A stretch of DNA of 64,000 bases from Pseudomonadota bacterium (GTDB lineage: Bacteria > Pseudomonadota > Alphaproteobacteria > Acetobacterales > Acetobacteraceae): positions 1-64,000 of the forward strand of contig JAJZFB010000044.1 of NCBI GenBank assembly GCA_021805545.1, read 5' to 3'. The translations under genes and the position numbers were made by a program. Under the pieces are notes generated by a model. That model was not told where the DNA came from, searched no databases, and worked only from the letters and a program-made list of their open reading frames with translations. Numbering within the stretch: the first letter of the stretch is position 1; every line of letters starts with the position of its first letter. This document shows, piece by piece, positions 1-64,000 of the stretch.

Positions 1-797
1 TCGAGCGGCTGCACCGCATCGCCATCCACGGCGATCAGCTGCGTGGCAACCCTGCCGGTGTCGATCCAGAATGCGGTGGCGGTGGCGCCATTGATCAGCC
101 GCAGGCGTACACGCCCGCCGCGTTCCACACGCACGATCTGCGGATCGTCCAGCGTGCGGCCATTGGCGAGATAGGCGTCGAAATCAATATCATTGAGATC
201 CGGGCCGTTGCCCATGGCCATGCCACCCATCATGCCCATGCCGCCTTGGGTGCTGCCAGAGGTGAGGCTGGAGAGAATCTCCATCGGATCGCGGAAGGTG
301 AAGTCATGCAGCAGCAGCGTCACCTCCTGGGTATCGGCGCCGATATCCTCCGCTGTACGCACGATCAACGGCGCGGCCATGAGCTGCTGTTCTTGCAGAC
401 CGAGATGCGAATGCATCCAATGTGTGCCGGGGCGGGGCGCGTAGTCATAAGCCGCCGCAGTGCCGTTTGCGATGGGCTGCTCATAGCCGGTCATTGTCAC
501 GCCGTCCTGGGCGACAGGCGGCGTCTGGCCATGCCAGTGGATAATGGTTGGCTCACCGCACGCATTGTCCAGGGTAAAAGCAAAGCGTTCGCCCGGTGCC
601 AGCCGCGCGCCATCGAGACCGTCATCGCCTGCAATGGCGAACATGGAAGCGGCTTTGCCGTTCACCTCGATCATGCGTTTGGTGGCACGCAGACGGCGCG
701 TTGGCGCCGCGAGGGCCGGGGTAGAGGGCAGCCAGGCCAGCGCGCCAGTGGCAGCGCCCGCCGTCAAAATCTGGCGGCGTGAAAAAATCCTCGGCAT
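1..797 (-). CDS. Multicopper oxidase (CopA/CueO-like), N-terminal part; C-terminus runs off the window start
   Basis: Minus-strand reading from the cat at 795-797 gives MPRIFSRRQILTAGAATGALAWLP (twin-Arg signal), then TIIHWHGQTPPVAQDGVTMTGYEQPI and GTHWMHSHLGLQEQQLMAAPLIV, typical type-1 copper oxidase motifs (HWHG, HWMHSH). Confidence 0.85.
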   Translation of the reverse strand, partial: MPRIFSRRQILTAGAATGALAWLPSTPALAAPTRRLRATKRMIEVNGKAASMFAIAGDDGLDGARLAPGERFAFTLDNACGEPTIIHWHGQTPPVAQDGVTMTGYEQPIANGTAAAYDYAPRPGTHWMHSHLGLQEQQLMAAPLIVRTAEDIGADTQEVTLLLHDFTFRDPMEILSSLTSGSTQGGMGMMGGMAMGNGPDLNDIDFDAYLANGRTLDDPQIVRVERGGRVRLRLINGATATAFWIDTGRVATQLIAVDGDAVQPL

Positions 798-875
798 TGT
801 CGATAACCTTCAGAATGGTCTGATATTGTTCAAAGGGCAAAGCCCTGAAGATAGGGCGGATGATCCCGCCAAAGG

Positions 876-1268
876 TTAAACGATGCGGCGCGGCGGCGGC
901 GCGGTGGGGCTGATTGTGCGGCCGGGCGGGAAGGATGCGGCGGGCAGCGGATAGATGGCACTGACCGCCTGACCAATGGTCAGGTTCGCCGAACTCCTGG
1001 GGAAGATTCCAGCCATGCCCGTGCCGAATGTGCAATTTGCGCCCTGGTCCGGGCAGCAGGGGCAGGCAGGTGATGGCCCGGTTTGAGTGGGTGCAGCCAG
1101 GGGCGAATTTGTGGTGATAACCTGCACGTGCGGCACGGCCGGACAAGGCGCCGTCGCCCATCCAGGCAATAATCCAAGCGAGAACACCAGCATAAGCGCA
1201 AGGGGTAGCCGGACAATGCCCCGCAGCAGCCATTTATGCGCCCGCAGTCCCCTGCTGTGCCGCATCAT
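876..1268 (-). CDS. Small secreted/membrane-anchored Cys-rich protein (CPCCPDQGANC), probably copper-related
   Basis: ORF read from MMRHSRG; hydrophobic N-terminal segment, CPCC motif; ATGATGA overlap with the end of the csoR-like gene; lies between CsoR and the multicopper oxidase on the same strand. Confidence 0.5.
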   Translation of the reverse strand: MMRHSRGLRAHKWLLRGIVRLPLALMLVFSLGLLPGWATAPCPAVPHVQVITTNSPLAAPTQTGPSPACPCCPDQGANCTFGTGMAGIFPRSSANLTIGQAVSAIYPLPAASFPPGRTISPTAPPPRRIV

Positions 1269-1540
1269 CTGGTCATCCTCCCCAAGGTTTGCACCAACTC
1301 CTCCACCTTGTGGCGTTGATCCACCGCATCGCCGGATGCGAAGGCATCGGCCACGCAATGGTTGAGGTGATCACGTAGAATCTCTTCCTCAACCTTATGC
1401 AAAGCGGCGCGCATTGCACTGATCTGCGTCAAAAGATCGATGCAATAACGATTATCCTCGACCATGCGCAGCACGCCGCCAGCCTGGCCTTCGACCCGCT
1501 TCAACCGCTGGGTTACTTTCCGCCGTGTCGTGTCATGCAT
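1265..1540 (-). CDS. csoR: CsoR/FrmR/RcnR-family metal-sensing repressor
   Basis: MHDTTRRKVTQRLKRVEGQAGGVLRMVEDNRYCIDLLTQISAMRAALHKVEEEILRDHLNHCV: DUF156 fold with the C...H..C copper ligand pattern (YCIDLL, LNHC). Confidence 0.88.
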   Translation of the reverse strand: MHDTTRRKVTQRLKRVEGQAGGVLRMVEDNRYCIDLLTQISAMRAALHKVEEEILRDHLNHCVADAFASGDAVDQRHKVEELVQTLGRMTR

Positions 1541-1561
1541 GGTGCCAGGCCCTTGATACAA

Positions 1562-1578
1562 TACCCATGCAGGGTATA
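1562..1578. promoter_or_regulatory. CsoR-type operator, ATACCC-ATGCA-GGGTAT
   Basis: Perfect 6-bp inverted repeat located between the divergent csoR-like gene (start 1540) and copper ATPase (start 1647). Confidence 0.75.
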
Positions 1579-1646
1579 TTGCCATGGAGATAAGCCCGCG
1601 GGCAAACCATTCAAGGGCTTGCCCGGCCAGTAATGGAGCCAGTCTC

Positions 1647-3986
1647 ATGTCTGAACATCAGCATCATGCCCATTACCCGGCCGCGCCTGCCCTGGGCGTG
1701 GAGAAGGATCCGGTCTGCGGCATGACCGTTGATCCCGCCTCATCCAAGCATCAGGTCACGCACCAGAGGCGGGTTTTCCATTTCTGCTCGAATGGCTGCC
1801 GCGAGAAATTCGTGGCGGATCCGGCGCGCTACATGGCGCCAGCCGTGGAGCCGCCCCCAGCGCCCGGCGGCACCATCTATACCTGCCCGATGCACCCGCA
1901 AATCCGGCAAGACCATCCCGGGGCCTGCCCGATCTGCGGCATGGCACTGGAACCCGTGGCCCCGACGGCCGAGGCCGGTGAAGGCCATGAATTGCTCAAC
2001 ATGAAGCAGCGTTTCTCGGTGGCTGCGGCGCTGACCGTGCCTGTTGTGGTGCTGGCAATGGGGGACCTCATTCCCGGCCTTGGCCCTGCAATGGCCCACG
2101 CGTTACCTCATAAAATATCGGCTTTCATCCAGCTCGTCCTGGCCACCCCCGTCGTACTGTGGGCAGGTTCCGTGTTCTTCGTGCGCGGCTGGTATTCGGT
2201 TTTACGGCGCAGCCTGAACATGTTCACGCTCATCGCCATGGGTACAGGCGCCGCCTATCTTTACAGCGTGCTAGCGGCCATGCTGCCGGGTATCTTCCCG
2301 GGGGGTTTTCGTGCCGCCGATGGAACAGTGGCCACTTATTTCGAAGCCGCTGCCACGATCACCGTTCTGGTTCTGCTGGGCCAGGTGCTGGAATTGCGCG
2401 CCCGGGAGCACACGGGTGGCGCCATCCGCGCTCTGCTCCGGCTGGCACCCAAGACCACCCGGCGTTTGCGGGAAGATGGCGGTGAGGACGAAATCCAGGT
2501 CGATCAGGTGGCAAAGGGTGACCGCCTGCGCATACGCCCCGGCGAGGCGGTGCCGGTGGATGGCGTGGTGCTGGAGGGCAGCAGCCAACTCGATGAGTCA
2601 ATGGTGACAGGCGAGGCAATGCCCGTCGCCAAAACCGTTGGCGCGGCCCTCATCGGCGGCACAATGAACGGCACCGGCGCCCTGGTGATGCAAGCCGAGA
2701 AAATCGGGGCCGAGACCATGCTGGCGCAGATTGTCACCATGGTCAGCGAGGCGCAACGCTCCCGTGCGCCGATCCAGCGGCTGGCCGACATCGCCGCCGG
2801 TTATTTCGTGCCGGCTGTCATTGCCGTGGCGCTGCTGGCTTTCGTGGGTTGGGCCATCTGGGGACCCGCACCATCACTCAGCTATGGGCTGCTGGCCGCC
2901 GTGTCGGTGCTTATCATCGCCTGCCCTTGCGCTCTGGGATTGGCAACGCCGATGTCCGTGCAGGTCGGTGTAGGCAAGGGCGCTGCGGCGGGCGTGCTGA
3001 TCAAATCCGCCGAGGCGCTGGAGCGCATGGAGCAGATCGACACGCTGGTCGTGGACAAAACGGGCACGCTGACCGAGGGCAAGCCGCGCGTCACACAAAT
3101 TGTGCCTGCACCGGGCTTCAGCGAGGGGGAGGTGTTGAAACTGGCCGCCGGGCTGGAGCGCGGCAGCGAACATCCGTTGGCGGCGGCCATCGTTCATGAA
3201 GCTGAGACGCGCAAGCTGACGCTCTCATCGCCAAAGGAGTTTGCATCCACGACCGGCCAGGGCGTGGCAGGCCTCATTGAGGGCCGGCGTGTGCAAGCCG
3301 GCAATTCGGCATTGTTGGCTGGAATGGATTTGAGCGCACTCACGCAACAAGCCGAGGAACTCCGCGCCAGCGGGGCCACCGCCTTGTTCGTGGCGGTGGA
3401 TGGGCAACCTGCTGGCGTGATTGCGATTGCCGATCCGGTCAAAACCAGCACCAAGGCGGCGCTGGAAGCGTTGCGGGGGGCAGGGGTGCGCATCGTCATG
3501 CTCACCGGAGATAACCGTCGCACCGCCGAGGCGATCGCGCGCCAGCTTGGCATTACTGACGTTGAAGCCGAGGTGCTGCCGGAGCAAAAACATGCGGTCA
3601 TTCAGCGCCTGCGCCGTGAAGGTCGTGTGGTGGCCATGGCGGGAGATGGGGTGAACGACGCTCCGGCTCTGGCCGCGGCGGATATCGGCATTGCCATGGG
3701 CACGGGCACCGATGTGGCAATGCAAAGCGCCGGTATAACCCTTGTGAAGGGTGATTTGGGCGGCATCGTGCGGGCCAAACGCCTGAGCCGCGCGATGATG
3801 CGCAATATCAGGCAAAATCTGGCCTTCGCCTTCATCTATAATGCAGCCGGCGTGCCCATTGCGGCCGGCGTTCTGTACCCCTGGTTTGGCATTTTGCTGA
3901 GCCCGGTTATTGGTGCGCTGGCGATGTCGCTCAGCTCCGTTTCGGTGGTCACGAATGCGCTGCGCTTACGCCGCTTGCAGCTATAG
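1647..3986 (+). CDS. copA: Copper-translocating P1B-type ATPase with N-terminal YHS and heavy-metal-binding domains
   Basis: [42 protein letters not shown] motif [31 protein letters not shown]. Confidence 0.93.
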
Positions 3987-3997
3987 GGCTGAGCCTC

Positions 3998-4677
3998 TCA
4001 ATGCACGATAAACTTGCCGTACATGCCTTCCTCAGCATGCTGTGGGGCGGGACAGACATACCAATACTCATCTGATGCGCTGGCGATGAAGCTTTCGCCC
4101 AATGCCGCATATTGCGCTGTTTTTGCATCATCGCCGCTACGCCACGGCAGTTCCGGCATGGGCGGCACTTGAGGCGGACCAAGATACATCATGGACATGT
4201 ACGGATAGGGCGGCGGTGTCGTGGTGATAACCGCCGTGTGCTCCATGTTGTTGCCGTAATCCATGTTGAGCAGATTGAACTGCACGTTGGCACCATGCGG
4301 CACGATGATCGTGGGATTGGTAAGGCCATGCAGCTCGAACGTCTGGTCCTGATACCCTGGCTGCACGGCAACGAGGTTGATAACCACGTCACTGCCGGTG
4401 AAAGTAACACTATTGGCCTTGGCGTCCGCCACACCATGCGTGTCGCCGTATTGGATATAGCTCTGTGCTTCGGCGTAGCTGAGAATTTTGCCGCCCCAAC
4501 CGGCGGACACGGGGTAATTGCCCATGGCTCCGCCCATCATGCCGCCCCCATCATTCCGGGCCCCATGCCAAATCCGGGTCCCCAGCCCGGTCCAGGTTGC
4601 GCAAAGGCAGCCCCCGCAAACAGCGTGGCAGCGATGACGGCGGAGAGCATGACAGCGGGGTGATGGCGCTTGAACAT
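3998..4677 (-). pseudogene. Rusticyanin/sulfocyanin-like type-1 blue copper protein; reading frame interrupted by a 1-nt indel in a G5 tract
   Basis: C-terminal frame ...MEHTAVITT...EYWYVCPAPQHAEEGMYGKFIVH with Cys-x4-His-x4-Met spacing as in rusticyanin. A clean signal peptide MFKRHHPAVMLSAVIAATLFAGAAFAQPGPGWGPGFGMGPGMMG is in another frame; adding one G at 4545-4549 joins the two. Confidence 0.7.
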
Positions 4678-4763
4678 GCAGAGCACCACAGCATGACGTT
4701 CCTCCTCGTTTGGCATTGACCCGCGTCAAATCTGCGGCGCCGAGCCGCGCGGGCTTATGAAGA

Positions 4764-5168
4764 TCAGGCCTTTGCGGTGACGGCAATATCAGCGATCACG
4801 GACTTCAACTGGTCCCGCACTTTTTGCGCGACATCGCCAAGCGCGGGGTTATCGATCGCTTGCATCGAGGCTACGGGGTCGACCGCCGATACCTCAACCA
4901 TACCGTTGCCGTGGTCCTGTACGATAACATTACAGGGCAGCATCGTGCCGATCTTATCCTCGGCTTGCAGCGCCTTGTAGGCCATTTGCGGATTGCAGGC
5001 GCCGAGAATGCGATAAGGCCGGAAATCGACGCCCAGTTTTTCCTTCAAAGTCCCCTGCACGTCGATGGCTGTGAGCACGCCGAAGCCATGTTGCTTCAAA
5101 ACAGCTTTGGTTTGTTCCACGGCCTCTTCAAAGGGCAACCGTATGGTGGCCGAAAAATGGTAAGTCAT
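4764..5168 (-). CDS. DUF302 domain protein
   Basis: MTYHFSATIRLPFEEAVEQTKAVLKQHGFGVLTAIDVQGTLKEKLGVDFRPYRILGACNPQMAYKALQAEDKIGTMLPCNVIV, typical DUF302 (GVLTEIDV, LGACNP, GxLLPCNV). Confidence 0.88.
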   Translation of the reverse strand: MTYHFSATIRLPFEEAVEQTKAVLKQHGFGVLTAIDVQGTLKEKLGVDFRPYRILGACNPQMAYKALQAEDKIGTMLPCNVIVQDHGNGMVEVSAVDPVASMQAIDNPALGDVAQKVRDQLKSVIADIAVTAKA

Positions 5169-5265
5169 GGGCGTTTCTCCGTTCTGTATCAGATGATGCC
5201 GTTCAGAGGCTGTTTTAGGATTCCGCGGTTGATCCCGGTCATGTCGGGCAAGGAAAGCGCAATGC

Positions 5266-7599
5266 TCATGCAATTCCCAGCCATTTGAAAAGAGGGGTTT
5301 TCACTGCATCGAACAGAATGGCGAACAGCGCCGCTGCCCCGGCGATTTCCGAGAGAAGCAGGGCGTTTAGCGGCGGTGTCAGCCAGCCGGTCAGCGCCAC
5401 AAGGGCGCCAATGCCAATATCCAGCGCGCTGGAGGCCAGCACCCAGCCGCCCGGCATGGATGACCACATCCGCCGGCGTTCGCGCACTGTGTAGACAGTG
5501 ATTTGGGCATCGATCACCATGGTGAAGAAGGCAAGCGTGCGAAGCGGTCCGATCTCCAGCTTCAGCTCAAAATGCCCGAAGGCCAGCACGCCGATGAGGA
5601 ATACTAGCTTGACCAGGCCGAGCAGCACCGCCGCCGCGCTGACCGGGCCGATCCGCCAGAGTTCTGGACGCGCGGATGGATGGGCGCGGTCGGTCGTGAG
5701 CGACATGGTCAGAAAATCGTTCACCACAAGCAGTAGCACCATCAACATGGGCGTCAGCACGGCGTGGCCGGTCATCAGCAGGCCGGCGGCAAGGAACAAC
5801 ACAAGCTCAATTTTTCGCAGCAGTGCGTTCATCGTATAGGTCAGGATGCGCTGAAACGTAGCCCGGCCTTCCTTGATCGCGGTCACGATCCCGCTGAGGC
5901 CCGGCTCGGTCAGCACCAGCCCCGCCGCTGTTTTCGCCACATCCGTGGCCGAGGACACAGCGATGCCAATTTGCGCCTGCCGCAGGGCGGGGGCATCGTT
6001 CGCGCCGTCACCGCACATGCCAACCGTATGGCCGCCTTTTTGGAAGGCTTTGACGAGGCGGTATTTGTCCTCGGGGAATACCCCGGCGAACACCGCGTAA
6101 TCGCCCGGCGCCACTTGGGCGGGAATGCCACCCGCCGGGCAAACGGCGCCGCCAATGCCAACGGCATGCGCGATGGGCCCTGCAGTGGACGCGGCATCAC
6201 CCGTTACCATCACCGTGGCAACACCGAGATGGGCCAGCTCGGCGATCAACTGTGCGGCATCCTCGCGCGGGCTGTCGCTCAACGCCACCAGCCCCGCGAG
6301 GCGCAGGGCGTTGGCCGGCCCGCAGGCAACGGCCAGCACACGATTGCCCTGGGCCGCAAGCTCATCGGCCAGGGCTGCCGCCTTTGGAAGCGGCACCGCC
6401 ATGGCTGCTATCGCCGCATAGGCGCCTTTCAGCACAACCCAGTCAGCACCTTCGCGCCATATCAACGCTTCAGAGGCTTTCCGTGCAGGGTCAAAGGGGA
6501 CGAAGCGGCGTACAGGCGGCAACACCGCTCCGCTTCCGGCGGCTTCCTGCCGAATCGCTGAATCCACGGCATCCTTACCAGCTTCGCTGCTGGCCGCGGC
6601 GGCCAGGGCCAGGATATCGGCCGGGCTGAAATCGTCGAAGGCGCGCACGGCGCTGACGCGGAGCTGGTTCTGGGTCAAGGTGCCGGTCTTGTCGGCGCAG
6701 AGCACGTCCATGGCCGCGGCCTCATGCACAGCGGAGAGGCGCGTGGGCAGTACGCCGCGCCGGACCAGGCGCTGCGCCCCGAGCGCGGTGGCAAGGGTGA
6801 AGGTGGCGGGCAGCGCGACCGGCACAGAGGCCAGAATGACGGTCAGGGTCAAAGAGATGAGGTGGGTTACCGGCATCTCGTGCGCGCGCGCATAGCCGAT
6901 CATCAGCAGCAGCGCGAAGCCATTGAACACGGCAAGGTTCCGCACCACGCGCAGAATCGCGGATTGTTCCGCGCTGGGTCCATGGGCAATGCGCACCAAT
7001 TCGGCGGCGCGGCCAGAATAAGTGCGCGCGCCAGTTGCCACCACGAGCGCCTCCGCTTCACCCCGGCGGACCATGGCGCCCGCATAGCTTGCCGCACCGG
7101 CGCTGGCTTCAACGGGCAACGATTCGCCGGTGATCATCGACTGATCGAGCAACACATTGCCTCCGGCGAGCCGCACATCCGCGGGTACTATGGCGCCAAG
7201 GGCTAATTTTACCAGATCGCCCGGCACGACCTCACGCGCCGGAAGCACGAGCCAGACGCCATCACGGCGGACCGAGGCCGTGAGCGCCAGGCGCGATTTG
7301 AGCGCGGCCAGCGCGGTATCGGCCCGTGCCTCCTGCACATAGGAGAGTGCCGCGTTGAACAGGAGGAGTCCGGCGATGACGGCGGCTTCGAGATAGGCGC
7401 CGGTAAGAGCCTGGAGCAGGACCGCCGCCTCCAGCATCCATGGCACCGGCGCCCAGAAATGGCCCAGCAACGCCACCAGCGGGTTACGCCTGGGTTCGGC
7501 AACTTCATTCGGGCCATGTTCCGCCAGCAGCCGGCGCGCCTCGGCGCTGGACAAGCCCTGCGAGAGGTTCGTGGGGGGAATAGAAGCATTTTTCAGCAT
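5266..7599 (-). CDS. P3A-type (plasma-membrane H+-exporting) P-type ATPase
   Basis: MLKNASIPPTNLSQGLSSAEARRLLAEHGPNEV; SMITGESLPV, CADKTGTLTQN, VGMCGDGANDAPALRQAQIGIAVSSATDVAKTAA; no metal-binding domain or CPx motif. Confidence 0.85.
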   Translation of the reverse strand: MLKNASIPPTNLSQGLSSAEARRLLAEHGPNEVAEPRRNPLVALLGHFWAPVPWMLEAAVLLQALTGAYLEAAVIAGLLLFNAALSYVQEARADTALAALKSRLALTASVRRDGVWLVLPAREVVPGDLVKLALGAIVPADVRLAGGNVLLDQSMITGESLPVEASAGAASYAGAMVRRGEAEALVVATGARTYSGRAAELVRIAHGPSAEQSAILRVVRNLAVFNGFALLLMIGYARAHEMPVTHLISLTLTVILASVPVALPATFTLATALGAQRLVRRGVLPTRLSAVHEAAAMDVLCADKTGTLTQNQLRVSAVRAFDDFSPADILALAAAASSEAGKDAVDSAIRQEAAGSGAVLPPVRRFVPFDPARKASEALIWREGADWVVLKGAYAAIAAMAVPLPKAAALADELAAQGNRVLAVACGPANALRLAGLVALSDSPREDAAQLIAELAHLGVATVMVTGDAASTAGPIAHAVGIGGAVCPAGGIPAQVAPGDYAVFAGVFPEDKYRLVKAFQKGGHTVGMCGDGANDAPALRQAQIGIAVSSATDVAKTAAGLVLTEPGLSGIVTAIKEGRATFQRILTYTMNALLRKIELVLFLAAGLLMTGHAVLTPMLMVLLLVVNDFLTMSLTTDRAHPSARPELWRIGPVSAAAVLLGLVKLVFLIGVLAFGHFELKLEIGPLRTLAFFTMVIDAQITVYTVRERRRMWSSMPGGWVLASSALDIGIGALVALTGWLTPPLNALLLSEIAGAAALFAILFDAVKTPLFKWLGIA

Positions 7600-7666
7600 C
7601 ACAAGCCCGTTATGCTCCCAAATTACAGCCCTTGCCCAGCCTGCCGCCTTGGCACAAGCTTGGCGC

Positions 7667-8323
7667 ATGCGTGTGCTGCTGATCGAAGATGACGCCTTAA
7701 TCGGTAACGGCCTGGTCGCCGCGCTGAAATCCGCCGGTATGACGGTGGATTGGGTTCGTGACGGCCTCACCGCCCAGGAGGCGCTGCGCGGCACTGCCTA
7801 TGCCATCGCGCTGCTGGATCTTGGCCTGCCCGGCATGGATGGCTTGGCCGTGCTGAAAGCGGCGCGGCGGCAGGGGGTGGAGACGCCGGTACTCGTGGTC
7901 ACCGCCCGCGATGCGCTTGAGGACCGGGTTGCCGGGCTGGACCTCGGCGCCGATGATTACCTGGTGAAGCCGTTCGAGGTGCCCGAACTGCTGGCGCGCA
8001 TGCGCGCACTGATGCGCCGCCGCGCCGGCAGGGCGACGTCGCGATTGGAAACAAGAGAGGCGGCTCTTGATACCGGCACGCATGAATTTTCCCATGGCGG
8101 ACGTACGGAGCTTCTGCCCGCGCGGGAATACGCGCTGATGCAGGCGCTGATGGAGCGGCCTGGGCATATCCTCTCTCGCGCGCAGATCGAAGAGCGCCTC
8201 TATGGCTGGGGCGAAGAGGTGGAGAGTAACGCGGTGGAGGTGCTGATCCATTCCGTCCGCCGCAAATTCGGCAAGGGAGCCATTCTCAACATCCGCGGCG
8301 CCGGGTGGATGGTGCCAAAATGA
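7667..8323 (+). CDS. OmpR/PhoB-family response regulator (QseB/PmrA-like)
   Basis: MRVLLIEDDALIGNGL...LLDLGLPGMDG...VKPF; winged-helix C-terminus with VEVLIHSVRRKFGKGAILNIRGAGWMV. Confidence 0.93.
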   Translation: MRVLLIEDDALIGNGLVAALKSAGMTVDWVRDGLTAQEALRGTAYAIALLDLGLPGMDGLAVLKAARRQGVETPVLVVTARDALEDRVAGLDLGADDYLVKPFEVPELLARMRALMRRRAGRATSRLETREAALDTGTHEFSHGGRTELLPAREYALMQALMERPGHILSRAQIEERLYGWGEEVESNAVEVLIHSVRRKFGKGAILNIRGAGWMVPK

Positions 8324-9639
8324 GCCGCCGTCCTTCCTTGCGCCGGACGACTTTGGTCTGGGTCACCCTGCTTCTCGCGGCGGCCGGGCTGATCGCCGCC
8401 AGTATGGCGTATCTATACAGCAAGAGCGAGACGGCCGATTTTCTCGATGGGCAATTGCGCCAGATCGCCCTGAATGCCGGACCCGGTCCGGCCGCAGCCA
8501 ACGTGCCTGCGGCACCCGATCAAGATCCCGAGGATCGCTTTGCCGTGACCATCTGGAATGCGGAAGGGCAGATCGTGCATCAGTCCCTTCCCAGCGTGGC
8601 CATTCCAATTCCGCAGGTATCCGGATTTTACAACGCTCAGGTCAACGGCGAGGCTTGGCGGATTTATACGCTGCGCGGTCCGGACCAGACGGTCGAGGTG
8701 GCGCAGCGCGCGACCGTGCGGGATGAAATCGCCAGTAATGCCGCCATCGGCGCGGCTTTGCCGGTGCTGCTACTTATCCCATTCTCCTGGCTGGTGGTGG
8801 GGCTGGCTTTGCACCGCACCTTGCGGCGGCTCGATATCCTGGCCGCCGAACTTGCCACCCGCAGCATCATGGCCACGGAACCTTTGCCGGTTCATGAAAT
8901 ACCCACGGAGCTGACATCGCTGGTAACCGCCATGAATGGTCTGATTTTGAGACTGCACGATGCGCTTACGGCGCAGAAGCGGTTCCTTGCCGACGCCGCT
9001 CACACGCTGCGCACGCCAATCGCCGCGATGCAAATCGAGATCGGCAACCTCACCACCGAGGTGCCGCCGGCACGCCCGCGGCTGGACGCGCTGGCGGCGG
9101 GCGCACGCCGGGCGGCACAGCTGGTGGATCAGCTCCTGCGTCTCGCCCGGCTCGACGAACCGCAACCTCCGTCCCGTATCCAGTTCGATGTTGCCGCATT
9201 GTTGCTTGATTGCGTGGCGGATCAAGCCGCGTTTGCCGCGCGCAAAGGCATTGATTTGGGCGCGGAGATAACCCCGCCGGCCATGATCAACGGCGCTGAG
9301 AATGAAGTGCGCACATTATTCACCAACCTGATCGAGAATGCGCTCACCTACACGCAAGCGGGCGGTAAAGTCGATGTTTCCCTCTGGCGGACCAAAGACG
9401 GATTTTGCGCCGAAGTACTGGATACCGGTCCTGGCCTTCCCGCAGGTGCCGAAGCGCATATTTTTGAACGCTTCTTTCGCGCCGCCCCAGAGGAGGCGGA
9501 AGGGACTGGTTTGGGCCTGGCCATTGCGCGCCGCATTGCCGATCGCCAAGGCTTTCGTCTTGCGGTCATCAACCGCACGGATGGCATGAGCGGTGTCATG
9601 GCGCGTGTGACCATGCCGGGGGCGCTAAGTTTCACCTAA
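8320..9639 (+). CDS. Sensor histidine kinase (QseC-like)
   Basis: Two TM segments, DAAHTLRTPIAAMQ H-box, LIENALTYTQAGG N-box, DTGPGLP, TGLGLAIARRI; ATGA overlap with the response regulator. Confidence 0.93.
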   Translation: MSRRPSLRRTTLVWVTLLLAAAGLIAASMAYLYSKSETADFLDGQLRQIALNAGPGPAAANVPAAPDQDPEDRFAVTIWNAEGQIVHQSLPSVAIPIPQVSGFYNAQVNGEAWRIYTLRGPDQTVEVAQRATVRDEIASNAAIGAALPVLLLIPFSWLVVGLALHRTLRRLDILAAELATRSIMATEPLPVHEIPTELTSLVTAMNGLILRLHDALTAQKRFLADAAHTLRTPIAAMQIEIGNLTTEVPPARPRLDALAAGARRAAQLVDQLLRLARLDEPQPPSRIQFDVAALLLDCVADQAAFAARKGIDLGAEITPPAMINGAENEVRTLFTNLIENALTYTQAGGKVDVSLWRTKDGFCAEVLDTGPGLPAGAEAHIFERFFRAAPEEAEGTGLGLAIARRIADRQGFRLAVINRTDGMSGVMARVTMPGALSFT

Positions 9640-9714
9640 GTCTTCTCCGGCAAAAGAGCGTCAAGGCGACCGGTGAGACCGGCGCCGCGATTGAACGATC
9701 TATGGAGAATGACG

Positions 9715-10026
9715 ATGAAGTTTTCGTATCCTGCCCGCACACTTAGTGCTCTTGCGATCATGGCCGGATTTGCGGCCCCAGCGCTCGCCTATACCGGCCA
9801 GGATCTGGCTGGGGGCGCCAAAATCAGCATCGATGCGGCGCGGGCAACTGCCCTGAAGGCACAGCCTGGAACCATTGCCGATGAAGAGCTGGAGAAGGAA
9901 TCTGGCGGCAGCGGTCTGCGTTATTCGTTCGACATCAAAACCGGCGCCGCAACGCATGAGGTCGGCATCGATGCCGTGACCGGCGCTGTGCTTGAGAATA
10001 GTGTCGAAGGCCCAAACGCCGACTAA
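9715..10026 (+). CDS. PepSY domain periplasmic protein
   Basis: Signal peptide, then ISIDAARATALKAQPGTIADEELEKESGGSGLRYSFDIKTGAATHEVGIDAVTGAVLE. Confidence 0.85.
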   Translation: MKFSYPARTLSALAIMAGFAAPALAYTGQDLAGGAKISIDAARATALKAQPGTIADEELEKESGGSGLRYSFDIKTGAATHEVGIDAVTGAVLENSVEGPNAD

Positions 10027-10045
10027 TCAAAGTTGTTGGCCAACC

Positions 10046-10075
10046 AGCCTGCCCCGATACGCATCGGGGCAGGCT
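10046..10075. terminator. Strong intergenic hairpin (AGCCTGCCCCGAT / ACGC / ATCGGGGCAGGCT)
   Basis: 13-bp perfect inverted repeat with 4-nt loop, just after the PepSY stop codon; no good T-tract, so it may be an attenuator or mRNA-stabilising stem. Confidence 0.7.
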
Positions 10076-10101
10076 GTCTCATGCATGAAAGAAGGGGCGT
10101 C

Positions 10102-10875
10102 ATGACCAACACCTTGAAACAGGGACTCAGCAAGGTTCCGGAAATTGTACTCGGTTTCTGGATCATTAAGATCCTCGCCACCACACTCGGTGAAACAGGT
10201 GGCGACGCGGTGACGATGTCAATGCACCTTGGATATGCCGCCGGCACAGTTATTTTCGCGGTAATTTTCGTTGTGGCGGTCATCGGACAGATGCGCGCCG
10301 TGCGTTTCAATCCGCTTCTATACTGGCTGACGATCGTGGCCACCACCACGCTTGGCACGACCATGGCTGATTTCGCGGACCGTTCGCTCGGCATCGGCTA
10401 CGCCGGTGGTGCCACGATCCTGGGCCTGCTTCTGGCTGCCTCACTGGCCGTGTGGCGCTGGACTGAGGGCAGCGTCTCGGTGGATCGCGTGGCGACGCCC
10501 CGCACTGAAACCTTCTACTGGATTACGATCCTGTTCTCTCAAACTCTGGGAACGGCGCTGGGCGATTGGATGGCGGACAGCAACGGTCTTGGTTTTGGTG
10601 GCGGCGCCGTGGTGTTCGGCACGGCGATCATCCTGATTGCGGTGGCGTATTACTTCACCCGCATCTCACACGTCGTGCTGTTCTGGGCGGCGTTCATCCT
10701 CAGCCGTCCGCTAGGCGCCACTGTTGGCGACCTGCTTGACAAGCCCCTGGCCCAAGGCGGATTTGAATTGAGTCGCACGGGAGCCTCCGTGGTGCTCATC
10801 GGCGCGATGCTCGTGCTGATTGCCGCTCTGCCGCAACGTGCTGGGCCGCACCCAGCACAACAACGGATCAGTTGA
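10102..10875 (+). CDS. COG4705-type multipass membrane protein with four internal repeats
   Basis: MTNTLKQGLSKVPEIVLGFWIIKILATTLGETGGD...TTTLGTTMADF...SQTLGTALGDW...SRPLGATVGDLL; regularly spaced TM segments. Confidence 0.8.
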   Translation: MTNTLKQGLSKVPEIVLGFWIIKILATTLGETGGDAVTMSMHLGYAAGTVIFAVIFVVAVIGQMRAVRFNPLLYWLTIVATTTLGTTMADFADRSLGIGYAGGATILGLLLAASLAVWRWTEGSVSVDRVATPRTETFYWITILFSQTLGTALGDWMADSNGLGFGGGAVVFGTAIILIAVAYYFTRISHVVLFWAAFILSRPLGATVGDLLDKPLAQGGFELSRTGASVVLIGAMLVLIAALPQRAGPHPAQQRIS

Positions 10876-12901
10876 GTATTTTGGACCGTCCAAGCAAAAC
10901 CTCGCCATTCCATTCCGGTTTTGCGGTAGCATGATTTTCCAACTCTATTCCCGGCAAGGCAGCTCGGAGGGTTTGTAACGCGCCGTTCACGTCATTCCGC
11001 TCATCGACAAGGCTGACGAACGGCTTGAGATGCTCCACTTTCTCCGTAACCACGGTGCCGATCCAGAGCGGTTGCGCATTCCCGGCATTGGTCAGCACCG
11101 TGCCAGAAGGCCAAACTCTTAAAATCACCCGCTGGCCGCGCGGCACGTCGCCGCCCGTTTTAATCATCACCAATGCCTCTGACCGGCCATTATCGAGATG
11201 CGGCAACACGGGCAGTGCGTCTGCCTTCGCGTTGGGCAGTAACCATTCCGCAGATGACGACAAATCCCACGGTACAGGCACTAGCCAGCCATGCTCCAGC
11301 AAGGCGGCTTTCAACGGCGCCAAGGAGCCTGCCCATTGCAGAACAAACGGCTCTTCATAATCGCCCGTGAGATCGACACGACGTTCCGGCAAACTTGCCC
11401 AGCCGCCATTGCGCCAATCCGTGAGGGACATCTCCCGCACCGGCAAATTGAGCGCGTAGCGCCGCATATCCACGGCGTGTTTGGTTCCGATATGCAGCCC
11501 GCCTGCCACGAGCAATACAGCCAGCCCTGCGGCCCCAAGACCCGGGGCATGAACCTCTCTGCGCGCATGCTGAAAATAGACGATTCCTAGCAATGCCACC
11601 CAGGCCACGCCGAAGGCCAATCCCGCCATCACGTCCGAAAGCCAGTGCGCACCGAGATAAAGCCGCGAGAAGGCAATGGCGCCAACCAGTAAGACCGCCG
11701 CCAGCGTGACCAGCACCCGGGCGCGCGCTCCCACCTCTCTGCAAATCAACACAACGAGGAATCCGTACAGGGCTGTGCTGGCCGTGGCGTGGCCGCTCGG
11801 GAAGGAATAGGAGTTCCACCCAGCAAAGATCGAGTCCGGACGGGTTTGCCGCAGGGTGATCTTCATCAGGAACGCAAACAGGCTGGCGCCAGCCACCGCG
11901 GCAAGCCCATAAAACGCCGCGCGCCAGGCGCGCTGCCCGGCAAGCCAAACCAATGTTACCACAAGCACGGGGATGACCACCGCCGCATCGCCCAGTTCGG
12001 TAATGGCCACCATCACCTGGTCAACCGCCGAGGTGCGCAGCGATTGCAGAAAATGGAAGATCGCCGCATCCGCCCGTACCAGCGGGTCTCCAGCGATGAC
12101 ATCCTGCAACACGCCAAAAAACAGCCATAGCCCGCCGATCAGCATGGCGCCCAGCGCCAGCAGGCCCAGCGTTTCTGGCCGCTCCGGGTCAAGCGCCGAG
12201 CTGACCAACCGCCGCGCCCAGCCGTCTCCGGCCTCAGCCCATTGCCGCACCGGCCCGCGCAGGCGCGCTAGCAGCCCAACGGCTCGCCGGATGGCCAGAG
12301 GGGTCAGCCACACCACCAGCGCCAGTGCTGCTGCAAGAATAAGGAGCAGCACCACCAGCCGCCCGGCAATGGCGTGCAGAACCGTCAAGGAAGCGCCGAT
12401 CACCATGCCAAACCAGATATGTGCCAATGCAAACAACGCGGCAGCGCAAATATCGACTACGTAGAATCTGACGGCGGACATGCCGGACATGCCCGCCACC
12501 ATGGGAAGCGCGGCCCGCACGCCAGGCAAAAAGCGGGAAATCAGCACCGCCTTACTGCCATGGCGGGCGAAGAATGCCTCGCCCGCCGCCAATAGGCCCG
12601 GCCTCGTCCGCAATGGCCACATCCCCATGGCGCGTTGCTTATAATGCCGCCCGAACAGGTAGGAGACGCCATCTCCCGCAAGCGCGCCGGCGGCGGTGAA
12701 GCCGATCAGCGGCCACATCGCCAGAGCGCCGCCTGACACCAGCGTGCCAAGCCCAACGATGACCGCCGTGCCGGGCACCACGGCACCAACGACCGGAAAC
12801 GCTTCCGCTGCCGCCAGCAGAAAGGCCAGACCATAAGCCAGCAGGCGATGCCCGCTGGCGAAAGTGACAGTAGCAGAGATGAGGCTGTGGATAAGGTCCA
12901 T
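10868..12901 (-). CDS. Fusion protein: DedA (SNARE-associated/VTT) + PAP2 phosphatase + LssY C-terminal domain
   Basis: MDLIHSLISATVTFASGHRLLAYGLAFLLAAAEAFPVVGAVVPGTA..FGRHYKQR..RFLPGVRAALPMVAGMS (DedA); TLRQTRPDS..SFPSGHATAS..FSRLYLGAHWLSDVMAG (PAP2 motifs C1-C3); C-terminal LssY-like region. Confidence 0.88.
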   Translation of the reverse strand: MDLIHSLISATVTFASGHRLLAYGLAFLLAAAEAFPVVGAVVPGTAVIVGLGTLVSGGALAMWPLIGFTAAGALAGDGVSYLFGRHYKQRAMGMWPLRTRPGLLAAGEAFFARHGSKAVLISRFLPGVRAALPMVAGMSGMSAVRFYVVDICAAALFALAHIWFGMVIGASLTVLHAIAGRLVVLLLILAAALALVVWLTPLAIRRAVGLLARLRGPVRQWAEAGDGWARRLVSSALDPERPETLGLLALGAMLIGGLWLFFGVLQDVIAGDPLVRADAAIFHFLQSLRTSAVDQVMVAITELGDAAVVIPVLVVTLVWLAGQRAWRAAFYGLAAVAGASLFAFLMKITLRQTRPDSIFAGWNSYSFPSGHATASTALYGFLVVLICREVGARARVLVTLAAVLLVGAIAFSRLYLGAHWLSDVMAGLAFGVAWVALLGIVYFQHARREVHAPGLGAAGLAVLLVAGGLHIGTKHAVDMRRYALNLPVREMSLTDWRNGGWASLPERRVDLTGDYEEPFVLQWAGSLAPLKAALLEHGWLVPVPWDLSSSAEWLLPNAKADALPVLPHLDNGRSEALVMIKTGGDVPRGQRVILRVWPSGTVLTNAGNAQPLWIGTVVTEKVEHLKPFVSLVDERNDVNGALQTLRAALPGIELENHATAKPEWNGEVLLGRSKILN

Positions 12902-12908
12902 GGGCGTT

Positions 12909-13715
12909 TCAGGTTCCAAAGCGCCGCTCGCGGCGCTGGTAGGCACGGATGGCGCGTAAATAGTCGATCCTGCGCATCACCGGCCAGTTCACGTCACAGA
13001 AATAGAGTTCGCTATGCACGCTCTGCCACAGCATGAAGCCGGAAAGCCTCACCTCGCCGCTGGTGCGGATGATTAAATCCGGGTCGGGCACATCTGCCAG
13101 ATAAAGATGCCGCCGGATCGTCTCGGGCGAGACCAGGGCAGCGGCCTGCGCCGTGGAGAAACCCTGGCCTGCGTAATCTTCCAATAGGGCGCGCACGGCA
13201 TCGGCGATTTCCTCGCGTCCGCCATAGCCAATCGCCAATGTCACGGTAATTTGGTCGTTGCCGCGGGTCGCGGTTTCAGCTGCGTCGAGGGCCTCCAGCA
13301 AAGCAGGGGGCAGCAGGTCGCGACGCCCCATGGCGGTAATATGCACGCCCTTGTGGTGGATATGCGGGTCTGCGGCGAGAGCACGCATCTTGGCCTCGAC
13401 CGCGCCAAAAATGCCGCCCACCTCGGCTTCCGGGCGGCGCAGATTATCGGGTGAAAATACCCAAAGCGTGACCCGGCGCACGCCAAGGTCAGCGCTCCAG
13501 GCCAGGATGTCATCCAGCTTTGCCGCGCCGAGGCGGTAAATCGCATCCGGGTTCTGTACGCCGGCATCGCGCGCATGGCGCCGGTTGCCGTCGAGGATGA
13601 TCCCGACATGGCCGGGCATGGGCAAAGCCCGCACCTGCTTTTCAAGCTGGCGTTCATAAAGACCGTAGGCCACCCGCCACACGGGGGCTGCAGCCCATCG
13701 CAAACCCCGGCGCAT
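12909..13715 (-). CDS. Polyprenyl diphosphate synthase (UppS/cis-prenyltransferase family)
   Basis: MPGHVGIILDGNRRHARDAG, VTLWVFSPDNLRRP, GYGGREEIADA, DPDLIIRTSGEVRLSGFMLWQSVHSELYF, YQRRERRFG. Confidence 0.9.
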   Translation of the reverse strand: MRRGLRWAAAPVWRVAYGLYERQLEKQVRALPMPGHVGIILDGNRRHARDAGVQNPDAIYRLGAAKLDDILAWSADLGVRRVTLWVFSPDNLRRPEAEVGGIFGAVEAKMRALAADPHIHHKGVHITAMGRRDLLPPALLEALDAAETATRGNDQITVTLAIGYGGREEIADAVRALLEDYAGQGFSTAQAAALVSPETIRRHLYLADVPDPDLIIRTSGEVRLSGFMLWQSVHSELYFCDVNWPVMRRIDYLRAIRAYQRRERRFGT

Positions 13716-13840
13716 GCATGTCAAACCCGTCGGCAATTCAGAACCCTCTCCTCCAAAATGGCTTTGCACAGCATCGCAAAGGGCGGATGGCCCTGCAACG
13801 CCAAGATGCTGACGTTTCAGGCAGTGGGTTGGCGCGTGGT

Positions 13841-15112
13841 TCAACCGTGAACGGGCAAGCCGAGCCCCAGCAGTACGGCCAAGGAGAGGTTCGCCATTTG
13901 CAGTTGCGTGCGCAGCTGGATCGCTTCACGCTCACGGTCTCCCGCCGCAGTGATCAGATATGTCTCCGCCCTGGCATCCAGCCCGCCTGAGGCAAAGGAG
14001 TGGCGGGCATCCTTAGCGATGGAGGCTGCCTGTGCGGCGGCCTGATCCGCCTGCGCGCTCTGGCGTTGCAGTAATGCGATGCTTTGCTCCAGCGCCTCGG
14101 CACCGCTCCGGGCATCAGCCAAGCTGGCCGCATATTGCGCGCGCAGGGCGGCGCGCGTGGCTTCATCGGCTTTAATGGCCGGACGGTTGCGGTTGAACAG
14201 GGGCAAAGACAATGTGACCTGCGGCCCGGCGCTGACCACGCCCGATGTATCGCGCCCGCCTTGCGCGCCAAGGCTGATGGGCAGGAATTGGCTGCGGATT
14301 GCAGCGCGAAGCTTTTCATCGGCCTCGGTATAGCCGTAGCGCATCGCCAGCAAGTCCGGCAGGCGCTGCGGCAAGGTGGCGAGGGCTTGTTTCTGACGCT
14401 CTGGTGGAATTTGTGCCACATCAGGCGGCGCCAGAGAAACCTCGGTGCCAGGCGGCAGCGCCAGCAACGCGTCGAGCTGCGATTCATCCCGGGCCTGGGC
14501 CTGTTCCTCGCTATTCAGCGCGGTGCGGAGCGTGGCCAGCGGGGTTTGCGTGGTTGACTCATCTTGCTGGGTGAGATTACCCGCCGCCGTCTGTGCCTGC
14601 ACATCCTGCTCCAGCGCTGTCAGCGCCTGATCATCGCTGTGCAGGCTCGCCAAATCGGCGGCCTCGCCGGTCAACGTCACGCCAAGCTGCTCCGCCTGTG
14701 CCGCCACCTGCCATTCCTGCCAGAGAATGCCCGCATTCACCTGCAACAGATGCGCTTTGGCGGCATTTATATTGGCTGACCGGGTAATGAGGGGCGAGAC
14801 ATCCTCCACCAGGCTGCCCGCTATGGCGGACATGGGGGCCGGGCCGCCCAGCAGCGCCTCGAACCCGATGGAAAGCGAGGGATCGGGCGGCGTTCCGGCC
14901 GCCAGCAATTGCGCCCGGGCAATGCCAGCCTGCGCCCGCGCCGCTGTCAGGTCCGGGTCTCGCTGCACGGCCAGGGCGGCAAGCTGTGCCAGTGCCAAGG
15001 GTTGCGTGGCGGCCAACGGCGCCGCAACTGGCGCGCTGTCTGGCAAGGGCGCAGGGTGGTAGGTGGCGCAGCCGGAAAGTGCAGCCAGAACCAGCACAAA
15101 AGCACGCTTCAT
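13841..15112 (-). CDS. TolC-family outer membrane efflux lipoprotein
   Basis: MKRAFVLVLAALSGCATYHPAPLPD lipobox; coiled-coil TolC-like architecture; 4-bp overlap with the RND gene. Confidence 0.85.
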   Translation of the reverse strand: MKRAFVLVLAALSGCATYHPAPLPDSAPVAAPLAATQPLALAQLAALAVQRDPDLTAARAQAGIARAQLLAAGTPPDPSLSIGFEALLGGPAPMSAIAGSLVEDVSPLITRSANINAAKAHLLQVNAGILWQEWQVAAQAEQLGVTLTGEAADLASLHSDDQALTALEQDVQAQTAAGNLTQQDESTTQTPLATLRTALNSEEQAQARDESQLDALLALPPGTEVSLAPPDVAQIPPERQKQALATLPQRLPDLLAMRYGYTEADEKLRAAIRSQFLPISLGAQGGRDTSGVVSAGPQVTLSLPLFNRNRPAIKADEATRAALRAQYAASLADARSGAEALEQSIALLQRQSAQADQAAAQAASIAKDARHSFASGGLDARAETYLITAAGDREREAIQLRTQLQMANLSLAVLLGLGLPVHG

Positions 15113-18100
15113 GGCTGGTTCTCCGGCTTCCGCCCGCCGCGCCCGGCCAGATAAAGCGCCGGCAGCAAATTGGTGCAGAGCAGCGCGCTCCAGAGAATGC
15201 CCCCGCCGATCACCACCGCCAGCCCCTGTTCCGGCGCGGCGCCGGCGCCAAAGCCCAGTGCCGTGGGCAGCATGCCGAGAATAGCCACGGCGGTGGTGAG
15301 GAAGATGGGGCGGAAACGCACGTTCAGCGCCTCGTCTATGGCATCTTCCGGGCTCATTCCCGCCGCCTCGTTGCGCTGGGCGCGGTCCAGCAGCACCACG
15401 CCATGGTTCAGGCTTACCCCGGCCAGGGCCAGAAAGCCGATCAGCCCGATGCCGTTCAGCCCCAGCCCGCTTGCCGCCAGGGCCAGCCCGCCGCCGGTCA
15501 TCGCCAGCGGAATTTGCGCCAGCAGCAGCAACGGTACGCGCCTGCCAGAGAAGCGCAGAAACAGCACCCAGGCCAAAGCTGCAATGGCGGCGATGGCGGC
15601 CACGCCCAGCCCCAAAGCGGCACGCTCCAGCATCGGGTAGAGGCCACCGAAAACGATCCGCTCGCCCGGCGGCAGCTTCAGCCCGGCCAAGGCGCGCTTC
15701 GCCTGGGCGATGGCGAGGTTGGGCGCGGTGGTGGGGGTTGCCAAAATCTCCAGCGCCCGGGCGCCGTCGATATGCATGAACTGGTTGGGGCTGGTGGTGA
15801 GCGAGACATCCGCCAGCGCGCCCAGCGGTATGGCGCTGGCTGGCCCTACCGGCAAGGATTGCAGCGCCTTCAGCGAAAGCAGCTGCGGGTCCGGCAGGCG
15901 TAGATAAAGCGGCAGCGGCGCCGCGCCGTCTGGCAGTTCGGCCATGATCTGCCCGGCCATCAGGGCGGAAACCTCGCCACTCAGCCCGGCAGGGGTCATG
16001 CCCGCCGCCGCCAGCGCGGCCGGGCGCGGCGTGATGCGGATTTGCGTTTCCGGGTAGCCTTGGTCGTTGAACAAATCGCTCAACCCCGGCACGCGCCGCA
16101 GCCGCTGGGCAATCTCCTGGGCGGTGGCGGACATCTGGCCGAGATTGTTCCCGAACAAATCCAGCGCGAAAGGCTGCGGCAGGCCGTTCAGACTTTCGCC
16201 CAGCCGCTCGATGGTCGGCGTGTCGATGCCGGTTTGCAGCGAGGGGAATTGCGTTTCCGCCTGCACGCGGTTGGCGATTGCGTCGAGGCTGGCCCCACCC
16301 GTGCCTGGCTTGAGGCGGATGGTGATCTCCCCGGCATAGGCAGGCTCGGTGTAGGTGGAACCGGCGGCCGAGCCGATGCGCGCCAGCACATGCTCAACCG
16401 CTGGGTCTTTCGCCAGCCGGGCGGAAAGGCGGCGCATCAGCGCATCGGTATCCGCCAGCGAGGTGCCGGGCGCCAGGGTAAAGGATTCCAGCAGCACGCC
16501 CTCATTCGGCAAAGGCAGCACATTCACCGAAACCAGGCTCATCGCCCCGAAACTAAGCAGCAGCAATGCCACGCAGGCGAACACGGCGCGCCTCGGGTGG
16601 GCTTGGGCGAGGCGGAACAGGCGGCGGTTCCGGCCCATCAGCCGCGTGAGCAAAACATTGGCCGTGCGCGGCGGGCGCACCGCATGGCGCGGCAGCAGCC
16701 CCAGCCCCAGCGGGATGAGCGTGAGCGAGACCAGCAGCGAGGCGCCGAGCGAGAAGATCATGCCCAGCGCGAAAGGCACGCAGAACAGCCCCGCCAGCCC
16801 GCCGGTGAACAATAGCGGCACGAAAACCAGCGCGGTGGTGAGCGTGCCGATAATATCCGGCGCCATGATCTCCCGTACCCCCCGCCAGATGCCGGGCCAG
16901 GTCCCATCACCCGCTTCCCAGCGGTGGAAAATGCTCTCCAGCACGATGATGGAATCATCCGCCACCAGCCCAAGGGCGACGATAATGGCGCCGAAGGTGA
17001 GCAGGTTGAGGCTCTGCCCGGTGGTGTAGAGCCCGGCAATGCCTAGAAGCAGCGATGTTGGCAGAGACAAGGCCAGCAGCCAGGCGCCACTGCCCACCCC
17101 CAGCACGGCGAGCAACCCAGCTATGGCCAGCATGCCGCCAATGAGCAGGTTGCGGCGCAGATCATCGCTCGTGGCCCCCACGAGGTGGCCCTGGTCATAG
17201 ATCCGCACCACGGAAACGCCGTCCGGCAGCGCCACGGATTTGATAGCCTGTGCGAGTGCTCGCGTTACCGGCAAGGTGGAAGCACCCTGCTGCTTGAAAA
17301 CAACCAGCGCGATGGCAGGTTCGCCATCCAGCAATTCGCGCTGATGCACCGGCTCCGTGCTGTGCACAACGCGGGCTAACGCACCTAGCGGAATGGGGCC
17401 ACGCGGTCCCATCACCGGCGTTTGCGCCAGCTTAGCCGCGCTGGGGGCATTGCCGAATGTAATGAGGGAATCAGCATGGCCAAGGCTGAGCGTGCCGCCC
17501 GGCACCAGCATGGCCTGTCCAGCCAGTGCCTGCTGCAAAGCCTGCACGGAAACCCCGGCCTGTTCCATGGCGGTAAGATTGGGCTGCACCCAAAGCGCCT
17601 CGCCCCCCAGCCCGGCGGAGGTGACAAGCTGCACCCCCGGCACCGCGCGCAGGGCCGGCACCAGCCGCATCGCCACCGCCCGCGCCGCCTCAGCCGGCGA
17701 GGTGCCGGGAGCAATGCGCACGGCATAGTCCGCCACTTCGTTTATGGCATTGCCCATAATCTCGGTGAAAGGCTGCACCCCGGGCGGCAGGCTGGTTTTG
17801 CCGCGCTCAATGGCACCGTTCACCGCCTGCAAATCCGCCTGGGCACTGGTATTGCTGGCAAAGCGCAAATCGGTTTCCACCAGCCCGTCGCTGATGGTGC
17901 TGCGGACAGTGGACACACCCGGCAGGCCGAGCAGCACACCCTCCAGCGGGGTGGCCACCATCGCCTCCATATCTGTGGCGGTGGTGCCGGGCAGATGCAC
18001 GGTCACGCTCACCTCGGGATAGTTGAAGGCGGGCAAAACCTCTTCGGGGATATTGAACAGGGCGAACAGCCCGTAACCGAGCAAGAAGGCATAGATCATC

Positions 18101-18147
18101 AGCCACAAAGCCGGGCGGGCAGCCAAGCTGGGCAAAGCGTCTTGCAT
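15109..18147 (-). CDS. RND efflux transporter (inner-membrane subunit)
   Basis: 1012 aa; FNIPEEVLPAFNYPEVSVTVHLPGTTATDMEAMVATPLE, GLVADDSIIVLESIFH, GVSLNHGVVLLDRAQ. Confidence 0.92.
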   Translation of the reverse strand: MQDALPSLAARPALWLMIYAFLLGYGLFALFNIPEEVLPAFNYPEVSVTVHLPGTTATDMEAMVATPLEGVLLGLPGVSTVRSTISDGLVETDLRFASNTSAQADLQAVNGAIERGKTSLPPGVQPFTEIMGNAINEVADYAVRIAPGTSPAEAARAVAMRLVPALRAVPGVQLVTSAGLGGEALWVQPNLTAMEQAGVSVQALQQALAGQAMLVPGGTLSLGHADSLITFGNAPSAAKLAQTPVMGPRGPIPLGALARVVHSTEPVHQRELLDGEPAIALVVFKQQGASTLPVTRALAQAIKSVALPDGVSVVRIYDQGHLVGATSDDLRRNLLIGGMLAIAGLLAVLGVGSGAWLLALSLPTSLLLGIAGLYTTGQSLNLLTFGAIIVALGLVADDSIIVLESIFHRWEAGDGTWPGIWRGVREIMAPDIIGTLTTALVFVPLLFTGGLAGLFCVPFALGMIFSLGASLLVSLTLIPLGLGLLPRHAVRPPRTANVLLTRLMGRNRRLFRLAQAHPRRAVFACVALLLLSFGAMSLVSVNVLPLPNEGVLLESFTLAPGTSLADTDALMRRLSARLAKDPAVEHVLARIGSAAGSTYTEPAYAGEITIRLKPGTGGASLDAIANRVQAETQFPSLQTGIDTPTIERLGESLNGLPQPFALDLFGNNLGQMSATAQEIAQRLRRVPGLSDLFNDQGYPETQIRITPRPAALAAAGMTPAGLSGEVSALMAGQIMAELPDGAAPLPLYLRLPDPQLLSLKALQSLPVGPASAIPLGALADVSLTTSPNQFMHIDGARALEILATPTTAPNLAIAQAKRALAGLKLPPGERIVFGGLYPMLERAALGLGVAAIAAIAALAWVLFLRFSGRRVPLLLLAQIPLAMTGGGLALAASGLGLNGIGLIGFLALAGVSLNHGVVLLDRAQRNEAAGMSPEDAIDEALNVRFRPIFLTTAVAILGMLPTALGFGAGAAPEQGLAVVIGGGILWSALLCTNLLPALYLAGRGGRKPENQP

Positions 18148-18150
18148 GGG

Positions 18151-19125
18151 CTAATCCGGCGGCTGGTATTGAGCGGCAATACCGCGATGGTAGAGCAGGG
18201 CGGCATCCTGAACGATCACCTGATCTCCCGCCTTAAGGCCAGAGAGAATAGGTGTTTGCGTGCCATCCGCTGTGCCTGGCACCACCTGCACGGCATGGTC
18301 GCCTTGCGCGTCATGCAGTATCACCCACCAGCGCCCGTCATCCAGCACCAGTGCTTCGCTGGGCACCAGCAGCACCTGGCGGGGTGGTAAGGAGAGGCTG
18401 AGCGTGCCCGCTTCACCCGGCTGCAGGCCCGCGCCGGAAAAAGCAAGCACCAGCCCACCATCGGGCTGTGTGCCCTGCACACCGCGCAGCGTGACGGGCA
18501 TGGCGGGCTGGCCATCAGCGGGATTGAACCGCGCCGCCGTGCCGGGAGAAAGCGTGGCTGCCTGTGGGCCATAGAACACGGCCTTCACCCAGGTTCCGGC
18601 AGCCGGTTGCACGACCGCCACGGCTTGGCCCGGCTGCAAGGCTGCCCCCGGCCCGGCGGCGAGGCTTTGCACCTGCCCGGCCACAGGGCTTTGCAAGCTG
18701 GCGGCGGCGCGCAACGCCGCAAGCTGGGCGCGCGCCGAAGCCGCCGCCGCTTCGGCCTGCGCCACCGCCGCGTTGGTGGAGAGATGATCCGCGAACTTGC
18801 CCCGCTCGGCCGCCAGGGCGGCATTGGAGGCATTGCTGACCCCTTGCGCCGTGGCAAGCGCCGCGGCGATCTGAGGCCCACCGAGTTGCCCGATCGTCTG
18901 GTTAGGCCGCACGCTTTCGCCCGGCACGACGGAAAGGTTGGCGAGGATGCCCGCCTGCAAGGCCGTAATGGTAACGGGAGTACCCGGCTGCACGGAGGCA
19001 AAGCCAGACAGGAGTGGCGATTGTTGCGTGGCCTGCACAGTCACCCAGCCGGCTGGTGCCTGGGCAGTAAGCGCTAGAGCGGCCAAAGCAAGCCAGAGCG
19101 GCGCGTATCTGGAACGTCGAATCAT
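18151..19125 (-). CDS. RND efflux periplasmic adaptor (HlyD/MFP family)
   Basis: Signal peptide, GTPVTITALQAGILANLSVVPGESVRPNQTIGQLGG biotinyl-lipoyl-like hairpin region, coiled coil, beta barrel. Confidence 0.85.
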   Translation of the reverse strand: MIRRSRYAPLWLALAALALTAQAPAGWVTVQATQQSPLLSGFASVQPGTPVTITALQAGILANLSVVPGESVRPNQTIGQLGGPQIAAALATAQGVSNASNAALAAERGKFADHLSTNAAVAQAEAAAASARAQLAALRAAASLQSPVAGQVQSLAAGPGAALQPGQAVAVVQPAAGTWVKAVFYGPQAATLSPGTAARFNPADGQPAMPVTLRGVQGTQPDGGLVLAFSGAGLQPGEAGTLSLSLPPRQVLLVPSEALVLDDGRWWVILHDAQGDHAVQVVPGTADGTQTPILSGLKAGDQVIVQDAALLYHRGIAAQYQPPD

Positions 19126-19188
19126 CCAGCCTTGATAAGCGCGCCCACCGGGCAGAACGGCGCTATTTTGATGATAAATTTATCATTT

Positions 19189-20595
19189 TCAGGCCTCCAT
19201 AGAGGGAAAATGCAGCGTCACCCGTGTTCCGTGTCTCGGCGCGCTCTCGATTTCCGCCCGCCCGCCATGCAGCTCCATGATCGAACGCACGATGGAAAGC
19301 CCCAGACCCGAGCCTTGCGCCGCCTTGTGGCCGCGCGCCGGGTCGGTCTGGTAAAAACGGTCGAACAGCCGGGGCAGATGCTCGTGCGCGATGCCTGGCC
19401 CCTGGTCAGAAACGGCAATCTCCACGCCGTTGGCCGGGCCGCCCGAGATGGCCAGCACAATCGCCGAGCCCGGCGGCCCATGGCGCACGGCGTTTGCCAG
19501 CACATTGCCCAACGCCTGACGGAGCAGCAGCGTATCCGCATAGAGCGTGGCAGCTCCCTCAATGCACAAGCGCAAACCCTTGGGCCGCGACTGAGCCTCA
19601 TATTGCGCCACCACCCAAGCGCAGATTTCGCTGGCCTCACAACGCTCATGCCGCAGCGCGTGGCTGGGGTTTTCCACCCGCGCCAGAAACAACAAATTCT
19701 CGATCAGCCCGGTCAGGCGCTGGCCATCCTCCAACGCCGAAGCGATGGCGGCGTGATATTCCGTCTCGTTACGGGGGCGGGTGAGACAAACCTCCAGGCT
19801 TCCGGTGAGATTCGAGAGCGGGGTACGCAGCTCATGCGCGATATCCGCCGAGAAACGCGAGAGACGCTCGAAACTTGACTCGAGATTATCCAACATCTGG
19901 TTGAACACCTGTACCAGCCCAGTCAGCTCGCGCGGCCATGGTGGGTCCTGCGGAATGCGCCGGGAAAGCTGGGCGGGGGTAATGCTCTGCGCCACCTTGG
20001 CGATGCGCGTCAGCGGCGCCAGCGCATGTGCGGCGGCTAGCCGTCCGGCCCCCAGCAAAAGCGGCACCATCAGCAGGAAGAATACGGCCAGAGCGCGGTG
20101 AAAATCGGTCAGCAGCGCTTCATCCCGCGTGATGTCCAGCCCGATTTGCAGAACGACATCCTGTGGTCCTTGCAAGGGCAGGCTGGTAAGCAGCCAGGAG
20201 CTGTTGCCGGTTTGATAAGGGATGAGCGTCAAGCTTTGCACATCGCGCGTTGCGGGAAACAAGCTCGCGGGCAGGGCCGCGCCCATGCTTGGCGTTTCGC
20301 CCGCCAGCTTTCCCGCCACGAGCACTCTGGCTTCATAGGCGCGCAGCCGGGCGCCATCGGTCTCTTTCAAAATCTCGCCGATGAGCATGTTCGGCGCGCC
20401 AGTGCCTTCATTCAGATCATCTTGAAACTCCGCCGCCTTAGCCTGGAGAAAATCCCGATGCGCGATGGTAAAATTGGCCTCAAGCTTCCAGTTGGCCAAC
20501 AGCGCGAACAGCCCCACCGCCAGCAGCGCCCCCAGCGTGTAGAGCAAGGCGAGGCGGCCACTGATGGACGCAGCGCGAAGGGTTGGAAGCCTCAT
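19189..20595 (-). CDS. Heavy-metal-type sensor histidine kinase
   Basis: Two TM, HAMP, FSADIAHELRTPLSNLTGSLE, NAVRHGPPGS, DQGPGIAHEHLPRLFDRFYQ, GSGLGLSIVRSIMELHGG. Confidence 0.92.
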   Translation of the reverse strand: MRLPTLRAASISGRLALLYTLGALLAVGLFALLANWKLEANFTIAHRDFLQAKAAEFQDDLNEGTGAPNMLIGEILKETDGARLRAYEARVLVAGKLAGETPSMGAALPASLFPATRDVQSLTLIPYQTGNSSWLLTSLPLQGPQDVVLQIGLDITRDEALLTDFHRALAVFFLLMVPLLLGAGRLAAAHALAPLTRIAKVAQSITPAQLSRRIPQDPPWPRELTGLVQVFNQMLDNLESSFERLSRFSADIAHELRTPLSNLTGSLEVCLTRPRNETEYHAAIASALEDGQRLTGLIENLLFLARVENPSHALRHERCEASEICAWVVAQYEAQSRPKGLRLCIEGAATLYADTLLLRQALGNVLANAVRHGPPGSAIVLAISGGPANGVEIAVSDQGPGIAHEHLPRLFDRFYQTDPARGHKAAQGSGLGLSIVRSIMELHGGRAEIESAPRHGTRVTLHFPSMEA

Positions 20596-21263
20596 CTATC
20601 CAGCACATAGCCGGTGCCGCGGATCGTGTGCAGCAAGGCAGTTTCAAAGGGCGTGTCCAGCTTGGCGCGCAGGCGGCGCACCAGGGCGTCCACCGCGTTA
20701 GTTTGCTGGTCATGGAACAGGCCCCAAACCGCCTCGGCGATGAGGGTGCGCGAGAGCACCCGCCCCTGGTTGCGCGCCAGCAACAGCAGCAGCGCGTACT
20801 CCTTGGAAGTAAGCAATAGGACCTGCCCCGCGCGGGTGACGCGGTGGCGCAGCGTGTCGATCTCCAGATCCCCCACGGCCATCACGCTGGAGCCGGGTAC
20901 TGTCTTGGGCAGCCGGGCCAGATTGCGCAGCCGCGCCAGTAATTCCGCAAAGGCGAAAGGCTTGATCAGATAGTCATTGGCGCCGAGGTCGAGGCCCCGC
21001 ACCCTATCCTCCACATGGTCCCGCGCGGTGAGGAACAATACCGGTGTGGCCCGCCCGGCGGCACGCAGACGTTTGAGCACCTCCCAGCCATCGAGGCCGG
21101 GCATCATCACGTCTAAGATAATCGCGTCGAACTCCCTCGCCAAAGCCAGGGCCAGCGCATCCGCGCCATCACCCACAGCATCCACGGCATGGCCGTCCTC
21201 ACGCAACCCCTTAGTGAGGTAGTCGACCGTCTTCCGTTCGTCCTCGGCCAGTAAAAGCTGCAT
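20592..21263 (-). CDS. OmpR-family response regulator
   Basis: MQLLLAEDERKTVDYLTKGLREDGHAVDAV...ILDVMMPGLDG...LIKPFAFAELLARLR...DALVRRLRAKLDTPFETALLHTIRGTGYVLD. Confidence 0.93.
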   Translation of the reverse strand: MQLLLAEDERKTVDYLTKGLREDGHAVDAVGDGADALALALAREFDAIILDVMMPGLDGWEVLKRLRAAGRATPVLFLTARDHVEDRVRGLDLGANDYLIKPFAFAELLARLRNLARLPKTVPGSSVMAVGDLEIDTLRHRVTRAGQVLLLTSKEYALLLLLARNQGRVLSRTLIAEAVWGLFHDQQTNAVDALVRRLRAKLDTPFETALLHTIRGTGYVLDR

Positions 21264-21539
21264 GATCCCTTCTGTGAAAGCAGGTCTCGGCAAGCATATC
21301 CCCCCAGCGTCGAAGCAGCTAGCTCCGTCCGCTTCCCGGCAACTTCCCCTCACAATTCCCTCGGGCGTGCAACGGTGATGGAGGGTGACGGGAGGCCACG
21401 GCGGGAGACAAAGGGTAGGCTCGAACCGCCAGACCATGGGCGGCCGGTCGTGGTTCGCCTGAATACAACGTTCGTCGCTCCGGTATTGATGAACTTGACG
21501 GTCAGCCATTCGCCCTCGGCAGGTAGCCAACCGCGTGCC

Positions 21540-22136
21540 CTACGCCGCCGCACTGTGCTCCTCGCGGGCGGCGGACCAAACCTCACGGGCAGCATCCGCA
21601 TTGATGATGGCGATGCCGAGGCCGACCAGCAGGTCGGGCCAGGCCGAGCGCCAGAGGGAGGCCGTGACCATGCCTGCGAGGATGATGGCGATGTTGGCCA
21701 GCACATCGTTGCGGGCGGAGAGGTAGGCGGCCTTGGCGAGACTGCCACCATGCACGCGGTGGCGCGCCAACATGAGCGCGCAAGCGGCGTTGATCAGCAT
21801 CGCCCCGGCGGCCGTGGCCGAGAGCAGCAAGGGCGAAGGCGGCACAGGGTGGAGGAATTTCTGCCACGCGGTCCAGATGGTGGCGAGGCCGGGCACCAGC
21901 AGGATGCCGGCCAGTGCCATGCCGAGCCGTGCCCGCAGCTTCAGCCTCCAGCCCAAGGCCAGCATGATGAGCAGGTTGACGGAGGCATCCTCCAGGAAGT
22001 CGATGCTGTCAGCGAAGAGCGAGACCGAGCCGATAGCCAGCGCCACGGCGAACTCGATGCCGAAATAAGCGAGGTTGAGTGCGCCGGCCCAGAAGACCGC
22101 ACGGCGGAAAGTTGAATTTCTGGCGGCCTCGCTCAA
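21540..22136 (-). CDS. Short CDF-like cation transporter
   Basis: AVALAIGSVSLFADSIDFLEDASVNLL, SARNDVLANIAIILAGMV; no C-terminal cytoplasmic domain. Confidence 0.75.
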   Translation of the reverse strand: MSEAARNSTFRRAVFWAGALNLAYFGIEFAVALAIGSVSLFADSIDFLEDASVNLLIMLALGWRLKLRARLGMALAGILLVPGLATIWTAWQKFLHPVPPSPLLLSATAAGAMLINAACALMLARHRVHGGSLAKAAYLSARNDVLANIAIILAGMVTASLWRSAWPDLLVGLGIAIINADAAREVWSAAREEHSAAA

Positions 22137-22180
22137 GCTTGATCCTCTCTGGCACAGTCTCGTTAGGCGTCTTCCATGGC

Positions 22181-22197
22181 ATAGGGGGGTAGGCTAT
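22181..22197. promoter_or_regulatory. RcnR/DmeR-type G-tract operator ATAGGGGGGTAGGCTAT
   Basis: Inverted ATAG...CTAT flanking a G6 tract, 10 bp upstream of a CsoR/RcnR-family gene. Confidence 0.55.
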
Positions 22198-22206
22198 ACA
22201 AGCCGC

Positions 22207-22485
22207 ATGAGCCATACCGTCCGTGACAAACAGCGCCTGCTAGCGCGCGTGCGCCGCATCCGCGGCCAGGTTGAAGCCATCGAGCGCGCGCTGGAGAGCG
22301 AGGCCAGTTGCGAGAAGGTGATGCACCTGCTCGCCGGCATGCGCGGCGCCACGGCGGGGCTGATGGCGCAGATCGTCGAGGACCATGTCCTCACCCATCT
22401 CGTGGATGCTGAAAAACACCCCGGCGCCCTAAACGAAGACGCGGCCGAGCAATTGCTCGAAGTCGTCCGCACCTATTTGAAGTAA
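22207..22485 (+). CDS. CsoR/RcnR-family regulator (DmeR-like)
   Basis: MSHTVRDKQRLLARVRRIRGQVEAIERALESEASCEKVMHLLAGMRGATAGLMAQIVEDHVLTHLVD; immediately upstream of a DmeF-like CDF. Confidence 0.85.
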   Translation: MSHTVRDKQRLLARVRRIRGQVEAIERALESEASCEKVMHLLAGMRGATAGLMAQIVEDHVLTHLVDAEKHPGALNEDAAEQLLEVVRTYLK

Positions 22486-22486
22486 T

Positions 22487-23740
22487 ATGCTGATGCAGAC
22501 TCAAACTATGCCCAAGGCCGGCCACAGCCATATTTTTCTAGGCGCCGATCATGACAGCAGCGAGCAGCGCACCTGGTGGGTGATCTGGCTCTGCGGCGCG
22601 ATGATGGTGGCGGAGATACTGGGCGGCTGGTTATTCGGCTCCATCGCCCTGGTGGCCGACGGGCTGCACATGAGCACCCATGCCGGCGCCATGCTACTGG
22701 CCGCCCTCGCCTATCGCTACGCCCGTCGGCATGCGAGCGATCCGCGCTTCTCTTTCGGCACCGGTAAATTGGGCGACCTCGCGGGCTTCACCAGCGCCAT
22801 CATCCTGGCCATAATAGCGTTGCTGATCGGGTTTGAGGCGGTGAGCCGCTTCCTCTCACCCGTGCCAATCCATTTTGCCGAGGCCATTCCCATTGCCTGC
22901 CTCGGGCTGGTTGTGAACATCGTCAGCGCCGTGCTGCTTTCCGGCGGGCACGACCATGGGCACAGTCATGGGCATGGACACAGCCACGCACATCATGACC
23001 ATGATGACGAACACATCATCCCTACTTCCTTTGGCGAGGTTCAGCTGGAGGTTTTCGAAGACGGCGTGCCGCCACGCTTCCGCCTGTATGGCGCTCCTGG
23101 GCTCGATATTCCCGCCGACGCCGCCATGATCGAAACCGTGCGTCCCGACGGCACGCGCCAGAGCTTCGGTTTCGTGGCACAGAACGGCTATCTTGAATCC
23201 ATCGACGAAATTCCGGAGCCGCACGAATTCGTGGCTGATGTCAAACTCTTTGATCAGTCCTACAACGTCGCGTTCGAGGAACATGAGCACGCCAGCGGTG
23301 CCGCCGGACGGGACAACAACATGCGAGCCGCCGTGGTGCATGTAGCGGCCGATGCAGCGGTTTCCGTGCTGGTGATCGTGGGGCTGCTGCTGGCCCGCGC
23401 TTTCGGCTGGCTGTGGATGGACCCGCTGGTCGGCATTGTCGGCGCGGCCGTCATCGCGAGCTGGGCCGTGGGGCTGATCCGCGACACGGGCGGCATCCTG
23501 CTGGACATGACGCCGGACAGGGGCATGGAACAGAAGCTGCGAGACGCGATCGAGCACGACGGCGACGAGCTGGCCGACCTGCATCTCTGGCGGCTCGGTC
23601 CCGGCCATCTGGGCGCGATCCTCTCTGTCACCACCTCAAGTGATCGTACAGCCCTCCACTATCGCGAGCGCCTTGGCCGGTTCAATTCCCTGTCGCACCT
23701 GACCATCGAGGTTCACGAATCCCGGAGCCAGAACAGCTGA
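22487..23740 (+). CDS. dmeF: DmeF-like CDF Co/Ni efflux transporter with extra domain in the His-rich loop
   Basis: MPKAGHSHIFLGADHDSSEQRTWWVIWLCGAMMVAEILGGW; GHDHGHSHGHGHSHAHHDHDDEH; DNNMRAAVVHVAADAAVSVLVI. Confidence 0.85.
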   Translation: MLMQTQTMPKAGHSHIFLGADHDSSEQRTWWVIWLCGAMMVAEILGGWLFGSIALVADGLHMSTHAGAMLLAALAYRYARRHASDPRFSFGTGKLGDLAGFTSAIILAIIALLIGFEAVSRFLSPVPIHFAEAIPIACLGLVVNIVSAVLLSGGHDHGHSHGHGHSHAHHDHDDEHIIPTSFGEVQLEVFEDGVPPRFRLYGAPGLDIPADAAMIETVRPDGTRQSFGFVAQNGYLESIDEIPEPHEFVADVKLFDQSYNVAFEEHEHASGAAGRDNNMRAAVVHVAADAAVSVLVIVGLLLARAFGWLWMDPLVGIVGAAVIASWAVGLIRDTGGILLDMTPDRGMEQKLRDAIEHDGDELADLHLWRLGPGHLGAILSVTTSSDRTALHYRERLGRFNSLSHLTIEVHESRSQNS

Positions 23741-23765
23741 ACCATGCGACTCTGACAGATGAAAG

Positions 23766-23792
23766 CGCCGCTGTCTCGCAGCGGCGTTGTTC
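23766..23792 (+). terminator. Rho-independent-like terminator downstream of dmeF-like gene
   Basis: CGCCGCTG-TCTCG-CAGCGGCG followed by TTGTTCTT. Confidence 0.75.
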
Positions 23793-23974
23793 TTGCGTCG
23801 GCGTCCCGGTTATCGCATCGTAAATCAGCATCATATTCGTTACGATATCACACATCTTAAAACTTACTGCCGATTAGGTGCATCGCTTCACTTTGCAATG
23901 ACGAACTTTCGGGACATCCCTGTTAATCGCCAAATCTTTTTGAAAAGACCAATATCAGGCAACCTCATTCAAAC

Positions 23975-24078
23975 GGGGCCAAGCCCCAGGTTGCACACCC
24001 GCAAGGGGTGCGCTTTTGGGCGATCCGCCGAGCGGCTCGCTGTCTGGCCGGGCCTATGCCCGTCCCCAACAGCCCCAA
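23975..24078 (+). repeat. Dispersed multi-hairpin intergenic repeat, copy A
   Basis: GGGGCCAAGCCCCAGGTTGCACACCCGCAAGGGGTGCGCTTTTGGGCGATCCGCCGAGCGGCTCGCTGTCTGGCCGG; same as copy B at 25752-25843. Confidence 0.8.
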
Positions 24079-24183
24079 GATCAAACGTTAATTTCTACAG
24101 CCAGCACCTCCGGCACCCTTAACCTGGTCGGGCTACCCTCCTTCGGACTCACTCGGGATAGCGGCGTTGCCTGGCGTTCTTGC

Positions 24184-24399
24184 TCATTCCTCATCCGCCT
24201 GCACCAGATCGGCCACAGTAACGTCGAGCACCCGCGCCAATTCATACAGCGTGATCACGGTCGGATTCCGCCGCCCCCGCTCCAGACTGCTCAAATATTG
24301 CTGGCTGACCCCCGAACGCGCCTCGACCTCTTCCTGCGTCAGGCCCTTGGCCTTGCGCAGCCGCGCAAAATTCCGCCCCACCAATTGCCGCATATCCAT
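24184..24399 (-). CDS. XRE-family transcriptional regulator
   Basis: MDMRQLVGRNFARLRKAKGLTQEEVEARSGVSQQYLSSLERGRRNPTVITLYELARVLDVTVADLV: classic HTH_3. Confidence 0.93.
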   Translation of the reverse strand: MDMRQLVGRNFARLRKAKGLTQEEVEARSGVSQQYLSSLERGRRNPTVITLYELARVLDVTVADLVQADEE

Positions 24400-24429
24400 G
24401 CGGCATGCATTGCCCGCTTACACACTTTA

Positions 24430-24441
24430 AGTTTATAAACT
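24430..24441. promoter_or_regulatory. Perfect palindrome AGTTTATAAACT upstream of the XRE gene
   Basis: 12-bp perfect dyad in an AT-rich patch, 30 bp from the XRE start codon and within the divergent promoter region. Confidence 0.55.
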
Positions 24442-24616
24442 ATAATATGTATTTTACGCGGAATGTGGTAAGGACCATGCGCGGGGATGATTTCCCCGAA
24501 CAATGAACACCACCCTACCTCCCGCTTGAATGCATTGATTTCCGCGCGGCCCCCGCTCCACATGGCACCGCCGGAACGGTACAGACGATCGGGTAGAACC
24601 ACGCGGGCATAAGCCA

Positions 24617-25675
24617 ATGCATGACACGGATCAGCCGGTCTGGGATGACATACAACGCTGGGAGATGGCCATGCGGGCCACGACTGGCCTGCTCAAGATT
24701 TTCTCTTTCCCCGAATTCTTTACCGCCGCCGCTGAGTGCTTGGCCAAGCTCCTCGGCGCCGATGGCGTGGCGCTGATTGTTTTCGATGAACCCGGGCAAT
24801 TGCGATACAAACTGTTCCACGGTTTGGAACAGCTCAACCAAACCCCCATCGTCAAATTCAGCTTCTCCGCCAGCCAGGGTACGGTCGGGCGCGCGCTCGC
24901 CTCGGGCCAGGCGTTGTTTACACCCGATTATCCCAACAGCGCGGATGCCATGCCGGATTTTGTTGCGGCGGGGCTGCGCGCCAATCTGGTTGTGCCACTG
25001 CCTGGGCCCGCCGGCTCCAACGGCGCCATCGCGATTGCCTGGCTGTACCGCCACCCCGCGCCACCAAACGCCACAAGCCTTGCCATTGCCGAGATGTTCG
25101 CCGCCCTTACCGGCTCAGCCGTGTACCGGGAAGCCTTGGAGGCTCAGCTCGAGACCCTCTCCCTCACCGACCCGCTGACGGGCTTGCCGAACCGGCGCAC
25201 ATTTATACTGCGCCTCATCAACGCGCAAAAACGTGCCTGCCGTAATCAGTCGCTCATGGCGCTCGCCGTGATCGATCTGGATGGTTTCAAAACCATCAAT
25301 GACGAACTCGGCCATGCCGCCGGAGATCAACGCCTGCTCCTGGCAGCCAATGCGATCCAAAACATCGTCCGTGACATTGATATGGTCGCCCGTTTTGGCG
25401 GGGACGAGTTTGTCGTCATTCTCGAGGATCTACGCTCTTCCCAAGAAATTCTTTCGATCCTCAACCGTATCGTCGGCGCCGTTCTTGAAGGCTGCAATAG
25501 CAGCAATGACCGATACAGGATCACCGCCAGCCTCGGCGCCACGATCTATCCGCTGGATTTTTCGGAACCAGAGATTTTGCTCAAACATGCGGATGAGGCG
25601 ATGTATCTCTCCAAGCGCAATGGCGGCAATCAGGTTACCCTGCTCCCCCGCGATCTGGTTTCTTCTTCGCGATAA
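24617..25675 (+). CDS. GAF-GGDEF diguanylate cyclase
   Basis: N-terminal GAF-like region; SLTDPLTGLPNRRTF; RDIDMVARFGGDEFVVIL (GGDEF plus RxxD I-site). Confidence 0.92.
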   Translation: MHDTDQPVWDDIQRWEMAMRATTGLLKIFSFPEFFTAAAECLAKLLGADGVALIVFDEPGQLRYKLFHGLEQLNQTPIVKFSFSASQGTVGRALASGQALFTPDYPNSADAMPDFVAAGLRANLVVPLPGPAGSNGAIAIAWLYRHPAPPNATSLAIAEMFAALTGSAVYREALEAQLETLSLTDPLTGLPNRRTFILRLINAQKRACRNQSLMALAVIDLDGFKTINDELGHAAGDQRLLLAANAIQNIVRDIDMVARFGGDEFVVILEDLRSSQEILSILNRIVGAVLEGCNSSNDRYRITASLGATIYPLDFSEPEILLKHADEAMYLSKRNGGNQVTLLPRDLVSSSR

Positions 25676-25751
25676 ACTATCGCCGGTGAGAAGGCCCTTG
25701 GGTCTCGTTGCATAGGTGTTTTGAGAAGAGCAGCCGGCAAAAATCTTCAGC

Positions 25752-25843
25752 GGGGCCAGGCCCCTGGTTGCGCACCCGCAAGGGGTGCGCTTCTGGGCGA
25801 TCCGCCAAGCGGCTCGCTTTCCGGCAGGCCCTTCGGCCTCGCC
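25752..25843 (+). repeat. Dispersed multi-hairpin intergenic repeat, copy B
   Basis: GGGGCCAGGCCCCTGGTTGCGCACCCGCAAGGGGTGCGCTTCTGGGCGATCCGCCAAGCGGCTCGCTTTCCGGCAGGCCCTTCGGCCTCGCC. Confidence 0.8.
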
Positions 25844-26044
25844 AAAGTCTTTGCGGTGTCACCCGTTGGGCGGTTCAGACAGTCCCCAGCCCCGCAGAAT
25901 CCATTTCTAAAAACAGGCGGTTCAGCCAGAGCGCGCCGGTAAACGGCGCGCTTTAAACGCCATCTGGCAAGCGGACCACGTGCCAGGAGTTATACTCACG
26001 GATCGTGAATAACCGGAGACGATCAACTAGTGCAGCTAGAAAGT

Positions 26045-26131
26045 TGGTGCGGGTGGTCGGAATCGAACCGACACTCCGTTGCCGGAACTGGATTTTGAAT
26101 CCAGCGCGTCTACCAGTTCCACCACACCCGC
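26045..26131 (-). tRNA. tRNA-Leu (CAA)
   Basis: Minus strand GCGGGTGTGGTGGAACTGGTAGACGCGCTGGATTCAAAATCCAGTTCCGGCAACGGAGTGTCGGTTCGATTCCGACCACCCGCACCA; anticodon loop TTCAAAA, long variable arm, T-loop TTCGATTCC, encoded CCA. Confidence 0.95.
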
Positions 26132-26201
26132 AACGCATGATGTCTATAACTCGTCTCCGCCCGCCTGCCAATACACCCCAAAAATGGTCACCTATCCATG
26201 C

Positions 26202-27476
26202 CTATTTAAGATCTTGACCAAATTTCGACCGTCCTGTGGAAGATGAGCGCCCTACCCCTCTCCGCCGCACGTTCACGGCTGATGCGTCGATCATATGTTT
26301 GATATGCGCGGCATAAAACTTCTCGATCATCTCAACGCTGGTCCGGCAGTTTTTGGCAATCTGATAGATATCGGCCCCTTCCATCAACCGCATCGAGATA
26401 TAGGTATGCCGGAGGCTGTATGCGGTTCGAGGATTTCCCTCACGATCAAATTTCAAATCTAACTCATCCAAAACGCTGTTCCACAGTTCCCTGTGTTTGA
26501 AAGGAAATAGTTTGTCGGTAGGGCCAGGCTTTCTGAACTCCCCCGACACATCGTCGCTACCCGCCTTGAGCTGGCGCCCCTTAGCCTCTATCTGCCTCGG
26601 CCGGTCGCGCAGCCGTTCAAACGGCAGTACGGCACCGGGCATGCTCTTACAGTACCCGACTCCGCGTTTACCGCGGACACTGATCTCCAGAATCGTTTCC
26701 TTCGATCCGGAGTCCTTGACGATCTCGACATCTCGAAACTCCAGTCGCCAAACCTCATCTGGGCGCAATCCGGTATTGACCATAAACAGGACAAAGTCGT
26801 GCAGTTGCTCGCAGGCCCAGCGCCAACGCTGTTTGGGTGGATCAGCCGCCCGTGCGCGCGTCGCTGTGTAGAGCCGCTTATAATCTTCCGGCGAGAGCCA
26901 AGCACGATGGGAAATTTTTCCTGAACTCTTATATGGAGCTGAAAGGTCTGGGATATGGTCGAGCCAACCGTTTCGCACGGCTGACTTCAGAACCAGCCGC
27001 AGAAGCACGATTTCTTGATGCATTGTTGACCGCGCGGGGCGCTTAGGCTGGCCCGTCTTCATGTCAACACGGGAGCTGCCCCTGTGAATGCGATATTCCT
27101 GCACCAGGCCAGCAGTAATCTCGGACAGCATTTTTTCCCCGAAAAACGGCTCCAAATGGACCTTAAGCCGCAGCCAATGCCCCTCCACGTATTTCGCGTT
27201 ACGCTCACCGGCCGTCAGCGCCGTATATTCTTTCCGAAACTGCTCCGCCGCGAATTTGAAGCTCTTCCCGGTCCGCAATTCACCGGCGCGCTGCTTCCCC
27301 TTCAACCCGAGATACCAGTCCTCGGCGATGTCCTTAGCCCGCGCGAGGCTTTCCTCCTTTGTGCTGATCCGAAAATTCTGGCCGTCGAACATGGCAGAAC
27401 ACTGCCAGAATCGGCTCCGATCTCGCCGATAGACATGGAGCTTGCCACCTAAAAGCTCGTGGTGCGCCGTCATCAT
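26202..27476 (-). CDS. Tyrosine recombinase/phage-type integrase
   Basis: 424 aa; MVNTGLRPDEVWRLEFRDVE, RTAYSLRHTYISMRLMEGADIYQIAKNCRTSVEMIEKFYAAH; next to tRNA-Leu. Confidence 0.88.
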   Translation of the reverse strand: MMTAHHELLGGKLHVYRRDRSRFWQCSAMFDGQNFRISTKEESLARAKDIAEDWYLGLKGKQRAGELRTGKSFKFAAEQFRKEYTALTAGERNAKYVEGHWLRLKVHLEPFFGEKMLSEITAGLVQEYRIHRGSSRVDMKTGQPKRPARSTMHQEIVLLRLVLKSAVRNGWLDHIPDLSAPYKSSGKISHRAWLSPEDYKRLYTATRARAADPPKQRWRWACEQLHDFVLFMVNTGLRPDEVWRLEFRDVEIVKDSGSKETILEISVRGKRGVGYCKSMPGAVLPFERLRDRPRQIEAKGRQLKAGSDDVSGEFRKPGPTDKLFPFKHRELWNSVLDELDLKFDREGNPRTAYSLRHTYISMRLMEGADIYQIAKNCRTSVEMIEKFYAAHIKHMIDASAVNVRRRGVGRSSSTGRSKFGQDLK

Positions 27477-27605
27477 ACAGCCTCCGGCCTATGCGAACAC
27501 GCGCAGGCAAAAGTGTGTAAGAAGTGTGCAGTGAAATTTATTACAGGATTTTCGCCGCAGGCGATTGAAATCACAGTGGAATTCCGGTGAATAAGACGTC
27601 ATAAA

Positions 27606-27725
27606 CCGGATTTTGAGTCCAGCGCGTCTACCAGTTCCACCACACCCGCATCGCACGATGTCTATACCGCGCGCCCAGCCGCCTGCCAATACACCGCATA
27701 CAAGATCAGCCATTCATACCTGTTT
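27606..27725 (-). repeat. Partial duplicate of the tRNA-Leu 5' half plus upstream flank (att-like direct repeat)
   Basis: GGATTTTGAGTCCAGCGCGTCTACCAGTTCCACCACACCCGCATCGCACGATGTCTATA... matches 26091-26215 (GGATTTTGAATCCAGCGCGTCTACCAGTTCCACCACACCCGCA...); the tRNA 3' half is absent here. Confidence 0.85.
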
Positions 27726-27846
27726 GAGGTTCTGCCTTTGCATTCCGGCGCAAGCCGGCCACGCTGGCACACGGCAATGGCGGGCACCCCGCTCTCGAAC
27801 CGGGAACCAGGCGGGCCAGGGACCATCCGCCTCTCAATCAATGGAG

Positions 27847-27906
27847 CAGAGCGCGCTTCAGACGTTCGAAGCGTGCGCAAAGCGAGCGCATCTCAAGTCA
27901 TCGCGC
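27847..27906 (+). repeat. Dispersed palindromic intergenic repeat type 2, copy 1
   Basis: CAGAGCGCGCTTCAGACGTTCGAAGCGTGCGCAAAGCGAGCGCATCTCAAGTCATCGCGC; matches 32787-32849. Confidence 0.75.
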
Positions 27907-27957
27907 ATGCCTGAACAAGGGTCATTCAACCAGAATAAACCGTTATTTATCAACAAC

Positions 27958-30666
27958 TCAAACTTTCCCGTGGCAGTATTTATACTTTTTGCCGGAGCCG
28001 CACGGGCAGGCCGAGTTGCGCGGTGTGGCGCCCCAGGTTTCGGGCCGGGCCGGGTCCACATCATCCTCGCGGTAGGGGCGCACGCGGTCCATTTCATGAA
28101 TCACCGGGTCGGCCAATGCCAGGTCCCCCCCCATATGCCCGGGCAGCGGGTGGCTTTCCTGCATTTCCACGGGCGGCGGCGGCGGCGGGGCTTCGGGCAG
28201 CACCACATGCGAGACCATGCTGGTCACGCGCTCCTTCAGCTCATCCAGCATGGAGGAGAACATGGCGAAGGCTTCGCGCTTATATTCATTCAGCGGGTCG
28301 CGCTGGCCGTAGCCGCGCAGGCCAATGCCCTGGCGCAGATAATCCAGCGCCAGCAAGTGCTCTTTCCATACATGGTCGAGCGTTTGCAACAGAATCGATT
28401 TCTCGATGTAATTGGTCAGCTCCTCGCCAAAGCGCGCGGCCTTGGCGCTGGCGGCCTCGGCGGCGACTTGTTCAATGCGCTCACGCAAATGCCGCTCGTC
28501 AATGCCTTCCTCCGCCGCCCATTCCACAATGGGCAGCTCCAGCGCCAAAATGCGCGTGATGTCCTCCGCCAGCTCCGCGCTCTGCCATTGCTCGGCAAAG
28601 GCTTTTTCAGGAATACGGCTGGCGACGAGCGTGCCGGTCACATCCTCGCGCATTTCGGTGATGATCTCGGAGACAGAGTCCGCGCGCATGAACTCGCGGC
28701 GCTGGGCATAAACCTCTTTGCGCTGGTCGTTCATCACGTCATCATATTTCAGCACATTCTTGCGAATGTCGAAATTGCGGATTTCGACCTTCTTCTGCGC
28801 CTTCTCCAGCGCCTTGTTGATCCAGGGGTGGATGATCGCCTCACCGTGCTGCAACCCCAGGCGCTGCAGCATCCCGCCCATGCGCTCAGAGCCGAAAATG
28901 CGCATCAGATCATCTTCCAGCGAGAGGAAGAAGCGTGAGGCGCCAGGGTCGCCCTGGCGGCCAGAGCGTCCGCGCAGCTGGTTGTCAACGCGCCGGCTCT
29001 CATGCCGTTCGGTGCCAATTACAAACAGCCCGCCCGCCGCCAGGGCTTTTTCATGGTTGGCGTCAATTTCGGCCCGCAACGCAGCCGGGTCCATGTGCGG
29101 CTCCAGGGCCAGGCGCATCTCGTAATTGCCGCCCAGCTTAATATCCGTGCCGCGCCCGGCCATGTTGGTGGCTATGGTAATGGCGCCCGGCACACCAGCC
29201 TGGGCGATAATAACCGCCTCCTGCTCGTGGAAGCGCGCATTCAGCACGTTATGCTGGATACGCCGCTGGTTCAGCAGGCCCGAGAGGATCTCGCTCTTCT
29301 CGATGCTCGTGGTGCCCACCAGCACGGGCTGGCCGCGCTCGCGGCATTCCTGAATGAGGTTGATGACCGCCTCGTATTTCTCCGCCGCGGTGCGGTATAC
29401 CTCGTCATCCTGGTCGTCGCGCACCACCTTCACGTTGGTGGGAATTTCCACCACCTGCAGCTTGTAGATTTCCTCGAACTCATCTGCCTCGGTCATGGCC
29501 GTGCCGGTCATGCCGGCCAGCTTGGGGTAGGTGCGGAAATAATTCTGGAAGGTGATGGAGGCCAGTGTCTGGTTCTCTTTCTGAACCTCGACCTTTTCCT
29601 TGGCTTCCAGCGCCTGGTGCAGCCCGTCGGAATAACGGCGGCCCTCCAGCATGCGGCCGGTAAACTCGTCGATGATGACGATTTTATCGTCGCGCACGAT
29701 GTAATCCACGTCACGCGCGTACAAGGTGCGGGCGCGTAAAGATTGCTGCACATGGTGCACGAGCGAGATGTTGTTGAGGTCGTACAGCCCGCCGGTGAGC
29801 AACCCGGCCTCCTGCAACATGGCCTCCACGATTTCCGCCCCATCCTCCGTCATGGTCACGGTGCGGGCTTTTTCATCTTTCTCGTAATATTCATGCTTGC
29901 CATCCGCGCTCACCTGCCCGCGCTTGATAAAGGCGGCGGCAATCTCATCCACCTGGGCGTACAGGGCGGTTGGCTCGTCCGAGGGGCCCGAGATAATCAG
30001 CGGCGTGCGGGCCTCGTCGATGAGGATGCTATCCACCTCGTCCACGATGGCGAAGTTGAATGGCCGCTGGACCATATCCTCCAGCCGGTATTTCATGTTG
30101 TCGCGCAGGTAATCAAAGCCGAATTCGTTATTCGTGCCGTAGGTCACATCGGCCGCATAGGCGTCGCGCCGCTCCGGCTCGTCCCTGTTGGGAATAATCA
30201 CGCCAGTGGTGAGGCCCAGAAAACCATAGAGCCGGCCCATCTGCTCGGCATCGCGCCGGGCCAGGTACTCGTTCACCGTCACCACATGCACGCCCTTGCC
30301 CGAGAGCGCGTTAAGGTACACGGCCAGCGTGGCCACCAGGGTTTTGCCTTCGCCGGTTTTCATCTCGGCAATGCGGCCCTGGTGCAGCACCATGCCGCCA
30401 ATCAGCTGCACGTCGAAATGCCGCATCCCCAGCACGCGGCTGCTGGCCTCGCGCACCACGGCAAAGGCCTCCACCAGCAAATCGTCCAGCGTTTCGCCTT
30501 GGGCCAGCCGGGCTTTCAATTCATCCGTCTTGGCGGCCAGGGCCGCATCGTCCAGCGCCTGAATTTGCGGTTCCAGCGCATTTATGGCGGCAACCCGGCG
30601 CTTGAACCCTTTCAGGATACGGTCATTGCTGGTGCCGAGAATGGCGCGGGCGAAGTTGAGAAGCAT
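27958..30666 (-). CDS. secA: Preprotein translocase subunit SecA
   Basis: Full-length 902 aa; [56 protein letters not shown]-terminal SEC-C zinc motif [14 protein letters not shown]. Confidence 0.98.
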
Positions 30667-30745
30667 TTTTGGGCGGATTCCGCAGGGTTTGTGGGTATTG
30701 GCGCCGTTTCACATAGGCGCGGGGGGCAGGGGGGTCAAATCTCCG

Positions 30746-31312
30746 TCAGGGCGCGGCGCCGGGGTGGGCGGCGGCATAGGCAAGCTGGTCTGGGGTCTCC
30801 TGAAAACCAACCAGAATCTCCGTGTTCGCCGTATCGGGCATATTTGGCAGTTCTATCTTTACCGGCTTGGCCAGGGCGCCCGTGGTGGTGTTGTTGCCGG
30901 CAAATTTCAGTGTCTGGCTGTACAGGACTTTCTGGATGATATTATTCCCCGCCGTAATGGCGGCAAACCAGGGCAGGCTGAGCGGGGCGCCATTATTGGC
31001 TGGCCCGTTATCGGCCAGGAAGGTGGCGCGCACCGTCACCAGCACCGCGTTCTTTTTCTTCTCCAGCTTGCACGCGCCTGATACGCCGGTGATCTGCGCC
31101 GTGCTGACCCGTGCCGCCACATCCTGCCGGTTGGGCAGAAACAGGGTGAGTGTCTGCGCCTGCTGCAACACGGCCACTTGCGGGCAATAGAAGGGCACAG
31201 GCCCCTGCGCCGCGGGCATGGCCTTGGCGGTGGTGGCGGGCTTATGCGGGCTGCCCCCGCAAGCGGCGAGGGGGAGCAGGGCAGCCAGGATGAGGAGGCG
31301 AAAATTCTTCAT
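30746..31312 (-). CDS. Hypothetical lipoprotein
   Basis: MKNFRLLILAALLPLAACGGSPHK lipobox (LAAC). Confidence 0.7.
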   Translation of the reverse strand: MKNFRLLILAALLPLAACGGSPHKPATTAKAMPAAQGPVPFYCPQVAVLQQAQTLTLFLPNRQDVAARVSTAQITGVSGACKLEKKKNAVLVTVRATFLADNGPANNGAPLSLPWFAAITAGNNIIQKVLYSQTLKFAGNNTTTGALAKPVKIELPNMPDTANTEILVGFQETPDQLAYAAAHPGAAP

Positions 31313-31356
31313 GGCGCCTCCCTTGCCAGAATTTTCGCGCCCGGTCATCTACGCGC

Positions 31357-32316
31357 ATGGCAGTTTATACAGAAGTCACCGACGAGGCGCTGACCGCGTT
31401 CCTTGGTTTGTACGATATCGGCGCCCTGCGCGCCTATCGCGGTATTGCCGAGGGGGTGGAGAACAGCAATTACGCCCTCAAGACCAGCGCCGGGGACTTC
31501 ATCCTCACCTTGTACGAAAAACGGGTGAACCCCGAGGATTTGCCCTGGTTTCTGGGGCTTATGGAGCATCTGGCGGCGCAGGGCCTGTCCTGTCCGCTGC
31601 CGGTGCGCGCGCGCGATGGGCGTAACCTCAACCCGCTGGCGGGCAAAATCGCCGCCATCACCACCTTCCTGCCCGGCATCTGGCCGCGCCGCGTGCTTAT
31701 CGAGCATTGCGAGAAGCTGGGCGCCGCCCTGGCCCAGCTTCACCAGGCCGGCCAGGGCTTTGCCCCCACCCGCAGGAATGGTCTTGGCCCGGATGGCTGG
31801 GCGCCCTTGCTGCAAAAATGCCTGCCCCAGGCGGACCAGGTGCTGGCCGGGCTGGGCGCGGAGCTTACCGCCTGGCTGGCGCAGATTACCGCCGCCTGGC
31901 CGCAAGGCCTGCCCGTGGGGCATATCCATGCCGATCTGTTCCCGGATAATGTGTTCTTCCTCGACGGCAAAATCTCCGGCCTGATCGATTTCTACTTCGC
32001 CTGCACCGATATTTACGCCTACGATGTGGCGGTGTGCCTGAACGCCTGGTGCTTCGAACGCGATTTCTCCTTCAACGCCACCAAATCCCGCGCCTTGCTG
32101 CGCGGCTACACGGCGCACCGGCCCCTGAGCGGGGCCGAGATGGCAGCACTGCCCGTGCTGGCCCAGGGGGCGGCGCTGCGCTTCCTGCTCACCAGGCTGT
32201 ATGACTGGCTGAACACGCCGGAAGGCGCGATGGTCACACCCAAGGACCCGCTGGATTATTACCGCCGCCTGCGTTTCCACCTCGCTGCCAAGGATGCTTC
32301 GGCCTATGGCGTCTGA
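31357..32316 (+). CDS. thrB: Homoserine kinase (ThrB type II, APH fold)
   Basis: [97 protein letters not shown]. Confidence 0.93.
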
Positions 32317-32767
32317 CGATATTGTTGAAATCTGGACCGATGGCGGGTGCAGGCCCAACCCTGGCCCTGGCGGCTGGGGGGTGGTGCTGAAATTCAAGGA
32401 TGTCCTCCGCGAATTATCCGGCGCCGAGGCGGACACCACCAATAACCGCATGGAGCTGACCGCGGCGGCCGAGGCGCTCTCGGCCCTTAAACGCCCCTGC
32501 AAGGTGGTGCTGCATACCGATAGCGAGTACCTGAAAAACGGCATAACCCGCTGGCATACGGGCTGGGTGCGCAAAAACTGGCGCAACGCGGCGGGCGACC
32601 CGGTGAAGAACATGGATTTATGGCGCCGGATTCTGGATGCCGCCAAGCCGCATGACGTTGAATGGGTGTGGGTGCGTGGACATTCTGGAAATATAATGAA
32701 CGAGCGTGCCGACATGCTGGCGACCGCAGCACGGGAGCAGCTGGAGCGCCGCGCCGCGGGCGTATAG
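32306..32767 (+). CDS. rnhA: Ribonuclease HI
   Basis: [61 protein letters not shown]. Confidence 0.97.
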
Positions 32768-32786
32768 CCTGCCTAAATCCATAAAA

Positions 32787-32849
32787 CAGAGCGCGATTCA
32801 GACTTTCGGATCGCGCGCAAAGCGAGCGCATCTCAAGTCATCGCGCTCT
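32787..32849 (+). repeat. Dispersed palindromic intergenic repeat type 2, copy 2
   Basis: CAGAGCGCGATTCAGACTTTCGGATCGCGCGCAAAGCGAGCGCATCTCAAGTCATCGCGCTCT; terminal inverted AGAGCGCGAT/ATCGCGCTCT. Confidence 0.75.
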
Positions 32850-34050
32850 AACAGCCGCGCAGCACCACGGCGGAGGGGTCGTGGAAGAAGCTGCCTATGC
32901 CGATGAGCGCGGTTTGCGCCCCTTGCACCTGCCGTTCGCCCTCCGTGCCGCGCAGCTGGCGCACCGCCTCGGCATAAAGGTTGGAGCCGCCGGCGCGCCC
33001 CATGGCCAGCCCGCCGCCATTGGTGTTCACCTCGGTCCGCCCGTTCAGCCGCAGCACATTGCGGCTGAAATCCCAGGAAGATTTGAAAAAATCAGCCGCT
33101 TCTCCAGGTTTGCAGAATCCCGCGGCCTCCGTCACGGCAATCGCATCCAGCGTGTAGCCGTCATAGGGGTAAAACAGGTCCATATCCGCCACCGTAATAT
33201 CGCTGCGCGCCCATAGCCCTTGCAGCGCCACCCAGAAGGCATTCTCTGTCCAGCCCAGCGTGTTCTCGTAAAATTCGCCCACTCTTGCCCCGCCGAGCGA
33301 CATGGCATGCACATGGACCGGCTTCATCCGCATATCGCGTACCCGCTCCGCCGTGGTGATGATGAAAGCCTCGGCGCAATCCACCGGCACATCCATATCG
33401 GCAATCCGCATCGGGTCCCATATCATCCGCGATTCGTAATAACCATCCAGCGTTATGGCGTTGCGCATCACCGCTGCCGGGTTGCGTGCGCCATGGGCGC
33501 GGTTGTTCACCGCCATCAGCCCGAAGCAATCCTGGCCGGTGCCGTAATCATGCATATAACGCCGCATCATCGCGGCATAAGGCTCTCCGGAATGGACCCA
33601 GCGTTTGGCGAAATCGCCTAACCCCACATCGCCGCCAACATCGCCATATTGCGCGGCGCGCAGGCGGAACGGGTCGCGCGCGGCGGCGCGCGACATGCCG
33701 GTGCCGCGCAGATTGCTTTGCACCACCAGCACCGTATCGCACAAGCCGGAGAACACCGCCTCCACCGCATAGACGAAGGCCGAGCCCAGCCAGCCGTTTT
33801 TTACCCAGGTGCAGCGCTCTATGCCCAGCGCCCCTTGCAGGCTCAAAAAACCAGCCCCCCCCATGGCCAGCGGCGTCATGCCGGCACCGCATATGCCGTC
33901 AATCTCCTGCCGGCTGATGCCGGCATCGGCAATCGCCTTTACCGCCGCTTCCAGCCCCAGCGATAACTCGGTCCGCGCCAGATCGCGCCCATAGGCTGTC
34001 GATCCCACGCCGGCGACGGCGATTTTGTCCTTGAGCGGATTCCTAGCCAT
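32848..34050 (-). CDS. SCP2-type thiolase-like protein (Ltp2-like lipid-transfer/aldolase family candidate)
   Basis: MARNPLKDKIAVAGVGSTAYGRDLARTELSLGLEAAVKAIADAG; DMDLFYPYDGYTLDAIAVTEAAGFC; VNTNGGGLAMGRAGGSNLYAEAVRQLRG; overlaps a DUF35 gene. Confidence 0.82.
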   Translation of the reverse strand: MARNPLKDKIAVAGVGSTAYGRDLARTELSLGLEAAVKAIADAGISRQEIDGICGAGMTPLAMGGAGFLSLQGALGIERCTWVKNGWLGSAFVYAVEAVFSGLCDTVLVVQSNLRGTGMSRAAARDPFRLRAAQYGDVGGDVGLGDFAKRWVHSGEPYAAMMRRYMHDYGTGQDCFGLMAVNNRAHGARNPAAVMRNAITLDGYYESRMIWDPMRIADMDVPVDCAEAFIITTAERVRDMRMKPVHVHAMSLGGARVGEFYENTLGWTENAFWVALQGLWARSDITVADMDLFYPYDGYTLDAIAVTEAAGFCKPGEAADFFKSSWDFSRNVLRLNGRTEVNTNGGGLAMGRAGGSNLYAEAVRQLRGTEGERQVQGAQTALIGIGSFFHDPSAVVLRGC

Positions 34051-34489
34051 GCGCGTCACCTTCCGGCTGGAAGGCCGGCCATAGCCGTCCGTTTTCCTCA
34101 ATCCATGTCAGCGCCACCGGCATGTCATGCGCCAGTGCCGCGGCCGGGCAATTCACCACGCGCGAGAGGTAACGCAAGCCCGGCTGCTCGGCGAGCTCGA
34201 TCGCCGCGGCCTGCATTGGCTCCCGCAAAGGTTTGCCGGGATCACGCGACTGCATGATAAACGTGTACATATATAGCCGCCCTTTGCCGCTTACCTGCGT
34301 TGGCGTCACATTCCACGAGAGGCATTGCGGGCAGAGCGGCCGGTGCGGATAAATCCATGTGCCGCATGCATCGCAGCGGTTGATGAGCAGCCTGCCCGCC
34401 ATCAGCCCGCGATAATGCGCGATATTGTCATGGTCGATCCGCACATCATGAAAATGCGCGAACACCTCGTCATCGGATGGTTCGCTCAT
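34043..34489 (-). CDS. DUF35 Zn-ribbon/OB-fold protein
   Basis: LINRCDACGTWIYPHRPLCPQCLSWNVTPTQVSGKGRLYMYTFIMQ: CxxC..CxxC followed by OB fold. Confidence 0.88.
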   Translation of the reverse strand: MSEPSDDEVFAHFHDVRIDHDNIAHYRGLMAGRLLINRCDACGTWIYPHRPLCPQCLSWNVTPTQVSGKGRLYMYTFIMQSRDPGKPLREPMQAAAIELAEQPGLRYLSRVVNCPAAALAHDMPVALTWIEENGRLWPAFQPEGDAHG

Positions 34490-36147
34490 GCGGCGGCGTC
34501 CTTCTGGGCCCAGAGCAGCAAGGCCACGCGGTCCAGCTTGCCATTGGCCAGCCGGGGCAGCGCCTCCACGAATTCGATCTCGCGTGGAATCTTGAAATGC
34601 GCGAGGCGCGGTTTCAGCCACAGCCGCAGCTCGTTTTCGCCAATCGGCATATCCGCGCGCGCGACGGCATAGAGCCGCACCGCCTCGCCCTTGCGCGCAT
34701 CGGCAATGCCCACGGCGGCGCAATGTGTCACCGCCTCGTGGCGGGCCACCACGGCCTCCACCTCCTCCAGCGCCACATTCTCGCCGCCCACCTTGGCCAT
34801 CAGCTTCAGCCTGCCCACGTATTTTACAAAACCCTGCGCATCGATGGTGACAAGATCCTCGCTATGCACCCAGCCTTCTTCATCCAGCGCGCGCGCCGTC
34901 TCCTCCGGTTTGTTCCAGTAGCCGCGCATCACATTGCCGCGCACCCAGGCCTCGCCCGCCTGGCCCGGCCCCACATCCTGGCCGGTCTGCGGATCCACCA
35001 CGCGTATCTCATTGCCATCCAGCGGCCGCCCGCCCGTCACCATCAGCTTGTCCGCAGGATCATCCGGGCTGGTTATGGCCGCCGGGCCGTAGGTTTCCGT
35101 CAGGCCAAACGGGGTGAAGGCAAAATTCGCATTCGGCATCACGATCTTCGCCGCCGCGTTATGCTGATGCGCCAGCCGCACGGAAGGGAAGGTGAGCCCC
35201 TGCTCATAGGCCTCCATCACCACCTCCTTGCCGAGCACGCTGACGAAAATCGTGGCATTTTCCGCGCGAATGAGCCTGACGCCCAGCTTCACATCAAACG
35301 CCTCGGTAAACACCAGTGTGCCGCCTATGGGGAGCATGCTCATCTGCCCGTAAATGCTGCCGCCGGCATGGAAAAACGGCATCATCGAAAAATACACATC
35401 CTCCCGCCGCATACCGGTGCGCGCCCCGTGCAGAATGCCATTGGCCACGAAGCCGCCCTGCTGCAGCATCACGCCTTTCGGAAAGCCGGTGCTGCCGGAC
35501 GTGTATTTAATCATAATCAGATCATCGGGCGTCACCGCCGCCGCCATGCGATCGGCGGTTTCCACAGCGCCGCCCGCTTCCAGCGCCGCCCAGTCATACG
35601 CGCCAGGCTGTTGTGTGCCCTCCCGCGCGAACATCACCACATTGCGCAAATCCGGCAGTTCCGGCGCGAACAGCCCGCCCGGCCGGGCCGCTTTTGCGAA
35701 TGCCGGGCAGATTTCCGCCAGCATCTGCGGCATGTCCAGCGCGCGGAAGCGGTCCTGCATGATGAGATGCCGCGCCCCGGATTGGGCGATGCAATATTTC
35801 ACTTCCGGTGCCTTCAGGAAGGTGTTGACCGGCACCACCACCGCGCCCAGCCGGGCGGTGGCAAAAGCGGAGATGATCCATTCCAGCCGGTTGGTCATCC
35901 ACAGCACCAGGCGGTCTCCACGCTGCACGCCGATGCCAGCCAGCCCGGCAGAGAATTGCCGCACCCGCGCCAGCAGCGCACCATAGCTCAGGCGCTGCAC
36001 ATGCCCCGCATCATCCGCCGCCACCAGGGCGATGTGTGCCGGGTCCAGCGCCGCGGCATCGGCAAGCGCCTGCCATAATGTGCGCGAGCGCGCTTGCGCC
36101 AGGCGGCGCTTGCCGTCTTCGCTGGCCGGTATCCAGGCGCTGCTCAT
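34486..36147 (-). CDS. AMP-dependent acyl-CoA synthetase/ligase
   Basis: MIKYTSGSTGFPKGVMLQQGG, FGLTETYGPA, GEAWVRGNVMRGYWNKPEETA, WVHSEDLVTID, NGKLDRVAL. Confidence 0.93.
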   Translation of the reverse strand: MSSAWIPASEDGKRRLAQARSRTLWQALADAAALDPAHIALVAADDAGHVQRLSYGALLARVRQFSAGLAGIGVQRGDRLVLWMTNRLEWIISAFATARLGAVVVPVNTFLKAPEVKYCIAQSGARHLIMQDRFRALDMPQMLAEICPAFAKAARPGGLFAPELPDLRNVVMFAREGTQQPGAYDWAALEAGGAVETADRMAAAVTPDDLIMIKYTSGSTGFPKGVMLQQGGFVANGILHGARTGMRREDVYFSMMPFFHAGGSIYGQMSMLPIGGTLVFTEAFDVKLGVRLIRAENATIFVSVLGKEVVMEAYEQGLTFPSVRLAHQHNAAAKIVMPNANFAFTPFGLTETYGPAAITSPDDPADKLMVTGGRPLDGNEIRVVDPQTGQDVGPGQAGEAWVRGNVMRGYWNKPEETARALDEEGWVHSEDLVTIDAQGFVKYVGRLKLMAKVGGENVALEEVEAVVARHEAVTHCAAVGIADARKGEAVRLYAVARADMPIGENELRLWLKPRLAHFKIPREIEFVEALPRLANGKLDRVALLLWAQKDAAA

Positions 36148-37259
36148 GCCACGAACTCAGGCCGGTTGAGCCGGAACAGCCGCGCCGCATTGCCGCCGAT
36201 GATCCCGGCTCTGTCCGCCGCGCTGATCTCGATGCCCTCGAACAGCCGTGCCAGCACCTCTTTCGAGCGCGGGAACGTGCCCTCGTGATGCGGATAATCC
36301 GCGCCCCACATCAAGGCCTTTGTGCCGGTCACGGCGCGGGACATGATGCAGGCCCGGTCGTACTGAAACGAGCAGGCCACCTGGCGGGCGATAATCTCGC
36401 TGGGGTAGAGCGAAAGTTTCGGCCGCACGAAACTTTCATGCGCATCGTAGACCTCATCCATGCGCTCGGCCAAAGCCGCCAGCCAGCTCGCCCCGCCTTC
36501 GATCACGCAAACCTTCGCGCCGGGAAACCGGTCCAGCAGCCCTCCCGCCACCATCGTCATGATGGTGATGAAACCATCGCAGGCCTGCACGGTATAATTC
36601 GCCACCGCCCCGCCAGGCCCGCGAAAACTGCGCACATCATTGCGTCCCGTGCCGGTATGCAGCACGAACACGATGCCCAGCCGTTCGGCCGCCGCGAAGA
36701 CCGGATCCCAGGCATCGCTCTGATAAGCCGGCAGGCCGGAATTCTGCTCGATCACGCTTGGCAGCATGGCGGCGGTAAAGCCCAGCCGCGCCAGCCGCTC
36801 CATCTCCGCCACCGTGTTGCGCAAGTCCCGCACTGGCAAAATCCCGCAACGCACAAATGTATCCGTGTGGTCCTTGAGCAAGCCGTGGCACCAGCCGTTA
36901 TACAATTGCGCCGAGGCCAGCTCGGCTTCCGGATTCTCGATCATGAAGGCAGTGAGCCCAAGCGAGGGAAACACGATCTCCGCATCCACCCCGTCGAGCT
37001 GCATATCCTTCAGCCGGAATTCCACCTCGCGGTTGCCGCGCCTGTCTGGCCGGCCGAACGGCTCGCCATCCGGCCCCAGCCGCGGCGGGCCGGTGTTGAT
37101 GCGGGTTTTCTGCAAAACCGTCTCTCCCGCCAGAGAGACAATATAATCCCCGCGCTTCTCGCTCCGCAGCCCGAGCGGGCGCAGCGAAGGCGGCAGGCCC
37201 TCGCTGAACAGAGTGGAGGGCTCGACCAGATGACCATCGGCACTGAAGACGAAACTCAT
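36144..37259 (-). CDS. Amidohydrolase family (ACMSD-like TIM barrel)
   Basis: FSADGHLVEPSTLF, LHTGTGRN, VIEGGASWLAALAERMDEVYDAH, LMWGADYPHHEGTFPRSKEVL, GGNAARLFRL. Confidence 0.87.
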   Translation of the reverse strand: MSFVFSADGHLVEPSTLFSEGLPPSLRPLGLRSEKRGDYIVSLAGETVLQKTRINTGPPRLGPDGEPFGRPDRRGNREVEFRLKDMQLDGVDAEIVFPSLGLTAFMIENPEAELASAQLYNGWCHGLLKDHTDTFVRCGILPVRDLRNTVAEMERLARLGFTAAMLPSVIEQNSGLPAYQSDAWDPVFAAAERLGIVFVLHTGTGRNDVRSFRGPGGAVANYTVQACDGFITIMTMVAGGLLDRFPGAKVCVIEGGASWLAALAERMDEVYDAHESFVRPKLSLYPSEIIARQVACSFQYDRACIMSRAVTGTKALMWGADYPHHEGTFPRSKEVLARLFEGIEISAADRAGIIGGNAARLFRLNRPEFVA

Positions 37260-38257
37260 GGCTGCTTCTCCAAATAGCGCAGCAGCGCCGGTACATCCGC
37301 CAGCGCGCGCAAGGCGTCGTTAAGATGGGTGCATCCGGCCACGCCGCGCAGCTCGCCCAGCACGGCCTCGCGCAGCGCCGTCAGGCTTTTGCCCAGCATG
37401 CGCCCAACATTTGCCGCCGCGGCGGGGCATTCGGCAAAGGGCAGCACGCGGGGTTCCGCCTCCAGCGACAGCAGCACCAGCGTGGCGGCATCGGCCGTTG
37501 CGCGAATGCGGTATTCATGCAGCGCCGCGCGCGGTCCTTCTGGCGTGGTGGCGCTGTCCTGAAAATGCGCGTCGATGTGGATCACCCCATCGCGCCACAC
37601 ATCAATCCGCCGCGCCCGCCGCATCCCCGCCCCGGGTGCCGCCGGAAACTCGTGCCAGCCTTGCGGGTCCACCGGATCGCGCAGCACACCGGCATCCACC
37701 CCATCCGCCGCCAGGCCCAGGCCGGAAGAGCCGGTGCGCAGCCCGGCGCAGATATTTTCCCGGTTGAAGGCGGCGGCGAATTTCGGATCGGCCTTGCGCG
37801 CCCGCATCTGCGCCAGCCATTCCGGGTCCCAGCGTGACCAGGCCCAGGGTGAGATCAGGCTGCTTCCGGCAATATCATCCAATATAAGATGCAGCGTTGT
37901 GCCATTGCGCCGCTCTTCCGGCAGTGCCCGGTCTATGGCGCCGCGCAAATGCCCGCCGGCGCGCTCCCCCACCAGTGCTTGCAAACCCGCCGGTGCGGGC
38001 GCGGCGCGCAGCGCCAGCAAGCGCCGCTCCGTATCGATGCTGGCCTCGAACGCGCCCTCGCCCAGCACCACGATGTCCTTGGCCCCTGGCGTGAAAATAT
38101 CTCGTGCCCGCCCCAGCAGGCGCATGTGCCCGGCACGCCCGCCGGGCCAGTCCACATCTATGCTGGTGGTGCGGCGCACCGCCCCGGCCAGGCGCGCCGG
38201 CGCTGGCCCTGCCGGGGTTTTGGGCGGGGGCGCCAGAACTTCGCCGCTCACGGACAT
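37256..38257 (-). CDS. DUF2889 family protein
   Basis: RRTTSIDVDWPGG..DIFTPG..FEASIDTERRLLALRA..GVAGCTHLNDALRALADVPAL. Confidence 0.75.
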   Translation of the reverse strand: MSVSGEVLAPPPKTPAGPAPARLAGAVRRTTSIDVDWPGGRAGHMRLLGRARDIFTPGAKDIVVLGEGAFEASIDTERRLLALRAAPAPAGLQALVGERAGGHLRGAIDRALPEERRNGTTLHLILDDIAGSSLISPWAWSRWDPEWLAQMRARKADPKFAAAFNRENICAGLRTGSSGLGLAADGVDAGVLRDPVDPQGWHEFPAAPGAGMRRARRIDVWRDGVIHIDAHFQDSATTPEGPRAALHEYRIRATADAATLVLLSLEAEPRVLPFAECPAAAANVGRMLGKSLTALREAVLGELRGVAGCTHLNDALRALADVPALLRYLEKQP

Positions 38258-38310
38258 TTTTGCTTCCTCATTACCTGTTCACTGTATGGCAAGGCCGGTG
38301 TACGGAATAT

Positions 38311-38328
38311 GGCGTATTATAATATGCC
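38311..38328. promoter_or_regulatory. Near-perfect dyad GGCGTATTATAATATGCC in the operon promoter region
   Basis: 18-bp palindrome with one mismatched pair, AT-rich, between the LysR gene and the start of the five-gene operon. Confidence 0.5.
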
Positions 38329-38350
38329 CCTCATCGGCAGAACCGATGGC

Positions 38351-39250
38351 CTAAATCTCCACCCCATCACGGTGTTCAAGCAGGAAATCATCGAATGCCG
38401 TGGTCAGCCGGCTGCGGCGTATGGCCTTTGGCCGCGCCAGGCTCAGCACGCGGGTGAAACTGAAATCCGTTACATCCAGCTGCCGCAGCCGCCCGTTATT
38501 CAAATCAAACTGCACCAGCTCGCGCGAGAGGCAGCCAATTCCGCCGCCCGCGATGACCGCATGGCGCACCGCCCAGTTGCTGGTGGCCTCGAAATTCACC
38601 TGAATCTGGCCGATCTGCTCATGCAGCATGTAGCGCAACCGCGAGGAGACGGAGGATTGCGCCTCTCTGGCGCACCATTCCTGGCCCTTGAGGTCTTTGA
38701 TCCGCAACCCTTTGCGCGCCGCCAGCGGATGCGCTGGCGCCACCACCAGCACCAGCTCGTCGGTACGCCATTTTACCAGCTCTACGCCGTCTATATCCGG
38801 AAAAATTTCAATTAGAGCCGTCTCCAGCTCGAACCGGGCGAGGCGCTGGAACATATCCCCCACCGCCTCCACCTCCACTTTTATCTGCACGGCGGGATGC
38901 AGCCGCATGAACGCGATGCAGAGCTTCGGCAGCACCGTCTCGGCGATCATCGCCGTGGCCCCGACCACGAGCTTGCCGCTCAGCGGTGTATTGGTATCGG
39001 CCTGCTCAATATCCTGCACATCCCCCAGCAGCGAGCGGATGAGCGGGCGCAGGCGCTTGCCTTCATCGGTAATTTGCAGCGCCCGCCCCTTGGCATGGGC
39101 AAAAAGCGGCCGGCGGAGCAGAATCTGCAAATCCGTCAGCGCGCTGCTGGCGGCACTCTGGCTCATATTCAGTTTTGCCGCCGCGGCGGTAACGCTGCCA
39201 AGGGTAGCGGCAGCGTCAAACACCTGCAATTGCCGGAGCGTGATCTTCAT
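38351..39250 (-). CDS. LysR-family transcriptional regulator
   Basis: MKITLRQLQVFDAAATLGSVTAAAAKLNMSQSAASSALTDLQILLRRPLF HTH; effector-binding domain follows. Confidence 0.95.
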   Translation of the reverse strand: MKITLRQLQVFDAAATLGSVTAAAAKLNMSQSAASSALTDLQILLRRPLFAHAKGRALQITDEGKRLRPLIRSLLGDVQDIEQADTNTPLSGKLVVGATAMIAETVLPKLCIAFMRLHPAVQIKVEVEAVGDMFQRLARFELETALIEIFPDIDGVELVKWRTDELVLVVAPAHPLAARKGLRIKDLKGQEWCAREAQSSVSSRLRYMLHEQIGQIQVNFEATSNWAVRHAVIAGGGIGCLSRELVQFDLNNGRLRQLDVTDFSFTRVLSLARPKAIRRSRLTTAFDDFLLEHRDGVEI

Positions 39251-39256
39251 CCGCGC

Positions 39257-40465
39257 CTACAGCGCGATGTTGTACAGCCGCGCGGCATTGCCGCCGAGCA
39301 CTTTCGCCCGTTCCTCAGCCGTCAGCCCGGAGAGCCTGCCTTCCAGATTCTCGATCGGATACAATCCGGTCGGATGTGGAAAATCGGTTTCGAACAGCAC
39401 ATTATCAATCCCGACCTTGCGCAGTGTCGCGGAAATATCGTTCTTCTCAAACCAGAAGCAGGCATAAAAATTCTGCCTGAAATATTCCGATGGCTTCATC
39501 TTGAAGGATTTGCCCTCGGCAATCTCCAGCAACTGGTAATCCAGCGCCTCCATCAAAAACGGCACCCAGCCCACGCCACTCTCAACCGAGACAAATTTGA
39601 GCTGCGGAAAACGGTCCAGCAGCCCGGAATAAATGAGGTTGGACACCACCTTGCCGTTATTGAAAAACAGCATGGCGCCCGAGATGCCGGAGCGCAGGTC
39701 GCGCGGCAGCGACGGCCAGCCCTGCTGCCCCATCCAGTCGATCGCCGTCTCGCTCGCGCCGATGTGGAAATTGACCGGGATGTTATGGCCGGCGCAAACC
39801 TCCCATAGCGGGTCCCAATGCGGCTGGCCGAGATCGGGAATATACCCGCCGCGATCATCCTTCTGCAGATGCGGGTCGGAATTGATATTGATCCCGCGTA
39901 GTCCCATCGCCGCACAGCGCGCGGTCTCCTTCACCGCCGCGCCTACATCCCACCAGGGCAGCAGCGCCATGGGGAACATGCGCTGGCCAGAGCTTTCCTG
40001 CAGCTCCGCCATGGCGTCGTTATAAATCTCCACGCACACCTGGCGCAGCTCCACATCCACTTTCGCGGAAGCCTGCCCGCCAAAGCCCAGAATATTGGGA
40101 TAGACGATCTGCGCGTAAACGCCGGTCTCATCCATTACCTTAAGCCGCTCCTTCACGCTGGAGGAGCCAAGGTGCACATCCGCGAATTTAAGCCCCAGGA
40201 ACTGGTCCAGCACCCGCACCTTGCTGCCATCCTTCAATATCGCGCTGTTCGGATGCGCCCCGGTGCCAATGGATTTATCGCCATCAATCACCCAGCTCAT
40301 CTGCCCCTCATGCAGTTTTACCTGCGGCACGCGGTCGCGCCATTTCGCCGGCGCGCGGCTGGTCCATAGGTCGTGCGGCTCGGTGTAATGCGTATCCGCA
40401 TCAATAACCCTCAGGGCCGTCCGCGTTTCCGGCGGCGCGATTGTCGTCATGCTGATTGTCGTCAT
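39257..40465 (-). CDS. Amidohydrolase family protein
   Basis: LRVIDADTHYTEPHDLWTSRAP, VNFHIGASE, FVSVESGVGWVPFLMEALDYQ, VLFETDFPHPTGLYP, GGNAARLYNI. Confidence 0.88.
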   Translation of the reverse strand: MTTISMTTIAPPETRTALRVIDADTHYTEPHDLWTSRAPAKWRDRVPQVKLHEGQMSWVIDGDKSIGTGAHPNSAILKDGSKVRVLDQFLGLKFADVHLGSSSVKERLKVMDETGVYAQIVYPNILGFGGQASAKVDVELRQVCVEIYNDAMAELQESSGQRMFPMALLPWWDVGAAVKETARCAAMGLRGININSDPHLQKDDRGGYIPDLGQPHWDPLWEVCAGHNIPVNFHIGASETAIDWMGQQGWPSLPRDLRSGISGAMLFFNNGKVVSNLIYSGLLDRFPQLKFVSVESGVGWVPFLMEALDYQLLEIAEGKSFKMKPSEYFRQNFYACFWFEKNDISATLRKVGIDNVLFETDFPHPTGLYPIENLEGRLSGLTAEERAKVLGGNAARLYNIAL

Positions 40466-40740
40466 GCTCAGGCAACTCCCCCATTCTCATCACGTTCCGG
40501 CCTTAATCATTGCGGCCTTATGCCAGTTATCCGCATGAGCTTTGTAGCAAGCGCTTGGTTTTAGCGTGGCCACACCCTTGCGTCAAGGCATCACACGCCA
40601 TAGCCCTGCCCATGGGTTCAGCAAATACCGCATCTTCGGAAACGCGCCATCGGTAAAACCGGTTGGCCGGCATCCGGGCGCACCGGCAGCGATGATATTT
40701 TCCGTAACGGCGCGGGCTGGGGCAATGCCGGGCTGGCGGT

Positions 40741-42486
40741 TTACGGCTGCGGCTCCGCCAGCATCCCCGCCGCTTCAAGTTCGGCAATCAGCGGCGCCAG
40801 CTGCGCGGCATGGGCGCGCCAGCGCCCCAGCCCGCGCGCATTAACCGGCTCGCGCACCTGGGCCCGGCTGACCGTTTGCACGTCGCTGTCGTTTTCGTAA
40901 AACCGCGCACAGGCGGGGTCGTGCGGCAGGCCGACATGCGCGAGCACGCGCGCCAGCGTGCCGTCGAAATCATCCACCCAATCCTGTAGCGCAACGGTCA
41001 GGATCGGGTTTGGCAGCACCGCGCGCCAATGGTCCATCAGCCGCGCCCGCTGCGCGATGGTCCAGCCAAGGTCGGCGAGGTCATGCGCGTAGGGGTGCTC
41101 GCCAAAAAACCGGAACGTCCAGATGGACAGGCCAATATCGCGCGGATCGCGCACGCAATGAATAATCCGCGCGCCCGGAAGCATCAACCCGGCAAGCCCG
41201 AGATACAGCTCATTGCCAGGCATTTTATCGACGATGCGGGCCTTGCCCGGCGCCAGCGCGTGCAGCTCTGCCAGGTATTCATCCGCCGCCGCATCCAGCG
41301 CCGCCGCATCCAGCGCCGCCAGCCGCCACACCGCACAGGCATTTTCACCTTTGCCCAGGCGGAACGCCATCTGCCCCAGGGCGGAGCGCTCACCTGCGCC
41401 ATGCACCGCGCCATGCGCCGCCAATATCTGCTCGCACAAGGTGGTGCCCGAGCGCGGCATGCCAACAATGAACACCGGTGCCGGATCGTTATTGGCGGCG
41501 CGCGGCTGGGCGGCGAAGCGCGCGGCCGTGAAGGCTTCGGTATTGGCCGCGATGAAGGCGCTGAACGCCGTGCGTGAAAAGGGCTGGCTGGCGCGCAGCA
41601 ATGCGTGCCCCTGCTGCCAGTGCGCGAAGGCGGCTGCCGTGTCACCCTGGCCGGACCAGAATTTCGCCAAATCGTAATGCGCCATAATCCGGTGCTCGGG
41701 CACTGCTTCCGGCCCCATGGAGCCAATCGCCCCGGCCATATCGGCGGCGGCCTCCGCCGCCCCGGCCATGTTGCCCTCTAATTGCGCCAGCAGCACGCGG
41801 CGCCAATGCCATAACGGCGCCAGCGCTGGCGGCATGGGGCCAAGTGCCGCGCATTCCGCCATCGCCAGGCGCGCATCCGCCATGGCGCCGCATTGCAACA
41901 GGGCCGCAACGCGCGTCAGCAGCCAGTGGCGCCGCGCCGTGGCATTTATGGGCAGGGCGGGGGCGCCATCCAGCAGCGCCAGCGCCTCGGCGCCGCGTTC
42001 GCGCTGCAACAGCCTCACCGCCAGGTTAAGCCGCACGCCCTCATTTTCGCCAGCCTGTGCCAGCGCCTCGCGCAGCATTGCCTCGCCCGGCACGGCCTCG
42101 CCGGATATGCCCATCAATGCGGCCAGATTCCCCGTTGCCACGGGGTGGCCGGGGGCCACGCGCAGGGCCTCGCGCATCGCCATTTTGGCCGCGTGCACCG
42201 CACCCTGGCGGTAGCGCGCCAAGCCCAGGTTAATCCAGGCATCGGCCCAAAGCGGGGCAAGCCGCAGCGCCTGCGCCAGGGCATTGGCGGCGCCATCATG
42301 GTCGCCCAGCGCGGCAGTTATTTCGCCCAAGGCATAATGCGCCGCCGGATCATCCGGGGTGGCGGCGCAGGCCGCCGCCGCCGCCGCCAGCGCGCCTTGC
42401 GTATCACCAGCCTTGCGCAGCCTTATGTAGCGTTGCAGCGCTGGTTCAGCCGGGGGGTCCAGCTCGCTCATCCGCCGTGGTGGCAC
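40741..42486 (-). CDS. Tetratricopeptide-repeat sulfotransferase
   Basis: N-terminal TPRs (ALGEITAALGDHDGAANALAQALRLAPLWADAWINLGLARYRQG); PAPS-binding FIVGMPRSGTTLCEQILAAH; HCVRDPRDIGLSIW. Confidence 0.88.
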   Translation of the reverse strand: MPPRRMSELDPPAEPALQRYIRLRKAGDTQGALAAAAAACAATPDDPAAHYALGEITAALGDHDGAANALAQALRLAPLWADAWINLGLARYRQGAVHAAKMAMREALRVAPGHPVATGNLAALMGISGEAVPGEAMLREALAQAGENEGVRLNLAVRLLQRERGAEALALLDGAPALPINATARRHWLLTRVAALLQCGAMADARLAMAECAALGPMPPALAPLWHWRRVLLAQLEGNMAGAAEAAADMAGAIGSMGPEAVPEHRIMAHYDLAKFWSGQGDTAAAFAHWQQGHALLRASQPFSRTAFSAFIAANTEAFTAARFAAQPRAANNDPAPVFIVGMPRSGTTLCEQILAAHGAVHGAGERSALGQMAFRLGKGENACAVWRLAALDAAALDAAADEYLAELHALAPGKARIVDKMPGNELYLGLAGLMLPGARIIHCVRDPRDIGLSIWTFRFFGEHPYAHDLADLGWTIAQRARLMDHWRAVLPNPILTVALQDWVDDFDGTLARVLAHVGLPHDPACARFYENDSDVQTVSRAQVREPVNARGLGRWRAHAAQLAPLIAELEAAGMLAEPQP

Positions 42487-42721
42487 GCGTATTGCCGTCC
42501 GGGTTGTTGCACATTCAGCTCCTCAGGGCGGTACGTGCCGGGGGTGGGTTCCAGCATAATAACACCGCTTGCGGAGGTTTTTCCCCGCCCCGCCGTGCCA
42601 GGGGCATATAAGCCAGACAAAAAACTAGACAAATGGACAAGTTTGTTGAATAGTTAACGTAACATATCTGCCAGATCAACGTCCCCCGTCCAATAAACAT
42701 CCCCGTGAGGAGAATTTACCC

Positions 42722-44083
42722 ATGAGCAGCGGCCCCGGCACTTTTTCCTATACCGGTACAATCCAGACCGACACCATCAGCGTCAGCGGTGTTTACGACA
42801 TTACGGCGGACGGGGCGCAAGGCGGAAGCTACAGCAGCGCCGCGCAGGCCGGTGGCAAGGGGGCTGCGGTCAGCGGCGACATCTATCTTGCCGCGGGCAC
42901 GGTGCTCGAAATTGTGGTTGGCGGCCAGGGTGGCACGCAGTCTTACGGCGGCGGCGGCGGCGGCGGCAGTTTTGTCATCGAGACGAATAACGGCACCAGC
43001 CCCGTCGATACGCTTCTGGCCGTGGCTGGCGGCGGCGGCGGGGCCGGAACACACGGCGCTGGCGGCGGTGGGGCTGGCAGCACAGCGGCAACCGGCGGTG
43101 CTGGCGGTGGAACCGGCGCCGGCAGCGGTGGCGTGAATGGCACCGCGGGCAGTGGCGGCGTGAGCGGCGGCGGCGGCGGCGGGTATACCGGTGGCAATGG
43201 CGGTGCGCAGGCCGCAACAGGCGGCGCGGGGGGCATATCGGGCACCAGCTTCGCGGGCGGCGCCGGGAGTGGAAATTCCGGCGGCGCAGGTGGTTTTGGC
43301 GGCGGCGGCGGCGGCGGCTTTAGCGGCGGCGGCGGTGGTGGCGGCTATGGCGGCGGCGGCGGCGGCGGCCATGGCGGCGGCAGCGGCGGCGGTGGCGGTG
43401 GCTCGTACACTGCCGATTTAACGAAGGTAACCGCCTCGTCCGGCACTCAATCTGGTAACGGCCTGGTCAGCCTGGCGCTGCTGTGCTTCCTGGCGGGCAC
43501 GCATATCAGCACGCCAGATGGCGAAACCGCCGTGGAAGCGCTGCAACCCGGCGATATGGTGCTGACGGCGGATGGCCACGCCGTGCCGGTGCGCTGGGTT
43601 GGCGTGCGCGCCGTTTCCACCCGTTTTGCGGACCCGCTGCGCGCCTACCCCATCCGCATTTGCGCCGGTGCCTTGGGCGGCAACATCCCCGCCCGCGACC
43701 TGCTGGTGTCGCCCGACCATGCCATGTTCGTGGGCGGCATTCTGGCGCATGCCGGGGCCTTGGTGAATGGTATTTCCATCACCCGCGAAGCCTCCATGCC
43801 GGAGGTTTTCACCTATTATCATGTCGAAATCGCCGCACATGCGCTGATTCTGGCCGAGGGCGCGCCCGCCGAAACATTTGTGGATAATGCCAGCCGCATG
43901 GCTTTCGATAACTGGGCGGAATATGCGGCGCAATACGGGCACGAGACACCAATCGCCGAAATGCCCTACCCGCGCGCCAAATCCGCACGCCAGATACCGC
44001 AAGATTTGCGCCGCCTGCTGGACGAACGCGCCAGCAGCTTTGGCGGCAGCGTTGGCGTTGGTAAAATCACCCGGCACGCCTAA
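42722..44083 (+). CDS. Glycine-rich protein with C-terminal Hint (hedgehog/intein) domain
   Basis: Long GGGGAG/GGGGGGG tract, then LCFLAGTHISTPDGETAVEALQPGDMVLTADGHAVPVRWVG..LLVSPDHAMFVGG. Confidence 0.85.
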   Translation: MSSGPGTFSYTGTIQTDTISVSGVYDITADGAQGGSYSSAAQAGGKGAAVSGDIYLAAGTVLEIVVGGQGGTQSYGGGGGGGSFVIETNNGTSPVDTLLAVAGGGGGAGTHGAGGGGAGSTAATGGAGGGTGAGSGGVNGTAGSGGVSGGGGGGYTGGNGGAQAATGGAGGISGTSFAGGAGSGNSGGAGGFGGGGGGGFSGGGGGGGYGGGGGGGHGGGSGGGGGGSYTADLTKVTASSGTQSGNGLVSLALLCFLAGTHISTPDGETAVEALQPGDMVLTADGHAVPVRWVGVRAVSTRFADPLRAYPIRICAGALGGNIPARDLLVSPDHAMFVGGILAHAGALVNGISITREASMPEVFTYYHVEIAAHALILAEGAPAETFVDNASRMAFDNWAEYAAQYGHETPIAEMPYPRAKSARQIPQDLRRLLDERASSFGGSVGVGKITRHA

Positions 44084-44091
44084 CCCCAGCC

Positions 44092-44119
44092 GGGCGGCGC
44101 GGGCACGCGCCGCCCTTTT
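44092..44119 (+). terminator. Rho-independent terminator (GGGCGGCGCG-GGCA-CGCGCCGCCC-TTTT)
   Basis: 10-bp perfect GC stem followed by TTTT between convergent genes. Confidence 0.85.
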
Positions 44120-44140
44120 CCCGGTTTATCCCGCCATGCC

Positions 44141-44662
44141 TCAGAATTGCCGCGTGCCCGTGGCGTCCGATTCCTTGAACACGCTTATGGGCTCGATGGC
44201 TTTCATCATCACCAGCGGAATTTTGCGCGCCGTGGATGCCTGATAATTGGTATAGGCGGGGAACACATCCACCATGAAATTCCATATTTTGGTGTATTCA
44301 TCCCCAACCGGCTCGCGCCAGCGCGCGCGGAACGCCTGCGTGGCAATCTGGAACTCCACCTCCGTGCTGTCGTGGATGTTGAGATACCACGCGGGATGAT
44401 TATCGGCCCCGCCCTTGGAGGCAACAATAACCACTTCGCCGCCAATATCGCCGTAAATCAGCGGGGTAATAAACACTTTCCCGCTCTTGCGGCCGGTATA
44501 TTTAATCAGGCAATGGGTGGTGAAACCATGCCCGCCCACGGCCGTAATATCCATAATGTGCCCCTGCGCGCCGCCGGAACGCAGGTACATTTCCCGATGC
44601 TCGGTAATCCAGTCACGCCTGGTTTCGCGTATGGCGGCACTTGTTTCATCGGTCATCGTCAT
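44141..44662 (-). CDS. DUF385/deazaflavin-dependent nitroreductase-family protein
   Basis: LIKYTGRKSGKVFITPLIYGDIGGEVVIVASKGGADNHPAWYLNIHDSTEVEFQIATQAFRARWREPVGDE. Confidence 0.82.
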   Translation of the reverse strand: MTMTDETSAAIRETRRDWITEHREMYLRSGGAQGHIMDITAVGGHGFTTHCLIKYTGRKSGKVFITPLIYGDIGGEVVIVASKGGADNHPAWYLNIHDSTEVEFQIATQAFRARWREPVGDEYTKIWNFMVDVFPAYTNYQASTARKIPLVMMKAIEPISVFKESDATGTRQF

Positions 44663-44832
44663 TTCCCCTCTTCTGCGCCCGCATTGCGCCGCGATTGGCC
44701 AAACCGGCGTTATGTGTGTTTTGTTGATAGCGCGATCCGCCCAGGGCGCAAGAGCAGGTTCCACCCCCGCCGCCACGGGGTGACAAGCCGCAATGGCTGA
44801 GGCAGGCTGAACCGCGAAAAACGGAGCAGGAA

Positions 44833-45678
44833 ATGGAACGGGTCGAGTTCGAAGGCGCGGGCGTTAAAATTATTGGCGATATGGCGGGGCCGCAAGGTGC
44901 GCCGCCGGTTCTGTTCATGCATGGCGGCGGGCAAACCCGGCAAAGCTGGGGCGATGCGGTGGAAGAAGCGGCACGCCGCGGCTACCGCGCCGTAACGGTG
45001 GATTTGCGCGGCCATGGCGAGAGCGGCTGGGCGCCCGGCGGGCATTACAGCATGGAGGATTTTTCAGGCGACATACGCAATGTCATCGCCACGCTCGGCG
45101 CGCCGCCCGTGCTGGTCGGCGCCTCGCTCGGCGGGCTGGTGGGCATGACCATCGCCGCGGCACCCCCGCCCCAGGTACGCGGGCTGGTGCTGGTGGATGT
45201 GGCGGTGCAGCTAGAGGAAGAGGGCACCAAGGAAATCGGCGCCTTCATGGCCAGCGCGCCCAACGGCTTCGCCTCGCTGGAAGAGGCGGCGGATGCCGTG
45301 GCCGCCTATCTGCCGCACCGCAAGCGCCCCAAGGACACATCCGGCCTGATGCGTAATTTGCGCCTGCGCGAGGATGGGCGGCTGCACTGGCACTGGGACC
45401 CCGCCTTCACCCGCCTGGACCCGGAAACGGCCAGGAATTTCTCCACCGGGTTCGAGGCCGCGGCCCGCGCGCTGCGCGTGCCGGTGCTGCTCATCCGTGG
45501 CGGGCGCAGCCGGGTGCTGAGCCAGGCGGGGGCACAATCCTTCCTCAAACTGGTGCCCGGCGCCGAATATGTGGATGTAGCGGGCGCCGACCACATGGTG
45601 GCGGGCGATGCCAACGACGCCTTCAGCGAAGCCGTGTTCCGGTTTCTGGCCGCGCACGTCCCTCTGCCCCCGCGATGA
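44833..45678 (+). CDS. Alpha/beta hydrolase
   Basis: VLFMHGGGQTRQSW, VDLRGHGESGW, VLVGASLGGLVGM nucleophile elbow, GADHMVAGDAND. Confidence 0.92.
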   Translation: MERVEFEGAGVKIIGDMAGPQGAPPVLFMHGGGQTRQSWGDAVEEAARRGYRAVTVDLRGHGESGWAPGGHYSMEDFSGDIRNVIATLGAPPVLVGASLGGLVGMTIAAAPPPQVRGLVLVDVAVQLEEEGTKEIGAFMASAPNGFASLEEAADAVAAYLPHRKRPKDTSGLMRNLRLREDGRLHWHWDPAFTRLDPETARNFSTGFEAAARALRVPVLLIRGGRSRVLSQAGAQSFLKLVPGAEYVDVAGADHMVAGDANDAFSEAVFRFLAAHVPLPPR

Positions 45679-45751
45679 GTTGGCACCCGGCCTTACCAAG
45701 CGCCGGGCCGCATGGCACAAAGCCGCATTACCAAAAACCGGGAGAAAAACC

Positions 45752-46921
45752 ATGTCCTCTGCCGTCATCGTCAGCGCCGTCCGCACCGCCGTGGGCACCG
45801 CCCGCAAAGGCGCGCTCGCCAATACCCCGGCAGAGGTGCTGGCCGCCACGGTGCTGAAGGCGGCGGTGGAGCGCTCGGGCTTCGCGCCCGCCGAATTGGA
45901 TGACATCATCCTGGCCGAATCCCTCTATGGCGGCGGCGCCGTGGCGCGCTACGCGGCGGTGGAGCTGGGCTGGATGCATGTGGCCGGCATGGCCATGAAC
46001 CGCCATTGCGCCGGCAGCCTCAGCGCCGTGGGCCTGGCCGCCGCCACCGTGCTCTCGGGCATGGAGCGCGTGATGATCGCGGGCGGCGTCAATTCCAGCT
46101 CGCTCTCGCCGCGCCTGCAACAGCGCGACGGGGCCACCGGCGAGATGAAAGACTGGTTCCCCGCCACCCACCCGGACAGCAGGGAAGCCCCCAACCGCGA
46201 CATGTCCATCACCGTGGGCTGGAACGCGGCGCAGGAAGCCGGGCTGACGCGCGAGGATATGGATGCCTGGGCGCTGCGCTCGCACCAGCGCGCCATCGCG
46301 GCCATCGATGCCGGGCATTTCGAGGCGGAAATCGTGCCCGTGCGCGTGCGCAATGCCGAGGGCACGGAATTCGACTTCAAGGTGGATGAGCACCCGCGCC
46401 GCGACACCACCATGGAAAAACTCGCCGGGCTGAAAGTGCTGCACCCGGAAATTCCCGGCTTCTCCATTACCGCCGGCAATGCCTCCGGCGCCAACGATGC
46501 CGCCTCCGCCCTGGTGGTCACCACCGATGCCATCGCCAAGGCCGGGGGCAAGGCCATCCAGGCCAAAATCCTGGGCTGGACCTCGCTGGGCATAGACCCG
46601 CGCCGCACCGGCGCCTCGGTGCCGCCCACGGTGGAAAAACTGCTCAAGCGCACCGGTGTGGCGCTGAAGGACATCAAATTGTGGGAAATCAACGAGGCCT
46701 TCGCCGCCGTGCCGCTGGTGGCCTGCCGTGTGCTGGGGCTGGATGAAGAGAACGTGAACATTTCCGGCAGCGGCTGCTCCATCGGCCACCCCATCGGCGC
46801 CTCGGGCGGGCGCATGCTCGCCACCCTCATCAACGGCCTCAAGCGCCGCGGCGGCGGGCTTGGCGTGGCCGCCATGTGCGCGGGCGGCGGCCAGGCCGGA
46901 GCGGTGCTTATCGAGGTTTAA
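45752..46921 (+). CDS. Acetyl-CoA acyltransferase (thiolase)
   Basis: MSSAVIVSAVRTAVGTARKGALANTPAEVLAATVL, MNRHCAGSLSAV, NEAFAAVPLVACRVLGLD, GCSIGHPIGASGGRMLATL, CAGGGQAGAVLIE. Confidence 0.93.
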   Translation: MSSAVIVSAVRTAVGTARKGALANTPAEVLAATVLKAAVERSGFAPAELDDIILAESLYGGGAVARYAAVELGWMHVAGMAMNRHCAGSLSAVGLAAATVLSGMERVMIAGGVNSSSLSPRLQQRDGATGEMKDWFPATHPDSREAPNRDMSITVGWNAAQEAGLTREDMDAWALRSHQRAIAAIDAGHFEAEIVPVRVRNAEGTEFDFKVDEHPRRDTTMEKLAGLKVLHPEIPGFSITAGNASGANDAASALVVTTDAIAKAGGKAIQAKILGWTSLGIDPRRTGASVPPTVEKLLKRTGVALKDIKLWEINEAFAAVPLVACRVLGLDEENVNISGSGCSIGHPIGASGGRMLATLINGLKRRGGGLGVAAMCAGGGQAGAVLIEV

Positions 46922-47024
46922 GCTCCCACCGGCGTCCACATTGTCCGAATCAATCAATTTCTGGCCGGGGTTTTCGCCCATAAGCGGCGCAATATTCTGG
47001 AATGAGCGAATTTCGAGGATCACC

Positions 47025-48212
47025 ATGAAAGCAGGCTTTATCGGGTTGGGAAGCATGGGCGCGCCGATTGCCCGCAGGCTGGCGCGCTGCGGGTTTGAGG
47101 TCATAGGCTGCGATGTCTCCGCCGAAATGCTGGCCGCGTTCGATGAACCCGGCACAATTCGCGAAACTGACCCGGTTGCCACGGCCAAACGCTCGGAAAT
47201 GCTGGGCATTTGCGTGCGGACGGATGAGCAGCTTGAGAGCCTGGCCGGTGACGGGCGGCTGTTCGAGGCGTTGGGCAAAGGCGGCATCGTCATCCTCCAT
47301 TCCACCGTCTCGCCCGAACTGGCCCAAAAGCTGGCGGTCAAGGCAAAGGAATATGGCGTGGGCTTTGTCGATGTGGGCGTCTCCGGCGGCGGGCCTGCCG
47401 CGATCGAGGGTAAGCTCTCCCTGTTCGTCGGCGGCGAGGATGCGGATGTCGAGCGCGCCCGCCCCTGGCTGGAAGCCATCGGCAAACAGCTCTCGCATCT
47501 CGGCCCGGTGGGGCGCGGGCAGGAGGGCAAGCTGCTCAACAACCTCATTTCCGTCGCCAATTACGGCATGTCCACCGCCATCATCGATGTCGGGCTGGAT
47601 ATGGGCTTCGACCGGCAGCAGCTCATCGGCGCCTTCATGGCCGGCTCGGCGCAGAGCTTCGCGCTGGGCGTCGGCCCGCGCATGGTGCAGCCGCGCACGG
47701 GGCTGGGCGCCACGGGCAGCTTCACCGGCCTGCACGACCTGCTGAAAAAGGACGTGGAGCATTGCCGGGATCTTCCGGTACGGGAAACCGCCGCGCTCAA
47801 CAGCCTGCTCGATGCCTGCGGCTATATGCTGGCGCGCATCCGCCGCGCGGCCATCGAGTCCGAGGGCGGCGCGCCGCCCGTGGACCCGCAAAAAACGGTC
47901 GATGCGTATTTCGCCGCCATCCGTGCCAAGGATATTGACGCGCTGATGGGCCTTTACGCCGAAAATGCCAGCTTCACCCTGCCCAACGGCAAGAGCTTCA
48001 CTGGCAAAGACAATATCCGGCAGGTGCATCTCGGCGTGTTTGCAGCAGGTTCGCCCATTCCCACCCCCGGCACGCGCTTTGCCGGGGCGGCGGGCATTGC
48101 GGTCGAGATCGAAGCGCGGCTGCCCGATGGCAGCGTGCGGCAGACCACCAACCATTACCGCTTCGATGATACCGGCAAGATCAGCACGCTGGGCGTTTAT
48201 ATGCGCGGGTGA
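47025..48212 (+). CDS. 3-hydroxyisobutyrate dehydrogenase-like NAD-binding protein fused to a C-terminal SnoaL-like domain
   Basis: MKAGFIGLGSMGAPIARRLARCGFEVIGCD, FVDVGVSGGGPAAIEGKLSLFVGG, GQEGKLLNNL; C-terminus TVDAYFAAIRAKDIDALMGLYAENASFTLPNGKSFTGKDNI. Confidence 0.85.
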   Translation: MKAGFIGLGSMGAPIARRLARCGFEVIGCDVSAEMLAAFDEPGTIRETDPVATAKRSEMLGICVRTDEQLESLAGDGRLFEALGKGGIVILHSTVSPELAQKLAVKAKEYGVGFVDVGVSGGGPAAIEGKLSLFVGGEDADVERARPWLEAIGKQLSHLGPVGRGQEGKLLNNLISVANYGMSTAIIDVGLDMGFDRQQLIGAFMAGSAQSFALGVGPRMVQPRTGLGATGSFTGLHDLLKKDVEHCRDLPVRETAALNSLLDACGYMLARIRRAAIESEGGAPPVDPQKTVDAYFAAIRAKDIDALMGLYAENASFTLPNGKSFTGKDNIRQVHLGVFAAGSPIPTPGTRFAGAAGIAVEIEARLPDGSVRQTTNHYRFDDTGKISTLGVYMRG

Positions 48213-48454
48213 GCTGTTCCAGGCCCGTACCCCGCCCCTTGCGGTGGCGCGCCACTTTGCTAATGCAATGTACAGGGAGAGAGGCCGGCGGCGCCATGGC
48301 GCGGGCGGTCAGGTTTTTTCCCGCAATTCTGGCGGCGCCCCGGCGGATATAATCGCCAGGGCGAAATCATGATTGGCTGCTTGTTACCCCGCCGGGGCGC
48401 GGGCAGAACGTGACAGAGCTTCATCGCCAGCCGATGGGAGAGGAAAGGACGAAC

Positions 48455-49459
48455 ATGGCCACCACGACAGCAGGATTGAACGCGGCCGTACCTGACGCGG
48501 CAACGCAGGTCGAAATCTACCGCCGCATGAACCTCATCATGCAGAATGACGAGGCGTCGCGGAAAATCATCCGCTCCGGCCGCCTGATGATGCCGTATTA
48601 CTCGCAGCGCGGGCAGGAGGTCATTCCCTCCGCCATCTCCGTCAACCTGAACGATGACGACAAGATCTGCACCATCTATCGCGGCATTCACGACATGCTG
48701 GCCAAGGGCGTGCCCCTTAAGCTGCTCTGGGCGGAAATCGCGGGCCGTGTGACCGGCACCTGCAAGGGCAAGGGCGGGCCGATGCACATCACCCACCCCG
48801 CCTCTGGCGCCATCCTCACCACCGGCATTGTCGGCTCCTCCATGCCCATCGCCAACGGCCTGGCCTGGGCCGCCAAGCTGGACAAATCCCGCCAGGTGGT
48901 CATTGCCAATTTCGGCGACGGCGCCTCCAATATCGGCGCGTTCCACGAGAGCCTCAACCTGGCCTCGCTGTGGAAGCTGCCGGTTATTTTCGTCTGCCAG
49001 AATAACCGCTTCGCCGAGCATACGCGCTACGAGAACGGCACCTCGGTGGATAAAATCTCCAAACGCGCCATCGGCTACAACATGCCGGGCTTCACCGTGG
49101 ACGGCAACGACCCGCACGAGATGTACGCCACCGCGCATGAAGCCATCGAGCGCGCCCGCGCCGGCGAAGGCCCGACCCTGATCGAGGCGATGACCTTCCG
49201 CTTCTTCGGCCATGTGTTCGGCGACGATGATTTCTACATGACCAAGGAAGAAAAAGCCGCGGCCATGGCGAAAGACCCCGTGCCGCTGTTCCGCGCCAGG
49301 CTGATTGCCGATGGCACCGCCACCGAGGCGCAGTTGGCTGGGATGGAGGCGAAGATTGCCGCAGACATCCAGGAAGCCATCGAATTCGCGCTGGCCTCCG
49401 ACATGCCGCCGCTCGAAGAGCTGACCCGCGATGTTTATGCCGAGCAGGGAGTTGCCTGA
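48455..49459 (+). CDS. TPP-dependent 2-oxo acid/acetoin-type dehydrogenase E1 alpha subunit
   Basis: YYSQRGQEVIPSAISVNL, GKGGPMHITHPASGAILTTGIVGSSMPIANGLAWA, VIANFGDGASNIGAFHESLNLASLWKLPVIFVCQNN. Confidence 0.92.
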   Translation: MATTTAGLNAAVPDAATQVEIYRRMNLIMQNDEASRKIIRSGRLMMPYYSQRGQEVIPSAISVNLNDDDKICTIYRGIHDMLAKGVPLKLLWAEIAGRVTGTCKGKGGPMHITHPASGAILTTGIVGSSMPIANGLAWAAKLDKSRQVVIANFGDGASNIGAFHESLNLASLWKLPVIFVCQNNRFAEHTRYENGTSVDKISKRAIGYNMPGFTVDGNDPHEMYATAHEAIERARAGEGPTLIEAMTFRFFGHVFGDDDFYMTKEEKAAAMAKDPVPLFRARLIADGTATEAQLAGMEAKIAADIQEAIEFALASDMPPLEELTRDVYAEQGVA

Positions 49460-50454
49460 TGTCTGTTGAAACCAAGAAAATCACCATCATCCAGGCGATC
49501 AACGAGGCGATCGCCGAGGCCATGGAAGCCGATCCGAAAGTGATCGTGCTGGGCGAGGACGTGGCGGACCGCGAGGGCGGCGGCGTTGTGGGCGTCACGC
49601 GCGGCCTCTCCACCCGCTTTGGCGATGAGCGCGTGCGCTCCACCCCCATTACCGAGCAGGCCATTATCGGCGCGGCCATCGGTGCCTCCATCGGCGGCTA
49701 CAAGGTTGTGGCCGAGATCATGCTGATGAACTTCACCACGGTGGCGATGGACATGATCGTCAACCACGCCGCCAAGCTGCGCTTCATGTCCGGCGGCCAG
49801 ACCGGCGTGCCCATCGTCATCCGCATGATGACGGGTGCCGGCATTTCCTCCGCCGGCCAGCATTCAGACTTCCTGGAAGCCTGGTTCGCGCATACGCCGG
49901 GCCTGAAGGTCGTCATGCCGTCCAGCCCGGAAGAAGCGAAGGGGCTGATGCTCTCCGCCATCGCCGACCCCGACCCGGTGATGTTCGTGGAATGCACCCG
50001 CGCCTATTTCACGCCGTATGAAACCCCGGTGAAAGTGGCGCCCATTCCGCTGGGCAAGGCCCGGGTCACCAAGCAAGGCACGGACGTTACGATTATCTCC
50101 TATTCGGAGATTTTCCTGCGCGCCACGGCAGCAGCCGCCGAGCTGGCGAAGGAAGGCATCTCGGCCGAGCTGATCGATTTGCGCACCATCTCCCCCTGGG
50201 ACCGCGAGACGGTTCTGGCCTCGGTCCGCAAAACCGGCCGCGCCGTTGTGGCGCATGAGGCAGTGAAGCAGTTTGGCGTGGGCGCTGAAATTGCCGCCGT
50301 GCTGCAGGACGAGCTGTTCGGCACGCTGAAGGCGCCGGTGAAGCGCGTCGGCGCGCCCTTTACCTCCGTGCCGTTCAGCGGCGCGCTGGAGCAGGCCTTC
50401 CTGGTCAGCGCGGCGGATATTGTGGCGGCGGCCAAGGCCACGCTGGGCAAATAA
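49459..50454 (+). CDS. TPP-dependent dehydrogenase E1 beta subunit
   Basis: TIIQAINEAIAEAMEADPKVIVLGEDVADREGGGVVGVTRGLSTRFGDERVRSTPITEQAIIGAAIGASIGG; transketolase C domain; overlaps E1 alpha stop. Confidence 0.93.
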   Translation: MSVETKKITIIQAINEAIAEAMEADPKVIVLGEDVADREGGGVVGVTRGLSTRFGDERVRSTPITEQAIIGAAIGASIGGYKVVAEIMLMNFTTVAMDMIVNHAAKLRFMSGGQTGVPIVIRMMTGAGISSAGQHSDFLEAWFAHTPGLKVVMPSSPEEAKGLMLSAIADPDPVMFVECTRAYFTPYETPVKVAPIPLGKARVTKQGTDVTIISYSEIFLRATAAAAELAKEGISAELIDLRTISPWDRETVLASVRKTGRAVVAHEAVKQFGVGAEIAAVLQDELFGTLKAPVKRVGAPFTSVPFSGALEQAFLVSAADIVAAAKATLGK

Positions 50455-50459
50455 CCCAA

Positions 50460-50499
50460 AACGCCAGCCTGCACGCCGCAAGGCGGGCAGGCTGGCGTT
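50460..50499. terminator. Intra-operon long hairpin with GCAA tetraloop
   Basis: AACGCCAGCCTGC-A-CGCC-GCAA-GGCG-G-GCAGGCTGGCGTT directly after the E1 beta stop; no T-tract, so attenuator/processing signal is as likely as terminator. Confidence 0.65.
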
Positions 50500-50598
50500 G
50501 ACGGATGCTGCACGCGCAGGCATGGCTTCAGGCAGAAGGTTGCGCGCCCAGGCACGCAGCCGCATTGTTTGAAGCCCGCAGAGATTAAGAGGAATTTT

Positions 50599-50829
50599 AT
50601 GGCGACCGACATCATCCTTCCCAAAATCGGCTTTTCCATGACCGAAGGCGTGCTGGCCGAATGGCTGGTGGCCGATGGCGCCTCCGTGACCGAGGGCCAG
50701 CCCATCTTCACGCTGGAGAGCGACAAATCCACCAACGAGGTGGAATCCCCCGCCGCCGGCACCATCAAAATCACTGGCGTGCCTGGCCAGACCTACGAGG
50801 TTGGCGCGATCATCGGCACCATCGCGTAA
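50599..50829 (+). CDS. Stand-alone lipoyl/biotinyl-attachment domain protein (76 aa)
   Basis: MATDIILPKIGFSMTEGVLAEWLVADGASVTEGQPIFTLESDKSTNEVESPAAGTIKITGVPGQTYEVGAIIGTIA; complete single lipoyl domain with ESDKS at the lysine turn. Confidence 0.92.
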   Translation: MATDIILPKIGFSMTEGVLAEWLVADGASVTEGQPIFTLESDKSTNEVESPAAGTIKITGVPGQTYEVGAIIGTIA

Positions 50830-50870
50830 GCCTTTACGCGCGTTTAGCGCGGGGACGATGAAATGACGCG

Positions 50871-50901
50871 GCGGCGCGCCGGGCTCAGCCTGGCGCGCCG
50901 C
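50871..50901. terminator. GC-rich hairpin GCGGCGCGCCGGGCT-C-AGCCTGGCGCGCCGC
   Basis: 15-bp arms with one wobble pair, between lipoyl-domain gene and flavoprotein gene. Confidence 0.55.
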
Positions 50902-50966
50902 AAGCGTTGCAATTCAAGACTCAGCGCGTAATCTGCGCCGCGAAAGCAAAAATGGGGAGCCGCCAT

Positions 50967-52676
50967 ATGAGCACACAGCAATTTGACGAGATGTTCGATT
51001 TCGTTGCCGTTGGCAGTGGCGGCGGCTCCATGTGCGCGGCGCTGGTGCTGCGCAAGCTCGGCAAGAGCGTTCTCATCCTGGAAAAAACCGGCCTTGTCGG
51101 CGGCACCACGGCGCGCTCTGGCGGGGTGATGTGGGTGCCCAATAACCGCTTCATGGAGGCCGACGGCATCGAGGACAGCTACGAGAAAGCGGCGCAATAT
51201 CTCGACGCCACATCCGGCCAGCCGGACGACGCCCCAGCCGCCTCGCCCGAGCGCCGCGCCGCTTATTTGCAGCAAAGCCCGAAAATGGTCGATTTCCTCG
51301 TCGAGCAGGGCATAAGGCTGCGCCGCATCCCGTACTACCCGGATTATTACGACCATCTGCCCGGCGGCTCCGTGCCTGGCCGCACCGTTACGGCGGAGCT
51401 GTTCAACGTGAAGGAGCTGCCCGCCGAATGGCAGGCCAAACTCCGCCCCAGCGCCATCCCCTTCCCCGCCCATCTCGACGAGCTGTACTGGCTGCCCACG
51501 CTCACGCGCTCGATGAAAGGTAAGCTGAACCTCGCCAAAATCATGCTGCGCGGCTTGGCGGCGAAGCTCACCGGCAAGGAGCTGGCCCCGGCGGGCCGCG
51601 CGCTACAGGGCCGCATGCTCCAGGCGGTGCTCAAGGCAGGCGCGGATATCCGCGTCAATGCGGGCGTCTCCGCGCTGATTATGGAAGACGGCGCGGTGAA
51701 GGGCGTTGTCACCACCAAGGATGGCGCGCCCTGGCGCGTGGGCGCCAGGCTCGGCGTGCTCATCAACGCCGGCGGTTTTGCCCAGAACCAGGCGATGCGC
51801 GCCAAATTCATGCCCGAAACCTCCAGCGAATGGACCGGCGTGATCGAGGGCGACACGGGCGAGATGCTGCAGGAGATGATGAACCAGGGCGCCGCCGTGG
51901 CGCAGATGGACGAGACCATAGGCTGCCAGATGGCCCTGCCCCCCGGCCGCGAGAACAAAAGCGGCAACGGCGTCACCTTCGGCGCCTTCGCCGGGCAGAT
52001 GGACATTGCCAAGCCGCACGGCATCATCGTGGACCAGACCGGCGTGCGCTACATGAGCGAGGGCAGCTCCTACTCCGAATTCTGCATGACCATGCGCAAG
52101 CGCCACAAAACCGTGCCCGCCATCCCCAGCTACTGGATCATGGATGACCAGTACATGAAAACCTACATGTTCTGCGGCACCATGCCCGGCAAGGCAAAGC
52201 CACAGGCATGGTATGAGTCCGGCTGGCTGACCAAGGCCGATACGCTGGAGGAGCTGGCGGGCAAAACCGGTATCAATCCAGCCACACTCAAAGCCACGGT
52301 GGAGCGCTTTAATGAAGATGCGCGCGCCGGGCACGACACGCAATTTGGCCGTGGCGAGCGTGCCTTCGATAAATGGCTGGGCGATGCCGTGGCCAAGGGC
52401 AACCCCTCGCTCGGCGCCATCGAGAAAGGCCCGTTCTACGCCGCCAAGGTGGTGCCGGGCGACGTTTCCACCTTTGGCGGGGTGATGACCGACGTGAATG
52501 CCCGCGTGCTGCGCGAAGATGGCAGCCCCATTCCCGGCCTGTACGCCACCGGCACCTCGGCCGCCTCGGTCTTCGGGCGCTGTGCGGTGGGGGCCGGGGC
52601 AAGCATCGGCCCTGCCTTCACCTGGGGCTATGTAGCCGCCCAGCACGCGGCAAATGCCGGTAATTTGGCCGTGTAA
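50967..52676 (+). CDS. FAD-dependent 3-ketosteroid-delta1-dehydrogenase/fumarate-reductase-like flavoprotein
   Basis: FDFVAVGSGGGSMCAALVLRKLGKSVLILEKTGLVGGTTARSGGVMWVPNN; C-terminal GVMTDVNARVLREDGSPIPGLYATGTSAASVFGRCAVGAGASIGPAFTWGYVAA. Confidence 0.87.
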   Translation: MSTQQFDEMFDFVAVGSGGGSMCAALVLRKLGKSVLILEKTGLVGGTTARSGGVMWVPNNRFMEADGIEDSYEKAAQYLDATSGQPDDAPAASPERRAAYLQQSPKMVDFLVEQGIRLRRIPYYPDYYDHLPGGSVPGRTVTAELFNVKELPAEWQAKLRPSAIPFPAHLDELYWLPTLTRSMKGKLNLAKIMLRGLAAKLTGKELAPAGRALQGRMLQAVLKAGADIRVNAGVSALIMEDGAVKGVVTTKDGAPWRVGARLGVLINAGGFAQNQAMRAKFMPETSSEWTGVIEGDTGEMLQEMMNQGAAVAQMDETIGCQMALPPGRENKSGNGVTFGAFAGQMDIAKPHGIIVDQTGVRYMSEGSSYSEFCMTMRKRHKTVPAIPSYWIMDDQYMKTYMFCGTMPGKAKPQAWYESGWLTKADTLEELAGKTGINPATLKATVERFNEDARAGHDTQFGRGERAFDKWLGDAVAKGNPSLGAIEKGPFYAAKVVPGDVSTFGGVMTDVNARVLREDGSPIPGLYATGTSAASVFGRCAVGAGASIGPAFTWGYVAAQHAANAGNLAV

Positions 52677-52738
52677 CGCCCCGCCTAGCCCTTGCCGGGC
52701 TTGCAGCGGGGCCATTGTTGCGGCAAGCATCGGCTCCC

Positions 52739-53392
52739 ATGAAAAAGACCAACAAAGACGGGCAGGCTATTGGCCGTAAAGGCGCCGAAAGCCGCGCCAG
52801 GCTCCTGGCTGCCGCGCGTCAGCTTCTCATGGAGCTTTCAACAGCCCGCAAGCTGACAGCCAGCGCCATCGCGCGCGCCGCGGGCCTCGCCTCGCAAACA
52901 TTTTACCTCTATTTCGACGATGTGGAGGAAATTCTACTCTGCCTCTCGGAAGAAGCTTCGGCTGATACAACCGCGATCATCGAAGCGCTGGACAGCGCCT
53001 GGGACACGGCGGCGCCACAAATATATGCGCAAAACGTGGTGGATGCGCTTTACCAATACTGGGACCGCCACAGGCCGATTCTCAACATACGCAATTATAT
53101 GGCCGACAGGGGCGACGAGGCCTTTTCCAAATTGCGCAGTGAAAGCGCGATCCCCATCATCACCAGAATCGCGCGGCGCATCCGTTCCGGCCAGGGTGAG
53201 GGCAGGCTGAGCGAGCGAGCTTCCCTGGCGCGGGCCATCACCATCTTCGCGGCCATCGAGCGGGTCGCGGCGCGCTATGCCAGCTATGAAGGTAATAATT
53301 TTATGCCAGGCGCGGCGGAAATGAAGCGGGCGGAAGCAGACATCATGGCCATGCTGATGTCGCCCATACCCGCCATGCAAGGTCTGGCATGA
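52739..53392 (+). CDS. TetR-family transcriptional regulator
   Basis: RLLAAARQLLMELSTARKLTASAIARAAGLASQTFYLYFDDVEEILLCL. Confidence 0.9.
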   Translation: MKKTNKDGQAIGRKGAESRARLLAAARQLLMELSTARKLTASAIARAAGLASQTFYLYFDDVEEILLCLSEEASADTTAIIEALDSAWDTAAPQIYAQNVVDALYQYWDRHRPILNIRNYMADRGDEAFSKLRSESAIPIITRIARRIRSGQGEGRLSERASLARAITIFAAIERVAARYASYEGNNFMPGAAEMKRAEADIMAMLMSPIPAMQGLA

Positions 53393-53799
53393 AAGGCAAA
53401 GCCATGGTGAACCCTTCCGCAAAACGCGCCATCCCCGGCTTGGCGCTGCTGCTGGCGGGGCTGGCCGCCATGCCGGCACAGGCCAGCGTAACCGGCATGT
53501 GGCGTGTAACCGGCACCATCTCGGGCAAGGCTTTCGCGCTGGATTGCAAATTTCTGCCAAATGGCCCGGCGCTGGGCGGCGAATGCACCAAGGCGGCGGG
53601 CAGTGGCCACGGCGCGGGCAAAACTTATGTGTTGAGCACCGGCGCGGTCTCCGGCGGTACCATAAGCTGGGGCTACAAGGCGCATTACATGCTCATGAGC
53701 TTTACCGTAAGCTATGCCGGCCAGCTTAAGGGCAACGAAATTCAGGGTAGGGTGAAAGCCGCCGGGCGGCAGGGGCAATTCACCGCCGTCCGGGAATAA
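53389..53799 (+). CDS. Small secreted hypothetical protein
   Basis: Signal peptide AIPGLALLLAGLAAMPAQASVTG; 4-bp overlap with the TetR gene. Confidence 0.6.
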   Translation: MKGKAMVNPSAKRAIPGLALLLAGLAAMPAQASVTGMWRVTGTISGKAFALDCKFLPNGPALGGECTKAAGSGHGAGKTYVLSTGAVSGGTISWGYKAHYMLMSFTVSYAGQLKGNEIQGRVKAAGRQGQFTAVRE

Positions 53800-53802
53800 T
53801 AA

Positions 53803-54525
53803 TCAGTCCGGCGCCGCAAAAGCCTCGCCCCGGTCCGCCATGGGCGCCGCGCCGGGGCGGCTGAAATCAATATCCGCGCCGGGGCGGCGGAAAGATTGCG
53901 CGGCTCGCCCAGGCTGGAAATTATAGCACGACCCTGCGGGGAATTCGGTGGCGGACATGCCAGCGGGCATTTCACGCCCGCGCCCATGGGCCACAATGGC
54001 GGCCCAGCGCAAAATCCGCATGGCTTCGGCGCCTTGCTTGTCCTGCTGGGCAATCACCTCGTTCAACTGGCCCATCTGCCTGCCGGCCAGTTCCGCCGGG
54101 GCGGTGAATACATCGCCCTGGCCCAACGCCCAGTCCAGCACCAGCGCGCCATTGCGCAGCAGCGTGGCACGGCGCGCGCCATCCGCCGCATCACTCACCA
54201 TTACGTCATAGGCCACCGGCGCCGTTTCATCCGCATGGGCCGCGCCAAAAATGGCCAGGTCGTGCAAATGCGTGCAGTTCTGCGTCTTCTGCCCGCGCTT
54301 GGGCACATCGGTCAGGGCCACGCCGGCAAAGGTTTCCGCAAGCTGGGCCATGGCGCCGGGGCACATGGTCCAGGGCGAGCGCTTCATCTCGCTCGCCACG
54401 CTCGTAATCACCCCGTTATCATGGCCAAGGATGACCACCATGCGGTGGTAGTCATCCTCCAGCTCAGCCGTCACCAAACCCTGTGCGGGTTCGATGAGAA
54501 TGCGGCGGCGATACCCCGGCTGCAT
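53803..54525 (-). CDS. DUF2889 family protein
   Basis: YRRRILIEPAQGLVTAELEDDYHRMVVILGHDNGVITSVASEMKRSPWTMCPGAMAQLAETFAGVAL..NCTHLHDLAIFGAAHA. Confidence 0.82.
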   Translation of the reverse strand: MQPGYRRRILIEPAQGLVTAELEDDYHRMVVILGHDNGVITSVASEMKRSPWTMCPGAMAQLAETFAGVALTDVPKRGQKTQNCTHLHDLAIFGAAHADETAPVAYDVMVSDAADGARRATLLRNGALVLDWALGQGDVFTAPAELAGRQMGQLNEVIAQQDKQGAEAMRILRWAAIVAHGRGREMPAGMSATEFPAGSCYNFQPGRAAQSFRRPGADIDFSRPGAAPMADRGEAFAAPD

Positions 54526-55685
54526 CAGTCGCGCGCCAGCAGCAGCACAGAGGCCAGCGGCCCGCCGCCCGATGCCGCCACGGCCACTTTCGGGGCGCCC
54601 TTTATCTGCCGCGCGCCGCCCTGGCCGCGCAGCTGCACCACGGATTCATGCGCGAAGCCAAACCCATGCAGCCGCCCGGCGCCAATCTGCCCGCCAAACG
54701 TGTTCAGCGGCAGCTCGCCATCCAGCGCGATGCGGTGCCCGCCCTCGATGAACTTGCCGCCCTCGCCCACGCCGCAGAACCCCAGCCCTTCCAGCCAGGT
54801 GAGCGCGAGGAAGGCAAAGCCGTCGTAAAGCTGCACCGTGTCCACATCCTTGGGCTTGTAATCGGTATGTTTCCACAATTCCGCCCCGGTGGGGTACGAG
54901 GCCATGAACTCCGTCTGGTCCCAGCTATGGCGCTCAGACCTGTAGGCGGAGGCCGCGATGCGGATGGGCGTTGCCTTCACCTCGCCCAGCGCGTCCCCGG
55001 CAGAGACGATGAGCACGGTCGAGGCATCGGAGAACCGGTCGCAATCGAACAGGCACATCGGCTCGGCAATCAGCCGCGCTTCCATGTACTGCTCCAGCGT
55101 CAGCGGCTCGCGCACCAAGGCGCGCGGGTTCAGCAGCGCGTTCTTGCGGTCGGTGAGCGAGATTTGCGCCAGTTGCTCGCGCGTCATGCCGTATTTCTTC
55201 ACATGGCGCATGGCGTATTGCGCCACCCAGGTAACGGCGGAGGTGGCGTTGAAGGGCGCGGTCCATTGCGAGCCCGCCTCCACGCGCGCGCCGCGGCTCA
55301 TCGGGTAATCCTGCGGGCGGGCCATGGCCGCGGCCTCGTACACGGTGCGGAAGCAGATGACATGGCGCGCCAGCCCCGCTTTTACGGCGGCGGCAGCCGT
55401 GGCCACGGCGCCAAGCTGGGCCGAGGTTTCCATGCCGCCATTATACCAGCGCACCTTCAGGTGCAGCGCGTCGATCAAATCTTCCGCGCCCAGGGGCGAG
55501 AAGCCGAGATAGCCGGACATCTTGCCCGGATAGGTGGAAATACCGTCAATATCCGCGAGCGACAGGCCGGAATCATCCAGCGCCTCGCGGATGGCATCCA
55601 TGGTGAGGAGCAGCGGGTGGCGGGTGAGCTTCTGGCCAACCTGCGACTGGCCAATGCCGGTGATATACGCGTCCTTGCTGGCCAT
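54525..55685 (-). CDS. SCP2-type thiolase-like protein (Ltp2-like candidate)
   Basis: MASKDAYITGIGQSQVGQKLTRHPLLLTMDAIREALDDSGLSLADIDGISTYPG; VQLYDGFAFLALTWLEGLGFCGVGEGGKFI; LPLNTFGGQIGAGRLHGFGFAHESVVQLRG. Confidence 0.85.
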   Translation of the reverse strand: MASKDAYITGIGQSQVGQKLTRHPLLLTMDAIREALDDSGLSLADIDGISTYPGKMSGYLGFSPLGAEDLIDALHLKVRWYNGGMETSAQLGAVATAAAAVKAGLARHVICFRTVYEAAAMARPQDYPMSRGARVEAGSQWTAPFNATSAVTWVAQYAMRHVKKYGMTREQLAQISLTDRKNALLNPRALVREPLTLEQYMEARLIAEPMCLFDCDRFSDASTVLIVSAGDALGEVKATPIRIAASAYRSERHSWDQTEFMASYPTGAELWKHTDYKPKDVDTVQLYDGFAFLALTWLEGLGFCGVGEGGKFIEGGHRIALDGELPLNTFGGQIGAGRLHGFGFAHESVVQLRGQGGARQIKGAPKVAVAASGGGPLASVLLLARD

Positions 55686-55688
55686 GCT

Positions 55689-56093
55689 TCAACCCACCTT
55701 CCTGAACAGCGGCAGCCACACATCGTCCTGATGCAGGAACGACACTTCCACCTTGTCACCAATCTCCACCTCATTCACCGGGCAATCGATGATGTTGGTG
55801 GTGAGAAACACGCCCGGCGCGCCATCTATGGCCACGCGGGCGATGACGAACGGAACCTCCATGGCGGGGCTCCATTTCTGGTGGTTGATGGTGAAGGTAT
55901 CCACCACCCCCGTGCCCGGCACCACGCTTGGCGCCACGTTTTCCGAGAGGCAGTTGAAACAGATGGGGCGCGGCGGATGCAGGAAGGTTGTGCAATCCTG
56001 GCATTGCAGGAAGCGGAGTTTTCCATCCTCCCCGCTGGTCCAGAAAAACCGGTTATCCGGGTCAAGCCGGGGTAGAGACCGTGGTGATGACAT
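55689..56093 (-). CDS. DUF35 Zn-ribbon/OB-fold protein
   Basis: LRFLQCQDCTTFLHPPRPICFNCLSENVAPSVVPGTGVVDTFTINHQKW. Confidence 0.88.
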   Translation of the reverse strand: MSSPRSLPRLDPDNRFFWTSGEDGKLRFLQCQDCTTFLHPPRPICFNCLSENVAPSVVPGTGVVDTFTINHQKWSPAMEVPFVIARVAIDGAPGVFLTTNIIDCPVNEVEIGDKVEVSFLHQDDVWLPLFRKVG

Positions 56094-56100
56094 GCTTAAG

Positions 56101-57360
56101 TTAATCCCAACGTATCGGTAGTGAATCAATGGCCAGAATATTGCCGGCATGGAACCTGGCCGGCCTGGTCTCGTCCAGCCTGAACAGCGGCAGGCGGGCA
56201 AGCACTTCTTCGTAAACAACCTGCAATTCCACACGCGCCAGATGCGAGCCAAGGCAGCGATGCGGGCCAACACCAAAGGCAATATGCATCTTGTTCTCGC
56301 GGTTCATGTCGAATTTGTCCGGCGCGGGAAATTCACGCGCATCCAAATCGGCGCCGGGCAGGAAGATGACCACCCGCTCGCCCCGCTTCATCGCCCAGCC
56401 GCCCAGCTCCGTGTTTTTCGCCACGGCGCGCACGGGCACGGTAAAGGTGTAGCGGCGCAGAATTTCCTCCGCCGCCTCGGGAATCAGCTTGGGGCTGGCG
56501 CGCAGCTCGTTCTGGAAAACGGGGTTGAGTGCCAGATGGCGGATGCCATAGCCAATGCCGTTAATCACCGTATCCAGCCCGGCGATGAAGAGCAGGACGC
56601 CGTAATCTTCCATCAGCTCCATCGTCATCGGCTTGCCGTCAACCTCGGCCTGCCAGAGCAGGCTGATAAGGTCGTCCTTCGGTTCCGTGCGGCGCGCCTC
56701 CAGGGTTTCGCGCATCGCATCGGCCACTTTGCGGCTGCGGAACACGTAGTCGATGGGGCTTTGCGCCGGGGCCAGATGCTCATGCACCAGCACACGGAAT
56801 TCCGCCAGGCGCTCCACCGGCAGGCCGAGCATTTTCAGAAACACCGTCACCGGCAGCGGCTCGGCCACGGCGGAAATAAAATCGCAATGCCCCTGCTTGG
56901 CCACGGCATCGATAAGCTCTCCGGCGAAGGCGCGGATATCTTCCTTGCGCGCGGCCATGGCCTTGGGCGAGAAGGCGGCCTGCAGCGGCGCGCGGTAAAT
57001 GGTATGCGCCGGCGGGTCCAGGTTTATGGGCGTGGCGTTGGGGATATGGCCAAAATCCGGCGGCAGATGCGCCCTTAACGCCGCCATGGCCTCCGGCGGG
57101 GCGATGTTGCTGGTAAAGGCCGCGGTATCGCGCGAGAGGGCGTAATTCTCGGCATGGCCGGTTACCACCCAATGGCCCATGTTGCGCGGCGTCCAGAACA
57201 CCGGCGGGGCCACGCGCAGCAGCTCCAGCACGCGCTTATGCGGGTCCTGCGTCAGGCCGGGGTCCAGATACATATCGAAATCGTACACAGCCGCATCGGG
57301 CACATGGGCGGGCTTGGCAACGGCGGGGCTAAGCCCGGCGGCAATATTGTCCATGGTCAT
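56101..57360 (-). CDS. Cytochrome P450 (P450cam/CYP101-like)
   Basis: LFIAGLDTVINGIGYGIRHLA (I-helix), EEILRRYTF (ExxR), FGVGPHRCLGSHLARVEL (heme Cys), C-terminal SLPIRWD. Confidence 0.92.
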   Translation of the reverse strand: MTMDNIAAGLSPAVAKPAHVPDAAVYDFDMYLDPGLTQDPHKRVLELLRVAPPVFWTPRNMGHWVVTGHAENYALSRDTAAFTSNIAPPEAMAALRAHLPPDFGHIPNATPINLDPPAHTIYRAPLQAAFSPKAMAARKEDIRAFAGELIDAVAKQGHCDFISAVAEPLPVTVFLKMLGLPVERLAEFRVLVHEHLAPAQSPIDYVFRSRKVADAMRETLEARRTEPKDDLISLLWQAEVDGKPMTMELMEDYGVLLFIAGLDTVINGIGYGIRHLALNPVFQNELRASPKLIPEAAEEILRRYTFTVPVRAVAKNTELGGWAMKRGERVVIFLPGADLDAREFPAPDKFDMNRENKMHIAFGVGPHRCLGSHLARVELQVVYEEVLARLPLFRLDETRPARFHAGNILAIDSLPIRWD

Positions 57361-57533
57361 GTCAGCCTCCTTGGCGTTTGCTAAGAGTTTCCTGCCGCCG
57401 CACCGTCTTACGCGGCTGGCTGACGGATGATTTGCCCACTAAACCTGGTCAGCCCCCAACGTGGCCGCGCCGCCAGAGCATGGCGGCGGCGCGCGTCCGC
57501 TTCAAGCAGCCGGGCCAAATACCGTGCCTGCGA

Positions 57534-58376
57534 TTACCCGATTTTCGCCGCGCCCTGACGGAATGCGGCGATGGAACCGCCATCCACCAGCAAATCGCAG
57601 CCGGAGATGAAGCTGGCCTCGGCGCTGACCAGAAACTGCGCGGCGAGCGCGATGTCGTTGGCCACGCCGGGCCGGCCAAGCGGGGCGGCATTCTGCATGG
57701 CGGCGCCGCCAGAGGTTTGCGCCTCCTTCTGGCCCATCGGGGTCAGGATCATGCCTGGCGAGATAGAGGTGATGCGCGCGCCGAGCGGCCCCCAGGCAAG
57801 GGCACGGCGCTGGGTGAGCGCCAGCACGGCCTGCTTGCTGAGCGAATAGGAAATGCCGCCCGCTTTCTCGGCATCGCCCTGCGCCATGCCGTCAATCAAC
57901 GCGCTGATCCTGGGCATGAAATCCGGCGCCAGCGGGTCGGCCATCAGGGCCGCCGCTTCAGGAATTTGCGGCATGAGATGCCCCGCGGAAGAGGCGATGA
58001 GCACGGCGGCGGCGCCAGGGCGCAACAGGGGCTCGATGGCATCCAGCAGCCTTACCGTGGCCACCAGATTAACCTGCATGATTGGCCCGGCCTTGGCGAG
58101 CGAGGGAGAAAGCCCCGCCGTATGGATGAGGGTAAGGGGCAGGCCGCTCCGCATGTCCGCCATAATGGCCTGCAGCAGCGCCTCATTCCCCAAATCGCCC
58201 TGGTGCGCGCCGGTAACGGTGTAGCCCTCGGCCCGCAGCTCCTCGGCAAACTGCGCGAGCCTGGGGGAGGCGTCGGTCAGGACGAGATCCTGCGTGGTGC
58301 CCAGCAGCCGGGCGCAGGCTTTGCCCATGCCGCCCGAAGCCCCGGTAATAAGCGCCTTACGCCGTGTGATGGCCAT
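57534..58376 (-). CDS. Short-chain dehydrogenase/reductase
   Basis: KALITGASGGMGKACARLLG (TGxxxGxG), YSLSKQAVLALTQ (YxxxK). Confidence 0.88.
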   Translation of the reverse strand: MAITRRKALITGASGGMGKACARLLGTTQDLVLTDASPRLAQFAEELRAEGYTVTGAHQGDLGNEALLQAIMADMRSGLPLTLIHTAGLSPSLAKAGPIMQVNLVATVRLLDAIEPLLRPGAAAVLIASSAGHLMPQIPEAAALMADPLAPDFMPRISALIDGMAQGDAEKAGGISYSLSKQAVLALTQRRALAWGPLGARITSISPGMILTPMGQKEAQTSGGAAMQNAAPLGRPGVANDIALAAQFLVSAEASFISGCDLLVDGGSIAAFRQGAAKIG

Positions 58377-58450
58377 GTGGTTTCTCCCTATCTACGCAAT
58401 TTATGTAATTATGTAATTGGCGCCCGCCTTGCGGGGCGGGCGCGGCGGGA

Positions 58451-59176
58451 TCAGGCCTGGTCCCATTGCGTGAGCGCGGCGGCGATTTTGCGCACGAAGC
58501 GCGCCGCATCGGCGCCGTTGATCACGCGGTGATCGTAGCTGAGCGAGAGCGGCAAAATCTGGCGCGGGGCGAATTCATGCCCGTTCCACACCGGCCTTGT
58601 CTGCACGCTGGTAACGCCCAGAATGGCGACTTCCGGCGCGTTGATGATGGGGGTGAAATAGGTGCCGCCAATGCCGCCCAGCGAGGAGATGGAGAAGCAG
58701 CCGCCCTGCATTTTATCCATTGGCAGGCCCTTGGAGCGGGCCTGAAGGGAAACCTCCTTCAGCTCGGCGGCCAGGGTGTGGATGTCTTTCTGGTCCGCAT
58801 CGCGCAGCACGGGCACGAGCAGGCCGAGCGGGCCATCCACCGCGATGCCGATATGGAAGAATTTCTTCAGCACCAGCGTCTCGCCATCGGGCGTGAGCGA
58901 GGCGTTGAATTGCGGGTAGGCCCTGAGCGCCTCCACCACCGCCTTGATGAGGAAAATGAGGGGCGAAACCTTCTTTTCCATGGTCTTGCGGTAGGCTTCC
59001 AGCCCGGTCACATCCGCATCGTCCTGGTGCGTAACGTGGGGGATGGTGCTGGCATTGGTGACCATGGTCTTGGCCACAATCTTCTGGAAGCGGGTGCGCT
59101 TCACCGTATCGATCTCGCCAAATTGCGCGAAATAGGCCTCGGGCGTCGTCTCGTTGCTCACATTTTTCTCCAGCAC
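58451..59176 (-). CDS. 2-oxo acid dehydrogenase acyltransferase (E2) catalytic domain only
   Basis: FAQFGEIDTVKRTRFQKIVAKTMVTNASTIPHVTHQDDADVTGLEAYRK...GGCFSISSLGGIGGTYFTPIINAPEVAILGV...LSLSYDHRVINGADAARF; no lipoyl or peripheral-subunit-binding domain. Confidence 0.93.
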   Translation of the reverse strand: MLEKNVSNETTPEAYFAQFGEIDTVKRTRFQKIVAKTMVTNASTIPHVTHQDDADVTGLEAYRKTMEKKVSPLIFLIKAVVEALRAYPQFNASLTPDGETLVLKKFFHIGIAVDGPLGLLVPVLRDADQKDIHTLAAELKEVSLQARSKGLPMDKMQGGCFSISSLGGIGGTYFTPIINAPEVAILGVTSVQTRPVWNGHEFAPRQILPLSLSYDHRVINGADAARFVRKIAAALTQWDQA

Positions 59177-59373
59177 ATCCGGGGGGAGGCTTTCCTTAAC
59201 CCTTTCGGGTGGTCAAGCCATGGGGATCGCGGGCAGGATGTCATCGCCGGGGCGGTGAAACAAGATAGCCGTACCCCGCGCATCGCTCTGGCGATGATCG
59301 TGGCGCCATCTTGCCCCGCGCGCGGCGGGGCGCGAGGAGATTTGCACAATCAACCTGGGTAGGAGTCCGGCCA

Positions 59374-60153
59374 ATGAGGATCGATTCAAGCGTAGCGGCG
59401 GTGGTGACGGGTGGTGCCTCGGGTCTGGGCCTTGGCACTGTGCGGGCGCTGCGGGCAGCGGGCGTGAAGGTGGCGATTTTCGACCGCAACCCCGAGACCG
59501 GCGAGAAGATGGCCGCCGAGACCGGCTCGATTTTCTGCGAGGCGGATGTGATGTCTGAGGAGAGCCTGGACGCGGCCTTTGCCAAGGCGCGCGCGGCGCA
59601 TGGGCAGGAGCGTATGCTGGTGGCCTGCGCCGGTGGCGGCAATGCCTTCACCACCATCCGCAAGGACAAGGAAACCGGCGAGATCAAGCGCTTTCCCACG
59701 GCCGATTTCGCCCGCGTGGTGGCGCTTAACGCGGTGGGCACGTTTGCCACCATTACCCGCTTTGCCCAGGGCGTGGCCGAGGCCGAGCTGATTGACGGCG
59801 AGCGCGGCGCGGTTGTGTGCACCGCCTCCGCCGCGGCGCAGGACGGGCAGATGGGCCAGGCCGCCTATTCCGCCGGCAAGGCCGCCATTGTGGGCATGAC
59901 CCTGCCGATCGCGCGCGACCTGGCGCGCTACGGCATCCGCATCAACACCATCCTGCCCGGCATTTTCGATACCCCCGCCATGGCCGGCGCCACCCCCGCC
60001 ATGCGTGAGAGCCTGGGCGCCTCGGTGCTGTACCCCAAGCGCCTGGGCGATGCGGCGGAATATGCGTCCCTGGCGCTGGAGCTGATCCGCAACACCTATT
60101 TCAACGCCGAATCCATCCGCCTGGATGGCGGCATCCGCATGGGCGTGCGCTGA
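59374..60153 (+). CDS. Short-chain dehydrogenase (HSD17B10/3-hydroxyacyl-CoA dehydrogenase-like)
   Basis: [87 protein letters not shown]. Confidence 0.92.
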
Positions 60154-60241
60154 TTTTTTGCGCCTGCCGGGCCGCTCCGCCTGGGCAGGCGCGCGCCATG
60201 CGGCTAAAGCAGCCAACAAAACACTCCGGAGACATCCCATT

Positions 60242-60559
60242 ATGCCTGAGATTATCGTCACCACGCGCGAGGGCGCGACAGCCTCTCTCAACGTGAAGGC
60301 TGGTATCACCCTTATGGAGGCGCTGCGTGATGGCGGCTATGACGAGCTGCTGGCCCTGTGCGGCGGCTGCTGCTCCTGCGCCACCTGCCATGTGTATATC
60401 GACCCCGCCTTCGCCGGTAAGCTGCCGAAGATGAGCGAGGACGAGAACGAGCTGCTGGACAGCTCCTCGCACCGTCACGAGACCTCGCGTCTCTCGTGCC
60501 AGATTCGGGTGACGGATGCGCTGGACGGGATGAAGACCACCATCGCGCCGGAAGATTGA
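60242..60559 (+). CDS. Putidaredoxin/adrenodoxin-type [2Fe-2S] ferredoxin
   Basis: [73 protein letters not shown]...[17 protein letters not shown]-x5-C-x2-C...C. Confidence 0.93.
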
Positions 60560-60579
60560 TTCTCCGGCGGCGCCTTTAT

Positions 60580-60607
60580 CGGCATCCCCGCTTGCGCGGG
60601 GATGCCG
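60580..60607. terminator. Bidirectional terminator-like hairpin CGGCATCCCCGC-TTGC-GCGGGGATGCCG
   Basis: 12-bp perfect stem between convergent ferredoxin and Dld genes. Confidence 0.75.
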
Positions 60608-60637
60608 GGATAGAAGAGAAAAAACCAGTCTCTGAAC

Positions 60638-62323
60638 TTAATCCCCCCAGCATACCCGCTTGGATGTGCCGCCAATGCCGGGGTTGAAGCAATTGCACGG
60701 GTCCAGCGCGCGGTAATGCGCCTCCAGCACGGGTTCGGCCCTGTAGAGATGCCCGGCATTATGCTCCGCCGGGTATTTGGCCCCGCGCGCATCCAGCAGC
60801 TTCCACATTTCATGCTCGATGGAAACCGGGTCGTGCCCCTTGGCCACGATATAATCCTGGTGCAGCACATGGCAGAAGAAATGCCCGTAATACAGGCTGT
60901 GCAGCAGCGGGGCTGAGATGGCATCCGGCAGATGCTCCTCCCACTGCGTGTCGTTGCGGCGCAGCGCGATGTCCAGCGCCACGATGTCTTCCACCGTATC
61001 GCGGTGCATGGCGCGGTAGCGTATGGCCGCCCCCGCCACGGCGAAGCGGTGCAGAAAGGCCTTGGCACCCTCTTGCGCGGTGCATTCAAAAAAATCGCCC
61101 GCCGCTGAGGGAAAATTGGCCTTGAGCCAGGCGCGCGCCTCTGCAATGCCAGGGCCGGACATTTTAAGCAGCAGATGATGCGCGAAACGGTTGCGGTATT
61201 CGCGCATGCGCGCGGGCAGGTGCTGCGGAAAAAGCGCGCCCGCGCGCTGCATCAGCCGGTCTGACAAATCGCGCGGCAGAAAGCCCAGGCGGCTGACGGC
61301 GGAATCGAAACGCGCCTTGAGCGCGAACAAGGCGGGCAGGCGGTCCGTGCCGAGTTTCTCGATGGCGAGGAACATATCCTTGCCGTAGATGGCGGCAATG
61401 TCGAACGCCGTGCGGTGGATATATTCACCCGCAACCGGCAGGGATTGGAAGTTGGCCAGAATATGCCTGCGGAGGTGCGTTAGCTCATCGGCATTATTGG
61501 TGCCGATGTAGAATGTGGCTGTGGTTTTGTCCGCCGGGAACGTATCCAGCCGCACGGCGAACACGGCGAGCTTGCCGGCACTGCCCGAGGCCTCGAACAA
61601 GCGGCGCGGGTCGGCATTATAGCGGGCCGGTGTGGGGGCGGAAATGTCGCGCACATGGGCGGCATATTCGGAATCCGAGGCCAGGCGGCCCGCGGGGTGC
61701 CCGATTTCGTCCGGGGTGAAATCACCCGCCTCCAGGCGGCGGAGAATGGCTTCCGCATCGCCGCCCAGGCGCAGGCCGAGATGGTTGACGAGCTCCAGCT
61801 CGTTACGCTCATTCACCCGCGCGAACACAGCCAGTTGCGTGAAGGCCGGGCCGCGATGGATGAGCGCGCCGCCCGAATTATTGCAGATGCCGCCGGTAAC
61901 CGACGCGCCAAGGCAGGAGGAGCCGATGACGGAATGCGGCTCGCGCCCCAGCGGGCGCAGGGTTTTTTCCAGCTGGAACAAGGTGGCGCCGGGCAGGCAC
62001 ACCACTTGCGCGGCGCCGGGCAGCACATGGATGCGGCTGAGGCGCATGCCGTTGATGATGACCACCGGGCGGCCGTAATCCGCGCCATCGGGCGTGGAGC
62101 CGCCGGTGATGCCCGTATTGGCCGCCTGCATGATGATGGCCGCCCCCGCCGCGTGGCAGGCCTGTAGCGCGCGCCATTGCTCCACCAGCGTGCCGGGCCG
62201 CGCCACGGCCAGCACTGGCCCCTGGCCGAAGCGGAAACCCGTGGCGAAGCGCGTTGTGGCGCGCCCCGTAAGCACATGGCGCGGGCCGAGGATGCGGCGC
62301 AGTTGGTCGAGCAATACGGTCAT
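60638..62323 (-). CDS. dld: FAD-binding D-lactate dehydrogenase (quinone-dependent, Dld-like)
   Basis: MTVLLDQLRRILGPRHVLTGRATTRFATGFRFGQGPVLAVARPGTLVEQWRAL; ITGGSTP, GSSCLGASVTGGICNNSGGALIHRGPAFT; C-terminal FNPGIGGTSKRVCW. Confidence 0.9.
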   Translation of the reverse strand: MTVLLDQLRRILGPRHVLTGRATTRFATGFRFGQGPVLAVARPGTLVEQWRALQACHAAGAAIIMQAANTGITGGSTPDGADYGRPVVIINGMRLSRIHVLPGAAQVVCLPGATLFQLEKTLRPLGREPHSVIGSSCLGASVTGGICNNSGGALIHRGPAFTQLAVFARVNERNELELVNHLGLRLGGDAEAILRRLEAGDFTPDEIGHPAGRLASDSEYAAHVRDISAPTPARYNADPRRLFEASGSAGKLAVFAVRLDTFPADKTTATFYIGTNNADELTHLRRHILANFQSLPVAGEYIHRTAFDIAAIYGKDMFLAIEKLGTDRLPALFALKARFDSAVSRLGFLPRDLSDRLMQRAGALFPQHLPARMREYRNRFAHHLLLKMSGPGIAEARAWLKANFPSAAGDFFECTAQEGAKAFLHRFAVAGAAIRYRAMHRDTVEDIVALDIALRRNDTQWEEHLPDAISAPLLHSLYYGHFFCHVLHQDYIVAKGHDPVSIEHEMWKLLDARGAKYPAEHNAGHLYRAEPVLEAHYRALDPCNCFNPGIGGTSKRVCWGD

Positions 62324-62385
62324 GGCGTGAGCCTAGACCAGATGCACCGCCGGTGGGAGATGCGGCGGGGATGAGGGGATTTTTC

Positions 62386-64000
62386 TCAGAACGCGGCTTC
62401 AGGCATGTCCATCAGCGGGGCCTTGCCCGCCTTTATGGTGAACAGCAGCGACCCGGCCTGGGGCAGAATGCGCTCCATGAAGAAGCGCGCCGTGCCGATT
62501 TTGGCCTGGTAGAAATCATCCTCGCCATGGCCCAGTTTTTCCACCGAGAGCAGCGCCATGCGGCACCACATATAGCCCAGCGCCACCAGGCCGAAGAGGC
62601 GCAGGTAATCGGTGGCCGCCGCCCCGGCTTCCTCGGGGTCCGCCAGACCTTTTTCCGCGATGAAGGCGGTGGCGAGCTGCAGCGCGCCGAAAGCGCGGCC
62701 GAAGCCCTGCACCATTTTGCCCAGCAGCGGATGGTTGCTGTTGCCCTCGATGAAATCCTCCACGGGGTGGAAGAAGCGGCGCAGATAGCGGCCCATATGC
62801 GCGGGCAGTTTGCGGCCCACCAGGTCCAGCGCCTGCACGCCGTTTGTGCCCTCGTAGATCATGGCGATACGCGCATCGCGGGCGAATTGCTCGATGCCAT
62901 GGTCGCGGATGTAGCCGTGCCCGCCATAGGTTTGCATGGCGAGGTTGGCGCAGTCGAAGCCCAGGTCGGTGAACAGCGCCTTCACCACGGGCGTGAGCAG
63001 CGCAACAAATTCATCCGCCGTCTCGCGCTCTTCCGGCGTGGTGCCGTGGCTGGCGCGGTCCATGGCCTGGGCCACCCATACGCACAAAGCGCGGCAGCCC
63101 TCGTTATAGGCGCGCATGGTGAGCAGGTTGCGGCGAATATCCGGGTGGACGATGAGCGGGTCGGCCGGTTTATCGGGGAATTTAACGCCGGAGAGGGAGC
63201 GGCCCTGCAAACGCTCGCGCGCATAGGCAACCGCGCTTTGGTAGGAAACCTCGCCCAGGCCAAGCCCTTGCGTGCCCACTGAAAGGCGCTCGCTGTTCAT
63301 CATTACGAACATGGCCTGCATGCCCTTATGCGGCGCGCCCACCAGCCAGCCTTTCGCCTCGTCGAAATTCATCTGGCAGGTGGCGGAGGCCTTGATGCCC
63401 ATCTTGTGCTCGATGGCGGCGCAGGACACGCCGTTGCGTTCGCCGGGCTTGTTGTTTGCATCCGGCAGGAATTTGGGCACGAGGAAGAGCGAGATGCCCT
63501 TGATGCCGGGCGGGGCATCCGGCAGGCGCGCCAGTACCAGATGGATGATATTCTCCGACATATCGTGCTCGCCGGCGGAGATGAAGATTTTGGCGCCGGT
63601 GATTTTGTAGCTGCCATCTTCCTGCGGCACCGCCTTGGTGCGCAACATGCCGAGATCTGTGCCGCAATGCGGCTCGGTCAGGCACATTGTGCCGGACCAT
63701 TCGCCGGAGACCAGCTTGGGCAGATACTGGTTCTTCAGCTCTTCCGCGCCATGGCTTTCCAGCGCCAGATAGGCGCCGTGCGACAGGCCGGGATACAGGC
63801 CGAAAGACAGGTTGGTGGAGCAGATCATCTCTTCCACCAGCTTGGCCAATGTTTCCGGCGCGCCCTGGCCGCCATATTGCGGGCCGGCGTTCAGTGCACC
63901 CCACCCGGCTTCGGAAAAGCCCTTATAGGCTTCCTTGAAGCCCTTGGGCGTATGGACTGCACCATTCTCGTAGGTACAGCCTTCAAGATCGCCGCTGGCA
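62386..64000 (-). CDS. Acyl-CoA dehydrogenase (FadE-type), N-terminus beyond window end
   Basis: MCLTEPHCGTDLGMLRTKAV, KIFISAGEHDMSENIIHLVLARL, QTYGGHGYIRDHGIEQFARDARIAMIYEGTNGVQALDLVGRKL; frame stays open to 64000. Confidence 0.93.
   Translation of the reverse strand, partial: ASGDLEGCTYENGAVHTPKGFKEAYKGFSEAGWGALNAGPQYGGQGAPETLAKLVEEMICSTNLSFGLYPGLSHGAYLALESHGAEELKNQYLPKLVSGEWSGTMCLTEPHCGTDLGMLRTKAVPQEDGSYKITGAKIFISAGEHDMSENIIHLVLARLPDAPPGIKGISLFLVPKFLPDANNKPGERNGVSCAAIEHKMGIKASATCQMNFDEAKGWLVGAPHKGMQAMFVMMNSERLSVGTQGLGLGEVSYQSAVAYARERLQGRSLSGVKFPDKPADPLIVHPDIRRNLLTMRAYNEGCRALCVWVAQAMDRASHGTTPEERETADEFVALLTPVVKALFTDLGFDCANLAMQTYGGHGYIRDHGIEQFARDARIAMIYEGTNGVQALDLVGRKLPAHMGRYLRRFFHPVEDFIEGNSNHPLLGKMVQGFGRAFGALQLATAFIAEKGLADPEEAGAAATDYLRLFGLVALGYMWCRMALLSVEKLGHGEDDFYQAKIGTARFFMERILPQAGSLLFTIKAGKAPLMDMPEAAF

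Follow-up and report, generated by a model that had tools for sequence, protein, structure and literature searches.

Genes of the locus

The window, the whole stretch of 64,000 nucleotides that was analysed, carries separate genes for E1 alpha, E1 beta, a free-standing lipoyl domain protein and a core-only E2 acyltransferase, surrounded by probable pathway partners (Table 1).

Table 1. Positions of the features at the locus and the profile matches that identify them
Feature	Position	Strand	Profile match or motif
Acetyl-CoA acyltransferase (thiolase), probable pathway partner	45752..46921	+	PF00108/PF02803
3-Hydroxyisobutyrate dehydrogenase-like reductase with SnoaL-like tail, upstream of E1 alpha	47022..48212	+	PF03446, PF12680
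E1 alpha (ThDP-dependent 2-oxo acid dehydrogenase family)	48455..49459	+	PF00676, 253 bits
E1 beta	49459..50454	+	PF02779/PF02780; NCBIfam PRK09212, 332 bits versus cut-off 321
Free-standing lipoyl domain protein, 76 aa	50599..50829	+	PF00364, 65 bits; lysine in LESDKS
KstD-like FAD dehydrogenase, probable pathway partner	50907..52676	+	PF00890; NCBIfam PRK12844, 621 bits, below cut-off 789
Thiolase-like protein and ChsH2-like (zinc ribbon/OB) partner, probable pathway partners	54525..56102	-	PF22691; PF01796/PF12172
Cytochrome P450, probable pathway partner	56101..57360	-	PF00067
Core-only E2 acyltransferase	58451..59161 (ORF open to 59176)	-	PF00198, 248 bits

The E1 alpha ORF extends from 48410 to 49459 and is open from GTG 48410; ATG 48455 is the probable start. 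The start of E1 beta overlaps the stop of E1 alpha. Together with PDB matches to the E1 of PDH and BCDH, the Pfam matches identify a ThDP E1 of the alpha2beta2 type. The identity of E1 alpha was 90% to orthologs in other Acidocella-like bins and 62-74% in Sphingomonadales, Paraburkholderia and Pseudomonas, compared to 39-40% to AcoA and 35% to the PDH E1 alpha of the same genome.

The PF00364 match of the lipoyl protein spans profile positions 2-73 of 73, and PF13533 was the only other Pfam match. Its best NCBIfam match was the lipoyl domain of acetoin dehydrogenase E2 (PRK14875, 74 bits), and its sequence contains no cysteine. The PF00198 match of E2 covers positions 4-228 of 232, and both the SYDHRVINGA active site and the ISSLG serine are intact. 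The Pfam profile search matched neither PF00364 nor PF02817 in E2. Thus, the E1 genes, the complete 76-aa lipoyl domain and the bare E2 core, lacking a lipoyl domain and a PSBD, were found by ORFs and Pfam where the first-pass annotation had placed them.

Two details of that annotation were revised. The E2 ORF at 58451-59176 was recovered, but its start is probably GTG 59161, which gives a protein of about 236 aa; this GTG has a GGAG ribosome site, and the GTG-AGC start is kept in near relatives. No lipoyl coding sequence was hidden upstream of E2 (59177-59370). The parts are indeed separate; the lipoyl and E2 genes, on opposite strands, end 7.6 kb apart, where the earlier figure was about 8 kb. 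The folds of E2 and the lipoyl protein are settled by their sequence matches to solved E2 and lipoyl domains.

The window genome encodes two other E2s, both fused (C75 and C8). Its two PSBDs both lie within fused E2s, and no separate PSBD protein was found in this genome. Two E3 genes, at C75 and C92, scored above the family cut-off; neither is linked to the locus, where no E3 or lipoylation gene was seen. Furthermore, a second E1/solo-lipoyl set is present at C37, so the pairing of the E2 with the window E1 is not unique.

Comparison with known lipoyl-dependent systems

The classic example of a covalent swinging arm is provided by the 2-oxo acid dehydrogenases, in which E1 and E3 are anchored through the PSBD, and the cofactor arm and catalytic core of E2 normally lie on one chain. 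In the window and in every relative of the clade, the lipoyl domain and the core are instead encoded separately.

The window E2 core is homologous over its full length to the long, AceF-type PDH E2p (TIGR01348; A. vinelandii, E. coli). It aligned from end to end with the A. vinelandii E2p catalytic core 1eaa (E 2e-70), with which it shares the active-site motif DHRVING. In contrast to the AceF type, it has no lipoyl domains, PSBD or linker, and its partner is E1 alpha/beta rather than an AceE-type E1. Its match to the TIGR01348 equivalog (320 bits) covers the core part only and lies below the cut-off of 552.

The lipoyl domain is nearest to that of AcoC of acetoin dehydrogenase (AcoABC), which has the same E1 alpha-E1 beta-lipoyl gene order. 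However, AcoC fuses its lipoyl domain to an alpha/beta-hydrolase, whereas in the window the lipoyl domain stands alone and a true E2 core is the acyltransferase. A residue common to the lipoyl domains of AcoC and fused E2s is absent from the solo lipoyl proteins. A separate alpha/beta hydrolase at 44833 resembled the AcoC domain at only 29% across 123 aa. Such hydrolases were rejected as AcoC-like substitute acyltransferases in genomes without the E2 core, where matches were inconsistent (L053, L071 and L096 only).

The split E2 is not wholly without precedent. In actinobacterial OdhA/KGD, E1 is fused to an E2 domain that has no lipoyl domain, and the AceF of the PDH complex lends its lipoyl-lysine in trans (PMC10415282). 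LbpA of Hdr-like sulfur oxidation is a single-domain lipoyl protein with two conserved cysteines (PMC6067878). Unlike OdhA/KGD, the window has separate ORFs for E1 and E2 and a further small protein for the lipoyl domain. LbpA and the glycine-cleavage H-protein are likewise free single-domain lipoyl carriers that visit separate enzymes, but they form the GcvH-type family, whereas the window protein is a cysteine-free, E1-linked lipoyl domain of the E2 type without an NCBIfam match to the GcvH family. The likeness to the H-protein proposed in the first-pass annotation holds as an analogy of logic rather than as family membership (PF00364, not GcvH).

Public records name these proteins 'lipoyl domain-containing protein' and '2-oxo acid dehydrogenase subunit E2' (NCBI). 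Their recognition as one split system was not found in NCBI annotations or the literature searched, nor was a description of a stand-alone lipoyl/E2-core system found in that literature.

Recurrence of the split arrangement

The split E2 recurs in alpha-, beta- and gammaproteobacteria within clusters resembling those for ring-compound degradation. In 22 of the 80 public genome loci, the E1 alpha, E1 beta, lipoyl and E2 core genes followed one another directly. The first three genes were contiguous in a further 23 of the 80, so that the lipoyl gene adjoined E1 beta in 45/80. The four-gene order was also present on complete Paraburkholderia and Diaphorobacter plasmids, and the E2 core adjoined the lipoyl gene across three classes. 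The distance of 7.6 kb is peculiar to the window lineage, the genes being adjacent elsewhere; in the L051 genome (G424), 47 kb separate E2 from the lipoyl gene.

A fused lipoyl-E2 version was present in none of the 80 loci. A full-length E2 nearby, which the first-pass annotation had named as a possible refutation, did not appear either: none of the 80 E1 loci had a full-length E2 of the core-only clade nearby. The solo lipoyl orthologs are 76-77 aa long, and each of the 69 lipoyl segments located outside an E2 ORF kept the lysine. One clade (support 99/99, 100% of bootstrap trees) held all 46 close core-only E2s; it stood beside AceF-type E2, which supplied its nearest full-length tree neighbours, and PF02817 was absent from the eight further core-only E2s scanned. 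Orthologous versions of the pattern are present in dozens of genomes, far beyond chance. The split E2 arrangement is real and conserved, and we infer that its parts work together.

Co-occurrence was analysed in a same-genus sample of 38 genomes (genus probably Acidocella), with counts that ignore shared ancestry. E1 alpha was present in 11/38 and the solo lipoyl protein in 10/38. The core-only E2 was found in 8-9 of the 11 E1 alpha genomes compared to 1 of the 27 others, and the co-occurrence of E1 alpha, the free lipoyl protein and the core-only E2 gave Fisher values of 2e-8 and 3e-5 with kinship ignored. In a class sample of 385 genomes, E1 alpha occurred solely in the window's genome, and no other genome carried a core-only E2 of its clade.

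The solo lipoyl protein was present in all 46 genomes carrying the E1. The core-only E2 was missing from 18 of these 46, which had fused E2s only. Therefore, the E2 core is not obligatory, and E1 with the free lipoyl carrier is the invariant unit.

Proposed system and alternative explanations

On the basis of the conserved gene architecture, the co-occurrence, the domains present and the preserved catalytic and lipoyl residues, we propose that the four polypeptides probably form an acyl-CoA-forming dehydrogenase system. It would belong to the 2-oxo acid dehydrogenase family, with its lipoyl arm on a diffusible protein of its own. Lipoylation, the reaction, its substrate and the cooperation of the proteins are predictions of this proposal. 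E1 alpha/beta with ThDP would cleave a 2-oxo acid, or an acyloin or diketone like its near relative acetoin dehydrogenase, and would reductively acylate the lipoyl group of the 76-aa carrier. The acylated carrier would then dock on the core-only E2, where the acyl group would pass to CoA, and the reduced carrier would be re-oxidised by a general or shared E3 encoded elsewhere (the E3 genes at C75 and C92). With neither PSBD nor covalent tether, there would be no swinging arm and no E1 or E3 anchored on E2, so diffusion and transient docking would be required.

The earlier suggestion that a lipoyl carrier serves a catabolic pathway in trans is well supported by comparative genomics, in that four-gene operons, one core-only clade, co-occurrence within the genus and intact residues all favour it. 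That the system would be dedicated to the pathway was borne out in part, given the unlinked E3 and the E1/lipoyl genomes without a core-only E2. The distant, opposite-strand E2 of the window lineage and the absence of a linked E3 or lipoylation gene count against the proposed system, as do the 18 carrier genomes that lack the E2 core, the 47 kb gap in the L051 genome and the second E1/solo-lipoyl set at C37. If active, this conserved version, free of tether and PSBD, would allow a direct test of the tether's contribution, and its parts of 76 and about 236 residues are easy to make.

The free lipoyl protein could instead partner E1 only, with the E2 cores of central complexes or another acyltransferase transferring the acyl group, and the core-only E2 could be an optional booster or have a different role. 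The 18 genomes with just fused E2s, the opposite strand of the E2 core in the window lineage and the lipoyl sharing between complexes shown by actinobacterial OdhA are in its favour. However, adjacency to the lipoyl gene in three classes, a single clade with an intact active site, co-occurrence with E1 alpha within the genus and the absence of any E2 core without E1 from the class sample make this explanation unlikely.

A biotin carrier or a GcvH/LbpA-type carrier that is no partner of E1 is very improbable. PF00364 takes in biotin as well as lipoyl domains, but the ESDKS motif is of the lipoyl type rather than the biotin-type MKM, the best NCBIfam match is an acetoin dehydrogenase E2 lipoyl domain, and LbpA has two conserved cysteines (PMC6067878) where this protein has none. 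The gene also adjoins E1 beta in over half of the loci and accompanies E1 in every carrier genome. A false split, whether left by the decay of a full-length E2 or produced by an assembly or frameshift error, has a negligible probability. The source is a 96-contig bin in which the parts are separated and inverted; nevertheless, the parts are intact from start to stop in near-complete relatives, in isolates and on complete plasmids, the active residues and the 76-aa length are conserved, and the core-only E2s form a single clade. Recurrence in independent assemblies already refutes such a false split, and the plasmids and isolate genomes exclude the assembly error that the first-pass annotation had allowed for.

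Neighbouring genes and candidate pathway

Neighbour genes were counted by tblastn, since clustering of longest ORFs undercounts them owing to antisense ORFs in high-GC DNA. A KstD-like gene was found in 45 of 88 loci carrying E1 alpha/beta of this type. Acidocella-like relatives had the thiolase close to E1, with 73-85% identity. In Sphingobium loci, the thiolase-like protein lay near E1 at 67-69%, and a P450 homolog at 57-59% in L060, L061, L063, L065 and L067.

The nearby KstD-like dehydrogenase, Rieske oxygenase or P450, CoA ligase and acyl-CoA enzymes point to the degradation of alicyclic, steroid- or terpenoid-like compounds. The four-polypeptide system may mark an acyl-CoA-forming step in putative steroid- or terpenoid-like degradation clusters of Sphingomonadales, Paraburkholderia and Pseudomonas, where its genes are annotated merely as generic fragments. 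A more speculative and quite unlikely extension is that a whole family of ring-degrading pathways shares E1 and the free carrier as its constant unit, the acyltransferase being exchangeable or absent. The KstD-like dehydrogenase and the Rieske oxygenase or P450 encoded nearby would produce a cyclic diketone or acyloin, in which E1 would cleave a C-C bond as acetoin dehydrogenase does, and a steroid- or terpenoid-type ring would be opened directly to acyl-CoA via the diffusible lipoyl protein.

Acetoin, oxoacid and lipoyl genes go unmentioned in the main text of a tomatine study of Sphingobium (PMC10653915). The Sphingobium isolates of that study carry an E1 of this type and the solo lipoyl protein.

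Domain organization of the split E2

The genes were located in the window, bases 1-64000 of C27, an 85,310-bp contig of a 2.79-Mb genome bin that is 97.8% complete. In the Pfam profile search, the protein encoded behind E1alpha and E1beta was a lipoyl domain only, with nothing further on the chain, and the E2 acyltransferase was a catalytic core only, the rest of the usual E2 chain being absent. The 200 bp upstream of this E2 core contained no lipoyl coding. Its translation probably starts at the GTG at 59161, because near relatives conserve GTG-AGC behind a GGAG box. The genome contains two further E2s (contigs C75 and C8), both fused, and two E3 genes (C75 and C92). Peripheral-subunit-binding domains (PSBDs) were found nowhere else in the genome than in these two fused E2s.

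Coordinates of the split-E2 genes and of other features observed
Feature	Position	Profile match or remark
Glycine-rich protein	42722-44083	
E1alpha	ORF 48410-49459	probable start 48455
E1beta	49459-50454	
Hairpin	50461-50499	between E1beta and the lipoyl gene
Solo lipoyl protein, 76 aa	begins 144 bp after E1beta	PF00364, 65 bits, profile positions 2-73 of 73
Core-only E2	58451-59176, strand opposite to E1 and lipoyl genes	PF00198, 248 bits, profile positions 4-228 of 232
Second solo lipoyl protein	G000:C37:63136-63360	loci L157, L231
Paracoccus seriniphilus operon	L238:2935-5911	plasmid
Sphingobium sp. RAC03 AhpD-like gene	L128:8732-9727	plasmid

The hairpin, noticed by eye, has two 13-bp arms that form a perfect inverted repeat (AACGCCAGCCTGC / GCAGGCTGGCGTT) around a GCAA loop; it may regulate expression of the lipoyl gene or be a repeat element. 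The glycine-rich protein, unrelated to the split E2, has a C-terminal part resembling a Hint/intein-type domain (CFLAGTHISTPDG...).

Conservation and origin of the split

The E1alpha query against 85,462 species genomes returned 80 loci. The order E1alpha-E1beta-lipoyl-E2 core was present in 22 of them and E1alpha-E1beta-lipoyl in 23 more, and none of the 80 carried a lipoyl domain fused to E2. All four genes were found on complete plasmids of Paraburkholderia sprentiae, Diaphorobacter sp. HDW4B, and Paraburkholderia sp. PGU19, and on a complete plasmid of Azospirillum sp. B510 the lipoyl gene adjoins the E2 core. A tree was built from 98 E2 cores chosen for their similarity to the window E2; it grouped the 46 close core-only E2s into a single clade (99/99; 200/200 bootstrap trees), next to full-length E2s of the AceF type. 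On this sampling, the split arose once in the window-type clade and then spread through Alpha-, Beta-, and Gammaproteobacteria. The more distant core-only E2s in the tree (a five-sequence Sphingobium-type group and locus L087) had separate origins. A distant operon of the same gene order was also observed in Paracoccus seriniphilus (lipoyl 42%, E2 226-aa) and may mark an independent origin of this split.

Intact catalytic and lipoyl residues

The window E2 aligned end to end with the Azotobacter vinelandii E2p catalytic core (1eaa; E 2e-70); the alignment covers the SYDHRVINGA motif and the ISSLG serine, whose position is occupied by alanine in entry 1dpd. The DHRxx[DN]G motif was kept in 51 of 52 E2 ORFs without a lipoyl domain; the sole exception, probably L123, has a reading frame broken ahead of the motif. 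All 69 lipoyl segments located outside E2 ORFs contained the lysine, in most cases within ESDKS or ESEKS. Compared with the lipoyl domains of AcoC and fused E2s, the free ones are one residue shorter after the AGT(I/L) strand, which suggests a separate lipoyl family rather than recent truncations. The parts of the window split E2 thus look functional; domain presence, chain assignment, and intact catalytic residues are the steps that sequence establishes.

Co-occurrence of E1, lipoyl protein, and E2 core

Among 38 same-genus genomes, including the assemblies behind L050 (Acidocella sp.) and L052 (Acidocella aquatica), E1alpha was present in 11. The solo lipoyl protein occurred in 10 of these 11 and in 0 of the 27 others (Fisher 2e-8), and the core-only E2 in 8 of 11 (9 counting a contig-end fragment in G020) versus 1 of 27 (Fisher 3e-5 to 3e-6), both values being uncorrected for shared ancestry. 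In a class sample of 385 genomes, only the window genome contained E1alpha. Of the other E2s in this sample, the two shortest had open frames of 299 and 301 aa and a PSBD-like stretch; they were of another type, and therefore the window-clade core-only E2 was absent where E1 was absent. All 46 whole genomes behind E1 loci carried the solo lipoyl protein; 23 had a close core-only E2, or at least a close E2, five had a divergent core-only E2 (G446, G457, G464, G465, and G466), and 18 had fused E2s only. Therefore, what stays constant is E1 plus the free lipoyl carrier, with the E2 core as a frequent, non-obligatory partner.

Gene neighborhood

Across 88 loci, raw counts near E1 were 45 for a KstD-like FAD dehydrogenase, 41 for acyl-CoA dehydrogenase, and about 35 for Rieske oxygenase, and CoA ligase and enoyl-CoA hydratases were often nearby. 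The order Rieske - KstD-like - E1alpha - E1beta - lipoyl - E2 core - CoA ligase was fixed in Paraburkholderia and Pseudomonas. The window neighbors were a KstD-like protein, thiolase, P450, SDRs, ferredoxin, acyl-CoA dehydrogenase, and a thiolase-like protein with a ChsH2-like OB partner. These genes suggest a CoA-linked pathway that degrades an alicyclic, steroid- or terpenoid-like candidate substrate.

Proposed mechanism and known systems

The window E1alpha resembled AcoA of acetoin dehydrogenase (39-40%) somewhat more closely than the PDH E1alpha of its own genome (35%), and the closest match of its lipoyl domain was that of AcoC. The free carrier would be acylated by E1, visit the E2 core for transfer to CoA, and be re-oxidized by an E3 common to the central complexes. 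This cycle is likely; we infer carrier lipoylation, PSBD-free docking, the substrate, and exclusive partnership. The proposed working resembles that of 2-oxo acid dehydrogenase complexes, but two of their defining architectural features, the tether and the PSBD, are missing. The nearest precedent for a lipoyl group supplied in trans is OdhA/KGD (PMC10415282); for a free lipoyl carrier it is LbpA (PMC6067878). No description of a stand-alone lipoyl/core-only E2 system was found in the literature searched, and its novelty is provisional because that literature excludes most subscription journals.

Other lipoyl-protein variants

In Sphingobium sp. RAC03, a carboxymuconolactone-decarboxylase (AhpD-like) family gene directly precedes the solo lipoyl gene, and its relatives lie near the solo lipoyl gene in a few other Sphingobium loci. 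Lipoyl proteins serve as reductants for AhpD proteins elsewhere. The second solo lipoyl protein of the window genome has an EMAKATQD motif and orthologs at L156, L158, and L159. Its gene stands after E1alpha- and E1beta-like coding, one ORF through at least the stretch seen. A luciferase-like flavoprotein gene adjoins in two loci of this type, and no E2 was found near them. In another alphaproteobacterial family, L245 and L248 (G153 and G258) encode E2s that are about 300 aa long and combine a PSBD-like stretch with a core but carry no lipoyl domain. The 1.5 kb upstream yielded no lipoyl coding; these are a different kind of lipoyl-less E2.
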